A stretch of DNA of 53,277 bases from a virus: positions 1 through 53,277 of the IMG/VR virus record IMGVR_UViG_3300030104_000348. One strand, 5' to 3'. A program made the translations under genes and the position numbers. This document shows positions 1-53,277 of this stretch, one piece after another. Each line of letters begins with the position of its first letter. Within the stretch, counting starts at the first letter, position 1. The notes under the pieces were generated by a model. The model saw only the letters and a program-made list of their open reading frames with translations, did not search any database and had not been told where the DNA came from.

Positions 1-30
1 ATCATTGGGGGTGGGGGAAGCTGCAAAATG

Positions 31-53
31 GGTTGGAAATTCTAACCCAATTA
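31..53. repeat. Palindromic repeat, copy 1 (variant)
   Basis: First of four copies of a 23-bp block made of a near-perfect palindrome plus CAATTA. The core here is GGTTGGAAATTCTAACC, with one change from the consensus GGTTAGAAATTCTAACC (8-bp arms around one central base). It lies 40 bp upstream of the first early promoter. The change turns the TAG seen in the other copies into TGG. No U-tract follows, so it does not look like a terminator; an operator or a cassette boundary is more likely. Confidence 0.8.
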
Positions 54-92
54 TTACACATATGCACACATGGGGGGAAAAGGTGGTAGGGG

Positions 93-121
93 TTGACAAC
101 AGACTAATTATATGCTCTAAT
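93..121 (+). promoter_or_regulatory. Sigma70-type promoter P1 (early)
   Basis: TTGACA at 93-98, a 17-bp spacer, then TCTAAT at 116-121 (5 of 6 matches to TATAAT). It points at the gene starting at 149. The first ten bases, an inner TTATATGCT and a downstream CACAATCAA box recur at 616-657, so the whole promoter appears duplicated. Confidence 0.7.
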
Positions 122-148
122 ATAGGCACAATCAATGAAGGAGATTAT

Positions 149-403
149 ATGAGTAGAAAACATGGAATGGGTTGGGATAACGGCAACATTGTACCCATAG
201 GTAAAAACTTGAAGTCACATAGTGGGCGATATGCTATCAATGAGGAGAAACGTGACGAGGGTAGAGATATTGTAATGCGACAGGCATACTATAATAAACT
301 ACAGATGCAGGTGTACCTACAGGAGCAGAGGGAGAAGAAAGATGATGCACTATGGGCAGAAGCTATGGAGATATTAGATGAACTCAATGACAATTCAGGT
401 TAG
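149..403 (+). CDS. Hypothetical early protein
   Basis: An 84-aa charged protein starting MSRKHGMGWDNG. I chose the ATG at 149 because a good ribosome site (GAAGGAG) lies just before it and because promoter P1 sits inside the longer reading frame that opens near base 5. The C-terminal half is helical and rich in Glu, Lys and Gln. Its last codons are formed by palindromic repeat copy 2: the repeat supplies the GGT and the TAG stop. I do not recognise a family. As the first gene after P1 it is probably expressed early. Confidence 0.7.
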   Translation: MSRKHGMGWDNGNIVPIGKNLKSHSGRYAINEEKRDEGRDIVMRQAYYNKLQMQVYLQEQREKKDDALWAEAMEILDELNDNSG

Positions 404-420
404 AAATTCTAACCCAATTA
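398..420. repeat. Palindromic repeat, copy 2
   Basis: Exact palindrome GGTTAGAAATTCTAACC followed by CAATTA. The TAG inside the left arm is the stop codon of the gene ending at 403. The flank AATTCA before it is shared with copy 3. Confidence 0.85.
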
Positions 421-435
421 TGAAAGGGAATAGCT

Positions 436-597
436 ATGATTAGAATATTATTAGATTTTATAATACTTGTGTGGATTGTGTACATTATGTATATAGCCAT
501 CGAGTATAAAGAACCAATATTCTTTTTAGTAGGGTGTATTGTGGGGATACTACAAGGCTACATACTACTAAAAGATTTAAGGAATACGTCACAATAG
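436..597 (+). CDS. Small membrane protein, two predicted helices
   Basis: A 53-aa ORF with a ribosome site (AAAGGGA) about 7 bases before its ATG. Two hydrophobic stretches (about residues 3-21 and 28-45) are separated by the charged turn EYKEP, so it should be a small two-pass inner-membrane protein. It ends just before the second early promoter. The family is unknown; small early membrane proteins of phages often act on the host, but that is only a guess here. Confidence 0.6.
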   Translation: MIRILLDFIILVWIVYIMYIAIEYKEPIFFLVGCIVGILQGYILLKDLRNTSQ

Positions 598-615
598 TGT
601 GATGTGTAGGCAGAC

Positions 616-644
616 TTGACAACAGTATAGTTATATGCTAGAGT
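616..644 (+). promoter_or_regulatory. Sigma70-type promoter P2 (early)
   Basis: TTGACA at 616-621, 17-bp spacer, TAGAGT at 639-644 (4 of 6). The surrounding sequence is a diverged copy of P1, sharing TTGACAACAG, TTATATGCT and CACAATCAA. It stands in the 96-bp gap before the gene at 694. Confidence 0.6.
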
Positions 645-693
645 TTAGTCACAATCAAAAACCAACGACATACAACACATAGGAGATTTTATT

Positions 694-939
694 ATGTCAA
701 AGAAAATTATGTTAACACCTTCGGACTTCGCAAATAGAAACCCAATACCTTTTGATAGGCTATGCTATATCACTGTGGGTGGTAAGGTATCTAATGCGAG
801 AGGTATCCTTGCAGTATCTAGGGCTAAACCTGCCAAGAAGATTGATGGCACTTGGTACTTTCACACTGTGAATGGCAAGGCATACAAGGGTGGACAGTTC
901 TGCCCACGTGAGGACAAGTTCTTTGTAACAAAGTCTTAA
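694..939 (+). CDS. Hypothetical early protein
   Basis: An 81-aa basic protein (MSKKIMLTPSDFANRNPIPF...) preceded by AGGAGATTTT. It is the only gene between promoter P2 and palindromic repeat copy 3. The alternation of short hydrophobic strands with Gly and Lys, such as the GGKVSNARGILAVSRAKPAK stretch, suggests a small beta-rich fold. No signal peptide or membrane segment is seen. I do not recognise it. Confidence 0.75.
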   Translation: MSKKIMLTPSDFANRNPIPFDRLCYITVGGKVSNARGILAVSRAKPAKKIDGTWYFHTVNGKAYKGGQFCPREDKFFVTKS

Positions 940-943
940 TTCA

Positions 944-966
944 GGTTAGAAATTCTAACCCAATTT
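944..966. repeat. Palindromic repeat, copy 3
   Basis: Exact core GGTTAGAAATTCTAACC followed by CAATTT. It starts five bases after the stop of the gene ending at 939, so here the repeat lies just outside the coding region. Confidence 0.85.
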
Positions 967-1012
967 AATGGGTGGCACAATACTGTGTCACCCCTAACTA
1001 TGGAGAGTAATT

Positions 1013-1189
1013 ATGTGGGATTTAATAGAACAACGAGTTGAAGAACTAATGAAAGAAGGTAAGGAGTCACCTATTCGTGGGTGGTCTGCTAGAGAAATAT
1101 CTAACACTATTGAAGAAGAGTTTGATGAACACGCAGGAGAATATGCTTGGAGTTATATACTAAAACAATGTGGACATGGAGTAAAATAA
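1013..1189 (+). CDS. Small hypothetical protein
   Basis: A 58-aa ORF starting MWDLIEQRVEEL, with GGAGAG upstream as ribosome site. It is helical, with aromatic and acidic residues, and ends VK. Its stop overlaps the start of the next small gene as TAATG, which suggests translational coupling. Family unknown. Confidence 0.6.
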   Translation: MWDLIEQRVEELMKEGKESPIRGWSAREISNTIEEEFDEHAGEYAWSYILKQCGHGVK

Positions 1190-1296
1190 TGAATGAAGAT
1201 GAAGTAGAACTATTAGAAGATGAGTTTGATGAAGGAACTCAACAATCAATTGATGAATTTATTAGTAACATAAACTTGGAGGAAGATAATGACTAA
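1189..1296 (+). CDS. Very acidic small protein
   Basis: A 35-aa ORF that begins on the last base of the preceding stop and overlaps the next gene by 8 bases. About half of its residues are Asp or Glu (MNEDEVELLEDEFDEG...). A strongly acidic small protein could mimic DNA, but it is too short to judge. The tight overlaps on both sides support translation. Confidence 0.5.
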   Translation: MNEDEVELLEDEFDEGTQQSIDEFISNINLEEDND

Positions 1297-1627
1297 TTAT
1301 ACAAAAGCAGTAGTACATCACGCAGAAGATATGTTTGCATGGAGAGACCCTAACGCAAAAAATCAGATGCATTGGGTAGCAGACTTAACTATTCCCAATG
1401 GGGTTTATACAGAGGAGTTTATTGATACTGTATTAGAAGATGTCTATAAGCAAACTAATAATATCAATGGTAGATGGGTTGACAATGACAGAATTATTTG
1501 CTATAAAAAACCATTAGAAGGTGAAGGTCATAGGTCTACATCTGTAGGTGATACGATTGCATTACATACAGAAGATGGGCAATACTTATACTACAGAGTA
1601 GCATCTTTTGGCTTTGATAAAATATAA
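1289..1627 (+). CDS. Hypothetical protein
   Basis: A 112-aa protein with ribosome site GGAGG before its ATG. Visible features are a GDTIALHTEDGQYLYYRV segment near the C-terminus, which reads like a small beta-barrel core, and a Trp/His-rich N-terminal part. It overlaps the acidic 35-aa gene by 8 bases. A strong promoter-like site lies inside its 3' third (1479-1507). No family recognised. Confidence 0.75.
   Translation: MTNYTKAVVHHAEDMFAWRDPNAKNQMHWVADLTIPNGVYTEEFIDTVLEDVYKQTNNINGRWVDNDRIICYKKPLEGEGHRSTSVGDTIALHTEDGQYLYYRVASFGFDKI
1479..1507 (+). promoter_or_regulatory. Sigma70-type promoter inside a gene
   Basis: TTGACA at 1479-1484, exactly 17 bp, then TATAAA at 1502-1507. It lies within the 3' part of the preceding coding region and could drive the gene at 1655 about 140 bp downstream. 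Confidence 0.5.
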
Positions 1628-1654
1628 TTACTAACTTAACAAGGAGAATGTGTT

Positions 1655-2389
1655 ATGACACATATAATATATGATGGCAATTCTTTACTAGATGGCAAAC
1701 CAATCGTGGTGATTGCTATACCCAAGTCTAGTAATGACAAGACAGGTAATATGCTACAGACGTTTATTATCTGCAAAGATACTGACCCAATTACTGCAAG
1801 TAGACGAGGTGAAGATTACTCTATCTGTGGCAACTGTGTACACAGAGGTGTACCCAACTTCAAGAAGAATAGTGGTGGTGCAGATAAACGTAGTTGCTAT
1901 GTTATGTTGCTAGGTGTGCTATCTGTATACAAGGCATACAAGAAAGGCAACTATACACTAGCACAAGGACACGATACTATTGCAGAGTTAGGTGCAGATA
2001 GAGAGGTACGTCTAGGCACATATGGTGATCCAAGTGCTGTGCCTAGTTATGTATGGGATAGCCTACTGTCAAAGTCGAGTGGTCGCACAGGCTACACTCA
2101 CCAACATGGTGTACAAGGTGCAGACATTAGGACTGACTTGTGTATGGTCAGTGCAGATACACGAGAACAAGCAGAGTATCATTGGTCACTAGGTCATAGA
2201 ACATTCAGAGTGGGTAAGTCTATTCGTGATATGGTCAAAGGCAAAGAGATACTATGTCCTGCATCAGAAGAAGCAGGTAGACGTACCAACTGTAAGAAGT
2301 GTCAGTTGTGTAGTGGCAACACTATTAATGCCAAGAATATATTTATACCTGCTCACGGCACAGGCAAAAACAATTATCAAACAGGTTAG
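1655..2389 (+). CDS. Conserved-looking Cys-rich phage protein
   Basis: A 244-aa protein with AAGGAGA before its ATG. Ten cysteines are arranged in groups: ICGNC and RSCYV near residues 57-82, then a C-terminal cluster with the pattern CKKCQLC. Between them is RLGTYGDPSAVPSYVW followed by SGRTGYTHQHG. Clustered Cys with Gly/His motifs suggests metal or Fe-S binding. It recalls, loosely, the phage Gp37/Gp68-type proteins, but I cannot confirm homology. The stop codon is supplied by palindromic repeat copy 4. It is the largest unknown of the early region. Confidence 0.8.
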   Translation: MTHIIYDGNSLLDGKPIVVIAIPKSSNDKTGNMLQTFIICKDTDPITASRRGEDYSICGNCVHRGVPNFKKNSGGADKRSCYVMLLGVLSVYKAYKKGNYTLAQGHDTIAELGADREVRLGTYGDPSAVPSYVWDSLLSKSSGRTGYTHQHGVQGADIRTDLCMVSADTREQAEYHWSLGHRTFRVGKSIRDMVKGKEILCPASEEAGRRTNCKKCQLCSGNTINAKNIFIPAHGTGKNNYQTG

Positions 2390-2406
2390 AAATTCTAACC
2401 CAATTA
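2384..2406. repeat. Palindromic repeat, copy 4
   Basis: Exact core GGTTAGAAATTCTAACC followed by CAATTA. Its TAG (2387-2389) ends the Cys-rich protein gene, and the next ribosome site (AAGGAG) begins a few bases after the repeat. No further copies were noticed in the rest of the window. Confidence 0.85.
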
Positions 2407-2422
2407 TTACAAGGAGACTATT

Positions 2423-3043
2423 ATGAAAATCAAGAAACTAATTAAACTACTAGAATGTATTGAGGGTGACAGCAATGGTAAACTTCCAAGAGATATGTAT
2501 GAGTTAAGTTCATACACAAAAGAAAATGGAGGTTGGATAGGTATTGATGACATGGACTTTGTTCATGTTATGAGAGCATTTGAAAAGATGCAAGATACCC
2601 TCAGAGAAGAAGAACGAAGAGATACTCAAGAAGGTAGAGTAGTTGAGCTAGAACAAGAAGTAGCACGACTAAAAAGAGATAATGATAAGTTCTATGGCAA
2701 GTATGACGAGGGCTTACAAATATCAGTATCACAGACTAATCAGATAACTAAACTAGAACAAGAGGTATCCCACTTGCGAGAAAAGAATGCATACTTAAAA
2801 GAGAGGGTAGAGGAACTGATACCTGTCAAAGCACACCCTAAATATGACTTTAGTGAAGTGCCTAACGATTGTGAAGGACAGGAGTTTATAGACAATGTAA
2901 AGAAGTATCTCAACACTAACAAGTACAAGATGCGTGTTAGAGGTCAGCACATTAAAGATGAATACAAAGGCACAGGTGCTACGGCATATGGGCAAAACAT
3001 AGATCAATCAACACACTTACGAGTGTACATAGAGGAGAAGTAA
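2423..3043 (+). CDS. Coiled-coil protein of unknown function
   Basis: A 206-aa protein with AAGGAG ahead of its ATG. Residues about 55-135 form a long coiled coil (VVELEQEVARLKRDNDKFYG, then LEQEVSHLREKNAYLKERVE). The flanking parts are globular; the C-terminus ends with a strand-like HLRVYIEEK. It begins a run of genes with very short spacing (2-3 bases) that leads into the methyltransferase. No family recognised. Confidence 0.8.
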   Translation: MKIKKLIKLLECIEGDSNGKLPRDMYELSSYTKENGGWIGIDDMDFVHVMRAFEKMQDTLREEERRDTQEGRVVELEQEVARLKRDNDKFYGKYDEGLQISVSQTNQITKLEQEVSHLREKNAYLKERVEELIPVKAHPKYDFSEVPNDCEGQEFIDNVKKYLNTNKYKMRVRGQHIKDEYKGTGATAYGQNIDQSTHLRVYIEEK

Positions 3044-3045
3044 AA

Positions 3046-3201
3046 ATGAAAGAACATAAAAGATATTGGGAAATTATGGATAGACTTGAAGAAGCATACA
3101 ATAAAGATGTAACAAGTGAAATTGTCCTTCTTGATGCTGTAAAAGAATTGTTAGATTACTACAATAGTCAAGGGTATTACAAGGATGAAAAGGAGAAGTA
3201 A
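3046..3201 (+). CDS. Small helical hypothetical protein
   Basis: A 51-aa ORF (MKEHKRYWEIMDRLEEAYN...) that starts two bases after the preceding stop, with GAGGAGAAG as ribosome site. Mostly helical and charged. Its 3' end carries the AAGGAGAAG that serves the next gene. Function unknown. Confidence 0.6.
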   Translation: MKEHKRYWEIMDRLEEAYNKDVTSEIVLLDAVKELLDYYNSQGYYKDEKEK

Positions 3202-3203
3202 AA

Positions 3204-3419
3204 ATGAAGAATGAATATTTAAAAGAAACATTTAGTGATGATAAAATAATTGTATCAGACGTAGATATAGATGCAATGCATAGATACATAAGCAGTAATG
3301 ATGCACAGACTATATCTGATATTGTCCATGATGCTTTAACCTCTATGGATATTAAACATGATGGTTTTGGTTGGGATATAAATGTAACAGTAGAAGCACT
3401 CAACAGAAAGGAGAAGTAG
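3204..3419 (+). CDS. Small acidic hypothetical protein
   Basis: A 71-aa acidic protein following the preceding gene by two bases. It has a helical middle with alternating acidic and hydrophobic residues and a strand-like end (GWDINVTVEALNR). It ends in AAGGAGAAG, the ribosome site of the methyltransferase gene. Family unknown. Confidence 0.65.
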   Translation: MKNEYLKETFSDDKIIVSDVDIDAMHRYISSNDAQTISDIVHDALTSMDIKHDGFGWDINVTVEALNRKEK

Positions 3420-3421
3420 TT

Positions 3422-4549
3422 ATGAATGTATTAAGTTTATTTGATGGTATGTCATGTGGACAGATAGCCCTCAACAGAGCAGGTGTAAAGTATAATACTT
3501 ATTATGCATCTGAAATAGATAAGTATGCTATTGAAGTAGCACAGGCTAACTACCCACACACTATACAATTAGGTGATGTAACTACTTTAATGAAAGGCAT
3601 TCCATCAGGTCAGAAAGTTTACAAAGGTATGATGCTAGAGATGGTTGCACATAACATTGGTCTCATAATGGCAGGTTCGCCCTGTCAAGGTTTTAGTGTA
3701 GCAGGTAAGCAGTTAAATTTTGATGACCCACGTAGTAAATTATTCTTTGAGTTTGTACGTATCAAAGATGCCATTGACTTAAGAAGAGGGGTGTTAGGTA
3801 AAAAACCTGTCAAGTTTCTTTTAGAAAATGTGCCAATGAAACAAGAGTCTCAAGATATTATCACAAAGTATTTAGGTGTTAAGCCTGTTACTATAAACAG
3901 TAGCTTGTTCTCTGCACAGAATAGAAAGAGATTGTATTGGACTAACATACCCTTTGATATACCTACAGATGACAAGGGTATAATACTACAGGACATACTA
4001 GAAGATGGTATTGCTAATGAAGCTATGACTAATCAGAATGGTAAGGCACATTGCATTACTGCACGATACAATGGTGCAGTATGGTGGAACAGTATACAAC
4101 GTAAGCAACGTACTATGGTGCAAGTAGGTGAAGCTGACAATATCAAAGGCTTTGACAGTATCAAACGTATCTACTCACCTAATGGGAAAGCACCCACACT
4201 TACCACTATGCAAGGTGGGCATAGAGAGCCAAAGGTAGCTATAGGTAGGATTGTTAATCGTAGACTAGATGAGCATGGTGTACGTAAAGACAATCAACTA
4301 GACCTACCATTTACTAATCAACTAGAGGTTAGTGATACAGATAAATCTAATTGTCTTACTACCTTTACAAAAGATAATGTATTGGTTAATGGTATGCAAT
4401 GGAGAAAGCTGACACCTGTAGAGTGTGAGCGATTACAAACAGTGCCTGACAACTACACCAACCATGTATCTAATAGTCAGAGATATAAAATGTTAGGTAA
4501 TGGCTGGACAATTGATGTCATAGCACATATATTAAGAGGTATAAAATGA
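3422..4549 (+). CDS. DNA (cytosine-5)-methyltransferase
   Basis: A 375-aa C5-cytosine DNA methyltransferase, transferring methyl from S-adenosylmethionine to cytosine. The ATG at 3422 follows AAGGAGAAG; an in-frame start further upstream would remove that context. Motif I is LSLFDGMSCGQ at the N-terminus. The catalytic Cys is in GSPCQGFS (about residue 88). The ENV motif is FLLENVP (about 135), QxRxR is AQNRKR (166-170), and motif X GNGWTIDVIAH is at the C-terminus. The target-recognition part spans about 190-330. No restriction enzyme is next to it, so it more likely protects phage DNA from host nucleases. The target sequence cannot be read off. Confidence 0.93.
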   Translation: MNVLSLFDGMSCGQIALNRAGVKYNTYYASEIDKYAIEVAQANYPHTIQLGDVTTLMKGIPSGQKVYKGMMLEMVAHNIGLIMAGSPCQGFSVAGKQLNFDDPRSKLFFEFVRIKDAIDLRRGVLGKKPVKFLLENVPMKQESQDIITKYLGVKPVTINSSLFSAQNRKRLYWTNIPFDIPTDDKGIILQDILEDGIANEAMTNQNGKAHCITARYNGAVWWNSIQRKQRTMVQVGEADNIKGFDSIKRIYSPNGKAPTLTTMQGGHREPKVAIGRIVNRRLDEHGVRKDNQLDLPFTNQLEVSDTDKSNCLTTFTKDNVLVNGMQWRKLTPVECERLQTVPDNYTNHVSNSQRYKMLGNGWTIDVIAHILRGIK

Positions 4550-4701
4550 TTAAGAAAGTAAACCCTATAGCAAAAGCTATGCTAGAATCAAGACGTAGGA
4601 CACAAGTAGTTCCTTCAAAGAAAAAATATAACAGAAAAAAGGAGAAGAATTATGCAGAGTCGATTAGAGAAAATACCAAGCAAAAAGAAACCAAAGAATA
4701 A
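4546..4701 (+). CDS. Small basic phage protein
   Basis: A 51-aa Lys/Arg-rich protein whose ATG overlaps the methyltransferase stop (ATGA). It begins MIKKVNPIAKAMLESRRRTQ and continues VVPSKKKYNRK. Short proteins of the NPIAKA...RTQVV...KKYNRK type occur in many marine and T7-like phages, from memory. The function is unknown; the charge suggests nucleic-acid contact. Confidence 0.7.
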   Translation: MIKKVNPIAKAMLESRRRTQVVPSKKKYNRKKEKNYAESIRENTKQKETKE

Positions 4702-4780
4702 ATGGGCAAAGCAACAATATAGATTAGAAAGAAAACGTAAGCAACAACAACAACTTAGATACATAAACAATGGGAGATAA
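4652..4780 (+). CDS. Small basic protein, overlapping frame
   Basis: A 42-aa ORF (MQSRLEKIPSKKKPK...) that overlaps the 3' end of the preceding gene by 50 bases in another frame. Support comes from a clean AAGGAGAAG ribosome site before the ATG and from the next gene starting two bases after its stop. Nearly half of its residues are Lys, Arg or Gln. Function unknown. Confidence 0.5.
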   Translation: MQSRLEKIPSKKKPKNKWAKQQYRLERKRKQQQQLRYINNGR

Positions 4781-4782
4781 GT

Positions 4783-4953
4783 ATGAGTACATATAAAAAT
4801 CATATATTTCATATATATGACCACGAAGAAGAAGAATCATTTCAAATTGTTGGTAAGAGTAACTTTATGCGTTGGTTAAATGGACACGCAGACCGAGAAA
4901 GATATTCTTTCTTTTCAACATACGAAAAACTAAAAAACTATTTGGAGGACTAA
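4783..4953 (+). CDS. Small hypothetical protein
   Basis: A 56-aa ORF (MSTYKNHIFHIYDHEEEESF...) placed two bases after the previous stop and directly abutting the next ATG. Its 3' end contains GGAGG, the ribosome site of the next gene. Mixed alpha/beta composition with many aromatic residues. Function unknown. Confidence 0.6.
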   Translation: MSTYKNHIFHIYDHEEEESFQIVGKSNFMRWLNGHADRERYSFFSTYEKLKNYLED

Positions 4954-5181
4954 ATGAAAAAAGATAATACACTAGCAGATACACCTGCAAACCATGTACA
5001 TATGTCTAATGTAGGTAGTCTTACATTATATGAAATTATGGACATGGATAATGATGGTCACTTTGATGACCCAAACTTAATTGATGAATTATGGGGTTAC
5101 TTATGTGATTGCAAAAGCATCAGAGAAAGAATGAATTATGATTGGGATTTAGATAAGAAAGAGGGGATTAAATGTTTATAA
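4954..5181 (+). CDS. Acidic hypothetical protein
   Basis: A 75-aa acidic protein that overlaps the SleB-type hydrolase gene by 10 bases, so the two are probably co-translated. A segment MDMDNDGHFDDPNLIDEL is rich in Asp and resembles an EF-hand-like calcium loop (DMDNDGHFDD), though a single short loop is weak evidence. No other recognisable feature. Confidence 0.7.
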   Translation: MKKDNTLADTPANHVHMSNVGSLTLYEIMDMDNDGHFDDPNLIDELWGYLCDCKSIRERMNYDWDLDKKEGIKCL

Positions 5182-5606
5182 CAGAAGCAATACTATGTCT
5201 TGCACTCAACGTGTATCACGAAGCAAAGAACCAACCTTTTATAGGACAGGTAGCAGTTGCACAAGTAGTGATGAATAGAGTGTATGACGAGAGATTTCCA
5301 GATACAGTATGTGAGGTCGTAGAGCAAGGTCCTACATACTCATGGAAACCTGACTTTCCTATACGAAACAGATGTCAGTTCAGTTGGTACTGTGATGGCA
5401 AGAGTGATACACCTAGAGAGAAAGATGCATGGGATACTGCAATCACTGTAGCTAATGGTGTATATCATGGCAACCTTGATGACTTTGTAGAGGGTGCAAC
5501 ACACTACCATGCATACTATGTGACACCTGAATGGGCGAGTACCAAGACTTATATAACAAGAATAGAAGACCACATATTTTACAGATGGGATATTAATTAT
5601 GAATAA
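5172..5606 (+). CDS. SleB/CwlJ-type cell wall hydrolase
   Basis: A 144-aa protein matching the Hydrolase_2 (SleB/CwlJ) fold, which cleaves peptidoglycan glycan strands. Visible signatures are LALNVYHEAKNQP near residue 10 with the proposed catalytic Glu, GQVAVAQVVMNRV, FPDTVCEVV, and CQFSWYCDG. There is no signal peptide, so a holin or the virion would have to deliver it. It sits in the early arm far from the lysis cassette, so it may help entry, late cell-wall opening or a host-related role. The phage also carries a GH24 lysozyme at 47922-48377. Confidence 0.88.
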   Translation: MFITEAILCLALNVYHEAKNQPFIGQVAVAQVVMNRVYDERFPDTVCEVVEQGPTYSWKPDFPIRNRCQFSWYCDGKSDTPREKDAWDTAITVANGVYHGNLDDFVEGATHYHAYYVTPEWASTKTYITRIEDHIFYRWDINYE

Positions 5607-5997
5607 AGATAATAAGGTTAGAATATATTGGAACTTACATAAGAAGGTATGGAGTGTTCAAAGCTGCAAGAGTGGTCTTGTTATAGACCATAAACAATAC
5701 CTGACTTTGGAAGATGCAAAGTTTGTGGTTCGCAAAGGTGGACAGAAACAAGTGAGAGAACAAGGCAAGAAGAATGTTCATGCTTTTGCAGTAGGATATA
5801 TCGCTAATGAAAATATCACAGATAAGCATAAGGAGTTTAAATGGAATAGGGTTAAATATAATCCTTATACTGATGACTATTTTATGCAACAAAACCTCAC
5901 CCATGAATGGGATGAGATACCAAGAGATTGGTTAGGATATGTTCATATGGAATCGCTTGTTCACCCAAACGGAGTATCTTCGAGGGTTTATATATGA
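5599..5997 (+). CDS. Hypothetical phage protein
   Basis: A 132-aa basic protein overlapping the hydrolase by 8 bases. It starts with a beta-hairpin-like part (VRIYWNLHKKVWSVQSCK), followed by a helix-strand region, and has many aromatic residues. The stop overlaps the next ATG (ATGA). It resembles conserved phage proteins of unknown function but I cannot name the family. Confidence 0.75.
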   Translation: MNKDNKVRIYWNLHKKVWSVQSCKSGLVIDHKQYLTLEDAKFVVRKGGQKQVREQGKKNVHAFAVGYIANENITDKHKEFKWNRVKYNPYTDDYFMQQNLTHEWDEIPRDWLGYVHMESLVHPNGVSSRVYI

Positions 5998-6206
5998 ATA
6001 ACAAATTTAAAATAGGTACAAGAGTTCAAGGTGTATCTTTTATGGAAGATGGCACATACGATCAACTTGGAGAAGGTAACATATTTAAAATACATAAAAT
6101 ATATAGCAATATGTACTCTTATACAATAAAATGCAACGAGCCAAACGAACCTAATTTTTTTATGGTTTTTTATGAAGATGAATTAAAGGAGATAGACAAT
6201 GAATAA
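5994..6206 (+). CDS. Small hypothetical protein, beta-barrel-like
   Basis: A 70-aa protein whose ATG at 5994 overlaps the preceding stop. Short strands with the pattern FKIGTRVQGVSF...YTIKCN...FMVFYEDELKEI suggest a small SH3-like barrel. A longer reading of the frame upstream is less likely because it would lie inside the previous gene. Function unknown. Confidence 0.65.
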   Translation: MNNKFKIGTRVQGVSFMEDGTYDQLGEGNIFKIHKIYSNMYSYTIKCNEPNEPNFFMVFYEDELKEIDNE

Positions 6207-6510
6207 ATTTATATATGATTGTTGGAATGTCGTTATGAATTATGAACGCAATCCACTAAGTAACATACAAGACCTACACGTAAGACACATGGTTATGCAA
6301 CTACTAGCATGGATGTGGTGCATAGCATTCTCTATGTGGGTAGGTAGTATGTGGGTGTTTGGTTTTACTGCTGTGATACACCTTATACTTATCTTTGCTA
6401 TTGTAATAACAGTAGCAGTTTTTGAAACAGCAAAACGTAAATCAACTTACTTCAACCATTGGTATAAAGAACGTGGTTTAGGTAGAGGTAATGGAGGAGA
6501 ACATGAATAG
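6199..6510 (+). CDS. Two-pass membrane protein
   Basis: A 103-aa protein with two hydrophobic segments at about residues 34-54 (LLAWMWCIAFSMWVGSMWVF) and 56-76 (TAVIHLILIFAIVITVAVF). Both ends are charged, so a hairpin in the inner membrane is likely. It lies among early genes rather than the lysis genes, so I do not call it a holin. It overlaps the next gene by 8 bases. Confidence 0.7.
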   Translation: MNKFIYDCWNVVMNYERNPLSNIQDLHVRHMVMQLLAWMWCIAFSMWVGSMWVFGFTAVIHLILIFAIVITVAVFETAKRKSTYFNHWYKERGLGRGNGGEHE

Positions 6511-7006
6511 ATTTATTATAGAAGACAATCCACATTTAATAGCAAAGTCTTTGTGTGACCAACACGTAGTTAAGATGCCATTAGAAGAAGCACAGATGTT
6601 ATGTACTGCACTGTGGCATATTGCACCTACCTATGCAGAAGCCTGTAACTTGTACAAGCCTGTGCATCAGAAACATCCTTGTACATTATGGGCTATGGAA
6701 AGTCACAAGAACTATAAGTTTGCTTTTAGATTGTACCATTATATGTTAGAAGAGTACACACGTAGATATGGTAGGATACATGGAGCAAAGAAACACTACA
6801 ACTCTCTGCTAAATGGTATACCTTTAATACCTGAAGGGCAGATAACACAACACCCACAATGTTTTAGTGGGCTAGATGAACTCAAGACAGACGAGTTCTA
6901 CCCAATAAAAGCATACCGAGCATTTTATAATGTTGACAAAGCAAGATTTGCAAGGTATAAGTATACTGAAAGACCTACATGGTTTAAAGAGGTATACTAT
7001 GAATAA
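6503..7006 (+). CDS. Pyrimidine-dimer DNA glycosylase-like protein
   Basis: A 167-aa protein; the ATG at 6503 has GGAGGAG just before it, better than the ATG four codons upstream. The pattern CDQHVVKMPLEEAQML near residues 18-33, then HPCTLWAMESHKNY and the helical EEYTRRYGRIH, matches small phage proteins of the Pyr_excise type, which remove UV-induced pyrimidine dimers. The link is by motif memory and is moderate: T4 DenV itself is not similar by eye. UV repair would suit a surface-ocean phage. A promoter-like site lies in its 3' end (6933-6961). Confidence 0.6.
   Translation: MNRFIIEDNPHLIAKSLCDQHVVKMPLEEAQMLCTALWHIAPTYAEACNLYKPVHQKHPCTLWAMESHKNYKFAFRLYHYMLEEYTRRYGRIHGAKKHYNSLLNGIPLIPEGQITQHPQCFSGLDELKTDEFYPIKAYRAFYNVDKARFARYKYTERPTWFKEVYYE
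6933..6961 (+). promoter_or_regulatory. Sigma70-type promoter inside a gene
   Basis: TTGACA at 6933-6938, exactly 17 bp, TATAAG at 6956-6961. It lies within the last 25 codons of the preceding gene and would drive the small genes at 6999 and 7123. Confidence 0.5.
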
Positions 7007-7145
7007 TAACGACATACACTTCTTCAAAGAGTGGATTAGAAAAAAGAACGAGAGAAGTCTTAAAAATAAAATACGACTAGAAAGAATACGTAACGAACTT
7101 AACAAAAAAAAGGAGAAAGATAATGACAAAGAAAAAGGTAAATAA
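6999..7145 (+). CDS. Small basic helical protein
   Basis: A 48-aa ORF whose ATG overlaps the end of the preceding gene. It is almost entirely Lys, Arg, Glu and Asn (MNNNDIHFFKEWIRKKNERS...) and should be one long helix. The next gene starts 23 bases before its stop. Function unknown; nucleic-acid binding is possible. Confidence 0.55.
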   Translation: MNNNDIHFFKEWIRKKNERSLKNKIRLERIRNELNKKKEKDNDKEKGK

Positions 7146-7425
7146 TACTTTCAAGGTAAACTCGGACAATAAAGATATATTAGTAACTGAGGAGCAACGT
7201 ATGAGATTTCTACAGCTGCATAACAAATTAAAGGATGCAGTAGAGTATGCTTCACAGTGTAAGGACTTACATCTATCTGACTTAGCCACGATGGAAGAAT
7301 TAGTACATCACTTACACACGTCACTGAGTTTTTCACCAACAAAAAATCCTAATACAGACCAACCAAATATTTATTCAGACTATGTATTGTCTTCAGATGA
7401 AACGGCTTGGGAACGTGTATACTAA
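7123..7425 (+). CDS. Hypothetical protein, last gene of the early block
   Basis: A 100-aa protein with AAGGAGAAAG before its ATG, overlapping the preceding small gene. The central part (VTEEQRMRFLQLHNKLKDAV) is helical and the C-terminus is Ser/Pro/Asn rich. It is followed by a 90-bp gap holding a strong promoter. No family recognised. Confidence 0.7.
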   Translation: MTKKKVNNTFKVNSDNKDILVTEEQRMRFLQLHNKLKDAVEYASQCKDLHLSDLATMEELVHHLHTSLSFSPTKNPNTDQPNIYSDYVLSSDETAWERVY

Positions 7426-7453
7426 AAATCTTCTAGTAATGGGAAGATAAGAC

Positions 7454-7482
7454 TTGACTTTTAATTAGATTTATTATATAAC
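7454..7482 (+). promoter_or_regulatory. Sigma70-type promoter ahead of the replication genes
   Basis: TTGACT at 7454-7459, 17-bp spacer, TATAAC at 7477-7482, in the AT-rich gap 7426-7514. The gene at 7515 follows with AAAGGAGAT as ribosome site. Confidence 0.75.
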
Positions 7483-7514
7483 ACAACATCACTTAACCAA
7501 AAAGGAGATATATT

Positions 7515-8372
7515 ATGCCATATGATGTTTTACCAACGGTACATGAAGTACCTGAAAATTTAGATTTCTCTGTAGGCTTTGAAACTACAAAGTTTGATGA
7601 GAAGAAATATGTTATCAACGAAAAGACAGGAGACTATCTTGGTGTCGTAGGCACAGGATTTAAATGTGCTAATCACAAGAAGTTCTTTGATGGTGTTCAG
7701 AATATTATGGTAGATAACATACCTGATGCTATGATAGACTCTACTGTGAGATGGTCTACTGCTAGAAACAATGCTTGGGCTATGATGGATATTGTTATGC
7801 CTAATGTGTTTACTACAGTAGAAACAGAGAAGCATAGCACCAAGATAGGCAGAAGAGTTATAGCCTTGCATGGTGTAGATGGGTCTTGTTCTAATCAGGT
7901 ATTCTTTGGTGCTATAGATTTCTTCTGTACCAATGGAATGATTACAGGAGACTATGATAAAGTTAGACGTAAGAACACATCTAATTTCTGCATGGATAGA
8001 TTTATACAAGAACTTAATCAGAGTAGTTTAGATTTTGTAGGACAAACAAATGAACTACAAAAGTGGGCTGCTATAGAGTTGCCTACGTACTCTACGAAGT
8101 CTTGGAAAGAGTACCTGTCATCTATTATGAAATCAGATAGAAAAGCAGAAAAGATGATACCACTTGCACAACAAGAAATTCGTAAACGTGGCAGAAATGT
8201 GTTTGCATTGTATAGTGCCTTTACTAACTATGCTTCTTATGCTGACGAAAGAAATGGTTTCAACCTACGTAACACAGGTAGAGATACTTCAGCACAGTCT
8301 ATGTGGGCTAGAGAGAATGAAGTTATTAAATGGATTTCTACACCTGAGTTTAAAAAGTTGGTGGCTGCCTAA
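7515..8372 (+). CDS. DUF932 family protein
   Basis: A 285-aa protein of the DUF932 phage/plasmid family. Signatures are YVINEKTGDYLGVVGTGFKC near residues 30-50, the central strand region with HGVDGSCSNQVFFGAIDFFC, and TNGMITGDYDKVRRK. The family is common beside phage replication genes and its biochemical role is unknown. It is the first gene behind the 7454 promoter, and its stop overlaps the recombinase start by one base, so it probably leads the replication operon. Confidence 0.8.
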   Translation: MPYDVLPTVHEVPENLDFSVGFETTKFDEKKYVINEKTGDYLGVVGTGFKCANHKKFFDGVQNIMVDNIPDAMIDSTVRWSTARNNAWAMMDIVMPNVFTTVETEKHSTKIGRRVIALHGVDGSCSNQVFFGAIDFFCTNGMITGDYDKVRRKNTSNFCMDRFIQELNQSSLDFVGQTNELQKWAAIELPTYSTKSWKEYLSSIMKSDRKAEKMIPLAQQEIRKRGRNVFALYSAFTNYASYADERNGFNLRNTGRDTSAQSMWARENEVIKWISTPEFKKLVAA

Positions 8373-9277
8373 TGGGATATCTTACTCTTAAAAATTTAAT
8401 TAAAGAGTATTATTTATCGTTTGAGTTCAAGAGTTTACGTGACGAGACTAAACAACAATATCAATACTTTCTTAGCGTACTCTTGGACACAATGTTACCT
8501 GACCAAGATAAAAAGTTGGGTAACATTACAATAAATAATATAACAACTTTGATGGCTAAACATGCATACAATGATTGGTGTAATCGTGGTGTGCATCTAG
8601 CAAACCATGTTATGTCTGTAGCACGAGTCGTTTTTAACTATGGCATAAATATGGAGAAAATAGGGCAGAACCCATTTAGTAATGTAAAAAAGAGAACACC
8701 TGATGTACGTAAAAAAGTTTGGACAAAAGAACATGTTACAAATTTTTTAGATGTAGCTTACTCTGATTTTAACACACGTAGCATAGGCTTGATTGCACAT
8801 ATGGCTTACGATTGGTGTCAAAGATTGGGTGATATGCGTTTATTACAATGGTCTAATTTAGATTTATCTGAACAAAGAATGCATATAGAACAATCTAAAC
8901 GTAGAGCAGAAGTATTTTTACCTATCAGTGATGGTTTAGGTGAGATGCTTGTACAACAGAAAGAAGATTTTGGTTTTCAACCTTATGTAGCACCAAGAGT
9001 GAGACCTGTAGGTGGTAAGTATATGCCTTATTCGCTCTATAGGCTGCCTAGAGTGGCTAGAAAGGTAATGAGGGATGCCAATATACCTGATGAACTACGT
9101 TTGTCTGATCTCAGACGTACAGGAACTGTTGAGATGGTAGATGCAGGTGTGTCGATGGGTAATATTATGTCTGTAACAGGTCATGCTAACCCACAAAGTG
9201 TAAAACCATACATGAAAAACACATACACAAGTGCAAATTTAGCATTAACACAAAGAAAAAACTTGACAGACGTTTAA
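8372..9277 (+). CDS. Tyrosine recombinase (integrase family)
   Basis: A 301-aa tyrosine recombinase with an N-terminal SAM-like helical domain (about 1-105) and a catalytic domain. Visible catalytic residues: Arg151 in CQRLGD, Lys near 176 in EQSKRRAEVF, the second Arg248 in LSDLRRT, His271 in VTGHANPQ and the nucleophile Tyr280 in KPYMKNT. The His of the usual HxxR motif is Ser here (SDLR, 245-248), which may alter activity. The gene lies inside the replication operon, and I see no tRNA-like att sequence in the flanking gaps. Integration, resolution of replication products, or a relic role are all possible. Confidence 0.9.
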   Translation: MGYLTLKNLIKEYYLSFEFKSLRDETKQQYQYFLSVLLDTMLPDQDKKLGNITINNITTLMAKHAYNDWCNRGVHLANHVMSVARVVFNYGINMEKIGQNPFSNVKKRTPDVRKKVWTKEHVTNFLDVAYSDFNTRSIGLIAHMAYDWCQRLGDMRLLQWSNLDLSEQRMHIEQSKRRAEVFLPISDGLGEMLVQQKEDFGFQPYVAPRVRPVGGKYMPYSLYRLPRVARKVMRDANIPDELRLSDLRRTGTVEMVDAGVSMGNIMSVTGHANPQSVKPYMKNTYTSANLALTQRKNLTDV

Positions 9278-9322
9278 AATTATGATACTTACATATTATC
9301 ATTACATAGAGGAACATAGAAA

Positions 9323-10111
9323 GTGTTAGATTACATATATAGTTTAAATATCACTATAGGTGATACACGTAGAGTAGATTGCCCTGTTTGTAAAGGTTAT
9401 AAAACATTTACAGTAACAAATAATATGGGTTCTCTATTGTGGAATTGTTACAAAGCATCTTGTAATGTTAGTGGCAAGAAACGTGTACACTTATCTGTAG
9501 AGGATATACAAACTACGTTTAGTAAGACTATAGAATCAAACAAAGAAAATGATTTTATGTTACCTGAATATGTAGTTGATAGAAAGAACACACCTGATAT
9601 TATATCGTGGTGTGCCAAGTGGTCAATTAATGCAGATGATTTAGATTTGCATTATGATGTAAAAGAACATCGAGTTGTCTTTCCTGTATACAAAGACAAT
9701 ATAATTGTAGATGCGATTGGCAGGTCACTTGGCAAAAGATTACCCAAGTGGAAGAAATATGGCAATAGTGGGTTGCCTTTTTCTTTTGGTTGTGGTAAGG
9801 TGGCAGTAGTAGTTGAAGATTGTGTGAGTGCTGCAGTTGTAGGAAGTGATGTATTTGTTGGGGTAGCTGTGTTGGGTACATCTCTTTCTGAAATACACAA
9901 GAAGTATATTGCACAATTTTCAACTGCCATCATAGCATTAGACCCTGACGCATTACCCAAAACACTGTCTTTTGCAAAAGAACTACGAGGACACGTAAAA
10001 GATGTACGTGTTCTTAAATTACATGACGATTTAAAATATAGGAGTAAAATAGATTTAGATAATTTAAATAACCTAACCCCAAAGGAGAAACAGACATGGA
10101 ACTTTCATTAG
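9323..10111 (+). CDS. DNA primase, zinc-ribbon plus TOPRIM
   Basis: A 262-aa primase similar in layout to the N-terminal half of T7 gp4. The zinc ribbon is at residues 20-47 (CPVC...NCYKASC). The TOPRIM motifs are VVVEDCVSA (162-170, with Glu in place) and ALDPDA (205-210, the DxD). It makes RNA primers on the lagging strand. The start is GTG at 9323, with GAGGAAC ahead; no in-frame ATG lies nearby. It overlaps the helicase by 16 bases, so this phage splits primase and helicase, which T7 has in one protein. Confidence 0.88.
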   Translation: MLDYIYSLNITIGDTRRVDCPVCKGYKTFTVTNNMGSLLWNCYKASCNVSGKKRVHLSVEDIQTTFSKTIESNKENDFMLPEYVVDRKNTPDIISWCAKWSINADDLDLHYDVKEHRVVFPVYKDNIIVDAIGRSLGKRLPKWKKYGNSGLPFSFGCGKVAVVVEDCVSAAVVGSDVFVGVAVLGTSLSEIHKKYIAQFSTAIIALDPDALPKTLSFAKELRGHVKDVRVLKLHDDLKYRSKIDLDNLNNLTPKEKQTWNFH

Positions 10112-11322
10112 TAAGAAGTCTTATGGACAGAGCATTCTACGAAGATCATCGTGGTGCTAGATGTCCTGACAGATTATTTAGTAAAGACACAAGAAAGATA
10201 AAACAAACTATTGATAAGGCTATGGACAGATACGAAAGGTCTGTACTACCTGATGAGATAGAAGCATTGTTTATGTCTGACAATCCTGCATTAACAACAG
10301 CACAGAGACAAGCATACTCAAGTCTGTTTAGACAGATTAAGAATGAAAAACCTCTTGGCAAAGATATAGCACAGGAAGTGTTATCAAAGTTGTTTCAGCA
10401 GGTTGTTGGAGAAGACATTGCTAATTTAGGATTTGATTACGTAAATGGTACACAGGCAAGTCTTGAGCCACTACGATTATTACTAGAGCAGTATAATGAT
10501 GACTTTACACCTGATCTAAATGTAGAGTGGGATGACATTGACATTGAGACATTGTTAGCAAAGAATGCACTAGAAGCAAGATGGCATTTCAATATACCTG
10601 CATTAACAAGACAGATAAGTGGAGTTAATGAAGGACATTTAATTGAGATAGGTGCTAGACCTAACACAGGTAAGACATCTTTTCATGCTAGTATGATTGC
10701 TGCACCTGATGGTTTTGCACATCAAGGTGCTGACTGTATTGTCTTATGTAATGAAGAAGGTAGTCACAGAGTTGGTGCTAGATACCTGACTGCTTCAACA
10801 GGCATGACAATGCGAGAGATAAAAGATAATCCTACAAAGGCTCGTGATCTATATGAGCCTATCAAGAATAGAATAAAGATTAAAGATGCTACAGGTCGTG
10901 ACATGGCTTGGGTAGAATCTGTTTGTAAGTCTTATAAACCTGATGTAGTATTACTAGACATGGGTGATAAGTTTGCAAGAACAAGTGGCTTTGCAAGAGC
11001 AGATGAAGCACTAAAAGCAAATGCTATACATGCTAGACAGATTGCAAAGCAACACAAATGTGCCATGTTTTATATGTCACAATTATCTGCAGATGCAGAA
11101 GGTAAAGTTCTACTAAATCAAAGTATGATGGAAGGTAGTAGGACAGGTAAGGCAGCAGAAGCTGACCTAATGATATTGATTGCCAAGAACCCACCAAAGC
11201 AAGATGATGGTGAAGGTGAAGATTTAGAAAGGCATTTAAATATTGTTAAAAATAAGCTAACAGGATGGCATGGTATGGTCAACTGTCAGCTTAATTATCA
11301 AATAGGAAGATATGAAGCATGA
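10096..11322 (+). CDS. Replicative DNA helicase, DnaB/gp4-like
   Basis: A 408-aa RecA-fold helicase. Walker A is GARPNTGKTS (186-195), Walker B is VVLLDMGD (284-291), and FYMSQLSADAEG with the following GSRTGKAAEAD fits the H3 and H4 region of DnaB-type helicases. The N-terminal 170 residues are a separate helical domain. It should form a hexamer and unwind DNA ahead of the family A polymerase, with the primase encoded just upstream. It overlaps the endonuclease VII gene by four bases. Confidence 0.88.
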   Translation: MELSLVRSLMDRAFYEDHRGARCPDRLFSKDTRKIKQTIDKAMDRYERSVLPDEIEALFMSDNPALTTAQRQAYSSLFRQIKNEKPLGKDIAQEVLSKLFQQVVGEDIANLGFDYVNGTQASLEPLRLLLEQYNDDFTPDLNVEWDDIDIETLLAKNALEARWHFNIPALTRQISGVNEGHLIEIGARPNTGKTSFHASMIAAPDGFAHQGADCIVLCNEEGSHRVGARYLTASTGMTMREIKDNPTKARDLYEPIKNRIKIKDATGRDMAWVESVCKSYKPDVVLLDMGDKFARTSGFARADEALKANAIHARQIAKQHKCAMFYMSQLSADAEGKVLLNQSMMEGSRTGKAAEADLMILIAKNPPKQDDGEGEDLERHLNIVKNKLTGWHGMVNCQLNYQIGRYEA

Positions 11323-11759
11323 TTCAAAAAGAACTGTTTGAAATTGAACTATTACATATTGATGGTGAAACAAAAACATGTAGTAAATGTAATGAAAGAT
11401 TACCTTTAACTGCATTTAGTGTTTCATCAGGTGCTAACTTTCTTAGACCTGAATGTAAAAAGTGTAATAATGAATTAACAAAAGTAAGAAATCAATTAAG
11501 AGAAAAGCATGGTATGCCTAACTCTGATTATACGTGTCCTGTATGTGAAAGAGGAGAGACAGAAGTAGCAGGTAAAGGTGGACAAAAAAATGGTGCATGG
11601 GTTTTAGATCATTGCCATGATACAAGTACATTTAGAGGATGGCTTTGTCACAGTTGTAATAGAGCATTAGGTGGATTTTCAGACAGTGTTGACATTTTGA
11701 AAAAAGCTATTATATATTTAGAGAAACATATGGAGAAGATAAATGAAACTAATACTTGA
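11319..11759 (+). CDS. Recombination endonuclease VII-like
   Basis: A 146-aa His-Me finger nuclease similar to T4 endonuclease VII, which resolves branched DNA before packaging. The core is LDHCHDTSTFRGWLCHSCN (about 96-114), with the catalytic His and Asn. Structural zinc ligands are C73/C76 and C110/C113. An extra N-terminal zinc finger, CSKC...CKKC (21-49), is characteristic of some phage relatives. The gene overlaps both neighbours. Together with the endonuclease I at 15676, the phage has two junction-resolving nucleases. Confidence 0.88.
   Translation: MIQKELFEIELLHIDGETKTCSKCNERLPLTAFSVSSGANFLRPECKKCNNELTKVRNQLREKHGMPNSDYTCPVCERGETEVAGKGGQKNGAWVLDHCHDTSTFRGWLCHSCNRALGGFSDSVDILKKAIIYLEKHMEKINETNT
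11689..11716 (+). promoter_or_regulatory. Possible promoter ahead of the polymerase gene
   Basis: TTGACA at 11689-11694, a 16-bp spacer and TATATA at 11711-11716, lying inside the 3' end of the endonuclease VII gene, 27 bases before the polymerase start. The -10 is weaker than at the other sites, so this one is tentative. Confidence 0.35.
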
Positions 11760-13761
11760 TGTAGAAAATACAGTAACAAAACGAGATGACAAAATGCATC
11801 TTGATCCATTTGAAAAAGACAATCAATTGATTATGGTTGGTTGTATTACAGAAGATGGTAAGGAGCATTTGTTTCATCACGAGACAGGCTTTGATGGTTT
11901 GCAAGAGTTACTAGATAGCACTACTATCCTAGTTGGTCACAACATATCTTATGATCTCATGTGGCTTTGGGAATGTGGCTTTAAGTATGATGGTGATGTC
12001 TTTGACACTATGCTTGTTGAGTATGTTATATTACGTGGACAGAAGAAGCCATTGTCTTTAGAAGCATGTGCTGCAAGATATAATCTTAATACACAGAAGA
12101 AAGATACACTAAAAGAATATTTTAAGAAAGGTTTAGGTGTAGATGATATTCCAAAAGAAGAGTTATCAGAGTATCTGTCTGCAGATTTAAATGCTACAAA
12201 GGAGTTATCAGATGAATTATATAAACAACTTGATAGTGATGAGCATCGTGGTCTTGTTAATACTGTTGCTCATACCAATCGTGTTGCCCTTACTCTTGCT
12301 AATATATATAAGCGTGGGTTTAATGTCGATACAGAGTCTCTTAAACAAGTACAGTCAGAGTTTGAGAAAGAAAAGATTGATGTCGAGAAGAGACTTTCTT
12401 CTCAAGTCAAAAGACTTATGGGAGATACACAGATAAATCTTAATAGTCCTGAACAGATGTCTTGGGTTATCTATAGTCGTAAACCTAAAGAGAAATCTAC
12501 ATGGCTAAATAACTTTACACCTTACATGAGTAAAACAGACTTACAAGAAAAGATACAAGACAACAGTGAGATTGTTTACAAGACTGTAGCAACAAAGTGT
12601 ATGAAATGTTATGGTTCAGGTTTTATAAAGAAGATTAAGAAAGATGGTACACCCTATAAGAATGATACTAAGTGTCCTAACTGTGATGGTTCAGGATATT
12701 TGTTTACACCTACTAATAAGGTAGCAGGGTTAAAATTTAAAGCACCTTCAGCAAAGTGGGTAAGTGCAAATGGATTTAGTGTTAATAAAAATATGCTAGG
12801 TATCTTACAAAGAGTTGCAAAAAGAAATAAGTCTGATGAAGCATATAACTTTTTAAATGACTTACAAAGACTATCTGCACTTGATACGTACCTGTCATCT
12901 TTTGTTGAAGGTATTAATACTTACATTAAAGATGATGGAAAGCTACATGTTAGGTTACTACAGCACAGAACAGCTACAGGCAGATTTAGTGGAGCAGAAC
13001 CTAACATGCAGAATATGCCTAGAGGTGGTACATTTCCTGTAAAGAAAGTATTTATATCTAGATGGGAAGGTGGTATGATACTTGAAGCAGACTTCGCACA
13101 GTTAGAGTTTAGAACTGCTGCATATTTATCACAAGATAAAATAGCAATAAAGGAGATTGAAAATGGTTTTGACGTACATAGTTACACTCAAAAAGTTATT
13201 TCTAATGCTGGTCAAAAGATTAGTAGGCAAGAAGCGAAAGCACACACCTTCGCACCACTCTTCGGTGCTACAGGGTTTGGGAGGTCAGCTGCTGAAGCAA
13301 CGTATTATGAACAGTTCACGAAAAAATACAAAGGAATCGCACTATGGCATTCCAGATTGGCTAAAGAAGCTGTAACACATTTTAAGATAAAGACACCTTC
13401 AGGTAGAGAGTTTGCATTTCCTGATGTATCTAGAAGAACAAATGGTGGTGTAACACATTTTACACAAATTAAGAATTATCCTGTGCAATCTTTTGCTACT
13501 GCAGATATAGTTCCATTAATACTTATGGATATAGATAGAAGATTAAATGGATACAAGTCTTGTGTAGTAAATACTGTACATGATTCTATTGTAATTGATG
13601 TACACCCTGATGAAGTAGAAGTAGTAAAGAGTATAATAAAATATACTAATAATGATATGACAAGCACTATTAATGAGCATTTTAATATAGATTTAAATGT
13701 TCCATTACTATTAGAAGCAAAAATAGGTAAGAATTGGCTTGACATGCAAGACGTAATGTGA
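11743..13761 (+). CDS. Family A DNA polymerase with DnaJ-like zinc insert
   Basis: A 672-aa DNA polymerase. The proofreading exonuclease has D6/E8 (LDVENT), N67/D71 (GHNISYD) and Y144/D148. Polymerase motif A is EADFAQLEFR with D450; motif B is RQEAKAHTFAPLFG with K499 and a Phe at the position equivalent to E. coli F762; motif C is VHDSI (H613-D614), with Ser where most relatives have Glu. Between exonuclease and palm, residues 286-318 hold two CxxCxGSG motifs (CMKCYGSG, CPNCDGSG), forming one zinc site as in DnaJ. From memory this insert is the hallmark of HMO-2011-type phages. Confidence 0.93.
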   Translation: MKLILDVENTVTKRDDKMHLDPFEKDNQLIMVGCITEDGKEHLFHHETGFDGLQELLDSTTILVGHNISYDLMWLWECGFKYDGDVFDTMLVEYVILRGQKKPLSLEACAARYNLNTQKKDTLKEYFKKGLGVDDIPKEELSEYLSADLNATKELSDELYKQLDSDEHRGLVNTVAHTNRVALTLANIYKRGFNVDTESLKQVQSEFEKEKIDVEKRLSSQVKRLMGDTQINLNSPEQMSWVIYSRKPKEKSTWLNNFTPYMSKTDLQEKIQDNSEIVYKTVATKCMKCYGSGFIKKIKKDGTPYKNDTKCPNCDGSGYLFTPTNKVAGLKFKAPSAKWVSANGFSVNKNMLGILQRVAKRNKSDEAYNFLNDLQRLSALDTYLSSFVEGINTYIKDDGKLHVRLLQHRTATGRFSGAEPNMQNMPRGGTFPVKKVFISRWEGGMILEADFAQLEFRTAAYLSQDKIAIKEIENGFDVHSYTQKVISNAGQKISRQEAKAHTFAPLFGATGFGRSAAEATYYEQFTKKYKGIALWHSRLAKEAVTHFKIKTPSGREFAFPDVSRRTNGGVTHFTQIKNYPVQSFATADIVPLILMDIDRRLNGYKSCVVNTVHDSIVIDVHPDEVEVVKSIIKYTNNDMTSTINEHFNIDLNVPLLLEAKIGKNWLDMQDVM

Positions 13762-13767
13762 TATAAC
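13739..13767 (+). promoter_or_regulatory. Sigma70-type promoter ahead of SSB gene
   Basis: TTGACA at 13739-13744, exactly 17 bp, TATAAC at 13762-13767. It starts inside the last codons of the polymerase gene and ends in the short gap before the gene at 13796. A strong promoter here suits a protein needed in large amounts. Confidence 0.75.
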
Positions 13768-13795
13768 GTCTACACCAAACTAAAAAGGAGACACT

Positions 13796-14728
13796 ATGAG
13801 TGATTTAATAACTATAAATACAGATAATTATGCAGTCATGGCAAAGGCTATGGGCATAGCAGGTGCTACTGTAGGCACAAAGACATCTAATAATTTAAAT
13901 AGATTAAGAATATGGCATTCACCTATTATGGGTGAAGAAAAGGTTGGCAACAAACTAAAGAAAGTAGAAGTTGTAGAAGGTGGTGTATATAGACTAGAGT
14001 TAGTAGATGATGATACATCTACATATTACTATGCAAAGACAGCCACAGTAAGACCTTTTATGCAAAGATATATGTTAAAAAGATATGAGTCTTTTAGCAA
14101 TGTAAAAGAAGGAGACCCTAAAGGTACATTTCATAAAACAATTATGTCTGATAATTTAAATACAGATTTAAAAGATAATAAAGGTAACTTTAATTGTGGT
14201 AAACCTGCAGGATATATAAAAGATTTTAAAGCACTTCCTGTTAACATGCAAGACCTTATAAAACAGACCAAACGTGTACGTGTCGTTTTTGGAACAATTA
14301 AATTAGATGATCCTACAGACATGTATGGTAGAGAGGTTGTTCTTGATGAAGTACCTTTTATATGGGAAGTAGATAATAGAGAAGCCTATAAAACTATAGG
14401 TGATCAATTTAATATCTATGCTAAGAAAGAAAAGCTACCATTAAATCATTATATGGTATTAAAAGAAAGTAAAGAAAATCCAATGCAAAATGGTTCTAGT
14501 TTCTATACACCTGTTGCACATGTTGACCTATCAAAAACTATAGGTATAGGTGAAGAAGATCATAAAACATTTTCTAACTTTCTTGATTGGATTAAAAACT
14601 ATAATGATGGTGTGTGTACAGCGTGGGATAACATAGTTCAAGAGAGACAGAGTGAAGTATCAGAAGAAGATGCAGAAACTGTTGATAACTTTGTTGACGT
14701 AGAATTGGAAGATGATGCTAAAAAATAA
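13796..14728 (+). CDS. Probable single-stranded DNA-binding protein
   Basis: A 310-aa protein with AAAAAGGAG before its ATG and its own strong promoter. The C-terminal 40 residues are very acidic (EVSEEDAETVDNFVDVELED), as in ssDNA-binding proteins that dock replication enzymes through an acidic tail. The body is a mix of strands with aromatic residues, compatible with an OB fold (YRLELVDDDTSTYYYAKT, RVVFGTIKLDDPTD). Its place directly after the polymerase matches gp2.5 or gp32-like proteins. No diagnostic motif, so the function is inferred from context and tail. Confidence 0.6.
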   Translation: MSDLITINTDNYAVMAKAMGIAGATVGTKTSNNLNRLRIWHSPIMGEEKVGNKLKKVEVVEGGVYRLELVDDDTSTYYYAKTATVRPFMQRYMLKRYESFSNVKEGDPKGTFHKTIMSDNLNTDLKDNKGNFNCGKPAGYIKDFKALPVNMQDLIKQTKRVRVVFGTIKLDDPTDMYGREVVLDEVPFIWEVDNREAYKTIGDQFNIYAKKEKLPLNHYMVLKESKENPMQNGSSFYTPVAHVDLSKTIGIGEEDHKTFSNFLDWIKNYNDGVCTAWDNIVQERQSEVSEEDAETVDNFVDVELEDDAKK

Positions 14729-15464
14729 TCCTTTTCAAATACATAATATTAACTACCTATCGCCTAGCAGTATGAATACCTACATAAGCGATATGCCTAT
14801 GTGGGTAGCTAGGTATCTGTTTGGTATTAAATCAGACAGTGGTGCAGCAGCAATTAGAGGTATTGTGCAAGAGTCTGTGTTAGCTAATAAATATGAAACA
14901 GGTGAGTTTGATTTTAATTTATTAGAAATGCAGTTTATGACTAAATGCACAGAATCTAATATTGATTTAGGAAATGTTAAAGTAGAGAAAGAAAGAAATA
15001 CATTAAAAAACTTTGGCGAAGTTATTGATAAAAATTTTAAGTATAAAAACTTAGAAGACTATCAAGAAAAAGTTGAAGTACAGTTTGATGATATGCCTAT
15101 ACCTGTCATTGGCTATATTGACTTTAGGTTTAAAGATAAAATTGTAGATTTAAAAACATCTGCAAGAATGCCTTACAAACCTACTGAAGCACAGAAAAGA
15201 CAGATGGCATTCTACTCTATGGCATACCCTGATAATAGTGTAGACTTATTTTTTGCTACACCAAAGGATTATAAAAAGTTTACACTTAAAGATTTATCTG
15301 TATACAAAAAACAACTTAAAAAGGTAGCCTTTGGTATACAGAAGTTTTTGTCTATTAGTGATGATAGACATGAGTTAGCTTCACTAGTTTATCCAAACTT
15401 TGACTCATGGACTTGGAGTGATAAGCTAAAGAAAGAAGCAAAGAAAATATGGAGTGATAAATAA
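14712..15464 (+). CDS. PD-(D/E)XK nuclease, RecB/Cas4-like
   Basis: A 250-aa nuclease of the PD-(D/E)XK superfamily. Visible active-site motifs are GYIDF (134-138), IVDLKT (144-149) and QKRQMAFYSMAY (161-172), the RecB-type Asp, DxK and QxxxY signature. Near the N-terminus, LSPSSMNTY and AAIRGIVQE fit the motif I region. It probably acts as a 5'-3' exonuclease in recombination or host DNA breakdown. It overlaps the SSB-like gene by 17 bases and the next gene by one. Confidence 0.82.
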   Translation: MMLKNNPFQIHNINYLSPSSMNTYISDMPMWVARYLFGIKSDSGAAAIRGIVQESVLANKYETGEFDFNLLEMQFMTKCTESNIDLGNVKVEKERNTLKNFGEVIDKNFKYKNLEDYQEKVEVQFDDMPIPVIGYIDFRFKDKIVDLKTSARMPYKPTEAQKRQMAFYSMAYPDNSVDLFFATPKDYKKFTLKDLSVYKKQLKKVAFGIQKFLSISDDRHELASLVYPNFDSWTWSDKLKKEAKKIWSDK

Positions 15465-15673
15465 TGACAGATTTAAAAGTAGATGAAATGGCAGAGATGA
15501 TTAAAGAAAAAGAGAAAGAACTCTTTGAACTTAAAAAAGAATATCGTGAACGTAGATCAGAAGGTTTACGTCATGCTATTGAACAACGTAAAGAAGCTGA
15601 AAAGTTAGTGCGTGATGAAATGAAAGCACTCGGCTACGATTATGGTTCAAATATACGTTGGTATAACTTCTAA
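15464..15673 (+). CDS. Small coiled-coil protein
   Basis: A 69-aa, highly charged helical protein (MIKEKEKELFELKKEYRERR then IEQRKEAEKLVRDEMKAL) with an aromatic tail ending RWYNF. It starts on the last base of the nuclease stop and the endonuclease I gene follows two bases after it, so it is within the same operon. It may be an accessory subunit of one of the two nucleases; that is only inferred from position. Confidence 0.7.
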   Translation: MTDLKVDEMAEMIKEKEKELFELKKEYRERRSEGLRHAIEQRKEAEKLVRDEMKALGYDYGSNIRWYNF

Positions 15674-15675
15674 CT

Positions 15676-16128
15676 ATGTCAGCATATAGTGCTACCCAAA
15701 TAGCACGTAAAAATGGGTATAGGAGTGGTTTAGAAGACAAGGTTGCTGAATATTTAAAAGATAATTCTGTAACTTTTCTATATGAAAAAGTAAAAATAGA
15801 ATGGGAAGACCTTGCTTATCGCACCTATACCCCTGACTTTGTGCTTGATAATGGTATTATAATAGAAACAAAAGGTATGTTTACTACTGCTGACAGAAGA
15901 AAACATGTGTGTGTAAAGAATCAACATCCTGATTTAGATATAAGATTTGTTTTTGAAAACAGTAATAGAAAACTATATAAGAATGCAAAGTCAACTTATG
16001 CACAGTGGTGTATAAAGCATGGGTTTAGATACAACACTCGTATTATACCTGAAGATTGGCTAAAAGAAAAAGGAAAAAACAACCATCCTAAATTCATAAA
16101 GTTTTTAGGAAAAAAATTAAGGAGTTAA
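15676..16128 (+). CDS. Endonuclease I-like Holliday junction resolvase
   Basis: A 150-aa protein matching T7 endonuclease I (gp3). The signature is YRSGLEDKVAEYL at the N-terminus with the first Glu, TYTPDFVLDNGIIIETKG (about 51-68) with the Asp and the ExK pair, then RKHVCVKNQHPDLDIRFVFE. In T7 the enzyme debranches replicating DNA and degrades host DNA. The length is the same as T7 gp3 (149 aa). It is close to the SSB and nuclease genes, as expected. Confidence 0.9.
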   Translation: MSAYSATQIARKNGYRSGLEDKVAEYLKDNSVTFLYEKVKIEWEDLAYRTYTPDFVLDNGIIIETKGMFTTADRRKHVCVKNQHPDLDIRFVFENSNRKLYKNAKSTYAQWCIKHGFRYNTRIIPEDWLKEKGKNNHPKFIKFLGKKLRS

Positions 16129-16130
16129 TT

Positions 16131-16442
16131 ATGACAATAAATTTTACAGATAAAAACCCTGCAGCCTTTTACATAGAACTTTTACCTGATCTTGATGAAA
16201 ACAATGCTTGGTTAGGTGGACTACAGGTAAATATTATATCTTCAAAAGATAATCCCATGCCTGTAGAAAGTAAAAGAGACCTGTTACATTTAAGTCAACT
16301 TGTTGCAAGTTCTGTTGCATTTATGGAAAAGAATGCAGAGTATGCTGATAAGTTAGAAAATTTTATAAAAGAACCTGAAGAACAAATAAAACATGAAGGT
16401 AATGTAATACATTTTAATTTTAAAACAAAGGGAAATGCATAA
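16131..16442 (+). CDS. Hypothetical protein
   Basis: A 103-aa protein with AAGGAG before its ATG and a one-base overlap with DUF3310. It begins with a strand-rich segment (AAFYIELLPDLDENNAW), contains a helical middle (RDLLHLSQLVASSVAFMEKN) and ends with another strand. No family recognised. Its place suggests nucleotide or DNA metabolism. Confidence 0.75.
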   Translation: MTINFTDKNPAAFYIELLPDLDENNAWLGGLQVNIISSKDNPMPVESKRDLLHLSQLVASSVAFMEKNAEYADKLENFIKEPEEQIKHEGNVIHFNFKTKGNA

Positions 16443-16705
16443 TGAGTAAACCAACAATAAAAGAAATAGTAGAGTTTCAAAAAAGTTCTGATATGGTAAA
16501 TCATCCACCACATTATAATCAGTATGGAATTGAATGTATAGATGCTATACAAGCCTGTACAGGTAAAGGTTTTGAAGCATATCTACAAGGTAATATATTA
16601 AAGTATCTTTGGAGATATGATTATAAAAATGGAGTAGAGGACTTGAAAAAAGCACAATGGTATCTATCTAAACTAATAGAGATAAGAAATGACAATAAGA
16701 GTTAA
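16442..16705 (+). CDS. DUF3310 family protein
   Basis: An 87-aa protein of the DUF3310 family (sometimes called SaV-like). The signature runs VNHPPHYNQYGIECIDAI, then GNILKYLWRYDYKNGVEDL and AQWYLSKLIE. Family members are frequent in phages near nucleotide-metabolism genes and have been proposed to act on nucleotides, but the activity is not settled. Here it precedes the ribonucleotide reductase. Confidence 0.88.
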   Translation: MSKPTIKEIVEFQKSSDMVNHPPHYNQYGIECIDAIQACTGKGFEAYLQGNILKYLWRYDYKNGVEDLKKAQWYLSKLIEIRNDNKS

Positions 16706-16706
16706 A

Positions 16707-16865
16707 ATGATGATTACATTGGATATAGATACAGAAGAGTATATTGTACCTGCCGATGGAAAAGTAAATGATGAAATAGAAGATTTTGTGAGAGAAGCAT
16801 TTTATGATTTAGAAGGTGCTGAAGTAAAAAATTTTAGAATAACAAGTGAGGAGATACATAAATGA
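16707..16865 (+). CDS. Small conserved phage protein
   Basis: A 52-aa acidic protein (MMITLDIDTEEYIVPADGKV...) overlapping the reductase start by four bases. The pattern ITLxIDTEEYxVPADG is familiar from small phage proteins of unknown function. An in-frame ATG at 16689, which would add six residues (MTIRVK) and overlap DUF3310 by 17 bases, is an alternative start; I preferred the start that matches the remembered N-terminus of relatives. Confidence 0.65.
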   Translation: MMITLDIDTEEYIVPADGKVNDEIEDFVREAFYDLEGAEVKNFRITSEEIHK

Positions 16866-18847
16866 AATCAAACATAGCAAATCAGTTACCTACTGATTAT
16901 CAAAATTTTATAGCACTTTCAAGATATGCACGTTGGATACCTGAAGAAAATAGAAGAGAAGAGTGGTCAGAAACAGTAGATAGATATTTAACAAACATGC
17001 AAGATCATCTTGTTAAAAACTACGACTTTGATGAAAAGGTTTATTATGAATTGCAAGATAGATTGTTTCACCACATTACTAATTTAAATGTAATGCCAAG
17101 TATGAGAGCATTGATGACTGCAGGTAAAGCACTTGATAAATGTCACGTAGCAGGTTACAACTGTTCTTATCTACCTGTTGATAGTCCTCGTGCTTTTGAT
17201 GAATGTATGTATATTCTTATGTGTGGTACAGGTGTAGGATTCTCTGTAGAGCGAGAGAATGTAGATAAACTACCTGTTGTTAATGAACACTTTGAAGATA
17301 GCACTACAGTTATTAAAGTAGGTGACTCACGTTCAGGTTGGGCAAAGGCACTACGTGAACTTATTGCTATGTTATATGTAGGACAAGTTCCTGTGTTTGA
17401 TGTTGAAGATGTAAGACCTGCAGGTGCAAGACTTAAAACATTTGGTGGTAGAGCATCAGGTCCTGAACCACTTGTAGACTTATACAGGTTCTGTATTAGT
17501 ATGTTTAAGAATGCAGCAGGTAGAAGACTCTATCCAATAGAGTGTCACGATCTTATGTGTAAGATAGGTGAAGTTGTAGTTGTTGGTGGTGTTAGACGTT
17601 CTGCTCTTATCAGTCTTTCAAATTTAGGAGATGACCAAATGAGATATGCTAAATCAGGTCAATGGTGGGAGAATGAAGGGCAACGTGCATTAGCAAATAA
17701 TAGTGTGGCATACAAAGGTAAGATTAGTATGGAAACATTTATGCGTGAATGGCTATCTCTCGTAGAAAGTAAGTCAGGAGAACGTGGTATCTTTAATAGA
17801 GTGTCAGCGAAAGCACAGGCAGCTAGAAATGGAAGACGAGATATTAACCATCAGTTTGGTTGTAATCCTTGTAGTGAGATTATATTAAGACCTTATCAGT
17901 TCTGTAATTTATCTGAAGTAGTTATAAGAGCAGAGGATACAGAAAAAACTCTATTAGAAAAAGTAGAGATGGCTACAATATTAGGCACGTTTCAAGCTAC
18001 ACTTACAAATTTTAAATATCTACGTAAGATATGGAAAGATAATACAGAAGAAGAAAGACTACTTGGAGTATCTCTTACAGGTATTATGGATAATCAATTG
18101 TTTAATGATTATAACACTATATTCTTTGAAGATGGTCAACAAGTATTTGATGGATTAAGAGTTGGTAGTATTCTTACAAAGTTAAAGGAGAAAGCAATTG
18201 AAACAAATAAAAAATATTCAGAGATGCTTGGCATACCTCAATCAACTGCAATCACTTGTGTTAAGCCAAGTGGTACAGTTTCTCAGCTTGTCGATAGTGC
18301 AAGTGGCATACATACTAGACATAGCGAGTATTATATTCGTACTGTACGTGGTGACAACAAAGACCCACTAACACAGTTTATGAAAGAAAATGATATACCA
18401 AACGAACCTGATGTTATGAAACCTGATAGCACAACAGTGTTTAGCTTTCCTATGAAAGCACCTAAAGGTGCAACAACAAGAAATGAAATGTCAGCTATAG
18501 ACCAACTAAACTTATGGCAAACATTCCAAGAGTATTGGTGTGAACACAAACCATCTGTAACAATCTCTGTAAAAGAAGAAGAGTGGATGGAAGTAGGTGC
18601 ATGGGTCTACAAAAACTTTAATGATATATCAGGAATTAGTTTTCTACCCCATAGCGATCATACATATGCACAAGCACCTTATCAAGAAATAAACAAAAAG
18701 GAGTATGAAAAGCTAAAAAATAGTATGCCTAAGAGTATAGATTGGAAATTACTACAAAATTATGAGAAAGAGGACAATACTGCAGGGTCAAAAGAGTTAG
18801 CCTGTAGTGCTGGAGTCTGTGAGGTCGTAGATATACAATCTACATAA
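16862..18847 (+). CDS. nrdJ: Class II (B12-dependent) ribonucleotide reductase
   Basis: A 661-aa monomeric adenosylcobalamin-dependent reductase, which makes deoxynucleotides from ribonucleotides. Key residues are Cys101 (GYNCSYLP) and Cys348 (FCNLSEV) as the redox pair and Cys337 (NPCSEI) as the thiyl-radical Cys; the 11-residue distance between the last two equals that in the Lactobacillus enzyme. The phosphate loop is CVKPSGTVSQL. The C-terminus has the shuttle pair CSAGVC. No second subunit or radical activase is present, consistent with class II. It implies that the host can supply cobalamin. It is followed by a hairpin region. Confidence 0.93.
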   Translation: MKSNIANQLPTDYQNFIALSRYARWIPEENRREEWSETVDRYLTNMQDHLVKNYDFDEKVYYELQDRLFHHITNLNVMPSMRALMTAGKALDKCHVAGYNCSYLPVDSPRAFDECMYILMCGTGVGFSVERENVDKLPVVNEHFEDSTTVIKVGDSRSGWAKALRELIAMLYVGQVPVFDVEDVRPAGARLKTFGGRASGPEPLVDLYRFCISMFKNAAGRRLYPIECHDLMCKIGEVVVVGGVRRSALISLSNLGDDQMRYAKSGQWWENEGQRALANNSVAYKGKISMETFMREWLSLVESKSGERGIFNRVSAKAQAARNGRRDINHQFGCNPCSEIILRPYQFCNLSEVVIRAEDTEKTLLEKVEMATILGTFQATLTNFKYLRKIWKDNTEEERLLGVSLTGIMDNQLFNDYNTIFFEDGQQVFDGLRVGSILTKLKEKAIETNKKYSEMLGIPQSTAITCVKPSGTVSQLVDSASGIHTRHSEYYIRTVRGDNKDPLTQFMKENDIPNEPDVMKPDSTTVFSFPMKAPKGATTRNEMSAIDQLNLWQTFQEYWCEHKPSVTISVKEEEWMEVGAWVYKNFNDISGISFLPHSDHTYAQAPYQEINKKEYEKLKNSMPKSIDWKLLQNYEKEDNTAGSKELACSAGVCEVVDIQST

Positions 18848-18858
18848 TCAGGTACGTT

Positions 18859-18886
18859 ACCCTTCGGAGGGTGTGTTTCACCCCTC
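18859..18886 (+). terminator. Two mutually exclusive hairpins after the reductase gene
   Basis: ACCCT (18859-18863) can pair with AGGGT (18868-18872) around a TCGG loop. Alternatively GAGGGTG (18867-18873) can pair with CACCCCTC (18879-18886) with one bulged C. The GC-rich block stands out in AT-rich DNA and lies directly after the reductase stop. Only a weak T-rich tract follows, so it may be a weak terminator, an mRNA-stabilising element or a switch. Confidence 0.45.
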
Positions 18887-18931
18887 TGACGGTCTTTATA
18901 TGAAGATAAATTTTTAAAAAGGAGTAAAATT

Positions 18932-19189
18932 ATGAGAGAAATACTAATTGCAGCAGCAAGAACCTATTATATGGGTATGATTAATAAACATGTAGCAAAC
19001 ATGGAAGTATTACTTACAAATCCTGTAGGTATTGGTGAAGATTCGCATCAAGATATACAAGCTGTTATTGAAATAGAGATGGGTAAGATAGCAGATTACC
19101 ATGATAAACTTGAAATGTTACAAAAGTTTTTTGTTAAACCTCAACAACAACAAGAGGAGAATAAGGATGATGAAAAAAATAAGAAGTAG
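18932..19189 (+). CDS. Conserved small phage protein
   Basis: An 85-aa helical protein (MREILIAAARTYYMGMINKH...), with AAAAAGGAG before the ATG. The pattern with YHDKLEMLQKF toward the end is one I associate with small proteins of cyanophages and other marine phages. The last 15 residues are Gln/Glu/Lys rich and probably disordered. Function unknown. It starts the last + strand group, after the hairpin region. Confidence 0.75.
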   Translation: MREILIAAARTYYMGMINKHVANMEVLLTNPVGIGEDSHQDIQAVIEIEMGKIADYHDKLEMLQKFFVKPQQQQEENKDDEKNKK

Positions 19190-19406
19190 AAAAGAAAGAG
19201 GTCTTTCTAAATATGATGCACCTTTAATAATACAATATACAAAAGGTGTAAATGCATTTAAGAGAAATGAAAAGTCACCTTACCATTTAAACTCTATGGC
19301 TTATAGAGAATGGCAACGTGGTTGGAATGATGCTTATGCACGACAATATAAAAGGATACAAGTAAATGAAACTAGAAGAAGAGGTCAAGAGGTTTATGCA
19401 AGATAA
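19167..19406 (+). CDS. Small protein, possibly RMF-like
   Basis: A 79-aa basic protein; I chose the ATG at 19167, close behind GAGGAGAATAAGG. The segment QYTKGVNAFKRNEKSPYHLN followed by YREWQRGWNDAY follows the G-x-x-A...P...W-x-x-GW pattern of ribosome modulation factor and CrpP-like proteins. If real it could act on host ribosomes, but the match is a short motif. It overlaps the preceding gene by 23 bases and the MazG gene by 41. Confidence 0.55.
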   Translation: MMKKIRSRKERGLSKYDAPLIIQYTKGVNAFKRNEKSPYHLNSMAYREWQRGWNDAYARQYKRIQVNETRRRGQEVYAR

Positions 19407-19728
19407 AAATAAAAGTATGATAACTGCTAATCAATATCAAGTAGAAGCCAAAAAGACTGCTATTTTCCCTGCTAACAAAGCCCTAGAGTATTTATCTCTA
19501 GGGTTAGTAGGTGAAGCAGGAGAAGTAGCTAACAAGGTTAAAAAAATTATACGTGATAAAAAGCTAGATGTTGATGTAGCTAGTGAGATAGGTGATGTAT
19601 TGTGGTATTGTGCTATGTTGGCTGATTACTTTGATGTTAACTTAGGAAAGATAATGGATGATAATATTAATAAGCTACATTCTAGAAAAAATAGAGGTGT
19701 GTTAGGTGGTAGTGGTGATAAGCGTTAG
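19366..19728 (+). CDS. MazG-like nucleotide pyrophosphohydrolase
   Basis: A 120-aa all-helical MazG-type enzyme, hydrolysing nucleoside triphosphates or alarmones to monophosphates. The signature is LGLVGEAGEVANKVKKIIR (about 45-63) with the metal-binding Glu residues, then EIGDVLWYCAMLADYF (about 74-89) with the E..D pair. Phage MazG has been proposed to modulate host (p)ppGpp or dNTP pools. The ATG at 19366 has AAAAGGATA upstream; starts at 19399 or 19417 are possible. Its TAG overlaps the stop of the convergent - strand gene. Confidence 0.88.
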   Translation: MKLEEEVKRFMQDKNKSMITANQYQVEAKKTAIFPANKALEYLSLGLVGEAGEVANKVKKIIRDKKLDVDVASEIGDVLWYCAMLADYFDVNLGKIMDDNINKLHSRKNRGVLGGSGDKR

Positions 19729-22700
19729 TTAAAACCTTTAAAGCCTTTTAGTACATCTTGATAATTTGGATCACTTAAAAAGGCTTTTCTTCTTTTAGAC
19801 GGCATTTGTTCTAGTATAGCTAATGCTCCACCAAAATCCTCTATATCAATAAAATCTTCGCCATTATTTTGTGTTTTATATTGTTCTTGTAACTCTTTTT
19901 GCAAGTCTTGTGGCAGTGAATAAAAAACTGCTTTATTTTTTCTACGTATTTCTGTATAACTATTTCCTGCACCTTTAGGGTCTAATACTATTTGCCTAGC
20001 TGTTTGTTTTGCACTAGACAATGCCATTTTTAAAAGTCTTCTTTTAACTATATCACTAGCTTTTTTATAGCCAGTGTCATAGGCAATATAATTTGTAATC
20101 GTGCTTTCTATAATATTAGACATTACTTGTTTTTGATCGTTATTTAATTCTGTATCGTCTTGCACTCTTCTAGGTATTAATTCTAAATAATCAAATCCTA
20201 ATCTATCAAATTCTTTTTGTGCAAATGTTTTTTCTTCTTGTTCAAAAAATCCTGTGGCTTGTTTTAACAGAGGATTAACATATGTTATTCCTGTTGACCT
20301 ATAAGGTGTAGCAGAAAAACCTTTTCTGTCAGGTCCTACACCTTTATATACAAATCCTGTATTAAAAACATTCATACCATCTACATCGTTATCTATACCT
20401 TTAAAAGAGTCTACACCTGTAGCATCTGCTATTTGTGGAAAGGCTCGTGTAGCTTGTTTTGCAAAGTATCCTAATACTGATACATCAGTGTTGTTTGGAA
20501 CTTTTCTGAAGTCAGGGCTAATAATAGCTGCTGTATCTTTAATTACACCTGCACCTACTGTGTATGTATTTAAAGCATTAGCTAGTAGTTTATAAAAATA
20601 CTCTCCTGCTTTTCTCTCAGTAGCTAAGCTAGTACCATTAATAAATTTATCTATACCTATGTCTAAAATATCAGATGCTGTTCCTGCTCTACCTAATCCA
20701 CCTGTAAGAGCATATCCTAAATCTCTTCTTATTCTATTATTTTGTATACCTTTTGCTATTCTTGGATTTTGTTTTATAAAAATATCAAATTCTTTTTCTG
20801 TAGCAGGTATTTTAAATTTATATGTAGTAGCATCTTGATGTGGCATCATTCTGTACAGAAAATCAGCAAACCAAGCAGTAAATGCATAAGGTCCTAAAGT
20901 AGCTTTTAAATCAAAATAACCACCTGTTGAACCTATCACATTACGCATAGCACCTTTAAAACGACTATCACCTTCTGGACCTGTGGGTGAGTAAAATTCA
21001 AAAGCACCTGTATCTTCTGTTCCTAAGTTTGCTCTCATTTGCATAAATGCATATAGAGTAGTAATACCACCAAGCTGTTTACCAACACGATCTGCTGTAG
21101 TAGATTTATTTAATATACCACCTATATTAACCATTCCTAGAAGAGGAGTATGTTCATAAGAAAATCTAAGTTGATTTATAAGGTATCTTGGAAATGGAAC
21201 AACTAAACTACCAAGTTTACTTTGACCAAAAGCTATAACACCATTAGCAAATATTTTATTAAACCAACCTTCTTTTTTATGAAACTTACCTGCTTGATAA
21301 GTAAATTCTAGAGCCTGTTCCATAGCTTTAGCTGTTAACTTGTCATCAATAGATTGAAAACCATCTTCAATTAACTTTGTTTTTAAATTTTTACCGGGAT
21401 ATGCTACTTGCACAAGTTTGTTTAGTTCTCTTGAAAATATAGCACGTTTAAACATATTATCACTCATCGTGTTAAGAAAGTTTAATTTTCTAGCTATTGC
21501 TGTTAGTCCACCTTCTGTTCCTGTAAGGTTTCCTATATCTCCCATTTCTTTAAATAGTTCTTTTGCCTGTTCTGATTTACCAAAAGCAGGGTTTCTAAAT
21601 AATTTTTCTAAAGCTGCAGTTTCTACACTAGTCATGCCTAATACTAAATCTCTCAAAAGGGCTGCTTGTGCTGACGTTTTTAATTGTGCTACACCTAAAC
21701 GAACTGCTCTTCTGCCCTCATCTCTATAATCTGCATCTTTTAAAAAATTTAGTTTCTTAAAATTACCACCTATTGTATTATATAAACCTGAACCTAAATT
21801 ATCTAAAGCATATGTATAGTTACGCATATATCCATTTGTTGTGTTTCTAGCAGTTGTAACAGCCTGTATAGTCATTAAACCAACACGACCTTTTACAGCT
21901 ACCTGATCTATAACTCTACCTGCCATACCCATAACGTCAAGACCTATTTTTTCATCTTGTACTTTTGTTCTTGCTTTAGCTGTAAAGTCACCACCTAATG
22001 ATTGTAATGCACCATCTATGTCGTTCATTTCTTTTAGAAGTTCATATTGTACACTTCCTTCTTTTATTTTTTGTAATACTGATCTTTTTAATTTACTTTG
22101 TGTGCCTAACTTACGACCTGCTTCTGATATTTCTTCTGCATAGATAAGACCTAATTGCTCCAAACTAACATTATGTTTTTTTAATATACTTTCTATTGAC
22201 GCTATATCAATTGAAGCATCTGATTTTGCTAAAGTGTCATCAAGACCTTGATCTATTTTATCAATTACAGACTTGTGATCTAGTAATGCTCTAGTAATAC
22301 GTGAAGAAAATCTTTCTTGTAAATCTTCTTTACTGCCTTTATCATATCTAACTAGTGTTCCATCAGGTAAAACTTCTTTTACTCTAGGTTTTATAGAGTC
22401 ATATATTTTAGCACCTGCTGCAGCTATATTGTCAAGTGTTTGAGAATCTATTGTTGCACTAATGTTTTCTATAGGTGTTTGTTTTATTTGTTGTTTTGTT
22501 ATTTTTGCTTTTAATTTTTTACCTTTTTCAAGTGCTTCAGGTATTGTTTCTTTTAACGCTAATTTATTTTTTATTTCTTTTGCTTTTTTACCTACTAAAG
22601 ATTTACTATTAAATACTTTTAAAGACTCTACATGGGCTGCTTCAGTTTTTGCTTTCTGTTTTAACAAAGTATTCATAACTATCTTTTCAGATTGAAAGCC

Positions 22701-23351
22701 TGTATATGCTTGTCTAGAACCTATACCACCACCTACAATACCACTAGTTAATGCAGATATTGCAGCTCCTGTTCCTACTTTAGTAAAATCTATACCTTCA
22801 CCTTTTTCTTTTATACCTGTGTCTTTACGTACCTGTTCTTGGGCAGCTATAGTTCCTGCGGCTGCAGGTGCATCAATAAGTAATGCAGGTATTGCACCTC
22901 TTGCAGCACCTGAAAGTGCTTGACGTATACCAAACTTTACACCTTGTTGTGCCGCCAATGCTCCTACTTTAGCACTTCCAAAAGAAAATATACCTGCATA
23001 TGTAGAAGGTGCAGTGAATACACCACCTAAATAATCACCTGCAGCTTTCCACCCTAATTCACCATCCATATGGTCAAACGTATCCATTAGCCGACCCATT
23101 CTAGCACGACCATTATCATCTGTTAATGTTTGAGCGTATATTAAATCTCTTGTAGCTGTAAACTCATTTACATTTTGTCTACGAAAATGTTGCATAAAAG
23201 CATCATACACATCATCGTCAGATTTAAAGTCTGAAGTTTCATAGCCTGATCGTTCAATAAGAAACCCTCTAGCGTCATTTAGAAAGTTTTTATTGCCTAT
23301 CAGAAATTCTTTATTTAATTTTTTAGGGTCATGGAGATTGTAGTTTTGCAT
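19725..23351 (-). CDS. Very large internal virion / DNA ejection protein candidate
   Basis: A 1208-aa protein, the last gene of the - strand arm. Its size, its place downstream of the tail genes and its alternating hydrophobic Ala/Gly-rich helices (about residues 100-215) fit the large internal virion proteins that form the ejection channel in podoviruses. Residues about 230-460 are rich in Lys/Glu helices. The C-terminal third (RKNKAVFYSLPQDLQKELQE) is helical too. No lytic transglycosylase motif was seen, unlike T7 gp16. The stop overlaps that of MazG on the other strand by four bases. Confidence 0.7.
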   Translation of the reverse strand: MQNYNLHDPKKLNKEFLIGNKNFLNDARGFLIERSGYETSDFKSDDDVYDAFMQHFRRQNVNEFTATRDLIYAQTLTDDNGRARMGRLMDTFDHMDGELGWKAAGDYLGGVFTAPSTYAGIFSFGSAKVGALAAQQGVKFGIRQALSGAARGAIPALLIDAPAAAGTIAAQEQVRKDTGIKEKGEGIDFTKVGTGAAISALTSGIVGGGIGSRQAYTGFQSEKIVMNTLLKQKAKTEAAHVESLKVFNSKSLVGKKAKEIKNKLALKETIPEALEKGKKLKAKITKQQIKQTPIENISATIDSQTLDNIAAAGAKIYDSIKPRVKEVLPDGTLVRYDKGSKEDLQERFSSRITRALLDHKSVIDKIDQGLDDTLAKSDASIDIASIESILKKHNVSLEQLGLIYAEEISEAGRKLGTQSKLKRSVLQKIKEGSVQYELLKEMNDIDGALQSLGGDFTAKARTKVQDEKIGLDVMGMAGRVIDQVAVKGRVGLMTIQAVTTARNTTNGYMRNYTYALDNLGSGLYNTIGGNFKKLNFLKDADYRDEGRRAVRLGVAQLKTSAQAALLRDLVLGMTSVETAALEKLFRNPAFGKSEQAKELFKEMGDIGNLTGTEGGLTAIARKLNFLNTMSDNMFKRAIFSRELNKLVQVAYPGKNLKTKLIEDGFQSIDDKLTAKAMEQALEFTYQAGKFHKKEGWFNKIFANGVIAFGQSKLGSLVVPFPRYLINQLRFSYEHTPLLGMVNIGGILNKSTTADRVGKQLGGITTLYAFMQMRANLGTEDTGAFEFYSPTGPEGDSRFKGAMRNVIGSTGGYFDLKATLGPYAFTAWFADFLYRMMPHQDATTYKFKIPATEKEFDIFIKQNPRIAKGIQNNRIRRDLGYALTGGLGRAGTASDILDIGIDKFINGTSLATERKAGEYFYKLLANALNTYTVGAGVIKDTAAIISPDFRKVPNNTDVSVLGYFAKQATRAFPQIADATGVDSFKGIDNDVDGMNVFNTGFVYKGVGPDRKGFSATPYRSTGITYVNPLLKQATGFFEQEEKTFAQKEFDRLGFDYLELIPRRVQDDTELNNDQKQVMSNIIESTITNYIAYDTGYKKASDIVKRRLLKMALSSAKQTARQIVLDPKGAGNSYTEIRRKNKAVFYSLPQDLQKELQEQYKTQNNGEDFIDIEDFGGALAILEQMPSKRRKAFLSDPNYQDVLKGFKGFN

Positions 23352-23355
23352 AATA

Positions 23356-24708
23356 CTACTTAGTCATAAGGTTTATCATAACCTGCGAATGTCCGAGTGG
23401 CACTCCCATTTGGTCAAGGTCATCTATTATTTGTGCTATACTATTAGGATCAGTAACATCTAATCCTCTTAAAACATTTCTTATATCTTCTACTTGACTG
23501 TCACTATATATTGGGTCATTTGTAGTAGGGTCTATAAAAGTACCTTCAAAATTAATAGCTTTAGTTATATCTTGAATAAGTATACTAGTATCAACTAGGT
23601 TTTGTCCTTGTGAAAAAATTATATCTTCGTTAATTTGACCTACAGGATCATCACTAGACGAAATTCTTTTAACACTTGCGTCATATTTAATTGGTTGATT
23701 TGAAAATATAGACTGATCTATTTTTGACATAACTAATTCTGAAGCATATCCCATTTGCATTAAATCAACTGCTTGTGCAAGTAACACATCAGCCTTTGAA
23801 TTAATTTCTTGTGCAATTTCTGCACCTGTATCTCCAAATCTCATAGTACCATTTGCATCAAAAGTAGCATCAAATTTATGTTTGCTTTTCATAGACTGTA
23901 ATATTTTTTCTCTAAATACATTTTTTTGTGATGTTGTTAATGATTGTCCTGTTGCTACGTTTCTATTTACTTCTGCTTGTATAAGTTTTACATCTCTTCT
24001 ATTTGTAAGTCTAGAAGCAAGTTCGTTATCACCACTTAGTTTTGCATTTATTGCTAGTCTAGTTAGTCTTTCAGTTTCTTGTGCAGGATCAGCTAAAGCA
24101 CCTACTTCAAATCTTTCTAATGGGTCAGTTGCTAAACGAGCCTGTGGTATATCATCTAAAGTTGCTCCGACACCCGGAAGTCCTGATGTTCTAGATTCTA
24201 TTTTAGTTGTAATCATATCTTGCATAGCATCCTGTCCACCAAACAATCTAGTAAAACCACCACCTAATTTTGAGTAGTCTCTTGACTTTGGAACAGTTAC
24301 AGGTGTTGTTTGCATACGTGCTAATTGCTCTATAGTTACACTAGGTTGACCACTATCTCTTTCAGCTAGTTTAAACATCTCAGATACTTTAAGACCACCT
24401 TGAGTTTGATGAGTATCATGTATATCATTAATATATTTTTTAGCTGTTTCATAACCATATTTACTAATAATATATTGCAAAGCATCAGAGTCATTGTCTA
24501 CTTTACCTAACAAGTCTCTCATTTCTTTTTTATAGCCTTGATACTCTGTATTATAACGAGCAGAGTCTGTTCTTATAATATCACTTTCATCTTTAGCTAT
24601 TTCTTTAGCTTCTTGACGATCTCTTTCTAAAAAAGCACTCATATTATTAGCAGTGCTTTCAAAAATACCTTCAGCTAAACCTAATCCAAATGCTCTACTA
24701 AATCCCAC
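23356..24708 (-). CDS. Probable internal virion protein
   Basis: A 450-aa protein just upstream of the giant internal virion protein. It begins with an Ala/Gly/Phe-rich segment (SRAFGLGLAEGIFESTANNM) and continues as charged helices, which is usual for ejection proteins. There is no signal peptide or enzymatic motif. It overlaps the preceding structural gene by 11 bases. A role in DNA ejection is inferred from position and composition only. Confidence 0.65.
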   Translation of the reverse strand: MGFSRAFGLGLAEGIFESTANNMSAFLERDRQEAKEIAKDESDIIRTDSARYNTEYQGYKKEMRDLLGKVDNDSDALQYIISKYGYETAKKYINDIHDTHQTQGGLKVSEMFKLAERDSGQPSVTIEQLARMQTTPVTVPKSRDYSKLGGGFTRLFGGQDAMQDMITTKIESRTSGLPGVGATLDDIPQARLATDPLERFEVGALADPAQETERLTRLAINAKLSGDNELASRLTNRRDVKLIQAEVNRNVATGQSLTTSQKNVFREKILQSMKSKHKFDATFDANGTMRFGDTGAEIAQEINSKADVLLAQAVDLMQMGYASELVMSKIDQSIFSNQPIKYDASVKRISSSDDPVGQINEDIIFSQGQNLVDTSILIQDITKAINFEGTFIDPTTNDPIYSDSQVEDIRNVLRGLDVTDPNSIAQIIDDLDQMGVPLGHSQVMINLMTK

Positions 24709-25192
24709 TATTATCTCTCCTTGCCATTAATCCTTTTGGTTCTTCCATAACCACTTCTTCTTTTTTCTTATTAGGTTCTTCACCTTTGTCTTCTTTAAGT
24801 TCTTTTATTGCTTTTGATATTGTTGAATTTCTAACAGGTTTTTTCTTTCTTGTTAGTCCTGTCTCATACTTAACTTTATTTTTATCACCTATATACATTA
24901 TCATTTCCATAAGAACAGGTATTACAAGCATACCTACATCAACTGTATGCTTACCTTCCATTACAGAACCTGTTTGTAAAGAGTTTGCTATTGTTGTTAC
25001 AGGAACATTAAGAGATAAAACATCTAGAATAGAATCAATAACATCTTCATTTTGAAACCTTTCAACATAATAATCTACGGCTTCTTCAACTGTAGAGTAC
25101 ATAGGTGGCTTTTGCCAAGGTCTATCACCTAGCTTATGTGTTAATGACATTCCTGCTATAGGAGCATTAAGTTGTGGTTGTATCTTTAGCAT
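24698..25192 (-). CDS. Structural-region protein
   Basis: A 164-aa protein with a hydrophobic middle (VDVGMLVIPVLMEMIMYI, about 85-103) that could be membrane-active, and a Lys/Glu-rich tail. Its N-terminal part has GDRPWQKPP followed by VEEAVDYYVERF. The combination VMEGKHTVDVGMLVIPVLME reads like a conserved phage virion protein of the ejection set. It overlaps both neighbours by 11 and 26 bases. Confidence 0.65.
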   Translation of the reverse strand: MLKIQPQLNAPIAGMSLTHKLGDRPWQKPPMYSTVEEAVDYYVERFQNEDVIDSILDVLSLNVPVTTIANSLQTGSVMEGKHTVDVGMLVIPVLMEMIMYIGDKNKVKYETGLTRKKKPVRNSTISKAIKELKEDKGEEPNKKKEEVVMEEPKGLMARRDNSGI

Positions 25193-25385
25193 TTAGTCCT
25201 CTTCTAGCTTCAGCAACTTGTTCAAAAAATTTATGTGCTATGTGAATAGGTTGCTGTTTATTACTATTATTTTTTTTCTTTACTGACATTGGTGTAAGTA
25301 AACCTTTACCTTTTGGTTTTTCTTGTGTTTCAGGTTTATATTTTAAAAATGTAGCATACATATTTGCAGCATGATTAGTTATCAT
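25167..25385 (-). CDS. Small structural-region protein
   Basis: A 72-aa basic protein (MITNHAANMYATFLKYKPET...) with a Lys/Gln-rich centre and a helical C-terminal part (HIAHKFFEQVAEARRGLN). It lies between the repeat protein and the 164-aa gene in the same operon and overlaps the latter by 26 bases. Function unknown. Confidence 0.65.
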   Translation of the reverse strand: MITNHAANMYATFLKYKPETQEKPKGKGLLTPMSVKKKNNSNKQQPIHIAHKFFEQVAEARRGLNAKDTTTT

Positions 25386-25399
25386 AGTTTACTCCTTAC

Positions 25400-27397
25400 T
25401 TAAAAAACTGTTTGAACATAAGCACTTCCTATTGTTCCAATTAAGTTACCTAGTGCCTGACCTGCACCTGATGCAGCAGTTGCACTTGCAGTCTTTGCTT
25501 GTGCATCAGCATCTAGTTGTGCTGTTGCGAGTTTAATCATTCTATCTAATTCATTTTCAGCACTCTTCCATGCAAACTCCATTGTGTCACTATAAAGTGT
25601 CCACAGACTTGAGTATGCCTGTTTTGACATATCAAGTAAAGCTGTAGCATTAAGTTCATTTGCTCTGTTAACAGCAGCTGTATCGGCTGTTGCTACTTGT
25701 TTTCTCCACTGTGCATTAGCTTGTTCAATAATTAATTCGTTACCTGCATTAAATTGATCACGTTGATTATTAACTTCAGCGTTAAATCTTTCAACAACAT
25801 TTTCTTGTCCTGCATTAAACTGTGCTTGAGCATTTGCTTGTGATGCATTAAATTGATCTACTGTAGATTCTAAACCTTCAAAAAATTGATCTGTTTGATT
25901 TTCTGATGTTGCATTAAATTGTTCTGCGGCATTATCAGCAGCTGAATCAGTAAATAAAGATTGTATTACCTGACTTGCTTTGTATATTTCTGTTTGTTGC
26001 TCATTTGTTAAATTAGCCATGTCCATTTGTAAAAAATTGTCTGCATTCTTTACACTAGCTTGTTGTCTGTTTCCTAAATTAGATAAATCTAAACCTGATA
26101 AAGCAGATGCTTCAGCAATTACAAGAGCCTGTTCATTTCTCAGGTTTTCCATATTTACTGTGTTGGCATTTCTAGAATTTTCTAAAGCTATTTCTTGCTC
26201 TGCTGTAAAATTTTTATTTGCAATATCAGCTATTGTTGCTGAATTTTTAACTCTTGCTTGAAAATCTTCATCAAATTTTAACCCTAAAAATTCTGCACGT
26301 TGCTTTGCAGCAAGTATTGCTCTTTCTTGTCTGTTAGTTAAATTTTGTCCTTCAAACTCTGCAAATATTTTAGCATCTGCCTGTGCTAATGGTATGGCTG
26401 ATTCCATTGCAGCTTGTATCATTGCCTGTCCTGCCATACTAGAAGCACCCATACCTCTAGCAGCCATACGAGCCATAACACTTCGCATTGCTCCTGCAGC
26501 CCATACAGGTGTTTTACCACCCTCAAAGTCTGCCATTCTTTCTTCAAGTTGACCTGCTACTGTAGCTTTTGCAGATGGTGTTGCTTGTGCGGCTTCTACT
26601 TGTTCTGTATATTTAGCTGCTTTTTCAGCATCTATTTTATTGTCAAGCAATTCACCGTCTTGAATTTCCCTTTGCACAGGGTTTTCTAAATCAATTGCTT
26701 TACCTTTAGCAGCTGTTAAATCAGCTACAGATGATTCTGTTTGTTCTGCGGCTATTACTTTAGCACGAGGATCATCTTCATCAGTTTGTGCCGCATCTAC
26801 AGAGTCTAATGCTTTATCTACATCCTCTTTAGTTTTTGTAACACCTGCTAAATTAGCATCTTGAGCAGTAATATCATCTGCTTTTGTTAAACCTGCCTGT
26901 GCAGGATCTACAGTTATATCACCTGATACTTGACCTACTGTTCTTGGATCAATTAATTGGTTTTCTTGTATTTCTGTACCAACAGGTGTTACTGTTGCAC
27001 CTGAAGGTAACTCAGGTGTTTGTAGTCTTTCAGCTGCAACTTCACCCATGTTTTTATCTGCATATGTACCACCTTCAGGCACATAGCTTTGTGATAACTG
27101 TCTTGGTTGTGCTTGTCCACCTGCAGCACCTGTAGGTTGTTCAGAAGAATTTAAATTATCTACATCTGTACCTTCACGTATTTTTTTTTGATTTTCTTCA
27201 CTAACACCACCTTCTTGTAATTTTACAACACCACCCTGTGCCATCTTTTTAGCAACATTTTCAAATGCTATCATTTCTCTTTGTTTATCAGGATTTTGTT
27301 CAAGGTAGCTATCAAAGTTTTCCATAGCACCTCTATAGCCCATCTTATTAGCTATTTTTTGCATACCCTGTGGTTTAAAACCTTTAAATATTGCCAT
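25400..27397 (-). CDS. Repeat-rich coiled-coil virion protein
   Basis: A 665-aa protein, likely an internal or tail-associated virion protein. Residues 1-300 are Gly/Gln/Pro and acidic, probably disordered. Residues 352-483 contain six 22-residue repeats, each opening with an N-L-T-N-x-Q type motif at 352, 374, 396, 418, 440 and 462. Residues 493-569 contain seven consecutive 11-residue repeats of the QFNA type. Both periods fit hendecad (11-residue) coiled coil. The C-terminus is Ala/Gly-rich and hydrophobic (SGAGQALGNLIGTIGSAYV). No enzymatic motif is seen. Confidence 0.75.
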   Translation of the reverse strand: MAIFKGFKPQGMQKIANKMGYRGAMENFDSYLEQNPDKQREMIAFENVAKKMAQGGVVKLQEGGVSEENQKKIREGTDVDNLNSSEQPTGAAGGQAQPRQLSQSYVPEGGTYADKNMGEVAAERLQTPELPSGATVTPVGTEIQENQLIDPRTVGQVSGDITVDPAQAGLTKADDITAQDANLAGVTKTKEDVDKALDSVDAAQTDEDDPRAKVIAAEQTESSVADLTAAKGKAIDLENPVQREIQDGELLDNKIDAEKAAKYTEQVEAAQATPSAKATVAGQLEERMADFEGGKTPVWAAGAMRSVMARMAARGMGASSMAGQAMIQAAMESAIPLAQADAKIFAEFEGQNLTNRQERAILAAKQRAEFLGLKFDEDFQARVKNSATIADIANKNFTAEQEIALENSRNANTVNMENLRNEQALVIAEASALSGLDLSNLGNRQQASVKNADNFLQMDMANLTNEQQTEIYKASQVIQSLFTDSAADNAAEQFNATSENQTDQFFEGLESTVDQFNASQANAQAQFNAGQENVVERFNAEVNNQRDQFNAGNELIIEQANAQWRKQVATADTAAVNRANELNATALLDMSKQAYSSLWTLYSDTMEFAWKSAENELDRMIKLATAQLDADAQAKTASATAASGAGQALGNLIGTIGSAYVQTVF
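25691..25921 (-). repeat. Seven tandem 11-residue QFNA repeats in the virion protein
   Basis: Successive 11-mers begin at residues 493, 504, 515, 526, 537, 548 and 559, for example QFNASQANAQA and QFNAGQENVVE. At DNA level the repeat shows as recurring TTAAATTG/TTAAACT blocks about 33 bases apart. Confidence 0.8.
25949..26344 (-). repeat. Six 22-residue repeats in the virion protein
   Basis: Repeats start at residues 352 (NLTNRQ), 374 (KFDEDF), 396 (NFTAEQ), 418 (NLRNEQ), 440 (NLGNRQ) and 462 (NLTNEQ), with exact 22-residue spacing. The second copy has lost the Asn signature but keeps the position. Confidence 0.75.
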
Positions 27398-27400
27398 TAT

Positions 27401-27631
27401 TTATTTACCTATTAATATCTTATCTAATTTATCTTCTAGTCTTTGTAGTGCATCCATTACTGTATGCATATCTTCTTTTACGTCATCACGCTTTGCGTAC
27501 TCTTCTCTTGTCTTGTTAATAAGTATATCTATACGTTTTATTTCTGATAGCATACTACGAAACATCCATATAGCAGGTGCTATTACAAGTGTAAGCACAC
27601 CATTCCAAAATAGTATTGGGCTTATTTCCAT
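27401..27631 (-). CDS. Membrane-anchored coiled-coil protein
   Basis: A 76-aa protein with one N-terminal transmembrane helix (about residues 7-27, FWNGVLTLVIAPAIWMF) followed by a charged coiled coil (LQRLEDKLDKIL at the end). The layout is typical for small phage proteins associated with holins or with tail/membrane contacts. It lies among virion genes, three bases before the repeat-protein gene. Confidence 0.65.
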   Translation of the reverse strand: MEISPILFWNGVLTLVIAPAIWMFRSMLSEIKRIDILINKTREEYAKRDDVKEDMHTVMDALQRLEDKLDKILIGK

Positions 27632-27633
27632 AA

Positions 27634-27930
27634 TTAACCTTTAGGATATTTATCTTTTACTGCTTTAATAGTTGTTTTCCAACCATCAATTCCATTGTGA
27701 TAAATGTCATCTAGTTGGTCTTTAATTGACGGATAAGCTACTGCTCTATCCCTTTGATACTTATTATTATTGTAAGCAGTTTGAAGTTCTGCTTGTTTAT
27801 CGGTAATTTGTTTTGTTGTTATATTAGTTGGATTGCCATCATGCCAAGTAATTTGATTAATATCTTCTGCATTTACACTAACTTCTGCATCTGCTTTTAA
27901 TGCTATAATTGCACTTATAATATCAGTCAT
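27634..27930 (-). CDS. Small fibre-associated protein
   Basis: A 98-aa protein with a C-terminal block RDRAVAYPSIKDQLDDIYHN, then GWKTTIKAVKDKYPKG. I recall this YPSIxDQLDxIYH...VKxKYPK pattern in small proteins encoded beside tail-fibre genes of marine phages, where a role in fibre assembly is suspected. It overlaps the preceding gene by four bases. Confidence 0.65.
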   Translation of the reverse strand: MTDIISAIIALKADAEVSVNAEDINQITWHDGNPTNITTKQITDKQAELQTAYNNNKYQRDRAVAYPSIKDQLDDIYHNGIDGWKTTIKAVKDKYPKG

Positions 27931-28457
27931 CCTGCTATCTCCATTACTGTAATTGATGATGGGTTTCTTGACGCATTGTCATTGTCTACATCATAAAGAG
28001 TTAGTCCTACATATAGTGTCGTGTTTCTAATTTTTGCTTGAAGTTTATATGTTAATTGTGAGGTAACACCGGGTGAATCTAAAAATACGGCTGTTCCTAC
28101 TCCTCCACTATATACATTATTATTGCTACTACTGCCATACAATCCTGTTGCAGTAAATCTTTGTCTACTACTAGCAGCATCACCTCTAAATATTTCAGTT
28201 GAATCTCTTAGCAGAGTAAAACCACCACCAGCATCTCCCATTGTAATTGGACAATGAACTAATACTAAAACTTTGTTTGAAGTTGATGAAGGAGTAATAT
28301 TTACAGTCATTCCTGTAATATCTGTAAATGATGTTGACGTTGTTGAAAATGTATCTGTTTTTGTTGTTTGAACAACCTGCAAAATAGAACCAGTGCTATT
28401 TAAAATAGTTTTATTACCAGTTGTCTTAATTGAATTAACTCTTAATATACTTGTCAT
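27927..28457 (-). CDS. Beta-rich fibre-tip or accessory protein
   Basis: A 176-aa Ser/Thr-rich protein with alternating strands (STSFTDITGMTVNITPSSTS, KVLVLVHCPI). It begins MTSILRVNSIKTTGN, a start resembling the trimerisation regions of phage fibre proteins. A jelly-roll-like head-binding or receptor-binding domain is possible. It overlaps both neighbours in the fibre module. Confidence 0.65.
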   Translation of the reverse strand: MTSILRVNSIKTTGNKTILNSTGSILQVVQTTKTDTFSTTSTSFTDITGMTVNITPSSTSNKVLVLVHCPITMGDAGGGFTLLRDSTEIFRGDAASSRQRFTATGLYGSSSNNNVYSGGVGTAVFLDSPGVTSQLTYKLQAKIRNTTLYVGLTLYDVDNDNASRNPSSITVMEIAG

Positions 28458-28864
28458 TATGCTAAATCTCCGTGAAGTAAAACGTCACATAAGGAAGAAT
28501 CTACATATCCACTTGAACCATGTGTCCAGCAATCTAAATCCCCTACATTTCTATCCATTAACCCACCGAGATAATGGTTATCAAAGGAATCTAAATCAGA
28601 ATAAGCATTGGTGTACATCGTTGCACAATAATCATCGCTTACAAAATCATTTTGAATATGCACAACAGTTTTTCCTGCGGCTGTATCATCTAAACTTGAA
28701 ATATTAAAACTATCTCTAATTACTGTGTTTGTTATAGTTCCATAATGAACCCAAGCCTTTGCTAAACCTTGTTGAAGATTAGTTGTTTTAGTTCCTTCAC
28801 CTGTTACAGTAATGCTACCAGCAGTTGAAACTCCTATTATTTTATCTACATTTAAAGTGCTCAT
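28457..28864 (-). CDS. Fibre-module protein, paralogue A
   Basis: A 135-aa protein. It starts STLNVDKIIGVSTAGSITV and ends LLHGDLA, which pairs it with the next gene upstream (28861-29265), whose ends read SKLSVDELNGRQTAGSITL and VIHGDLA. Both also share LQQG..KA and a NIS...D..AG stretch. They are probably tandem duplicates and may form fibre tips or alternative receptor-binding modules. Confidence 0.7.
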   Translation of the reverse strand: MSTLNVDKIIGVSTAGSITVTGEGTKTTNLQQGLAKAWVHYGTITNTVIRDSFNISSLDDTAAGKTVVHIQNDFVSDDYCATMYTNAYSDLDSFDNHYLGGLMDRNVGDLDCWTHGSSGYVDSSLCDVLLHGDLA

Positions 28865-29265
28865 GCTAAATCTCCATGAATTACTACAGCAGTATCAACA
28901 TTATCATCTGTTAAGCCACCACTATCTGCAACAAATGCTCTAGTTATAAATGCTGAAGCTGAAGCATCATTAACATTAATTGCTCTAGCATAACTGCCAT
29001 CATGGATAGTCGCACTAGGCACTGCAGCTTTTGCCGCTGAAAAAGGATTTGTTACTGTTATAGTATTTAATCCAGCAGAACCATCTGCTACACCACTTAT
29101 ATTAAGAGATGCATCAGCATTTGCAACTGTTCCATCTAAAGCAGCAGAAACAGTAGCTTTAACTACTCCTTGTTGTAATATTTGACTGTTATCATTTTCA
29201 AGTGAAAGAGTAATGCTACCAGCAGTTTGTCTACCATTTAATTCATCTACAGATAATTTACTCAT
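28861..29265 (-). CDS. Fibre-module protein, paralogue B
   Basis: A 134-aa protein related to the neighbouring 135-aa protein (see the shared N-terminal TAGSIT and C-terminal HGDLA motifs). I chose the ATG at 29265 because it overlaps the preceding stop as ATGA; another ATG lies four codons upstream. The middle part is Ala/Ser/Thr rich and differs from its twin, as expected for receptor-facing regions. Confidence 0.7.
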   Translation of the reverse strand: MSKLSVDELNGRQTAGSITLSLENDNSQILQQGVVKATVSAALDGTVANADASLNISGVADGSAGLNTITVTNPFSAAKAAVPSATIHDGSYARAINVNDASASAFITRAFVADSGGLTDDNVDTAVVIHGDLA

Positions 29266-29450
29266 ACGATTGTCCACTCACCTTTAACAGTTACTTTGGC
29301 ATTATCTGCTATTGTTATGTCTCCAGCAGAAACTGCTCTGTCATCTGTATCAATTAAAACATTTGTTAAAATTTTATGAGAATTAATTCTTACAACCGGT
29401 TCATATGATTTAGCATCATAATTTTTACCTTTATATGTTTGATTTGACAT
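29262..29450 (-). CDS. Small beta-rich protein of the fibre module
   Basis: A 62-aa protein (MSNQTYKGKNYDAKSYEPVV...) that ends AKVTVKGEWTIV. Its C-terminal strands look like a fibre trimerisation motif. The stop overlaps the start of paralogue B. Function unknown, presumably structural. Confidence 0.6.
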   Translation of the reverse strand: MSNQTYKGKNYDAKSYEPVVRINSHKILTNVLIDTDDRAVSAGDITIADNAKVTVKGEWTIV

Positions 29451-29458
29451 ATTATCTC

Positions 29459-29830
29459 CTATGTATAAGGGTTAGTGCCAAGCACTGATGTATCCCAAGC
29501 AGCTTTTAACTTGGTAATTGTATCTGCATTTGTTATTGCACTATTAGCTGGTGCATCTCTTAAGGCTTTCTTTTTATTAATACTTGCAGTTTGTGCAGAA
29601 CTGTCAGAAGTTTCCAATGCTTTCATGTAGGCTACATCTTCAGCTTCCAATAAAGGTTTGCGAACATCTCTAATTTTATCTTTAAAGATTTCTTTTGCTT
29701 TTGTTACATCTTCTGAAATAACAGAACCTGATATTGCCCAAGCATTTCTAAAATGTCTGTCTGATGGCTTTGATGATACATTTGCTGCATTAATTTCTTT
29801 GCCATCTTTATCTATAATTAAACTTGTCAT
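29459..29830 (-). CDS. Fibre-module protein, possible assembly chaperone
   Basis: A 123-aa charged protein. Residues about 35-90 are helical (TKAKEIFKDKIRDVRKPLLE) with DRHFRNAWAISG before them. The pattern RxxRNxxLxxxD...R.PLLxxxD resembles small tail-associated proteins that act as assembly factors. It sits between two structural genes with short spacing. The assignment is tentative. Confidence 0.6.
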   Translation of the reverse strand: MTSLIIDKDGKEINAANVSSKPSDRHFRNAWAISGSVISEDVTKAKEIFKDKIRDVRKPLLEAEDVAYMKALETSDSSAQTASINKKKALRDAPANSAITNADTITKLKAAWDTSVLGTNPYT

Positions 29831-29838
29831 ATTAACTC

Positions 29839-30312
29839 CTATGCTACTAATTTAATGTCATCTCTAATTTGCCATGCATCTCGCCATTGACGGTGTTTAG
29901 GCAGTTGATGTGCTCGGCATATAACCATTTTTGGTTTGTTACCCTCATTCCATGTTTGCCACACACGTTGTGGAATATCTTTTTGGATTAGGTATTCTAT
30001 TGCTTGTTCTTCTGTCATTGCTTCAACAGGTTTAGTGTTATGCAATAAATATCCTCTTGTATGTTTGACAAAATCAGGTTGTGCTTCATCTTTTGCTAGT
30101 TCCCAATATACTTCTACAGGTGGCAGAATACCACCTTGAATTGCACAAGCCATCCAGTTAGGGTCAGGAGATAACACCTTTGCTGGATTTTCCATGTCTT
30201 TTGGGTCTTCATATACAACTTTAATATCACTTTTAACAGGCTCAAGATTTTCTTTTGCCCAACATAGTCTATTCCATAAATGAGTGCCTTGAAAATTTGG
30301 TGTTTTTATCAC
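29839..30312 (-). CDS. Hypothetical fibre-module protein
   Basis: A 157-aa protein rich in Trp, Pro and His, with a segment HLWNRLCWAKENLEPVKSDI at the N-terminus and WQTWNEGNKPKMVICRAHQL near the end. A globular fold is likely. Proteins like this accompany tail-fibre genes in marine podoviruses, from memory. It overlaps the next gene upstream by four bases. Confidence 0.6.
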   Translation of the reverse strand: MIKTPNFQGTHLWNRLCWAKENLEPVKSDIKVVYEDPKDMENPAKVLSPDPNWMACAIQGGILPPVEVYWELAKDEAQPDFVKHTRGYLLHNTKPVEAMTEEQAIEYLIQKDIPQRVWQTWNEGNKPKMVICRAHQLPKHRQWRDAWQIRDDIKLVA

Positions 30313-30659
30313 GTAATTTCCATTATTGATAAAGAAGCATCTAACATACCAGCAACAGAACTTGAAATTTTTAAAACATCTGTTGTCTGTAAAACATATT
30401 TATTGCCTGTCATCATTTCAACACTACCACCACCACCAACAACTATATCTTTCTGTATATTAACATCTGTATTTGTTTCAGTGTCTGAAGTATTACTTTC
30501 AATATTAACTGTTGCCTTTACTGCTTCACTATGATTGTTGCAAAGGTTAAGGGATAAGATAATTGTTGTAGTTGAACTTGGAACTGTGTATAAAGTCTGC
30601 AAAGTAAAGGCTTGTGTACTTACACCTGATTTACTTTTTAATTTAAATGTGTTTGCCAT
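30309..30659 (-). CDS. Small beta-rich virion protein
   Basis: A 116-aa Ser/Thr/Val-rich protein (FTLQTLYTVPSSTTTIILSL, NKYVLQTTDVLKISSSVAG). The regular strand pattern fits an Ig-like or jelly-roll fold and suggests an extracellular virion surface protein. It lies directly downstream of the 31134 promoter group, so it may be abundant. Confidence 0.65.
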   Translation of the reverse strand: MANTFKLKSKSGVSTQAFTLQTLYTVPSSTTTIILSLNLCNNHSEAVKATVNIESNTSDTETNTDVNIQKDIVVGGGGSVEMMTGNKYVLQTTDVLKISSSVAGMLDASLSIMEIT

Positions 30660-30661
30660 AT

Positions 30662-31111
30662 TTAAGCAACATCATCTAATAAAGCAGCAACTACACAATC
30701 AACTGTTCCTGTTGATGTAATCGCATGAACATCTGCTACTGTTGTATTTGGTAAATTACCAAACCACGAATGTCCAGCAGCTATTTTAATTCCATCACTA
30801 ACTGAAGTTGAAGCTGTACCTGCATCAATAACAATATAAACATCTGCACTTGCATGAGTGTTTTTAATAAATAAAAAATTTACTTTGTCATTTGCATGAA
30901 CTGCTGTGGGAGATGTATCATCATCTATTCCAGCATAATCTAAAAAATATCCAGCTATTAAATCTGTTGATGAATTAGATACATTGGTAAATTTATAATA
31001 CCATTTATCATTAGCATCAGCAGGACTAATAGTTGTACTACCCTCTATAACTTTTGATATTGTGTCAGGCAGCAATGTTGCAGTTATATTAACTGTTGCC
31101 GAATTTGCCAT
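30662..31111 (-). CDS. Beta-rich virion protein, first gene behind a strong promoter
   Basis: A 149-aa Ala/Thr/Val-rich protein (ATVNITATLLPDTISKVIEG, DAGTASTSVSDGIKIAAGHS). Its gene has a near-perfect sigma70 promoter and AAAAAGGAGAAA as ribosome site, so high expression is expected. A virion surface or tail-spike accessory role is likely. No specific family recognised. Confidence 0.7.
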   Translation of the reverse strand: MANSATVNITATLLPDTISKVIEGSTTISPADANDKWYYKFTNVSNSSTDLIAGYFLDYAGIDDDTSPTAVHANDKVNFLFIKNTHASADVYIVIDAGTASTSVSDGIKIAAGHSWFGNLPNTTVADVHAITSTGTVDCVVAALLDDVA

Positions 31112-31133
31112 TTTATTTTCTCCTTTTTATATA

Positions 31134-31162
31134 ATTATACACTAAGACTATTTGTTTGTCAA
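31134..31162 (-). promoter_or_regulatory. Perfect sigma70 promoter (TTGACA-17-TATAAT)
   Basis: On the - strand: TTGACA at 31162-31157, a 17-bp spacer and TATAAT at 31139-31134. Both boxes are the consensus. It lies in the 54-bp gap between the tail-fibre stop and the small virion protein genes, allowing the fibre module to be transcribed separately from the fibre gene. Confidence 0.85.
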
Positions 31163-31165
31163 GTA

Positions 31166-34100
31166 TTATCCTAGTGCTATTGCTAATGCTGTCGCATCAT
31201 CTGTTGTTGCTTTTGCATTTAATTGTGTTTGTATATTAGATGATACACCATCTAAATATCCTACTTCTGTTGAAGTAACAGCACTTACTGAAACATCCCC
31301 ACTACCATCAGACACCAAAGCCCTTCCAGTTGTAAGATTTGCCATCTTGCTAAATGCTATCGCTGCACCTGATGCTACACTTGCGTTGACTACAGCATTT
31401 GATGCTAATTGGTCTGCACCTACAGCATCATCAGCTATCATAGATTGTTCTACTGCATCAGCCTGTATTGTAGCACTGCCTGTTACATTACCTGACCCAT
31501 CAAAACTAGCAGATGTCCACGCAACATCTCCTGTCATTGCAATAGTTCTACCTGTAGCTAACGCTGTAGCTGTATCTGCATTACCTGTTACATCACCTGT
31601 CAAAGGTCCAGCAAAAGCATCAGAAGTTACTGTTCCATCAAAGAAAGCATCTTTAAATTCAACATCACTACTACCAAGGTCTAAAATATTATCAGCACCC
31701 GGAGTCAATGCACCATCAGTTAGTATTAATTGTTTTTCGTTTCCTGCATAAAAATTTATTGTGTCGGCTGTTTCAAAATCTATTTTAGTCTGATCGTCTT
31801 CACCAATTTTTATATCAGTAGCTAGAAGAGAAGTAATGTCAGTTTGTGCAGCATTAATAGTAAATGTTAGATCATACGGATCTCCATCTGAACCAGTAGA
31901 AGTGTCTGTCCAATTAATATCAATACCACCACCTTCTACAAATTTAACCTCTTTTCCATCAGCTACAGTAACTTCTGTTCCATCTCCATCTTCAAGGATA
32001 AAGTTACTCATATTTCCAGCATTATTATCAACATAAGCCTTAACAGATTGTTGTGTAGGAACTAAAGTAGCACTGTCACTAGACATATTGTCTTCATCAA
32101 CAAACGCTGTAACCGTTATTGTGCCATCACTGAGACTGCCGTAGGTAACTGTTCCTGTGGTTGTAATGGCAGATGAGCCGTTATTAATACTTCCAAAATT
32201 ACTTGTAATGCTACCACTATCTAATGCACCAGTTGTGACAATAGAACTACTTCCTGCAACAGCAGAAAAATAAGTTTTGAGAGTATCCATCCCAACTTTT
32301 TTAAGTGTTCCAGCATCAGAATAAAGCAACTCATCTGCATCAGCTAAACCACTAGTGATTTCTGTTTGACCAGATATTACGTTGTTATTTAAATGCTCAC
32401 TTTCAACAGCATCATCAGCAATTTTAGCTTCTGTTATTGCATCTCCAGCAATCATGGCAGTTTCAACTGCACCACTAGCGATTGTTACAGCACCTGTGTT
32501 AGCTATTGTAACGTCACCTGATACTGCTACTTCTTCATAACTTGTTCCATCTGATACTAATATTTTAGCATCTGTTACATCAGGCATAATTAATTTAGCA
32601 CCTAATGTTAAATTACCAGTTACACCAAGAGTTGTTGCCATATCAACAGCACCATCTATATCAACTGCATCTAAATTAGTTGTACCATTGACATCTATAT
32701 TGCCCTCTATATCTAATGAATCTGCAATAAGTTGGTCAACTTGTAAGGTTTCGTAACTAGAACCTAATTTTAGTTCAAACTTAGGACCTGTTGTGTTGTA
32801 GCTAAATGTGGCATCATCACCTGAACCACCTTCTATTGTAATACCTGCACCATTAATTACAGCAGATGTACTGTTACCACTGTCAAGTACAATATTGTGG
32901 TCATTTAAGTTTACGGTTGTTGAGTTTACAGTAGTTGTTGTGCCTGATACTGTTAAGTCACCTGTAACTGTAAGGTTATCATTAACTGTTACTTCAGATG
33001 TAGTATGCCCTATAGATATTGGAACATCTGACGTTGCTGTTCCGATTGTTATTCCGTTAGATGTATTAGAGTTATCTATGTTTAAAGTAGATGTACTGTC
33101 TAATGATATATTAGAACCATCAACAACAAGCGTACCGTCTATGTCTGTATTATCTAAATTGGTTACTCCATCAATATCTGCATTACCTGATATATCTAAA
33201 GAACCACCTGTTATAGTACCTGTAGTTGTTATAGCACTTGAGCCATTGTCAATAGCACCAAAGCCACTTGTTATTGAACCACTATTTAACGCACCTACAG
33301 TAGTTACATTAGAAAGTGTATCTAAAGCTGACTCAAAGTATGTTTCAAAGTCAGTTAGAGCAACCTGAACCATTGTTCCGTTGTCATTTACTACAACTCT
33401 ATCAGCGTCTGCTAATGTCGTTGATGTTGCACTTGTATCACCATCTATAATATTAAGTTCACCTGCTGTCGAATCAACAGCGGCAAGTTTAGTAAAATCA
33501 GCTTGTACTAATCCTGATACACCATCAAGTAAATTTAACTCTGTTGCAGAGGAAGATACGGCTGTACTTCCTAACACTAATTGTCCTTCAGGAACAACAA
33601 GTCGTGCTGCACCGTTAAATATTAAATCATCAGCAGATGTATCCCAAGTCATATTAGCAGAAGCTGTATCCCCATAGAAAATGATGTCATAGCCTTGGTC
33701 ATCTGCACCAATAGTTACAGTTGAGTCAATCTGAACTGCACCATCAATGTCAACAGCATCTAAATTAGTTGTACCATCTACATCTAAATCTGTACCTACA
33801 TATAGCTTTTTGGCTATACTTGCACCACCTTCAGTTCTTAATGCTCCTGTATCTCCTGTAGCATCACTAGAATCAGTAGTATTTGTTATATCAAGAACAC
33901 CTGATGTTGTTATAGCACCTGAAGCAATAGTACCTAAACCACTAACATTACCACTTGTATCAAAAGTATAGTTGCCATCGGAAAATGTACCATCTATAGT
34001 TAGGTTACGAACTGTTCCTATATCTTTATTAGCATCTACAACCATAGCCTTACTAGCAGCAACAGTACCTGCAGTAATGCCATCAAGCATTTCTAATTCA

Positions 34101-34741
34101 GCTTCAGCTAACTCTGCACCTGAACCTAGTGTTAATGTTCCACCTACAGTTAAGTTACCTGCTACAGCTAATGTAGAGTTAGCTACTGTAGAATTAGGAG
34201 TTAAAGTAAGATGTGTTACATAACTTCCTGCACTCGCTATATCATTACCTAATGTTAGTGTGCCACCATCAGCTATATTTAATTTCCATTCATCTCCTGC
34301 ATCATCTCCTTCGTCAGCCATTAATGTAATAGCTAAACCTGCACCTTCAGTTGCAGCTATTTTTAGAGAATCAGTTGTAGTTTCATCATAACTAATTGCA
34401 ACATTCGAATCTGAACCAAATATTAATTGTTCATTGTCAATAATTAATATATCATCTGAAAACTTAAAATAGTCTTCATCTTCCATCCATGTAAGTACAC
34501 CATCGTTACTTTCTCCATCGAATGTAACAGCAATGTCTGTACCTGATGTTCCATCCCCTAAAGTTAAGGCAGTGCCAAGCATTTTCGTAATAGGACCACC
34601 TTCGTTAGCTGTACCATCGTGTGTGTGTCCACTACTTGCCTGAAAGACTGCTAGTAGTTGATTAAATTCATCATTGCTGTGTGCAGCTGTAATTACGTCA
34701 CCATCAGTAAACGATGATTGTCTTGTGTACGTTGCTCCCAT
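31166..34741 (-). CDS. Tail fibre protein, highly repetitive
   Basis: A 1191-aa fibrous protein. The N-terminal 60 residues (including ASSGHTHDGTANEGGPI) are likely the virion-attachment part. The rest is repeats: TTNLDAVDIDGAV modules occur three to four times, and the GALNSGSITSGFGAIDNGSS type (with SAITTTGT) occurs twice. The shaft should be a trimeric beta structure. It ends NIQTQLNAKATTDDATALA, a helix-like stalk end without an autoproteolytic chaperone domain. The many small proteins downstream may provide the tip. The stop is followed by a promoter. Confidence 0.85.
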   Translation of the reverse strand: MGATYTRQSSFTDGDVITAAHSNDEFNQLLAVFQASSGHTHDGTANEGGPITKMLGTALTLGDGTSGTDIAVTFDGESNDGVLTWMEDEDYFKFSDDILIIDNEQLIFGSDSNVAISYDETTTDSLKIAATEGAGLAITLMADEGDDAGDEWKLNIADGGTLTLGNDIASAGSYVTHLTLTPNSTVANSTLAVAGNLTVGGTLTLGSGAELAEAELEMLDGITAGTVAASKAMVVDANKDIGTVRNLTIDGTFSDGNYTFDTSGNVSGLGTIASGAITTSGVLDITNTTDSSDATGDTGALRTEGGASIAKKLYVGTDLDVDGTTNLDAVDIDGAVQIDSTVTIGADDQGYDIIFYGDTASANMTWDTSADDLIFNGAARLVVPEGQLVLGSTAVSSSATELNLLDGVSGLVQADFTKLAAVDSTAGELNIIDGDTSATSTTLADADRVVVNDNGTMVQVALTDFETYFESALDTLSNVTTVGALNSGSITSGFGAIDNGSSAITTTGTITGGSLDISGNADIDGVTNLDNTDIDGTLVVDGSNISLDSTSTLNIDNSNTSNGITIGTATSDVPISIGHTTSEVTVNDNLTVTGDLTVSGTTTTVNSTTVNLNDHNIVLDSGNSTSAVINGAGITIEGGSGDDATFSYNTTGPKFELKLGSSYETLQVDQLIADSLDIEGNIDVNGTTNLDAVDIDGAVDMATTLGVTGNLTLGAKLIMPDVTDAKILVSDGTSYEEVAVSGDVTIANTGAVTIASGAVETAMIAGDAITEAKIADDAVESEHLNNNVISGQTEITSGLADADELLYSDAGTLKKVGMDTLKTYFSAVAGSSSIVTTGALDSGSITSNFGSINNGSSAITTTGTVTYGSLSDGTITVTAFVDEDNMSSDSATLVPTQQSVKAYVDNNAGNMSNFILEDGDGTEVTVADGKEVKFVEGGGIDINWTDTSTGSDGDPYDLTFTINAAQTDITSLLATDIKIGEDDQTKIDFETADTINFYAGNEKQLILTDGALTPGADNILDLGSSDVEFKDAFFDGTVTSDAFAGPLTGDVTGNADTATALATGRTIAMTGDVAWTSASFDGSGNVTGSATIQADAVEQSMIADDAVGADQLASNAVVNASVASGAAIAFSKMANLTTGRALVSDGSGDVSVSAVTSTEVGYLDGVSSNIQTQLNAKATTDDATALAIALG

Positions 34742-36463
34742 TTACCTTCTTGCTCCTAATTGATATTCTAATTGAAATCCTTTTAACGAATAAGGTGCTG
34801 TTAATGCACTATCATTTACCCTTAATGCAACAGCAAAACCTGAACCCTCTACAGATTGTCTTAACAATGGCTGTGATGCACCACCATATGTAGGTGTACC
34901 ATAAGTAGATGCACCATATATAGCTACAACATCTTCTGAATCTAAAGAATACGCAGCAGGTCTAGATGAATTTCTATCTTCATAATCATACCTTACAAAC
35001 ATATCAGCATTAATAGCTGATTCAGGTTTATAGTTTACTATAACCCTTTGCATATGTTTACGTATTCCGGGATCACCAAATGTTAAATCAGGACTTCTAT
35101 ATCTACCTGACACAGCAGTGCCATCAAAATCATTGCCCTTTTCTTGCCTATGTATGTATCCGTCATATCCACCATGTAAGACGAATACATCCCCTGCTGC
35201 AACAAATGTATCTGTTGATGCAGGTTTAATACCTCGTAACTCTGAAAACTCAAAGTTCTGTCCTTTCATAACACATATAACACCTCGTGTATTATCTTCA
35301 CTTGTGCCATCTTTAGGAAAGAATATCCTATACTGTGTTTTGTCAGGTATAACTACTGATTCAAATAATTCAGAGTCAATTAAATTTTTGTCAAATATAG
35401 ATTGTACATTTGCACTTATAGTTCCAAGTTCAACGTCACCAATTCTAGCTGTACCTGCAACAGTTCTTAATCCATCAGGTCCTAGAAAAATTAAGTCACC
35501 TGCAAATTCTTGGATTGTATCACCATTTACACATCCTATGTTTCTAGTAACAGGAGTTATGGCAAAATCACTTGACGTGCTTCCTGATAACTTAAATATT
35601 CTATTCTCACAAAATATAAATAAATCATTACGGAATGCTTTAAGTCCTACTATAGTATCATCGACTTTAATACTACCTGCACCACTACCACTATTAAATG
35701 CATCTTCATCAAACGGCTGACTAAATACTACTTCTTGTGGTGTACTAGACATACCTGCATAAAACATATGGTTTTTAAACGCAGTTACAAACTTAGACCC
35801 TTCTACGCTTGACTCTGTAACATCTGTAGCTGAAAAGGATGTGTTAAAAACTGTTGGGTCATTTGTGCCATCTGTAACAATTATCTTATCATTACCATCA
35901 AAATTAAATCTTTCAAATGCGTATTTACCTGCATTAGTCCTGCCTGTGTCTCTTTGTGTCCAACTTTCAGAAACTACACTATCAACTATATGTGCTGCAG
36001 CTGTTGTAGAACTTGTTGCTCTTGTGACACCTGTAAAAGTTGTTGATGTAACACCTGTATATGTAAATATTTCTGAGTCAATTTGTAATGTACCACTTGA
36101 ACTAAACCCTACTGTGCTATCTACAGTTATAGTTCCTGACCCTGACATTGTTGCACTTGATGTTATTGCAGATGCTAATTCAGTTGAAGCTGAACTAAAT
36201 ATTTTTTCACCTCTTGCAGCAACAATATTATTATTAAAAAAAGCTATCATCAAAACTTTTTCTGTAGATGTAGATGTTTGAGGTACTATGTGATTTACAA
36301 ATTTTCTAAAGCCACTTATTCTTCTGTAACCACCTTCAATGTCAGGTTCAAAGTTTAATAATTCTAATGCTTGACCCGGTTGCATAATAAAAGTTGATCT
36401 ACTTTTTATTAAACCACCTTCACACACAAATGCTGAAGGAGATGTTTGAGATTCGTCAGCCAT
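34742..36463 (-). CDS. Tail tubular protein B / nozzle-like
   Basis: A 573-aa protein that ends with the start of the fibre gene. Position after a gp11-like protein and its length match the podoviral tail nozzle (T7 gp12-like). The N-terminus has CEGGLIKSRSTFIMQPGQAL. Residues about 107-165 carry a small beta domain (STVGFSSSGTLQIDSEIF, TYTGVTSTTFTGVTR) also found in the neighbouring gene. The remaining part is beta-propeller-like. It should seal and direct DNA exit through the tail. Confidence 0.75.
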   Translation of the reverse strand: MADESQTSPSAFVCEGGLIKSRSTFIMQPGQALELLNFEPDIEGGYRRISGFRKFVNHIVPQTSTSTEKVLMIAFFNNNIVAARGEKIFSSASTELASAITSSATMSGSGTITVDSTVGFSSSGTLQIDSEIFTYTGVTSTTFTGVTRATSSTTAAAHIVDSVVSESWTQRDTGRTNAGKYAFERFNFDGNDKIIVTDGTNDPTVFNTSFSATDVTESSVEGSKFVTAFKNHMFYAGMSSTPQEVVFSQPFDEDAFNSGSGAGSIKVDDTIVGLKAFRNDLFIFCENRIFKLSGSTSSDFAITPVTRNIGCVNGDTIQEFAGDLIFLGPDGLRTVAGTARIGDVELGTISANVQSIFDKNLIDSELFESVVIPDKTQYRIFFPKDGTSEDNTRGVICVMKGQNFEFSELRGIKPASTDTFVAAGDVFVLHGGYDGYIHRQEKGNDFDGTAVSGRYRSPDLTFGDPGIRKHMQRVIVNYKPESAINADMFVRYDYEDRNSSRPAAYSLDSEDVVAIYGASTYGTPTYGGASQPLLRQSVEGSGFAVALRVNDSALTAPYSLKGFQLEYQLGARR

Positions 36464-37405
36464 CTAGCTTATCCTTAAAGGTGTGTCTGCTCCTGTTAAA
36501 TATCCTGATCTTGGTATATATGTAGATCGAATATAGTCAAATCTATTTACCAACAAGGTTTGCATATTTTTTATACCTTGTTCAAATCTTTGCATATTTA
36601 ACTGATATTGTTGTGTTTCACCTCTATACTGATATACAAAAGCTGTTGCACCATCTGCTATAATAGGTGCAAATCTATCAGGTATAGATGTTGTATCACT
36701 ATGTGCTGACATATCAGAAGGAAATGTAAAATAATCAAACTTGATTGTGTAGGATTTTGTAGGAAAAGGATGTAAAAGATAATTATTATCAGGAGTACGT
36801 ACTATAAATTGTGGTATACCACCATCATTAAATTGTGCAACTTGAACACCACTAGAGTGTGATGCTGCTGTTGTACTACTTGCTCCTCTTGTAACACCTG
36901 TAAAAGTTGTTGAACTACCTATAGCTGTGTATGTTACTTGTTCATTTCCTATAAACAAAGTTCCTGAACTTGCAAAACCTGACGTACTTACAACAGTAAT
37001 AGTTTCTACAGAGTCAGTGTGAGATTGACTTAAAGTTGTTGTATCTATTTCATCTTCTTGTGTTATGTAAGCATTTACATAATCATTATAATTTAAAACA
37101 CGTAATCTACCACCACTAGTAGCTAAATCACTGTCTTTAACTAATCTAAATGTATTATAGTCTACAGTTTTAGCATCTGTAGGAATACTATATTTAACTG
37201 TTCCTGCTGTTAGTGTTTGTGTTTTTGTTGAATGATTAAAAGGATACTGAAATTCTTTTTGGTTAATATATCTTACAGCTTCATTTACTGCATTTTTACA
37301 TTGTGTTTGTATACCTCTAGATGACGTAAAATTAGATGATGTTAATGCCACTTCATTTAAACGTGCAATTACTCTATTTGTATGTGTAAGAAATGTTTCT
37401 GCCAT
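36464..37405 (-). CDS. Tail tubular protein A / adaptor-like
   Basis: A 313-aa protein whose helical N-terminus (LTHTNRVIARLNEVALTSSN, then NEAVRYINQKEF) and C-terminus fit the tail adaptor (gp11-like) that joins portal and nozzle. Residues about 132-190 hold an inserted beta domain (STSGFASSGTLFIGNEQVTY) nearly the same as in the nozzle gene. A terminator lies upstream (37420-37447), so this gene begins a separate transcription unit or depends on readthrough. Confidence 0.75.
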   Translation of the reverse strand: MAETFLTHTNRVIARLNEVALTSSNFTSSRGIQTQCKNAVNEAVRYINQKEFQYPFNHSTKTQTLTAGTVKYSIPTDAKTVDYNTFRLVKDSDLATSGGRLRVLNYNDYVNAYITQEDEIDTTTLSQSHTDSVETITVVSTSGFASSGTLFIGNEQVTYTAIGSSTTFTGVTRGASSTTAASHSSGVQVAQFNDGGIPQFIVRTPDNNYLLHPFPTKSYTIKFDYFTFPSDMSAHSDTTSIPDRFAPIIADGATAFVYQYRGETQQYQLNMQRFEQGIKNMQTLLVNRFDYIRSTYIPRSGYLTGADTPLRIS

Positions 37406-37419
37406 AATATACTCGTGTT

Positions 37420-37447
37420 AAAAGGATGGCAAGTTTCCCTGCCACCC
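37420..37447 (-). terminator. Rho-independent terminator between capsid and tail genes
   Basis: In the - strand transcript, GGGTGGCA (37447-37440) pairs with TGCCATCC (37431-37424) in an 8-bp stem with one G-U pair and an 8-base loop, followed by UUUU (37423-37420). It lies in the 55-bp gap after the decoration-like gene and before the tail adaptor gene. Confidence 0.65.
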
Positions 37448-37460
37448 TATATCTAGCTAA

Positions 37461-37991
37461 TTAAGCTAATTGGTCTCTATCAACATCAGTAGCTTTTCCT
37501 GATGCACCAACATCGTTACAGTCGATTACACAAGCATACGCTCTTAATCTTCCTGTAGCTGGAGCCGCACCTGCAATCTTACAATCAATTGTATCCGTAG
37601 ACGATTGAAATTGTGTGAACAGTGAAGCCGCACCTGTAGTTACATCGTTTGACTGTCCATTTGAACCTTCAGCACAGAATCCTGTAGAAGTGATGTCAGC
37701 ACCATCAATGATGTCATCACCTGCAGCAAAATCCATGTCTAAAGTACAACTAGAAGTAAACGCTTTCTCTACTTCAGCACCTGCAAACAGAACAAGTGTT
37801 CCTGCTGGAATTTCAAGAAGCTGAAAGATGTCTCCATCTGCTCCTGAATACCCTGCAGCGACCAATGCATCTATGTCCAAGTAGGCTTGAATCATACGCA
37901 TTGCACTCATACCTGTTTGTGTAGGTAGTGCCACAATAGAATTAGAGGATACCCCTGTGGTATCCGATGATGTCATATCATAAGTTGCCAT
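37461..37991 (-). CDS. Capsid-associated (decoration-like) protein
   Basis: A 176-aa acidic, Ala/Ser/Asp-rich protein directly downstream of the major capsid gene (13-bp gap) and before the terminator. It has strand-like parts (FQLLEIPAGTLVLFAGAEVE) and six cysteines (for example CTLDMDFAAGDD, CVIDCNDVGA). Position and size suggest a head decoration or cement protein expressed together with the capsid. No family motif. Confidence 0.65.
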   Translation of the reverse strand: MATYDMTSSDTTGVSSNSIVALPTQTGMSAMRMIQAYLDIDALVAAGYSGADGDIFQLLEIPAGTLVLFAGAEVEKAFTSSCTLDMDFAAGDDIIDGADITSTGFCAEGSNGQSNDVTTGAASLFTQFQSSTDTIDCKIAGAAPATGRLRAYACVIDCNDVGASGKATDVDRDQLA

Positions 37992-38004
37992 AGTCTATCC
38001 TCCC

Positions 38005-39078
38005 TTACGCTACATTATATTTAGCAGTCACGATAGCTTCAGGTCGAAGTATCTTTCTGCCATACAAATGCATACCACGAACAATATCAGCGAAACTGTC
38101 AGGGTCTCTGTAAGTTTCTGTTTTATTGATTTGTTCAGCAGTAGCTACTGAAGAACTGTGTCCTGCAACGATAACACCATAGTTAGTGTTTTGGTTTGCT
38201 GAACCTGTAGTTCCCGGACCTGTTCCAGCGGCAGGTAAATTGTTTGATGAGTAAACATCAAAACCATGTAACTTGCCTACAGAAAGTCCTGATCTTAATC
38301 CACCTGATTCACCAAAGTCTGCATTGAGAAGTCTTGAGTCTTCATCTTTTAGAACTTCAATAAAAGTTGGATGTAACACAAGCCATCTACCGTCTGTGTC
38401 TACAAATTGTGTATCTAACAGTCTGCCCATTCTTGCAATAACTTGCAATGGTGTAGCAGTAGCAGTTGCTTGTGCAGTAGCACCGGGCATACGTGGTGCT
38501 AATGGGATAGAGTGGTCACCAGCACTTGATGTGGTGATGTTACCAAAACTATCTTTTCTCAACTTCATGCTTGTTAGCAATTCATCAGAACCTGCAGTTG
38601 ATACAGCTTTTGTACCATTTACAGTTGAGTTTGCTGAACTCGCTACGGAGTTGATTGAGGATTGTGCAAATCCTGATAAATAACCAAGAACTTCTTGGTC
38701 ATATTGGTCTTTTAGTCTGTAACCTGCTCTGTCACTTGCGAGTTGAGAGAAGTTTACGTGACTATGTGCTTCTTCTATGTCATCAATCTTAAAAGCATAA
38801 TAGTTTGCTTGATCAATAGTTAAGCTGAAGTCTTCGTCATCAAGGTCTTGTGGTTGAATATTTGTACCACGAGCATATTCCTTGACTGTGATTTCTGGTT
38901 CTTTAATAATCTTAACAGTATCACCCATTGCAGAGATTTCACCAAAGTAATCAGAATTAGTAATACTTTCTACAATAGAACTTTTTCTGAATGCTAGTTG
39001 AACCTGCTTCGAATATATTACAGGTGAGAAATTACCGTTAGGTAGATTACCATATCCAGCAGCCGTTTTAAACGCCAT
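38005..39078 (-). CDS. Major capsid protein
   Basis: A 357-aa protein with an HK97/P22-coat-like layout: N-arm, a helical segment (SQLASDRAGYRLKDQYDQE, about 110-130) and a beta-rich P-domain region. VKEYARGTNIQPQDLDDEDF (about 65-85) is typical for podoviral coat proteins of marine phages. The gene has its own promoter, a leader hairpin and AGGAGAAAC as ribosome site, as expected for the most abundant virion protein. It follows the scaffold gene. Confidence 0.88.
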   Translation of the reverse strand: MAFKTAAGYGNLPNGNFSPVIYSKQVQLAFRKSSIVESITNSDYFGEISAMGDTVKIIKEPEITVKEYARGTNIQPQDLDDEDFSLTIDQANYYAFKIDDIEEAHSHVNFSQLASDRAGYRLKDQYDQEVLGYLSGFAQSSINSVASSANSTVNGTKAVSTAGSDELLTSMKLRKDSFGNITTSSAGDHSIPLAPRMPGATAQATATATPLQVIARMGRLLDTQFVDTDGRWLVLHPTFIEVLKDEDSRLLNADFGESGGLRSGLSVGKLHGFDVYSSNNLPAAGTGPGTTGSANQNTNYGVIVAGHSSSVATAEQINKTETYRDPDSFADIVRGMHLYGRKILRPEAIVTAKYNVA

Positions 39079-39218
39079 AGTAGTTTCTCCTATTTTTACT
39101 ACTTACAAATGCAAAATATGTAATTTATTTGAGGTCTATTGTTCAAAGGTGCAACATTATTTGTACAGATAAGTTGGGCTTTTACTAGACAGAGTAGGTC
39201 TAATATCTTTATATTTGC

Positions 39219-39248
39219 GAAAAAATACAATTAAGTTATTAATTGCAT
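39219..39248 (-). terminator. Leader hairpin with U-tract before the capsid gene
   Basis: On the - strand, ATGCAATTAA (39248-39239) pairs with TTAATTGTAT (39234-39225) around TAAC, giving a 10-bp stem with one G-U pair, followed by a run of six U. It starts only a few bases after the expected transcription start of the capsid promoter. It could be a weak terminator for upstream transcripts or a 5' stabilising hairpin. Confidence 0.5.
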
Positions 39249-39260
39249 TTATATACTATA

Positions 39261-39288
39261 GTTATACACATAAATTATTGTTTGTCAA
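39261..39288 (-). promoter_or_regulatory. Sigma70-type promoter for the capsid gene
   Basis: On the - strand: TTGACA at 39288-39283, a 16-bp spacer and TATAAC at 39266-39261. It lies in the 216-bp gap between scaffold and capsid genes; this gap holds the promoter, the leader hairpin and a further weak TAGAC/GTCTA hairpin but no ORF that I can support. Confidence 0.75.
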
Positions 39289-39294
39289 CTATAT

Positions 39295-40152
39295 TTATCT
39301 TGCAGAGCCTGATAAATCATAGATAAATTTACCACTTCTGATAGCTTCCATTATCTTTTCTTGATTTTTTTCGTATTGTTCAGGTGACATTTTATCTACT
39401 TGAGACTCTCTAAAAAAGTTTTTAGATTCATCAATGTCAGGTTCTGCTCTATTATTTTTAGTTTTTACAACTTTCGCAGCATCATTATTAGCTTTAGGTT
39501 TGTTAATAATATTTTTATCAACTTTATATAAATCTATTGCTCTAGCAGCAGATCGTGCATCATTGTCATTGTCATATAATGCATCTTGAACCCATTTAGG
39601 CTGTTCTTCTGCCCACTCGTGAAAGTCATCACTATCTCTTATGTCAGCAAAATCAGGATGTATTCTCATTAATTCTGCTTCTGCTTTTTCTTTTGTAGCA
39701 TTTAATTGTAACTCATTAATGCTTTTTACTCTTTCTTCTAATTGTTTTGAAGTTTCTTTTGCTTTCTTAATAGCAATTGTTTCAACCATTGCAGCAACAT
39801 CAGGATATTCTTTAGCCCAAGTTTCTAACTCTTCTTCTGTCTTAGGTAGTTTAATTTCTTTTTTCGTTGCTTCAGATAATTGTTTAGAAAGTTCTTCTAC
39901 TCTCAATAGCAAATCTTTTTCTTTTTGCTGAGAATGTCTTCTTAAATCGCCATACCTTTTTTTAAATGTTTTTTCTTCGGCACTTTTAGGTTCTTCTTCT
40001 TTCTCTTCTTCTTTTAGTTCAGGTTCTTTTTCCTGTTCCATCATTTTTTTTAGTTCTTCTTCATCCTTCTTTATTCTTTCTTCTACATTAGAAGGTTTAC
40101 TCATAAATGCAACTTTCTTAGGTGTTGCTTCCTGTACTATAGCTTCAGCCAT
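39295..40152 (-). CDS. Capsid scaffold (assembly) protein
   Basis: A 285-aa, highly charged, almost entirely helical protein (IKKDEEELKKMMEQEKEPEL, KDLLLRVEELSKQLSEATKK), with a long coiled coil in the first half and a short C-terminal segment (KFIYDLSGSAR). Charge, coiled coil and position immediately before the capsid gene are the usual marks of a podoviral scaffold. Its C-terminus would bind the coat protein, as in P22 and T7. The capsid promoter follows its stop. Confidence 0.82.
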   Translation of the reverse strand: MAEAIVQEATPKKVAFMSKPSNVEERIKKDEEELKKMMEQEKEPELKEEEKEEEPKSAEEKTFKKRYGDLRRHSQQKEKDLLLRVEELSKQLSEATKKEIKLPKTEEELETWAKEYPDVAAMVETIAIKKAKETSKQLEERVKSINELQLNATKEKAEAELMRIHPDFADIRDSDDFHEWAEEQPKWVQDALYDNDNDARSAARAIDLYKVDKNIINKPKANNDAAKVVKTKNNRAEPDIDESKNFFRESQVDKMSPEQYEKNQEKIMEAIRSGKFIYDLSGSAR

Positions 40153-40214
40153 AATTTTCTCCTTTGGGGTTATCGTAGCCAGTTAGTTGGGGGATAAGTA
40201 GCCATCAATGCAGG

Positions 40215-42044
40215 TTATTTTTTAGAAGCTAACCCACCACGCTTCATAACTTTTTTCTTTGATTTTTTAGATTTATTCATTAAACCACCTTTTGCACGAA
40301 CATATCCTTGTCCACCTTCTCTTTTAGACCTAGAAACTTCTGCTTTTTGTTCTTCTGTTCTTGAATCTCGTGCCGCTTGTGCCGCTTCTCTATCTGCCTT
40401 TTCTTGTTCTCTTTGTGCTTTATCTTCTAATTGCTTTAAATATGCTTTAGCTGCAGCATCTTGTTGTGCTTTTTCTGCAGCTAATTGTATTACTTTTTTT
40501 CTAGCTATGTCAGCTTCTACTTTATTTTGTTCTTCTTGTAACTTTTTATTAAATAATTCATCATCAGTCATTTCGTTTTCTGTTTTAATTTTTTTAGTTC
40601 TATAAAATTCATCATCAGTTTGACCCATTGGTGGTGATTTTTGTATTTCTACTTTTGGTATTGTTACTCCTGATGTAGTTTCAGTTTTATCTAAAGATGC
40701 AGGGTCTATTTGAGATGGGTCTTGTATAGCTGTTCCACTTGCACCTCCTGCAATTTGAGATGCTGTAGGAACACCTAATTGAAAATCACTTACAGTAGCA
40801 GGAATAATAGATGCACTGCCTACATTTGTTGTACCTGATAATGTACTGCCTACTTTTGCTGTTGTAACTTCTGCAGGTTTTACACTTGAAGTAAAAGTTG
40901 TGCCTGTTGGATATCCTTCTTCTTCGTCTTCAAAACCACCTGCTGCTATTTTAGCTGCATCTTCTAAACTAAAATCTGTAAATGAAATTTGATTACCTGA
41001 TTTATCAAAATTATCAGGGTCTAGTATAGTGTAAGGACTTGGATTATTTAAATTTTGATTGGCTAATTTAATGCTAGGAAATAAAAATCCCGGAACAGGT
41101 CTTCCCATTACTGTATACTTACCATCTTTAATAAACTGAACAGCTTCTTCTGCACTTAATCCTTTTTGTTTCATAACTCTTTGAATAGTATCTACGTAAC
41201 TTTTTATTGTTGTATTTTCTCTTTCTCTCATATTTTTAGGAGACGTTGCATCACCTTCTCTATCTTCAGTTACTTTAGTTGTTTCAACAGTAGTTTCTTT
41301 AGGTGCTGTTTCTTCCACAGCATCAGGGTCTTCCATAGTAAAACCTTTTTCTAATAATTCTTCAACCTTATCTTGGTATGCAGGTAAAGGTTCACCATCT
41401 TTATATGCAACATACTGTATCTCGCCATTAGGTCCTACAAACTTACGTAATTCATCATATTTATATGGTTTTGTTCCTATTAACTCTTCGTATGTTGCAG
41501 GTGTTTCAGGTTCAGGATCACCTTCTTTTGGTTGGTTATAAAATTTAGCTTCTTCATTTGATGGTGGTGGTGACTTTTTAGGTGGGTTTGGTGATGGCTT
41601 TTGAGGTGGAAATACTCCTGTTATCGTTCTTGGTGTTCTTTTAAATTTTGAGTCTACTGTGTAAGTTCCTGTATTAGGATTTACATCTCCACCTGTTTGC
41701 ATTTTTGTTGGTTCATTTTCTATATCTAAATCGTCTATAGTAAAAGGCACATCATCAGGCATTGTAGCTTCTTCTGAGTTACCCATTTGACCCATTTCTT
41801 CCATACGTTTAAGACCTGCTTTAGCTTGTTGTCTTATCATCATAAGTTTTTCTAAACCTATAAACCTAACTACATCTGCAGGAAAGACAAACTCGCCTTC
41901 ACTTAGTTGTGCAGGTATATCATCTCTAACTTCTTCTTGTGCAGAACCTACAGGTACTTCGTTGCCTGATACAGGATCAACTGTGCCACCATCTTGTTCT
42001 AATCCACCTTCTTGAAATAGGCTCATTTGTTGTTGTAAACTCAT
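40215..42044 (-). CDS. Disordered Pro/Glu-rich virion-module protein
   Basis: A 609-aa protein, mostly low-complexity. The N-terminus (GGTVDPVSGNEVPVGSAQEE, then DDIPAQLSEGEFVFPADVVR) is a block I associate with a conserved protein of marine podoviruses next to the portal gene. Residues about 140-180 are Pro/Lys-rich, the centre is Thr/Glu-rich, and residues about 500-590 are Ala/Glu/Gln-rich helices. The C-terminus ends in a Lys-rich GLMNKSKKSKKKVMKRGG stretch that might touch DNA. Role in the virion unknown. Confidence 0.7.
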   Translation of the reverse strand: MSLQQQMSLFQEGGLEQDGGTVDPVSGNEVPVGSAQEEVRDDIPAQLSEGEFVFPADVVRFIGLEKLMMIRQQAKAGLKRMEEMGQMGNSEEATMPDDVPFTIDDLDIENEPTKMQTGGDVNPNTGTYTVDSKFKRTPRTITGVFPPQKPSPNPPKKSPPPSNEEAKFYNQPKEGDPEPETPATYEELIGTKPYKYDELRKFVGPNGEIQYVAYKDGEPLPAYQDKVEELLEKGFTMEDPDAVEETAPKETTVETTKVTEDREGDATSPKNMRERENTTIKSYVDTIQRVMKQKGLSAEEAVQFIKDGKYTVMGRPVPGFLFPSIKLANQNLNNPSPYTILDPDNFDKSGNQISFTDFSLEDAAKIAAGGFEDEEEGYPTGTTFTSSVKPAEVTTAKVGSTLSGTTNVGSASIIPATVSDFQLGVPTASQIAGGASGTAIQDPSQIDPASLDKTETTSGVTIPKVEIQKSPPMGQTDDEFYRTKKIKTENEMTDDELFNKKLQEEQNKVEADIARKKVIQLAAEKAQQDAAAKAYLKQLEDKAQREQEKADREAAQAARDSRTEEQKAEVSRSKREGGQGYVRAKGGLMNKSKKSKKKVMKRGGLASKK

Positions 42045-43357
42045 ATCATACCACCTTTGTATCTATCTAATCTAGGATCACCTTTTGTTTTTGTTTCACT
42101 AAATTTATATTTAACCTGATCTGGTTCTAATAGCATATAGCTATCTGCAAACATATCTAATTTATCCTCTTCTCTTGTATTTTTGTAAATATAAGAATCA
42201 TATCCATTTTTATTTGCTATCTTTTTTATTTTATCAAACCATATTTTACGATCTTCGAAATTAACAATCTTATTTTCTTTACGTCTAGCTTGTTCTTTTA
42301 ATGCACTAAGAACTAAATCTTTCCATAATTTCTCATCCATTTTTTCTGTTACCATTGATTGTTTTATTTTTGGGTCGTAGTTTTTTACAGCCATTTCTGC
42401 TGCATCATCAGACATAAAATATGTTACACCTTCGTATTCTACTTTTGGTTTATTTTTTAAACTTATCATGGCTTCGGCTGTTTGTGTCATAAAATCCATC
42501 ATTGGTTTATCATTAGATGCAACAGTTATATTGTTTAACCAATTTTGAGGACTATAAAATAATCCTACATCAGGAACACGAGCAGGTTTTAAATCATCTG
42601 CAATTTTTAAAGGAAAGGTTCTTTGTCCTATAGCTTTTATATCTTTTCCTTCAAGTTCTAAAGTAGGTTTATTTGTAACATCTGCTACTCTATATTTCAT
42701 TATATTTACAGTATCTGCTTGTCCTTTTGTACCTACATGTATTCCAAAATCAGATTCACCCATTAAATTAAACTTATCTCCTTCTATTTCTCCTTTACCT
42801 AAATGATATACATTTTTTGTATATGTTGTTGTAGGTTTTAATTTTTCTTTTTTAATTTTAATACTAACTTTTTCTTTTTTTGGTTTAATACTAACTTCTT
42901 CTTTTGGTAAAGATTTTTTTATTCCTGTTTGTAATCCCTTAACTAATGCTTTACCTGAAATAAATCCACTAATTATTTCTCCTGTCATTTGTGCAGGATC
43001 ACTAGCATTTGAAGGTATACCTATTGAATTTAACATCTGATCAAATTTAGCCCTACCAAATTTTTGTTGTAAAAAATCTATCTGTGGTTGTACAGATGTT
43101 GCAATAGCAGATATGTTTTTTGAACCATAGTTTATTGCTAAATCATTTACAAGTTTATTTAATTCTAATAAATCAGAAGGTATAGCTGCTGTGCCTACAG
43201 CAACCCCAATACCTGCTTTCTTCATTCCTTCTGCTTGTTTTTTAGCAAAATCTTTAAAAGAACCTTGTTCTCCTCTTGCAAATTTACCACCCAGAGCATA
43301 TTCAGGCAAAAGTTTATTTATTTGTGCACGTATTTGTTCTTGTGATGGACTAGCCAT
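42041..43357 (-). CDS. Virion-module protein with ADP-ribosyltransferase-like domain
   Basis: A 438-aa protein with an N-terminal helical part (1-150), a Lys-rich linker (about 152-178) and a C-terminal domain (180-420) resembling the mono-ADP-ribosyltransferase fold found in phage polyvalent proteins. Matching features are VYHLGKG (183-189) with the Tyr-His of the first motif, SDFGIHVGTKGQADT (202-216), PDVGLFYSPQNWLNNI (262-277) and NGYDSYIYKNTREE followed by SYMLLEPDQVKY (384-417). I read these as the NAD-binding core, but cannot align them formally. Encoded between portal and scaffold, the protein could enter the cell with the DNA, as T4 Alt does, and modify host proteins. Confidence 0.65.
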   Translation of the reverse strand: MASPSQEQIRAQINKLLPEYALGGKFARGEQGSFKDFAKKQAEGMKKAGIGVAVGTAAIPSDLLELNKLVNDLAINYGSKNISAIATSVQPQIDFLQQKFGRAKFDQMLNSIGIPSNASDPAQMTGEIISGFISGKALVKGLQTGIKKSLPKEEVSIKPKKEKVSIKIKKEKLKPTTTYTKNVYHLGKGEIEGDKFNLMGESDFGIHVGTKGQADTVNIMKYRVADVTNKPTLELEGKDIKAIGQRTFPLKIADDLKPARVPDVGLFYSPQNWLNNITVASNDKPMMDFMTQTAEAMISLKNKPKVEYEGVTYFMSDDAAEMAVKNYDPKIKQSMVTEKMDEKLWKDLVLSALKEQARRKENKIVNFEDRKIWFDKIKKIANKNGYDSYIYKNTREEDKLDMFADSYMLLEPDQVKYKFSETKTKGDPRLDRYKGGMI

Positions 43358-43556
43358 TTACCTCATCTCTTAATAATTTAAGTCTACGTAAAGATGCTAT
43401 TGCACCTTGTGATCTATACATTAAAATACTATTATCAGATTGTTCTAATGCTTTATGTTGTTGTACTATTAATTGTTCTATATAGTTACTGAACGCTTCC
43501 CATTGGTGGTTGTTGTTCACCAACGGTTTCAGTTTGCTGAGTATTTGCTTGTCCAC
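43350..43556 (-). CDS. Small protein beside the portal gene
   Basis: A 68-aa helical protein (MDKQILSKLKPLVNNNHQWE...) whose gene overlaps the end of the portal gene by 71 bases in another frame and the next gene by 8. The pattern with FSNYIEQLIVQQHKAL and SLRRLKLLRDEV is seen in small phage proteins after portal genes. Function unknown. Confidence 0.65.
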   Translation of the reverse strand: MDKQILSKLKPLVNNNHQWEAFSNYIEQLIVQQHKALEQSDNSILMYRSQGAIASLRRLKLLRDEVNG

Positions 43557-45627
43557 TGTCTTGAGGTACTCCTGTAAATCCTTGTTCTCCCGGAATAGGT
43601 GCTTGTCCTGTTCCTATTGTTCCACCACCTGCTCCTGTTGGATCGCTAGGGTCTGCTCCTGCAGGTGCTTGTTGCTGTGGTGGTTGTTGTGGCATAGGTT
43701 GTTGGAAGCCCTTCATTAGTTCTGCCTGTATTGCTGCATCATTCATGTTGTTTGTTACCTTATCAGGATCAAGGTCTAATGACTTAGCAATCTCTCTTAT
43801 AACATATTGAAACTTAGCAAAAGGTGCTAAAGCAGGATTTGCTGCAACTTGTAAAAATTGCATCAGTCTTTGTGACCTAACTTCGTTAGCCATTAGACTT
43901 TCTGTTCCTCTTGCTTTAACTTCTAAATCACCTTTTATTTCAGAGTTATAATCAAACTGCATATTAAATCTAAATAAACCTTCACCTAAAGGTCTTAACA
44001 AATAGTCATCAACATTTTTAATAACTGTTTTTATACTACCACTTGCTGCATTCATTAACATAGATATACCACTTGCAGTTCTACCCACACCTGTGACACC
44101 TGTTTGTCCATGAGCAAATGATGGCAATCCTGTTGATTCATCTGATAACTGTCTTGCTTTATCAAACAACTGTAAATTTTCATTTGACACATTTGGAAAC
44201 TTCGTACCAAAAATAGCTTGACCCGGTGCTCCACCTTGTCTTCTAAATATTTTACCCGGATATACAGACAAGTCCTGTCCCGGAACTAAATTAGTTTCAT
44301 CTACTTCTATTAACATATTACCTGATAACACAGCGTTATCTACAGCCATTCTCATAAATCCATTCATTAATGTCTGTGTATCATCCATGTTTTCGGCTAT
44401 ACCCACACCAAAAAATGAATATGGATTAAGTTCATAAGGTGCAGCTACATAAGGTATCTTAGCAGGTTTAAATGGATTAAGAACCATACGTAATAGTTTA
44501 CCGTTACATATCCATGCATTTATTTGTAGTTCATCAAAGTCTCGTAATTCTTTTGGTATTTCTACATTCTGTTCTTCTAACATATCGGTATCACACATAC
44601 CCCAATACTCAAGAACTTCATATCTTTCAATTCCATATTCAGGTGCATAGTCTGCTAAATCATCTTCCCAAGATTCTTTAGTATAATTTTCTCCTTCCTC
44701 TATTGCATCTTCTATTACGCTATCTCTAAAGTGAGGTCTTCTTTTTAAACTACGTAGTTGACTTCTTGACATTTTATGTCTTTCAATAACGTATGTTACC
44801 TCATCCATATTGTTTGCATCAGGATCAGGATAAAAATTCCAAACAGATACATGATTAACTTGTGGAACTGTTTTAAATAAAGGACTATAATCACCCTCAT
44901 CATTCCAATTAGGGTATTCTTTATCTATAGCAAAAGGTCCTTTCATTACACCTGTGCCAAACAATGCCATTTCAAAAGCTGTACTTCTTAAATGTTTATT
45001 AGCACCTGACTCTTGTAATTGATCGTGTATTTTCTTTTCCATACTTTTTGCTGCAATCATTGCAGGACTAAAAGTTACAGATGTTGGTGTTGTTCCTGCA
45101 CCCTCTTTTAAACCTTCTATATCTGATAACTTTTCTTTTAAAGGACCTAGTTGTTCTTTTAAACTTCTTTCTGTAGCACCTGCAGGTAATTTTTTACCAT
45201 CATCAGCATATCCATAAGGAGATTGTAATTCTTCAGGTTCTTTAAGTTCATCTGGTTGTTTTGGATCAAAATGTACATCTCCTACTACACCTTCAGGTAG
45301 TTCCGTAGGTTCTATACTTAAAGGAAATTTATTATTAGAAAACAATACATCTACAATTTGTCCATAAGCAGCAAGTGTTTTTGTTTTAGTTACTTTTATA
45401 AAAACTCTAGATTTTTCTGCTTCTGTAAATTGTACGTCTGAACCATAGATACCTCTGTAGTTTCTATAAGAACGTAACCATCTTGATTCATCGTTTTCTC
45501 TGTATTTATCAGCACGATGATATTTTTCCATTATAAATGGTATTATGCCTGATTCATCTGTTTGTGTATCTTTACCATCTTCTAAAGATATAGCTTCATC
45601 TTCGATAATAATTTCTTCTTCTGCCAT
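43486..45627 (-). CDS. Portal protein
   Basis: A 713-aa portal protein, forming the dodecameric DNA gate at one head vertex. It has the typical helical N-terminal part (KYRENDESRWLRSYRNYRGI), the clip/wing section (WNFYPDPDANNMDEVTYVIE) and the LPSFAHGQTGVTGVGRTASG region near residue 505, seen in P22-like and marine podoviral portals. The C-terminal 70 residues are Pro/Gln/Gly-rich and disordered. It lies directly after TerL. Confidence 0.9.
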   Translation of the reverse strand: MAEEEIIIEDEAISLEDGKDTQTDESGIIPFIMEKYHRADKYRENDESRWLRSYRNYRGIYGSDVQFTEAEKSRVFIKVTKTKTLAAYGQIVDVLFSNNKFPLSIEPTELPEGVVGDVHFDPKQPDELKEPEELQSPYGYADDGKKLPAGATERSLKEQLGPLKEKLSDIEGLKEGAGTTPTSVTFSPAMIAAKSMEKKIHDQLQESGANKHLRSTAFEMALFGTGVMKGPFAIDKEYPNWNDEGDYSPLFKTVPQVNHVSVWNFYPDPDANNMDEVTYVIERHKMSRSQLRSLKRRPHFRDSVIEDAIEEGENYTKESWEDDLADYAPEYGIERYEVLEYWGMCDTDMLEEQNVEIPKELRDFDELQINAWICNGKLLRMVLNPFKPAKIPYVAAPYELNPYSFFGVGIAENMDDTQTLMNGFMRMAVDNAVLSGNMLIEVDETNLVPGQDLSVYPGKIFRRQGGAPGQAIFGTKFPNVSNENLQLFDKARQLSDESTGLPSFAHGQTGVTGVGRTASGISMLMNAASGSIKTVIKNVDDYLLRPLGEGLFRFNMQFDYNSEIKGDLEVKARGTESLMANEVRSQRLMQFLQVAANPALAPFAKFQYVIREIAKSLDLDPDKVTNNMNDAAIQAELMKGFQQPMPQQPPQQQAPAGADPSDPTGAGGGTIGTGQAPIPGEQGFTGVPQDSGQANTQQTETVGEQQPPMGSVQ

Positions 45628-45636
45628 AATTTTTCC

Positions 45637-47196
45637 TTAATATCCAAATGTTGTATCTGCTATAGGCATACTACTTGTGGGAGTACCCATAGGATCATAA
45701 TCAAATATACTAAATCTAGGTCTTGACATAATGCCATACCTTAATGCATCATATAAGTGATCTTCAGATTTAGTATCTACATCTTCAGGATTTTTCTTAT
45801 CCAATGGTATTGCAGGTATTTGTGATATTAAATTTACACAGTTATTAAAAAACACTAATCTTGGTTCTTCTGTAAACTCATCTACCTGTAATCTTCTATG
45901 CAACTCGTTCTTACCTGATACACGAGAACCTTTACTTCTATCTGATGGTCTCCATCTACAACCTCGTATAATCATTTGTTCTGCTAGTGAAGGACCTGTA
46001 TCACCTCTTTTATGCCATAAACTAGAGTCTAATACTCCATACTTCATATTACCATCACCTGATTCTAAATCTAAAACCATATCTGCTAAGTCTGTCGCAA
46101 GAACCTTTGATACATAAAGTTCACGATATACCACAAGTTGTTCAGCAGGTGAAACAGCAAACCAAACAACCCCTGAATAACTGCCGTAACCATAGTCACA
46201 AGCACGAAACTTAACCCAATTGTTAGGGATACTATAAGGCTCAACAACATGTATATCCCTGTTAAATTCAGTAAATGCTGCACCTTCTTTAATATCCCAA
46301 TCACCTTCCAAGAGTTGTCTTCTCTGTTGTTCAGGAAGGGAAAGTAGCATTGCTTCATAGTCTCCACTTTCTGCGAGGTATGGATTATCAGATAATCTTG
46401 CAGGAATAAATCTCCGTTTAAATAAGGATTTTCCTGCTTTTCTATGTCCTGCAGGGTACTTAAGAATTTCTCCTGTTTCAATATCTGTTGCATCAAATGC
46501 GTTTCCATAAGGTGCTTGGTCAATAAACATTTTCTTAACCCAATGATGTCCTATGCCACCCGGGTTAGTTGTTGCTCTCATAAATATTGGCAAGTCAGGT
46601 GCTGTAGAACGTAAACGTGAACGCATATAATTCCAAGCAAAAGAACTTCCCCATTGTGTTAATTCATCAAAGCCTATCCAACTAAAAGCCAAACCTTGAT
46701 AACGCATAACATCTTCATCTCTATCAAGATAAGACATCCACAATCTTGCACCTGATGGTGCTACCCATTGCATTTTTCTTTCATACCACTTTATACCCTT
46801 CCATACTTTTGGGTATAACTCTTGAGATTTAAATATAAGTTCTCTTAGTTCTTCTGTAGTATGTCTTAAAAGTAATCCACTAAACTGTGGATGACCCATA
46901 TATCTAAGAGGATCAGCTAACATAGCAAACGACTTGCCACCACCTGCTGAACCACCATATAAAACTTCTCTTTCAGATGCAGCAAGAAACTCTGTTTGAG
47001 GACCTTTGTTAGGTGCAAATACTATATTTTGTTCTTCAATAGTAGGTTTTTCAACACCCTCAACTATAGTGTTAGTTAGTGTAGGTTTTTGCTCCTGTTC
47101 TAGTTTCTTCGATTTCTTTCGCTTTGAAGATCGCCTTTTCTGCATATTCTGCCCACTTGCGTAGGCTTCTAACTGTGTTCTTACGTTTCTGCTCAT
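45637..47196 (-). CDS. Terminase large subunit
   Basis: A 519-aa packaging motor. Walker A is GGSAGGGKS (81-89), Walker B FSWIGFDELT (171-180) with D177/E178. The nuclease Asp residues are likely in FRACDYGYGSYSG, KYGVLDSSLW and YDALRYG. The first 60 residues are Lys/Arg-rich and overlap the upstream gene by 125 bases; an alternative ATG at 47145 would shorten that. Group assignment by phylogeny would indicate the packaging mode. Confidence 0.93.
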   Translation of the reverse strand: MSRNVRTQLEAYASGQNMQKRRSSKRKKSKKLEQEQKPTLTNTIVEGVEKPTIEEQNIVFAPNKGPQTEFLAASEREVLYGGSAGGGKSFAMLADPLRYMGHPQFSGLLLRHTTEELRELIFKSQELYPKVWKGIKWYERKMQWVAPSGARLWMSYLDRDEDVMRYQGLAFSWIGFDELTQWGSSFAWNYMRSRLRSTAPDLPIFMRATTNPGGIGHHWVKKMFIDQAPYGNAFDATDIETGEILKYPAGHRKAGKSLFKRRFIPARLSDNPYLAESGDYEAMLLSLPEQQRRQLLEGDWDIKEGAAFTEFNRDIHVVEPYSIPNNWVKFRACDYGYGSYSGVVWFAVSPAEQLVVYRELYVSKVLATDLADMVLDLESGDGNMKYGVLDSSLWHKRGDTGPSLAEQMIIRGCRWRPSDRSKGSRVSGKNELHRRLQVDEFTEEPRLVFFNNCVNLISQIPAIPLDKKNPEDVDTKSEDHLYDALRYGIMSRPRFSIFDYDPMGTPTSSMPIADTTFGY

Positions 47197-47476
47197 GCTG
47201 TAATCTTTTTCTTAATCCTACGTGTGATATATACCTGCCTGTTTGTGTTGTAAGCCAATTAGCTACTTCCCTGTAAGAATACTGTTTTATATAAATTCTT
47301 GCAATTTCTAATTTATCTAATTCTTCTTGTACAGGATTTAGTATATAAGAATCATCTTTATCTTGCACATAACCAAAAGGTATTGTTCTTGCAATTCGTG
47401 GAATAGAAATCCACTCATCCTCTTCTTTTATATCTGTTGGTTGTGGTAATTCCCACTTACCTGCACTTCTAGTCAT
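47072..47476 (-). CDS. HTH-type protein between terminase genes
   Basis: A 134-aa basic protein. Residues 50-100 (LEIARIYIKQYSYREVANWL, then TGRYISHVGLRKRLQ) form a helix-turn-helix like the DNA-binding end of serine recombinases. It lies between TerS and TerL and overlaps both. It could be a second packaging-site recognition subunit or a DNA-binding regulator. From memory, marine podoviruses often carry such a gene at this place. Confidence 0.7.
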   Translation of the reverse strand: MTRSAGKWELPQPTDIKEEDEWISIPRIARTIPFGYVQDKDDSYILNPVQEELDKLEIARIYIKQYSYREVANWLTTQTGRYISHVGLRKRLQHEQKRKNTVRSLRKWAEYAEKAIFKAKEIEETRTGAKTYTN

Positions 47477-47843
47477 CGTCTTCTACAGGTTTTTTAGTAG
47501 GCATAAGCATAACACCACCTGATGCTTCTACTTGAACCTTTTCTGTTTTTATCAAACCTGTTCTATCTAGTAATTCTTTGGCTGCCGTCATTTTATCTCG
47601 TATACCTAATTCTGTAGGATCAACTAATCCACCCACCATAGCCATTGCTGCACGAGGTGCATTACTAGCCATGTATAGTTGCGTAGCTTCAAATATTTCG
47701 TCTTTTATCCCTTTTATTATTTCTTGATTGTTTGTATTAGGTGAATACCCTGCGATAATTTTAGCATCTTTAATATTGCCATTTGCTTCTGCAAATAGTG
47801 CATCAATAAATTTTTGCTGTCTTTCAGTTAATTTTCTAGCCAT
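47469..47843 (-). CDS. Terminase small subunit
   Basis: A 124-aa protein with the Terminase_2-like start LTERQQKFIDALFAEANGNI followed by AKIIAGYS, the helix-turn-helix that recognises the packaging site. The middle is helical and the C-terminus (VQVEASGGVMLMPTKKPVED) resembles the TerL-contacting tail. It overlaps neighbours by 8 bases on both sides. Confidence 0.85.
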   Translation of the reverse strand: MARKLTERQQKFIDALFAEANGNIKDAKIIAGYSPNTNNQEIIKGIKDEIFEATQLYMASNAPRAAMAMVGGLVDPTELGIRDKMTAAKELLDRTGLIKTEKVQVEASGGVMLMPTKKPVEDDD

Positions 47844-47991
47844 GTTTTATAAACTTTCTTTCTCTAGGTTTAAAAAACTCTTTTAAGTTTTCTATGTGTT
47901 TTTTTCTTATTTTTTGTTTTTTTAACTCAAGCCTACTGCTTTCATACGAGATATAAGTCTGTCTGCTCGATTTGTTACCTGTTTGTACCAT
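47836..47991 (-). CDS. Possible small basic protein between lysozyme and TerS
   Basis: An in-frame ORF of about 51 aa ending RERKFIKHG, Lys/Arg-rich and helical (KKQKIRKKHIENLKEFFKPR). Its C-terminal half fills the gap between lysozyme and TerS; its N-terminal half overlaps the lysozyme gene. The start is uncertain: ATG at 47991 (no good ribosome site) or 48027. The ending resembles short phage proteins in this place. Confidence 0.4.
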   Translation of the reverse strand: MVQTGNKSSRQTYISYESSRLELKKQKIRKKHIENLKEFFKPRERKFIKHG

Positions 47992-48377
47992 CTTGAATCT
48001 TTCATTTGGTTTGCAGTTTCTAACCAATCACCATCTTTAATAGCCTGTATCATCTTTTTAAATTTAGATAGTCTTGGTCTGCCCATATTAAACATCATAT
48101 TAGCTGTAATTAATTTTACCTCTTCTGGAAGATTAGTCCAATCAACAAATAATATTTTACATTCATCAACTGTTACTTGGATATCTTGTTCAAAGACTTC
48201 GTTAACCCTAATTTCATCCACCACTGTTCCCACTTCTTTTTGGTATTCTGGGTCTCTTTCAGTAACGAGATGTCCGATGCCAAACGTAGGTAAGCCAAGG
48301 TGGTCCAAATATATTTCGTATTTACATCCTTCATCTATTTTTAATTCCTCTCTTAGTCTGTCGGTAAATGTTTCCAT
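47922..48377 (-). CDS. GH24 lysozyme (T4 type endolysin)
   Basis: A 151-aa phage lysozyme that cuts the glycan backbone of peptidoglycan. The catalytic triad is read as Glu16 (KIDEGCK), Asp25 (YLDHLG) and Thr31 (PTFGIGHL), matching E11-D20-T26 of T4 lysozyme with the same spacing. The C-terminal region has ANMMFNMGRPRLSKF, another family landmark. No signal peptide, so it needs a holin; three small membrane proteins and a 3TM holin-like protein are encoded just upstream. Confidence 0.92.
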   Translation of the reverse strand: METFTDRLREELKIDEGCKYEIYLDHLGLPTFGIGHLVTERDPEYQKEVGTVVDEIRVNEVFEQDIQVTVDECKILFVDWTNLPEEVKLITANMMFNMGRPRLSKFKKMIQAIKDGDWLETANQMKDSRWYKQVTNRADRLISRMKAVGLS

Positions 48378-48625
48378 TAATTATCCTTTTTATTATGTAG
48401 TTGAAACAAAGACTCTATTTTTTTCTCTGTTTCTTTTACTGAACTTTCAGTTCTTACTGAACTTACAAAATTATTTTGTATTTTTTCATTTGCACTTTTA
48501 CAGTCTTCTTCTAACTTATTGACATCTTTTCTTAATGTAGTTACTTCGGTATGTAATTTAACGGCTACAACTAAAGCACCTAGAAAAAATATTAGTTGTT
48601 CCCAATATTGTAAAATCCCCTGCAT
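48377..48625 (-). CDS. Small membrane protein with coiled coil
   Basis: An 82-aa protein with one N-terminal transmembrane helix (about 8-25, YWEQLIFFLGALVVAV) and a long coiled coil (LRKDVNKLEEDCKSANEKIQ). It directly precedes the lysozyme and overlaps it by one base. The layout suits an inner-membrane spanin or a holin regulator; no lipobox partner was found. Confidence 0.65.
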   Translation of the reverse strand: MQGILQYWEQLIFFLGALVVAVKLHTEVTTLRKDVNKLEEDCKSANEKIQNNFVSSVRTESSVKETEKKIESLFQLHNKKDN

Positions 48626-48631
48626 AAAAAT

Positions 48632-48808
48632 TTAATGTTTTTTTGTTTTAAGTCTCTCATTTTCTTTTAATAATATATAATAGGCTTTTGTTAATTCTTT
48701 ATTGTCTTCTTTTAGTACATATATAGTTTGCTGTGCAACTAAAAGTTCTCTTCTTATTATTTCTTCAAATGTATCTTCGTGGTTATTCCACCCATTTGCT
48801 TCAATCAC
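48632..48808 (-). CDS. Small coiled-coil protein with GTG start
   Basis: A 58-aa ORF (starting with GTG, then IEANGWNNHEDTFEEIIRRE) that fills the gap between two small membrane proteins. The GTG overlaps the TGA stop of the upstream gene as GTGA, as at many junctions here. The second half is coiled coil (VLKEDNKELTKAYYILLKEN). There is no membrane segment. A non-ATG start explains why simple ORF searches miss it. Confidence 0.6.
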   Translation of the reverse strand: MIEANGWNNHEDTFEEIIRRELLVAQQTIYVLKEDNKELTKAYYILLKENERLKTKKH

Positions 48809-49059
48809 TTCTTACTACCTAAAGCACTAAAACCGAAGTATGCTCCAACCAGTCCACACATTGAAATATATTGTGTCATAAGTATACTTTCTGCTTCTGC
48901 GAGTCTGTCTGGGAATGCCAAAGTCAGGATAGTGGTAATACCCATAAGAATAATTAAAACCCATGCCATTCTCCTTTTGTTTACCTGATATGCTATTTTA
49001 TCAGGTATTAAATCATTACTACTGCATTTGCAGTTTTCTTTGCCACACGCACAGGTCAC
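48805..49059 (-). CDS. Holin-like protein with Cys-rich N-terminus
   Basis: An 84-aa protein with two hydrophobic segments (about 32-49, WVLIILMGITTILTLAF; and 60-80, LMTQYISMCGLVGAYFGFSA). The first 13 residues carry CACGKENCKC, four closely spaced cysteines that could bind a metal. The overall layout suits a class II-type holin. It is two genes upstream of the lysozyme. The Cys motif is unusual in a holin and may sense redox or metals. Confidence 0.6.
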   Translation of the reverse strand: MTCACGKENCKCSSNDLIPDKIAYQVNKRRMAWVLIILMGITTILTLAFPDRLAEAESILMTQYISMCGLVGAYFGFSALGSKK

Positions 49060-49841
49060 GAGTAACTAAGTTCTCTTCGTTTTTTAGAAGGCTTTGGAGG
49101 AGGTGGAGGATTTTTACCTCTTTGGTAGTTTTTAGCCCTTTCTTCTTGTGTTTTAGATACTAATTTTGCTTTTGCTGTAGCGTGTGCTTTTTTTAAACGA
49201 CTTGGACTTTTTTTATTTGCTTCTTTTAAATATCTTTCCATAGCTTGTTTCATCTTAGCCGGAGACATTTGTCCTCTTGTTCTTGGATTACTACCTTTAG
49301 GTAAACCTCTTAATAATGCTCTTTGTCTTGCTCTAGCCCTTGCTAATGCTCTTCTTCGTAATATTTCCTGTCTTTGTCTTTGTGCTTCACTTGTAGGTCT
49401 ACGTCTTCTCCCTCTTGGTGGCATAGGCATAGGTGTAGGTGTACGTCTTCTTTTTATTGGTTTTTTCTTTAGTGGATTATTTGGATCAAATCCTTTTTCA
49501 CCTTTTACATAATATTTCTCAGAATAACTTCTTTTTCTTGGTAGCATAGGTCTACCTTCAGCAGTAGGTCTACGTCTTTGTGGTCTATCTATACCTTTTG
49601 CTCTTTCTCTAGGTTTAGGATCAGGAGTAGGTCTACGTCTTCTTCTTGGTGGCATAGGCATAGGTGTAGGTCTACGTCTTCTTCCTTTTGTTGGCATAGG
49701 AGCATCTTTTACTTTCGTAGCTTTTCTAGCATTTAAACTTTGTAATTTTTTCATTAAAGAACTTATTTTTTTTGTGTCATTATTTTGCATAGCTTTATCT
49801 AGTTGGGCTTTATAGTATGCTTCTGGGATAGGTCGGCTCAT
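49056..49841 (-). CDS. Arg/Pro-rich repetitive protein
   Basis: A 261-aa, very basic, disordered protein. Residues 50-160 repeat RRRRPTPMPMPPR with small variations (three main copies), linked by Lys/Arg/Pro. The last third is helical and Ala/Arg/Lys rich (LARARARQRALLRG). Composition is protamine-like, and DNA condensation or membrane interaction are both conceivable. It is embedded in the lysis cassette and overlaps both neighbours by four bases, so it is truly co-translated. No family recognised. Confidence 0.75.
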   Translation of the reverse strand: MSRPIPEAYYKAQLDKAMQNNDTKKISSLMKKLQSLNARKATKVKDAPMPTKGRRRRPTPMPMPPRRRRRPTPDPKPRERAKGIDRPQRRRPTAEGRPMLPRKRSYSEKYYVKGEKGFDPNNPLKKKPIKRRRTPTPMPMPPRGRRRRPTSEAQRQRQEILRRRALARARARQRALLRGLPKGSNPRTRGQMSPAKMKQAMERYLKEANKKSPSRLKKAHATAKAKLVSKTQEERAKNYQRGKNPPPPPKPSKKRRELSYS

Positions 49842-50251
49842 TTTTTTGCTCCTCTGTTATTCATTATTTGCAATCCTTGTTTACCGAACCTGTAGCCAAA
49901 GGATGCTCCTATGCTAATATATAAACAATTAGCAAACCAAGAAGGTGTGTTGGCATTTAAAAAATCAAAACCTTCTTTTACATAAGGTTGTGTCCAAGGT
50001 AGAAAACACCCTACTAAGATACCACCAAAAATTATTGTCCAAAATTCATCTTTCCACGAACCTGCCATTTGTGCTGTAAGGTTCTGTTCCATAAGCATAG
50101 AAGATGTAGCTTCTGTCTCATATACTTTAGCTTCAGCTTTAGCACGAGCAACCTTTACGTCTGTCTCGGCTTTAGCTTTATCCATTTTACCTTGTAACCA
50201 AGTTCCTGCAAGATTACTAATAGGTCCTAATATTGTACTTAATCCAAGCAT
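49838..50251 (-). CDS. 3TM holin-like protein
   Basis: A 137-aa protein similar in plan to GTA_holin_3TM proteins: a short N-terminal hydrophobic start (LSTILGPISNLAGTWLQG), an Ala/Lys/Glu helix (KAKAETDVKVARAKAEAKVY), the segment SWKDEFWTIIFGGILVGCFL, and a C-terminal hydrophobic stretch with FANCLYISIGASFGYRFG. The family permeabilises the inner membrane for lysozyme release. It precedes the Arg/Pro protein and lies 1.5 kb upstream of the lysozyme. Confidence 0.7.
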   Translation of the reverse strand: MLGLSTILGPISNLAGTWLQGKMDKAKAETDVKVARAKAEAKVYETEATSSMLMEQNLTAQMAGSWKDEFWTIIFGGILVGCFLPWTQPYVKEGFDFLNANTPSWFANCLYISIGASFGYRFGKQGLQIMNNRGAKK

Positions 50252-50334
50252 TTTTTTTGTCCTGATAAATATTTTATTTCTTTTACATTAATTTTAAATA
50301 AATTAGTTATCCAATCAATAAATCGTTCTAGCAT
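50239..50334 (-). CDS. Possible 31-aa protein upstream of the holin
   Basis: A 31-aa ORF (MLERFIDWITNLFKINVKEI...) starting on the last base of the preceding stop (TAATG) and overlapping the holin start by 13 bases. An amphipathic helix is likely. The tight overlaps favour translation; length and lack of relatives keep confidence low. Confidence 0.4.
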   Translation of the reverse strand: MLERFIDWITNLFKINVKEIKYLSGQKKCLD

Positions 50335-50627
50335 TACCACTTTACCTTATCTGCCCAATAAGCCGCTGACATTTTACCTTTTTTAATATTTTTACCATGT
50401 CTAGCTTTAAATGACTTACGTTTTGCTTTCATTCTAGCAGACTCACCTTTTTTAGGTTTACCTGCTGTTCCTTTTAACTCACCAACTTTTTTACCCTGTT
50501 GACCAAAACGTATTATTTTTTCCTTACCACCCTCACATGCTTTTACTATATGTGATTTAGTAGGATGGTCAGGAGTTCGCCTTGGTTTGTTACAAGGCAT
50601 TTTAGCTTTATCTACACGTTCTCCCAT
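50334..50627 (-). CDS. Small basic phage protein
   Basis: A 97-aa Lys-rich protein; I chose the ATG at 50627 (MGERVDKAKMPCNKPRRTPD...) for the AAGG six bases before it, instead of one ten codons upstream. KSHIVKACEGGKEKIIRFGQ and the ending KSFKARHGKNIKKGKMSAAY-WADKVKW are strongly patterned and resemble small basic proteins common in marine phages. Probably nucleic-acid binding. It is part of a run of three such basic proteins in this region. Confidence 0.75.
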   Translation of the reverse strand: MGERVDKAKMPCNKPRRTPDHPTKSHIVKACEGGKEKIIRFGQQGKKVGELKGTAGKPKKGESARMKAKRKSFKARHGKNIKKGKMSAAYWADKVKW

Positions 50628-50628
50628 T

Positions 50629-50760
50629 TTAACCTTGAAAGAATATGTGATAAACAAGTAAAGCTATGATAAGTAATTTACCATAGTCTAAATCAAATTT
50701 AGTTCCTTCACCAAATCTTTTATTCCATACATCTAATTTAATTTTATTCCAATCAATCAT
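50629..50760 (-). CDS. Small C-tail membrane protein
   Basis: A 43-aa ORF (MIDWNKIKLDVWNKRFGEGT...) with a C-terminal hydrophobic helix (GKLLIIALLVYHIFFQG). Its ATG overlaps the stop of the gene upstream (ATGA) and it ends one base before the next gene. Function unknown; one more of the small membrane proteins near the lysis genes. Confidence 0.55.
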   Translation of the reverse strand: MIDWNKIKLDVWNKRFGEGTKFDLDYGKLLIIALLVYHIFFQG

Positions 50761-50972
50761 GTTGGTTCTCCTGTTCCTGTAGGACTACCTATATAAACAC
50801 ATGTACTATACCCATTTAAGTATTGAGGGTCTTGTGTTATTTTAGCCCTTGCATTTTCTATGTATCCATAGCAAGTTTCTCTTGATGAAAAAGGGAAATT
50901 AACCATCGGAAAATTTACCCATGTAGCACCGTCACCCAATGCCCATAATATTGTTATTACTGGTATCCACAT
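50757..50972 (-). CDS. Small exported protein with two cysteines
   Basis: A 71-aa protein with a hydrophobic N-terminus (MWIPVITILWALGDGATWV) that could be a signal peptide or membrane anchor, followed by a small domain with two Cys (ETCYGYIENARAKI and YSTCVYIGS). It follows the related-looking 61-aa gene. A periplasmic role is plausible, for example at the host envelope. Confidence 0.6.
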   Translation of the reverse strand: MWIPVITILWALGDGATWVNFPMVNFPFSSRETCYGYIENARAKITQDPQYLNGYSTCVYIGSPTGTGEPT

Positions 50973-50974
50973 TT

Positions 50975-51160
50975 TTAATCGCCTTTCTTAGGTATACAAT
51001 AAACTTTGAGAAAGATTTTGTCTCCTGCCTGTCTTTGATGTAAATCTTGCTGTCGCATTTTTCCTGCATATTCAAGGCACGTATCCAAATCATTGAAGTA
51101 GACATTTTCTTTAATCTCTGTTCCTTGTAAAATTACATATAAAACCCATAAAAGTTTCAC
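50975..51160 (-). CDS. Small exported protein with two cysteines
   Basis: A 61-aa protein with a hydrophobic start (MKLLWVLYVILQG) and then FNDLDTCLEYAGKMRQQDL and LKVYCIPKKGD. It shares with its downstream neighbour the plan of hydrophobic start, Cys, helix, strand with Cys. It is the first gene behind the 51164 promoter. It may fold with a disulfide in the periplasm. Confidence 0.6.
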   Translation of the reverse strand: MKLLWVLYVILQGTEIKENVYFNDLDTCLEYAGKMRQQDLHQRQAGDKIFLKVYCIPKKGD

Positions 51161-51163
51161 TAT

Positions 51164-51192
51164 ATGATACCATGTTTATATGTTTTTGTCAA
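51164..51192 (-). promoter_or_regulatory. Sigma70-type promoter for small membrane/lysis genes
   Basis: On the - strand: TTGACA at 51192-51187, 17-bp spacer, TATCAT at 51169-51164. It overlaps the last codon of the upstream gene and drives the exported-protein and lysis group. Confidence 0.75.
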
Positions 51193-51440
51193 GTAAATTG
51201 TCTATATCGCTTGACCTTTTTTGCAATACCTTTAGGTTGTTTAGTAAACTGTTTACCTGTTTTCTTGCCTTTTCTTTTTGCCTTTGTCGTTGCTGCGTAC
51301 TCTTGTGGACTTAATGCTTTTATTGCCGCTGTTGGTAAGTATCTTTCTCCAGTTTTCGATGAGGGCTTTCCAGACTTCGTTCTCCATTTCTGTTTACTCC
51401 ATGCTTTTAATGATCTTTGTGATTTTTTTAATGCTGCCAT
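51189..51440 (-). CDS. Small basic phage protein
   Basis: An 83-aa Lys/Arg-rich protein (KKSQRSLKAWSKQKWRTKSG, then SSKTGERYLPTAAIKAL). The pattern of KWRTKSGKPS, GERYLP and EYAATTKAKRKG is strongly conserved-looking and familiar from marine phages, with no known function. A DNA- or RNA-binding role is likely by charge. It overlaps the upstream gene by one base. Confidence 0.75.
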   Translation of the reverse strand: MAALKKSQRSLKAWSKQKWRTKSGKPSSKTGERYLPTAAIKALSPQEYAATTKAKRKGKKTGKQFTKQPKGIAKKVKRYRQFT

Positions 51441-51754
51441 TAGTCTTTAAATTGTTCCTTTATACTTTTAATTACACTTTTAATATCAAAAGGTTCTTCA
51501 TTTGGTCTATAAGGACATTTATACTGTCTAGGACAAGGTCCTGCATCATATGGTACATATTCTCTATATTGAGTATTATTTGCTCCTACAAATACACAAA
51601 CCCTTTGATTATTTCCTAATATCTGACTTGCTAATCTACACGTAGTCATTTTAGGTTCTTTATCTTTTGAAAATGCTACTATTCCAAATAAGATAGCAAA
51701 ACTAATAATTATTAAAATTATTAAACAGAAACGCTGATTATCCATATCATCCAA
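51440..51754 (-). CDS. Membrane-anchored Cys protein
   Basis: A 104-aa protein with one N-terminal transmembrane helix (about 10-28, CLIILIIISFAILFGIVAF) and an outside domain with Cys residues (MTTCRLASQI, RVCVFVGA, GPCPRQYKCPYRP). It overlaps the gene upstream by 34 bases; ATG at 51745 is an alternative. Probably periplasmic, disulfide-bonded. Family unknown. Confidence 0.65.
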   Translation of the reverse strand: MDDMDNQRFCLIILIIISFAILFGIVAFSKDKEPKMTTCRLASQILGNNQRVCVFVGANNTQYREYVPYDAGPCPRQYKCPYRPNEEPFDIKSVIKSIKEQFKD

Positions 51755-52200
51755 CCTATTGCACTTAATCCTATTAAAGATGTTATGCCTATGATTGTGT
51801 AGTCTCTTATCTTACGTTGTTGTTCTTCTTTTGCGTAGATAGCTTTCTGTCTAGCTTTACGTAATCTACCTTCTTCCCTTAATAAATCATCCCATGCTTG
51901 TGTACCATAGTGGGCAATTAAAAAATTTCGTAGTTCTTCTCTTTGTTTTTCTAGTTTCTTTTTAGCTGAAAAACTTTCTATTGCTACTTGCTCAATAGAC
52001 CCATTAAATAGTTTGTCTAAAGCTGTAGGATTATTAGCATTTCTATGTACATTATCTACATCACTTACAGCCGTCATCCATTTGCCTAATTCAGATGACA
52101 TGTCTTCAATTTCTTTGCCTATCATTATAGCTTTTTTAATAGCATTATAGGCTGTGGTTGCACCTGTAACAGCTGCAGAAAGGGTTAGTGGGTCTATCAT
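51721..52200 (-). CDS. Helical protein with C-terminal membrane anchor
   Basis: A 159-aa protein with a helical body (KKKLEKQREELRNFLIAHYG, LRKARQKAIYAKEEQQRKIR) and a C-terminal transmembrane helix (about 135-155, IIGITSLIGLSAIGWMIWI). I associate this plan with a conserved protein of marine tailed phages of unknown role. It ends inside the next gene. Confidence 0.65.
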   Translation of the reverse strand: MIDPLTLSAAVTGATTAYNAIKKAIMIGKEIEDMSSELGKWMTAVSDVDNVHRNANNPTALDKLFNGSIEQVAIESFSAKKKLEKQREELRNFLIAHYGTQAWDDLLREEGRLRKARQKAIYAKEEQQRKIRDYTIIGITSLIGLSAIGWMIWIISVSV

Positions 52201-52218
52201 GTTGGGGTATCCTAAAGT

Positions 52219-52371
52219 TTAATTTAATAACCAGTCAAAAAAACTTTTCCCCTTTTCCTCTGAAGTTATTTTTTCTAACCAGTCAAAAAATGGTTGTGAT
52301 GGTTTTGGCAATTCTTCTATTGCCACATTTATTGTTTGTAGATCGTTTATTTCTTGAATTTCTTCAGACAT
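52219..52371 (-). CDS. Small acidic protein with repeated FFDWL motif
   Basis: A 50-aa ORF (MSEEIQEINDLQTINVAIEE...) starting on the last base of the preceding stop (TAATG). It contains the motif PFFDWLEK and then SFFDWLLN, 14 residues apart. Such paired hydrophobic motifs may be binding peptides for a host or phage protein. Function unknown. Confidence 0.55.
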   Translation of the reverse strand: MSEEIQEINDLQTINVAIEELPKPSQPFFDWLEKITSEEKGKSFFDWLLN

Positions 52372-52652
52372 TAAGTATATCCTCCACCTGCTTTTTTATA
52401 TCTATTTGCAAGTAACTGTGCTTTTCTAGCTGACCATTGTCCCGGATTACCACCTTTACTACCTGCTTTGATAGAGTTAAATAATCTTTTACGCATTGTC
52501 GGTTTTGTATAGTTACCTGCTTTATTTACAGTACTACCACCTGCCTTTAATTTTATGGCTGATAAAGTTTTAGCTTGACCTGCGTGTGCCTTACTAGCTT
52601 TCTTTAACTTACCTGCTACTTTTTTTATTGTCTTTTTTGCTTTTGCTGTCAT
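52371..52652 (-). CDS. Small basic phage protein
   Basis: A 93-aa Lys/Ala-rich protein; I chose the ATG at 52652 after GAGAG rather than the upstream ones inside the neighbour. KGGNPGQWSARKAQLLANRY near the C-terminus, ending KKAGGGYT, is a pattern I recall from many marine phages. The first half is a Lys/Ala histone-like tail (AKAKKTIKKVAGKLKKASK). A DNA-binding role is plausible but unproven. Confidence 0.7.
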   Translation of the reverse strand: MTAKAKKTIKKVAGKLKKASKAHAGQAKTLSAIKLKAGGSTVNKAGNYTKPTMRKRLFNSIKAGSKGGNPGQWSARKAQLLANRYKKAGGGYT

Positions 52653-53277
52653 TGTTACTCTCATATAAGTTATCAAATGTAATACTAGGGTCTAAATAGC
52701 TTTCGTGGCTTTCTGCTGAGTGTGTCCACTGAGATGGTGTAAAGTCTGGAGCACCTTCCCCAGTAGCCCACAACGCAGGGCTTGTTGCACGGACTCTATT
52801 ATTAGGTAAAGCAACAAAGTTTCCTGTCCACTTTCCTGCATCTAGCAGATATAACACATGTGACTGTTTATGCTGTGCAGGATCATCTGCTATGTCACTA
52901 TCTGTGTAGTCCACTGTAAATAAATATTTACCTTTGTAAAACTCTCCACCAATCTTACAAAGCCAAGGGCTAGAACTTACTCTGTCCATCACGACTACAC
53001 TGTGATTTCTAGATTCACAATCCCAAGGTTGTGCTAAATGGTCTTCCATAGGTTCTGACCATTCATCTAGTGGTATATCAGCTACGAGTGCCTGTATAGG
53101 CATCCTAGCCCACATTGCTCCACCATGTATATTTGTTTCAGGTCCATCTTCAAAGTCTGCTTCGCAACCTGTAAATACTAGTTGAAAGCTGAGTGACCTG
53201 TCAGGTATTGTATTAACTGCAAATACCATCGCATGTAAAAACTCTCCGTGATACTGCTGATGGTTTGACGTAAACTC
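52609..53277 (-). CDS. Conserved marine-phage protein, 5' end cut by window
   Basis: A partial gene whose reading frame is open to the last base. At least 222 aa are visible; the first codons in the window read EFTSNHQQYHGEFLHAM, and an ATG at 53229 is probably internal. The protein has FQLVFTGCEADFEDGPETN, HSVVVMDRVSSSPWLCKIGG and a Ser/Lys-rich tail. I recall the TSNHQQYHxEFxHAM...FTGCEAD pattern from proteins of marine tailed phages, of unknown function. It overlaps the next gene by 44 bases. Confidence 0.75.
   Translation of the reverse strand, partial: EFTSNHQQYHGEFLHAMVFAVNTIPDRSLSFQLVFTGCEADFEDGPETNIHGGAMWARMPIQALVADIPLDEWSEPMEDHLAQPWDCESRNHSVVVMDRVSSSPWLCKIGGEFYKGKYLFTVDYTDSDIADDPAQHKQSHVLYLLDAGKWTGNFVALPNNRVRATSPALWATGEGAPDFTPSQWTHSAESHESYLDPSITFDNLYESNNDSKSKKDNKKSSR

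What the first reader, a model, noticed from the sequence alone, without database searches (positions are those of the whole stretch)
42041..43357. ADP-ribosyltransferase-like domain in a virion-module protein
VYHLGKG, SDFGIHVGTKGQADT, PDVGLFYSPQNWLNNI and NGYDSYIYKN...SYMLLEPDQVKY line up with my memory of polyvalent-protein ARTs (H-Y-E type). Because its gene lies between portal and scaffold and the N-terminus is helical, the enzyme may be packaged in the head and injected to modify host proteins, as T4 Alt does. Such an effector has not, to my knowledge, been described for this phage type.
Basis: inference. Interest (0 to 1): 0.75.

Follow-up and report, generated by a model that had tools for sequence, protein, structure and literature searches.

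The report
Marine phage head-gene ADP-ribosyltransferase-like effector
A gene next to the head-assembly genes of a common type of ocean virus of bacteria encodes a protein with an ADP-ribosyltransferase-type enzyme domain, which is probably carried in the virus particle and used on the host at the start of infection, in a gene slot where related viruses swap in different enzyme modules.

Summary
The finding holds in substance; the active-site reading needs correcting. The 438-aa gene (42041-43357, minus) lies in an HMO-2011-type podophage. Its C-terminal domain (residues 173-438) is homologous to the polyvalent-protein ADP-ribosyltransferases (ART-PolyVal). Profile-profile comparison with five such domains from unrelated phages gives 98.9% probability and E 3e-17 (column-shuffled controls at most 24 versus 113 points). 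Direct Pfam hits stay below cut-off. BFVD fold matches include proteins named PolyVal ART; the two best PDB fold matches of a relative's model are a cyanophage pre-ejectosome protein and the ART anti-CRISPR AcrIF11, both individually weak. The signature is not H-Y-E: across 44 distinct relatives (41-44 covering each position) strand 1 is His185, the strand-2 Tyr is replaced by His207, Glu396 and Asp405 are invariant, and Ser406 sits where PARP has its Glu. All 52 loci of one search carry the domain between portal and scaffold-like genes: 33 fused in frame to a conserved 'SEGEF' core, 16 as the adjacent gene, 3 cut. That core occupies 49 of 50 complete slots, the ART only 2; others carry peptidase, lysozyme or methyltransferase modules. 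Best reading: a swappable virion-delivered effector. Packaging, injection, activity and target remain inferred.

The parts
42041..43357 (-). 438-aa protein: N-terminal slot module plus C-terminal ART-like domain
   Evidence: ORF; relatives
42878..43357 (-). N-terminal module, residues 1-160, shared with other slot proteins that carry an HExxH peptidase-like region instead of the ART (L017, L019, L021, L025, L030) or together with it (L117, L123)
42044..42841 (-). ART-PolyVal-like domain, residues 173-438
   Evidence: hhalign to PolyVal ART domains Prob 98.9, E 3.1e-17; BFVD fold matches; AF2 model pLDDT 71, pTM 0.75
42803..42805 (-). His185, strand-1 His, invariant (41/41)
   Evidence: aligned to H15 of alignment A6
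42737..42739 (-). His207 in GIHVGT, in place of the strand-2 Tyr, invariant (41/41)
   Evidence: aligned to HFG of alignment A6
42170..42172 (-). Glu396 of the YxNxxE motif, invariant (44/44), candidate catalytic acid
42140..42145 (-). Asp405-Ser406 of DSYMLLE; Ser406 stands where PARP has its catalytic Glu (from general knowledge); Asp405 is the second candidate acid
   Evidence: 43/43 each
43350..43556 (-). 68-aa ORF (GTG start) overlapping the portal 3' end and the ART gene start; conserved in all 85 loci examined
40215..42044 (-). 609-aa protein whose first ~125 residues (about 41670-42044) are the conserved SEGEF slot core; start ATG overlaps the ART stop (ATGA)
43486..45627 (-). portal protein (SU10_portal family; ~78% identical to HMO-2011 and CRP-345)
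39295..40152 (-). scaffold-like protein (role inferred from position; phrog_13678, unknown function)
38005..39078 (-). major capsid protein
   Evidence: phrog_267, E 4.6e-67
45637..47196 (-). terminase large subunit

Best explanation
It is a modular early effector of an HMO-2011-type podophage: an N-terminal slot module followed by an ADP-ribosyltransferase of the polyvalent-protein kind. The most likely course is as follows. The protein is made late with the head genes. It is packaged in the capsid, either as a fusion with the SEGEF core (relatives) or, as here, as a separate product of an overlapping gene. It enters the host with the genome and uses NAD+ to ADP-ribosylate a host macromolecule, favouring take-over or blocking a defence. 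Shown by computation: homology to ART-PolyVal domains, conservation of the His/His/Glu/Asp set, the constant gene slot, fusion to the conserved core in relatives, and exchange of modules in that slot. Inferred: packaging, injection, NAD+ chemistry and the nature of the target.
For: Homology: alignment A4 against five PolyVal ART domains (pT24 x2, Tunturi_5, Dfl-JY45, Rctr197k; the proteins of the first three phages exceed the PF18760 cut-off, Rctr197k has no PF18760 hit) gives Prob 98.9, E 3.1e-17, score 113; 100 column-shuffled controls reach at most 23.7. Fold: BFVD hits at E 7.5e-6 with probability 1.0, and among lower ranks proteins named 'PolyVal ADP-Ribosyltransferase'. Model of a relative's domain: best PDB matches 9k3a_B (probability 0.95) and AcrIF11 6kyf (0.51). 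Residues: H185, H207, E396, D405 invariant. Context: in 52/52 loci the ART is in the portal-scaffold slot, 33 fused to the SEGEF core, 16 as the adjacent gene, 3 cut by the contig end. Module swapping: core in 49/50 complete slots, ART in 2/50; others have lysozyme, cell-wall hydrolase, methyltransferase, LPD23 and HExxH regions; L117 and L123 carry the HExxH motif and the ART in one chain, and L117 also LPD23 over its cut-off. Precedents: LIMEstone1 ORF173, a PF18760 ART, was found in virions by mass spectrometry with one peptide (PMC3296691); 9k3a_B is A-4L ORF27L, an ejectosome chain with an ART-like YHGT...GTYFS motif. Selection: dN/dS 0.19-0.53.
Against: No virion proteomics or biochemistry is known to me for any member. 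Direct Pfam hits to PF18760 are below the cut-off: none for the window, best relative as a full protein 16.7 bits against 31.2. PDB fold matches are not significant by E-value (0.01 and 0.15), and the model of the window's own domain has mean pLDDT only 71. The strand-2 Tyr is His, and the PARP Glu position is Ser, so catalysis is not guaranteed. The window protein is separate from the SEGEF core, so co-packaging of the two is not directly implied. That the SEGEF protein is itself in the virion is inferred from its position.
Confidence: 0.66

Rival explanations
1. The domain has the ART fold but has lost transferase activity; it binds NAD+ or ADP-ribose or serves as a structural part of the virion.
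For: The strand-2 Tyr is His and the PARP-Glu position is Ser in all relatives; dN/dS (0.19-0.53) is higher than that of the portal (0.11).
Against: H185, H207, E396 and D405 do not vary while most of the sequence does; PF18760 members with the same HFG...YxNxxE layout occur in unrelated phages; AcrIF11 is an active ART with a non-canonical H-F-H-D set (PMC12421852).
Confidence: 0.13
2. An active ART that is not injected: it works inside the infected cell late in infection, on phage head proteins or against defences that sense portal or terminase.
For: It is encoded with late genes and in this phage is a separate polypeptide; Iyer et al. 2022 raise protection of the packaging apparatus as an alternative (PMC9503650).
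Against: In 33 of 52 loci it is fused to the slot core, and a homologous ART was found in virions of LIMEstone1.
Confidence: 0.13
3. The His-His signature means that it behaves like the H-H-h clade of ARTs, acting on RNA or small molecules rather than proteins.
For: H185 and H207 occupy the strand-1 and strand-2 positions; the H-H-h clade is described as RNA and small-molecule enzymes (PMC9503650).
Against: The closest profile relatives are ART-PolyVal domains, grouped with H-Y-D protein modifiers (PMC5512222); two acidic residues are invariant.
Confidence: 0.06
4. Not an ART at all; the motif likeness is chance.
For: No Pfam hit for the window protein at any reported level; PDB fold matches weak.
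Against: Profile-profile E 3e-17 against shuffled controls, and BFVD fold matches.
Confidence: 0.02

Closest known systems
ART-PolyVal (Pfam PF18760), 'HFGT' type domains such as Tenacibaculum phage pT24 BPT24_156
   Same: H in strand 1, H-F/V-G in strand 2, YxNxxE, then [D]S-aromatic-hydrophobic strand and P-x-Q-[VI]-K; profile-profile E 3e-17
   Different: The window family has an extra segment of roughly 70-100 residues between the shared N- and C-terminal halves and scores below the Pfam cut-off
Tox-ART-HYD2 clade / polyvalent ART prototype, Roseovarius Plymouth podovirus 1 vRNAP protein (Iyer et al. 2017, PMC5512222)
   Same: Strand-1 His, head- or virion-associated large modular protein, ART next to other effector modules
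   Different: HYD2 is defined by H-Y-D, here H-H with E396/D405; no direct HMM match to the RPP1 protein
Phage T4 Alt
   Same: Proposed mode: head-packaged ART injected with DNA
   Different: Alt belongs to the R-S-E clade; no sequence relationship was seen; here packaging and activity are untested
Cyanophage A-4L ORF27L (chain B of PDB 9k3a, pre-ejectosome)
   Same: Best PDB fold match (E 0.01, probability 0.95); contains an ART-like YHGT...GTYFS motif near residue 1424
   Different: A 1717-aa ejection protein with the Tyr type of strand 2; no significant sequence match to the window family; which part of the chain matched was not shown
AcrIF11 (PDB 6kyf), ART anti-CRISPR
   Same: Second PDB fold match; an active ART with a non-canonical residue set
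   Different: Small standalone protein; fold match weak (E 0.15)

Membership tests
ART superfamily (PolyVal-related) | Homology to established ART-PolyVal domains | tested here: met
   hhalign Prob 98.9, E 3.1e-17, score 113 against controls of at most 23.7; BFVD fold matches
ART superfamily (PolyVal-related) | Fold match to solved ART structures | tested here: inconclusive
   AcrIF11 at E 0.15 and an ejectosome chain at E 0.01; diphtheria toxin and PARP4 appear only at E 1.1 and 8.7
Pfam PF18760 ART-PolyVal | Score above the curated cut-off (31.2 bits) | tested here: not met
   Window: no hit; best relative scanned as a full protein (L113) 16.7 bits
Tox-ART-HYD2 (H-Y-D active site) | His in strand 1 | tested here: met
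   H185, 41 of 41
Tox-ART-HYD2 (H-Y-D active site) | Tyr in strand 2 | tested here: not met
   His207 in 41 of 41
Tox-ART-HYD2 (H-Y-D active site) | Asp in strand 5 | tested here: inconclusive
   D405 is invariant, but the register against the catalytic position is off by one (Ser406 there); E396 is an alternative
Polyvalent proteins (Iyer et al. 2017) | Large multidomain protein combining several effector or LPD modules, in phage head context | tested here: inconclusive
   Met by relatives: L117 has N-module, LPD23 (33.5 bits, over its cut-off), HExxH, ART and SEGEF core in 1410 aa. The window's own protein has only two modules.
Head-packaged, injected ART (as T4 Alt) | Present in the virion and delivered to the host | not testable with these tools
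   Only context and precedents
Head-packaged, injected ART (as T4 Alt) | R-S-E active site of the Alt/VIP2 clade | tested here: not met
   The C-terminal domain carries H-H-E/D

The most novel reading that the evidence does not exclude
HMO-2011-type phages, abundant in the ocean, have a dedicated cargo slot: a conserved SEGEF core acts as a packaging or ejection carrier, onto which interchangeable effectors (ARTs with an H-H-E active site, HExxH peptidases, methyltransferases, lysozymes) are fused or docked and then injected. The H-H-E/D ART is a catalytically distinct, active subtype.
Probability: 0.35. Interest if true: 0.72.

Novelty: new variant of a known kind. Interest (0 to 1): 0.5.

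Why it matters
The HMO-2011 type is described as a dominant and broadly distributed marine phage group (PMC9038755), and many of its genes have no assigned role. If the reading is right, a gene slot that appears in databases mostly as 'hypothetical protein' is where these phages keep enzymes they deploy first in a cell. That gives a defined set of proteins to test for host take-over or defence evasion in Roseobacter and SAR116 hosts. It also extends head-encoded ARTs, reported mainly from myoviruses (PMC9503650), to a common podophage group, and it draws attention to a His-for-Tyr active-site subtype of the PolyVal ARTs.

Tried and rejected
Single-sequence searches with the window protein against Pfam, PDB sequences and the phage collection gave nothing useful. 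The PHROG 'endolysin' match (phrog_7348, E 5e-4) covers only 65 residues of a 2564-position profile and was not taken as function. tblastn of two relatives' domains against the phage collection found nothing; a trimmed query found the Ackermannviridae ARTs only at E 0.5 or worse, so these were used as leads and then tested by Pfam and profile comparison. PDB sequence searches with profiles A4, A6 and A8 gave only chance hits. The genome-contig scan with A4 found no cellular or prophage relative. Direct HMM search of the RPP1 polyvalent ART with the A4 profile failed, and A4 against the Tyr-type alignment A7 is not convincing (Prob 3.7), whereas A6 against A7 is (Prob 98); the link to the Tyr type is therefore indirect.

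Full report
What is there. The window is a 53,277-base virus record. Its portal is 77.6-81.3% identical to those of Roseobacter phages CRP-345 and CRP-1 and Puniceispirillum phage HMO-2011, so it is an HMO-2011-type podophage; its DNA polymerase has a weak DnaJ-like zinc-finger match, below cut-off. The order on the minus strand is terminase, portal, a 68-aa ORF, this gene, a 609-aa gene, a scaffold-like gene and the major capsid gene. The stop of this gene overlaps the start of the 609-aa gene as ATGA.

Is it real? Residues 173-438 recur in 52 IMG/VR loci found with a six-row profile and 59 with a broader one. Of 44 distinct domain sequences, H185, D203, G205, H207, V208, G209, Q213, A214, R246, P258, R260, D263 and W273 do not vary in the 41 or 42 that cover them; W373, F374, Y386, D387, S388, Y391, N393 and E396 do not vary in all 44; D405 and S406 do not vary in 43. 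dN/dS between pairs is 0.19-0.53, against 0.11 for the portal. This is a constrained, somewhat fast-evolving domain.

Is it an ADP-ribosyltransferase domain? Direct Pfam search is silent for the window. A few relatives show sub-threshold ART-PolyVal matches (3 of 30 members, best E 0.0046). A consensus-like C-terminal fragment led to Tenacibaculum phage pT24 (E 1e-3), whose neighbouring protein pair scores 73.8 and 43.8 bits against PF18760 (cut-off 31.2). An alignment of five such domains from pT24, Tunturi_5, Dfl-JY45 and Rctr197k (A6) aligns with the 30-sequence family alignment (A4) at Prob 98.9, E 3.1e-17, score 113. One hundred column-shuffled versions of A6 reached at most 23.7. Rctr197k itself has no PF18760 hit, so A6 is not wholly made of certified members. 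The AF2 model of the window domain (pLDDT 71, pTM 0.75) matches viral predicted structures in BFVD from E 7.5e-6, eight of them at or below 1e-3; proteins named PolyVal ART appear at E 0.009 and 0.016. A better model of a relative (L104, pLDDT 78.6) has as its two best PDB matches chain B of the cyanophage A4 pre-ejectosome (E 0.01, probability 0.95) and the ART anti-CRISPR AcrIF11 (E 0.15, probability 0.51). These PDB matches are weak one by one. Chain 9k3a_B is Anabaena phage A-4L ORF27L, and this protein contains YHGT...GSGTYFS...QAA near residue 1424, a Tyr-type ART motif by eye; Pfam does not report it.

The active site. The published polyvalent ARTs have His in strand 1, Tyr in strand 2 and Asp in strand 5 (PMC5512222). 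Here strand 1 is H185. The strand-2 position is H207, not Tyr. Ser406 falls where PARP has its Glu (from general knowledge of PARP), Asp405 is one place before, and E396 in YxNxxE is invariant. In A6 the same layout appears (HFG with YxNxxE), and there the Glu is invariant while the Asp is not. In A7, domains with G-[FI]-[YWF]-[LF]-T in strand 2 lack the YxNxxE motif, and four of them have a Glu directly before the last hydrophobic strand (REVVVYKP, REIVLYKP, REFVAFSP). I therefore propose His185, His207 and Glu396, with Asp405 as alternative, as the catalytic set. This is an inference from small alignments. AcrIF11, with H-F-H-D, shows that non-canonical sets can be active (PMC12421852).

Context and architecture. 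In the loci, the ART is always in the portal-scaffold slot: 33 of 52 fused in frame to the SEGEF core, 16 as the gene directly before it, 3 cut by the contig end (my count from that table; some contigs are near-identical, so these are loci and not independent events). I then surveyed loci recruited by the portal alone, plus five isolates: of 50 complete slots, 49 contain the SEGEF core and 2 the ART. The large slot proteins range from about 470 to 1700 aa. Pfam finds phage lysozymes, cell-wall hydrolase, methyltransferases, LPD23 and a metallopeptidase-like family in one or two members each. Five of the surveyed slot ORFs, and also L117 and L123, carry a HEIQHA-type HExxH motif. L117 joins N-module, LPD23, HExxH, ART and SEGEF core in one 1410-aa chain. 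The portal search kept the 80 best matches to the window portal, so the 2 in 50 applies to fairly close kin only.

Delivery. Iyer et al. 2022 report that about 44% of phage ARTs lie in contexts suggesting head packaging and that ARTs are rare in podoviruses (3%) (PMC9503650). LIMEstone1 ORF173 is over the PF18760 cut-off (47.2 bits) and was recovered from virions by mass spectrometry, though with one peptide only (PMC3296691 Table 2). None of this tests the window protein itself.

Conclusion. ART-superfamily homology: about 0.93. Active enzyme: about 0.7. Virion-delivered: about 0.65-0.7. It is filed as a new variant of a known kind because it fails the PF18760 cut-off and the HYD2 Tyr criterion while being clearly related to the first.

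Noticed in passing
43350-43556 (-): A 68-aa ORF (GTG start) overlapping the portal 3' end; a homologue (E 1e-3 or better) was found in all 85 loci checked, including pelagiphage HTVC033P. HMO-2011 has a short annotated gene at the same place.
   Followed up: partly
L003:5963-7840, also L004, L008, L009, L010, L013: Between the N-module and the ART these relatives carry an insert with VYRTG...TSFTLNPDF...EDEIII, which by eye recalls an R-S-E type ART, so the chain may hold two different ARTs. No Pfam hit for L003 or L013.
   Followed up: no
L002:2400-4109: A different, unidentified insert of about 130 aa at the same junction, showing repeated module exchange between N-module and ART.
   Followed up: no
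L218 (Anabaena phage A-4L) 20116-25269 (-): ORF27L, chain B of the solved pre-ejectosome 9k3a, contains an ART-like YHGT...GTYFS motif near residue 1424 that Pfam does not report.
   Followed up: partly
L210:1441-1899 (LIMEstone1 ORF173): A mass-spectrometry-confirmed 'unknown structural protein' of Dickeya phage LIMEstone1 is a PF18760 ART (E 5e-12); relatives occur in other Ackermannviridae.
   Followed up: partly
3371-4549 (+): C-5 cytosine DNA methylase (Pfam E 7e-40).
   Followed up: no
L093:12908-13612 (CRP-345 gp61): An annotated SAM-dependent methyltransferase sits in the same slot in CRP-345.
   Followed up: no
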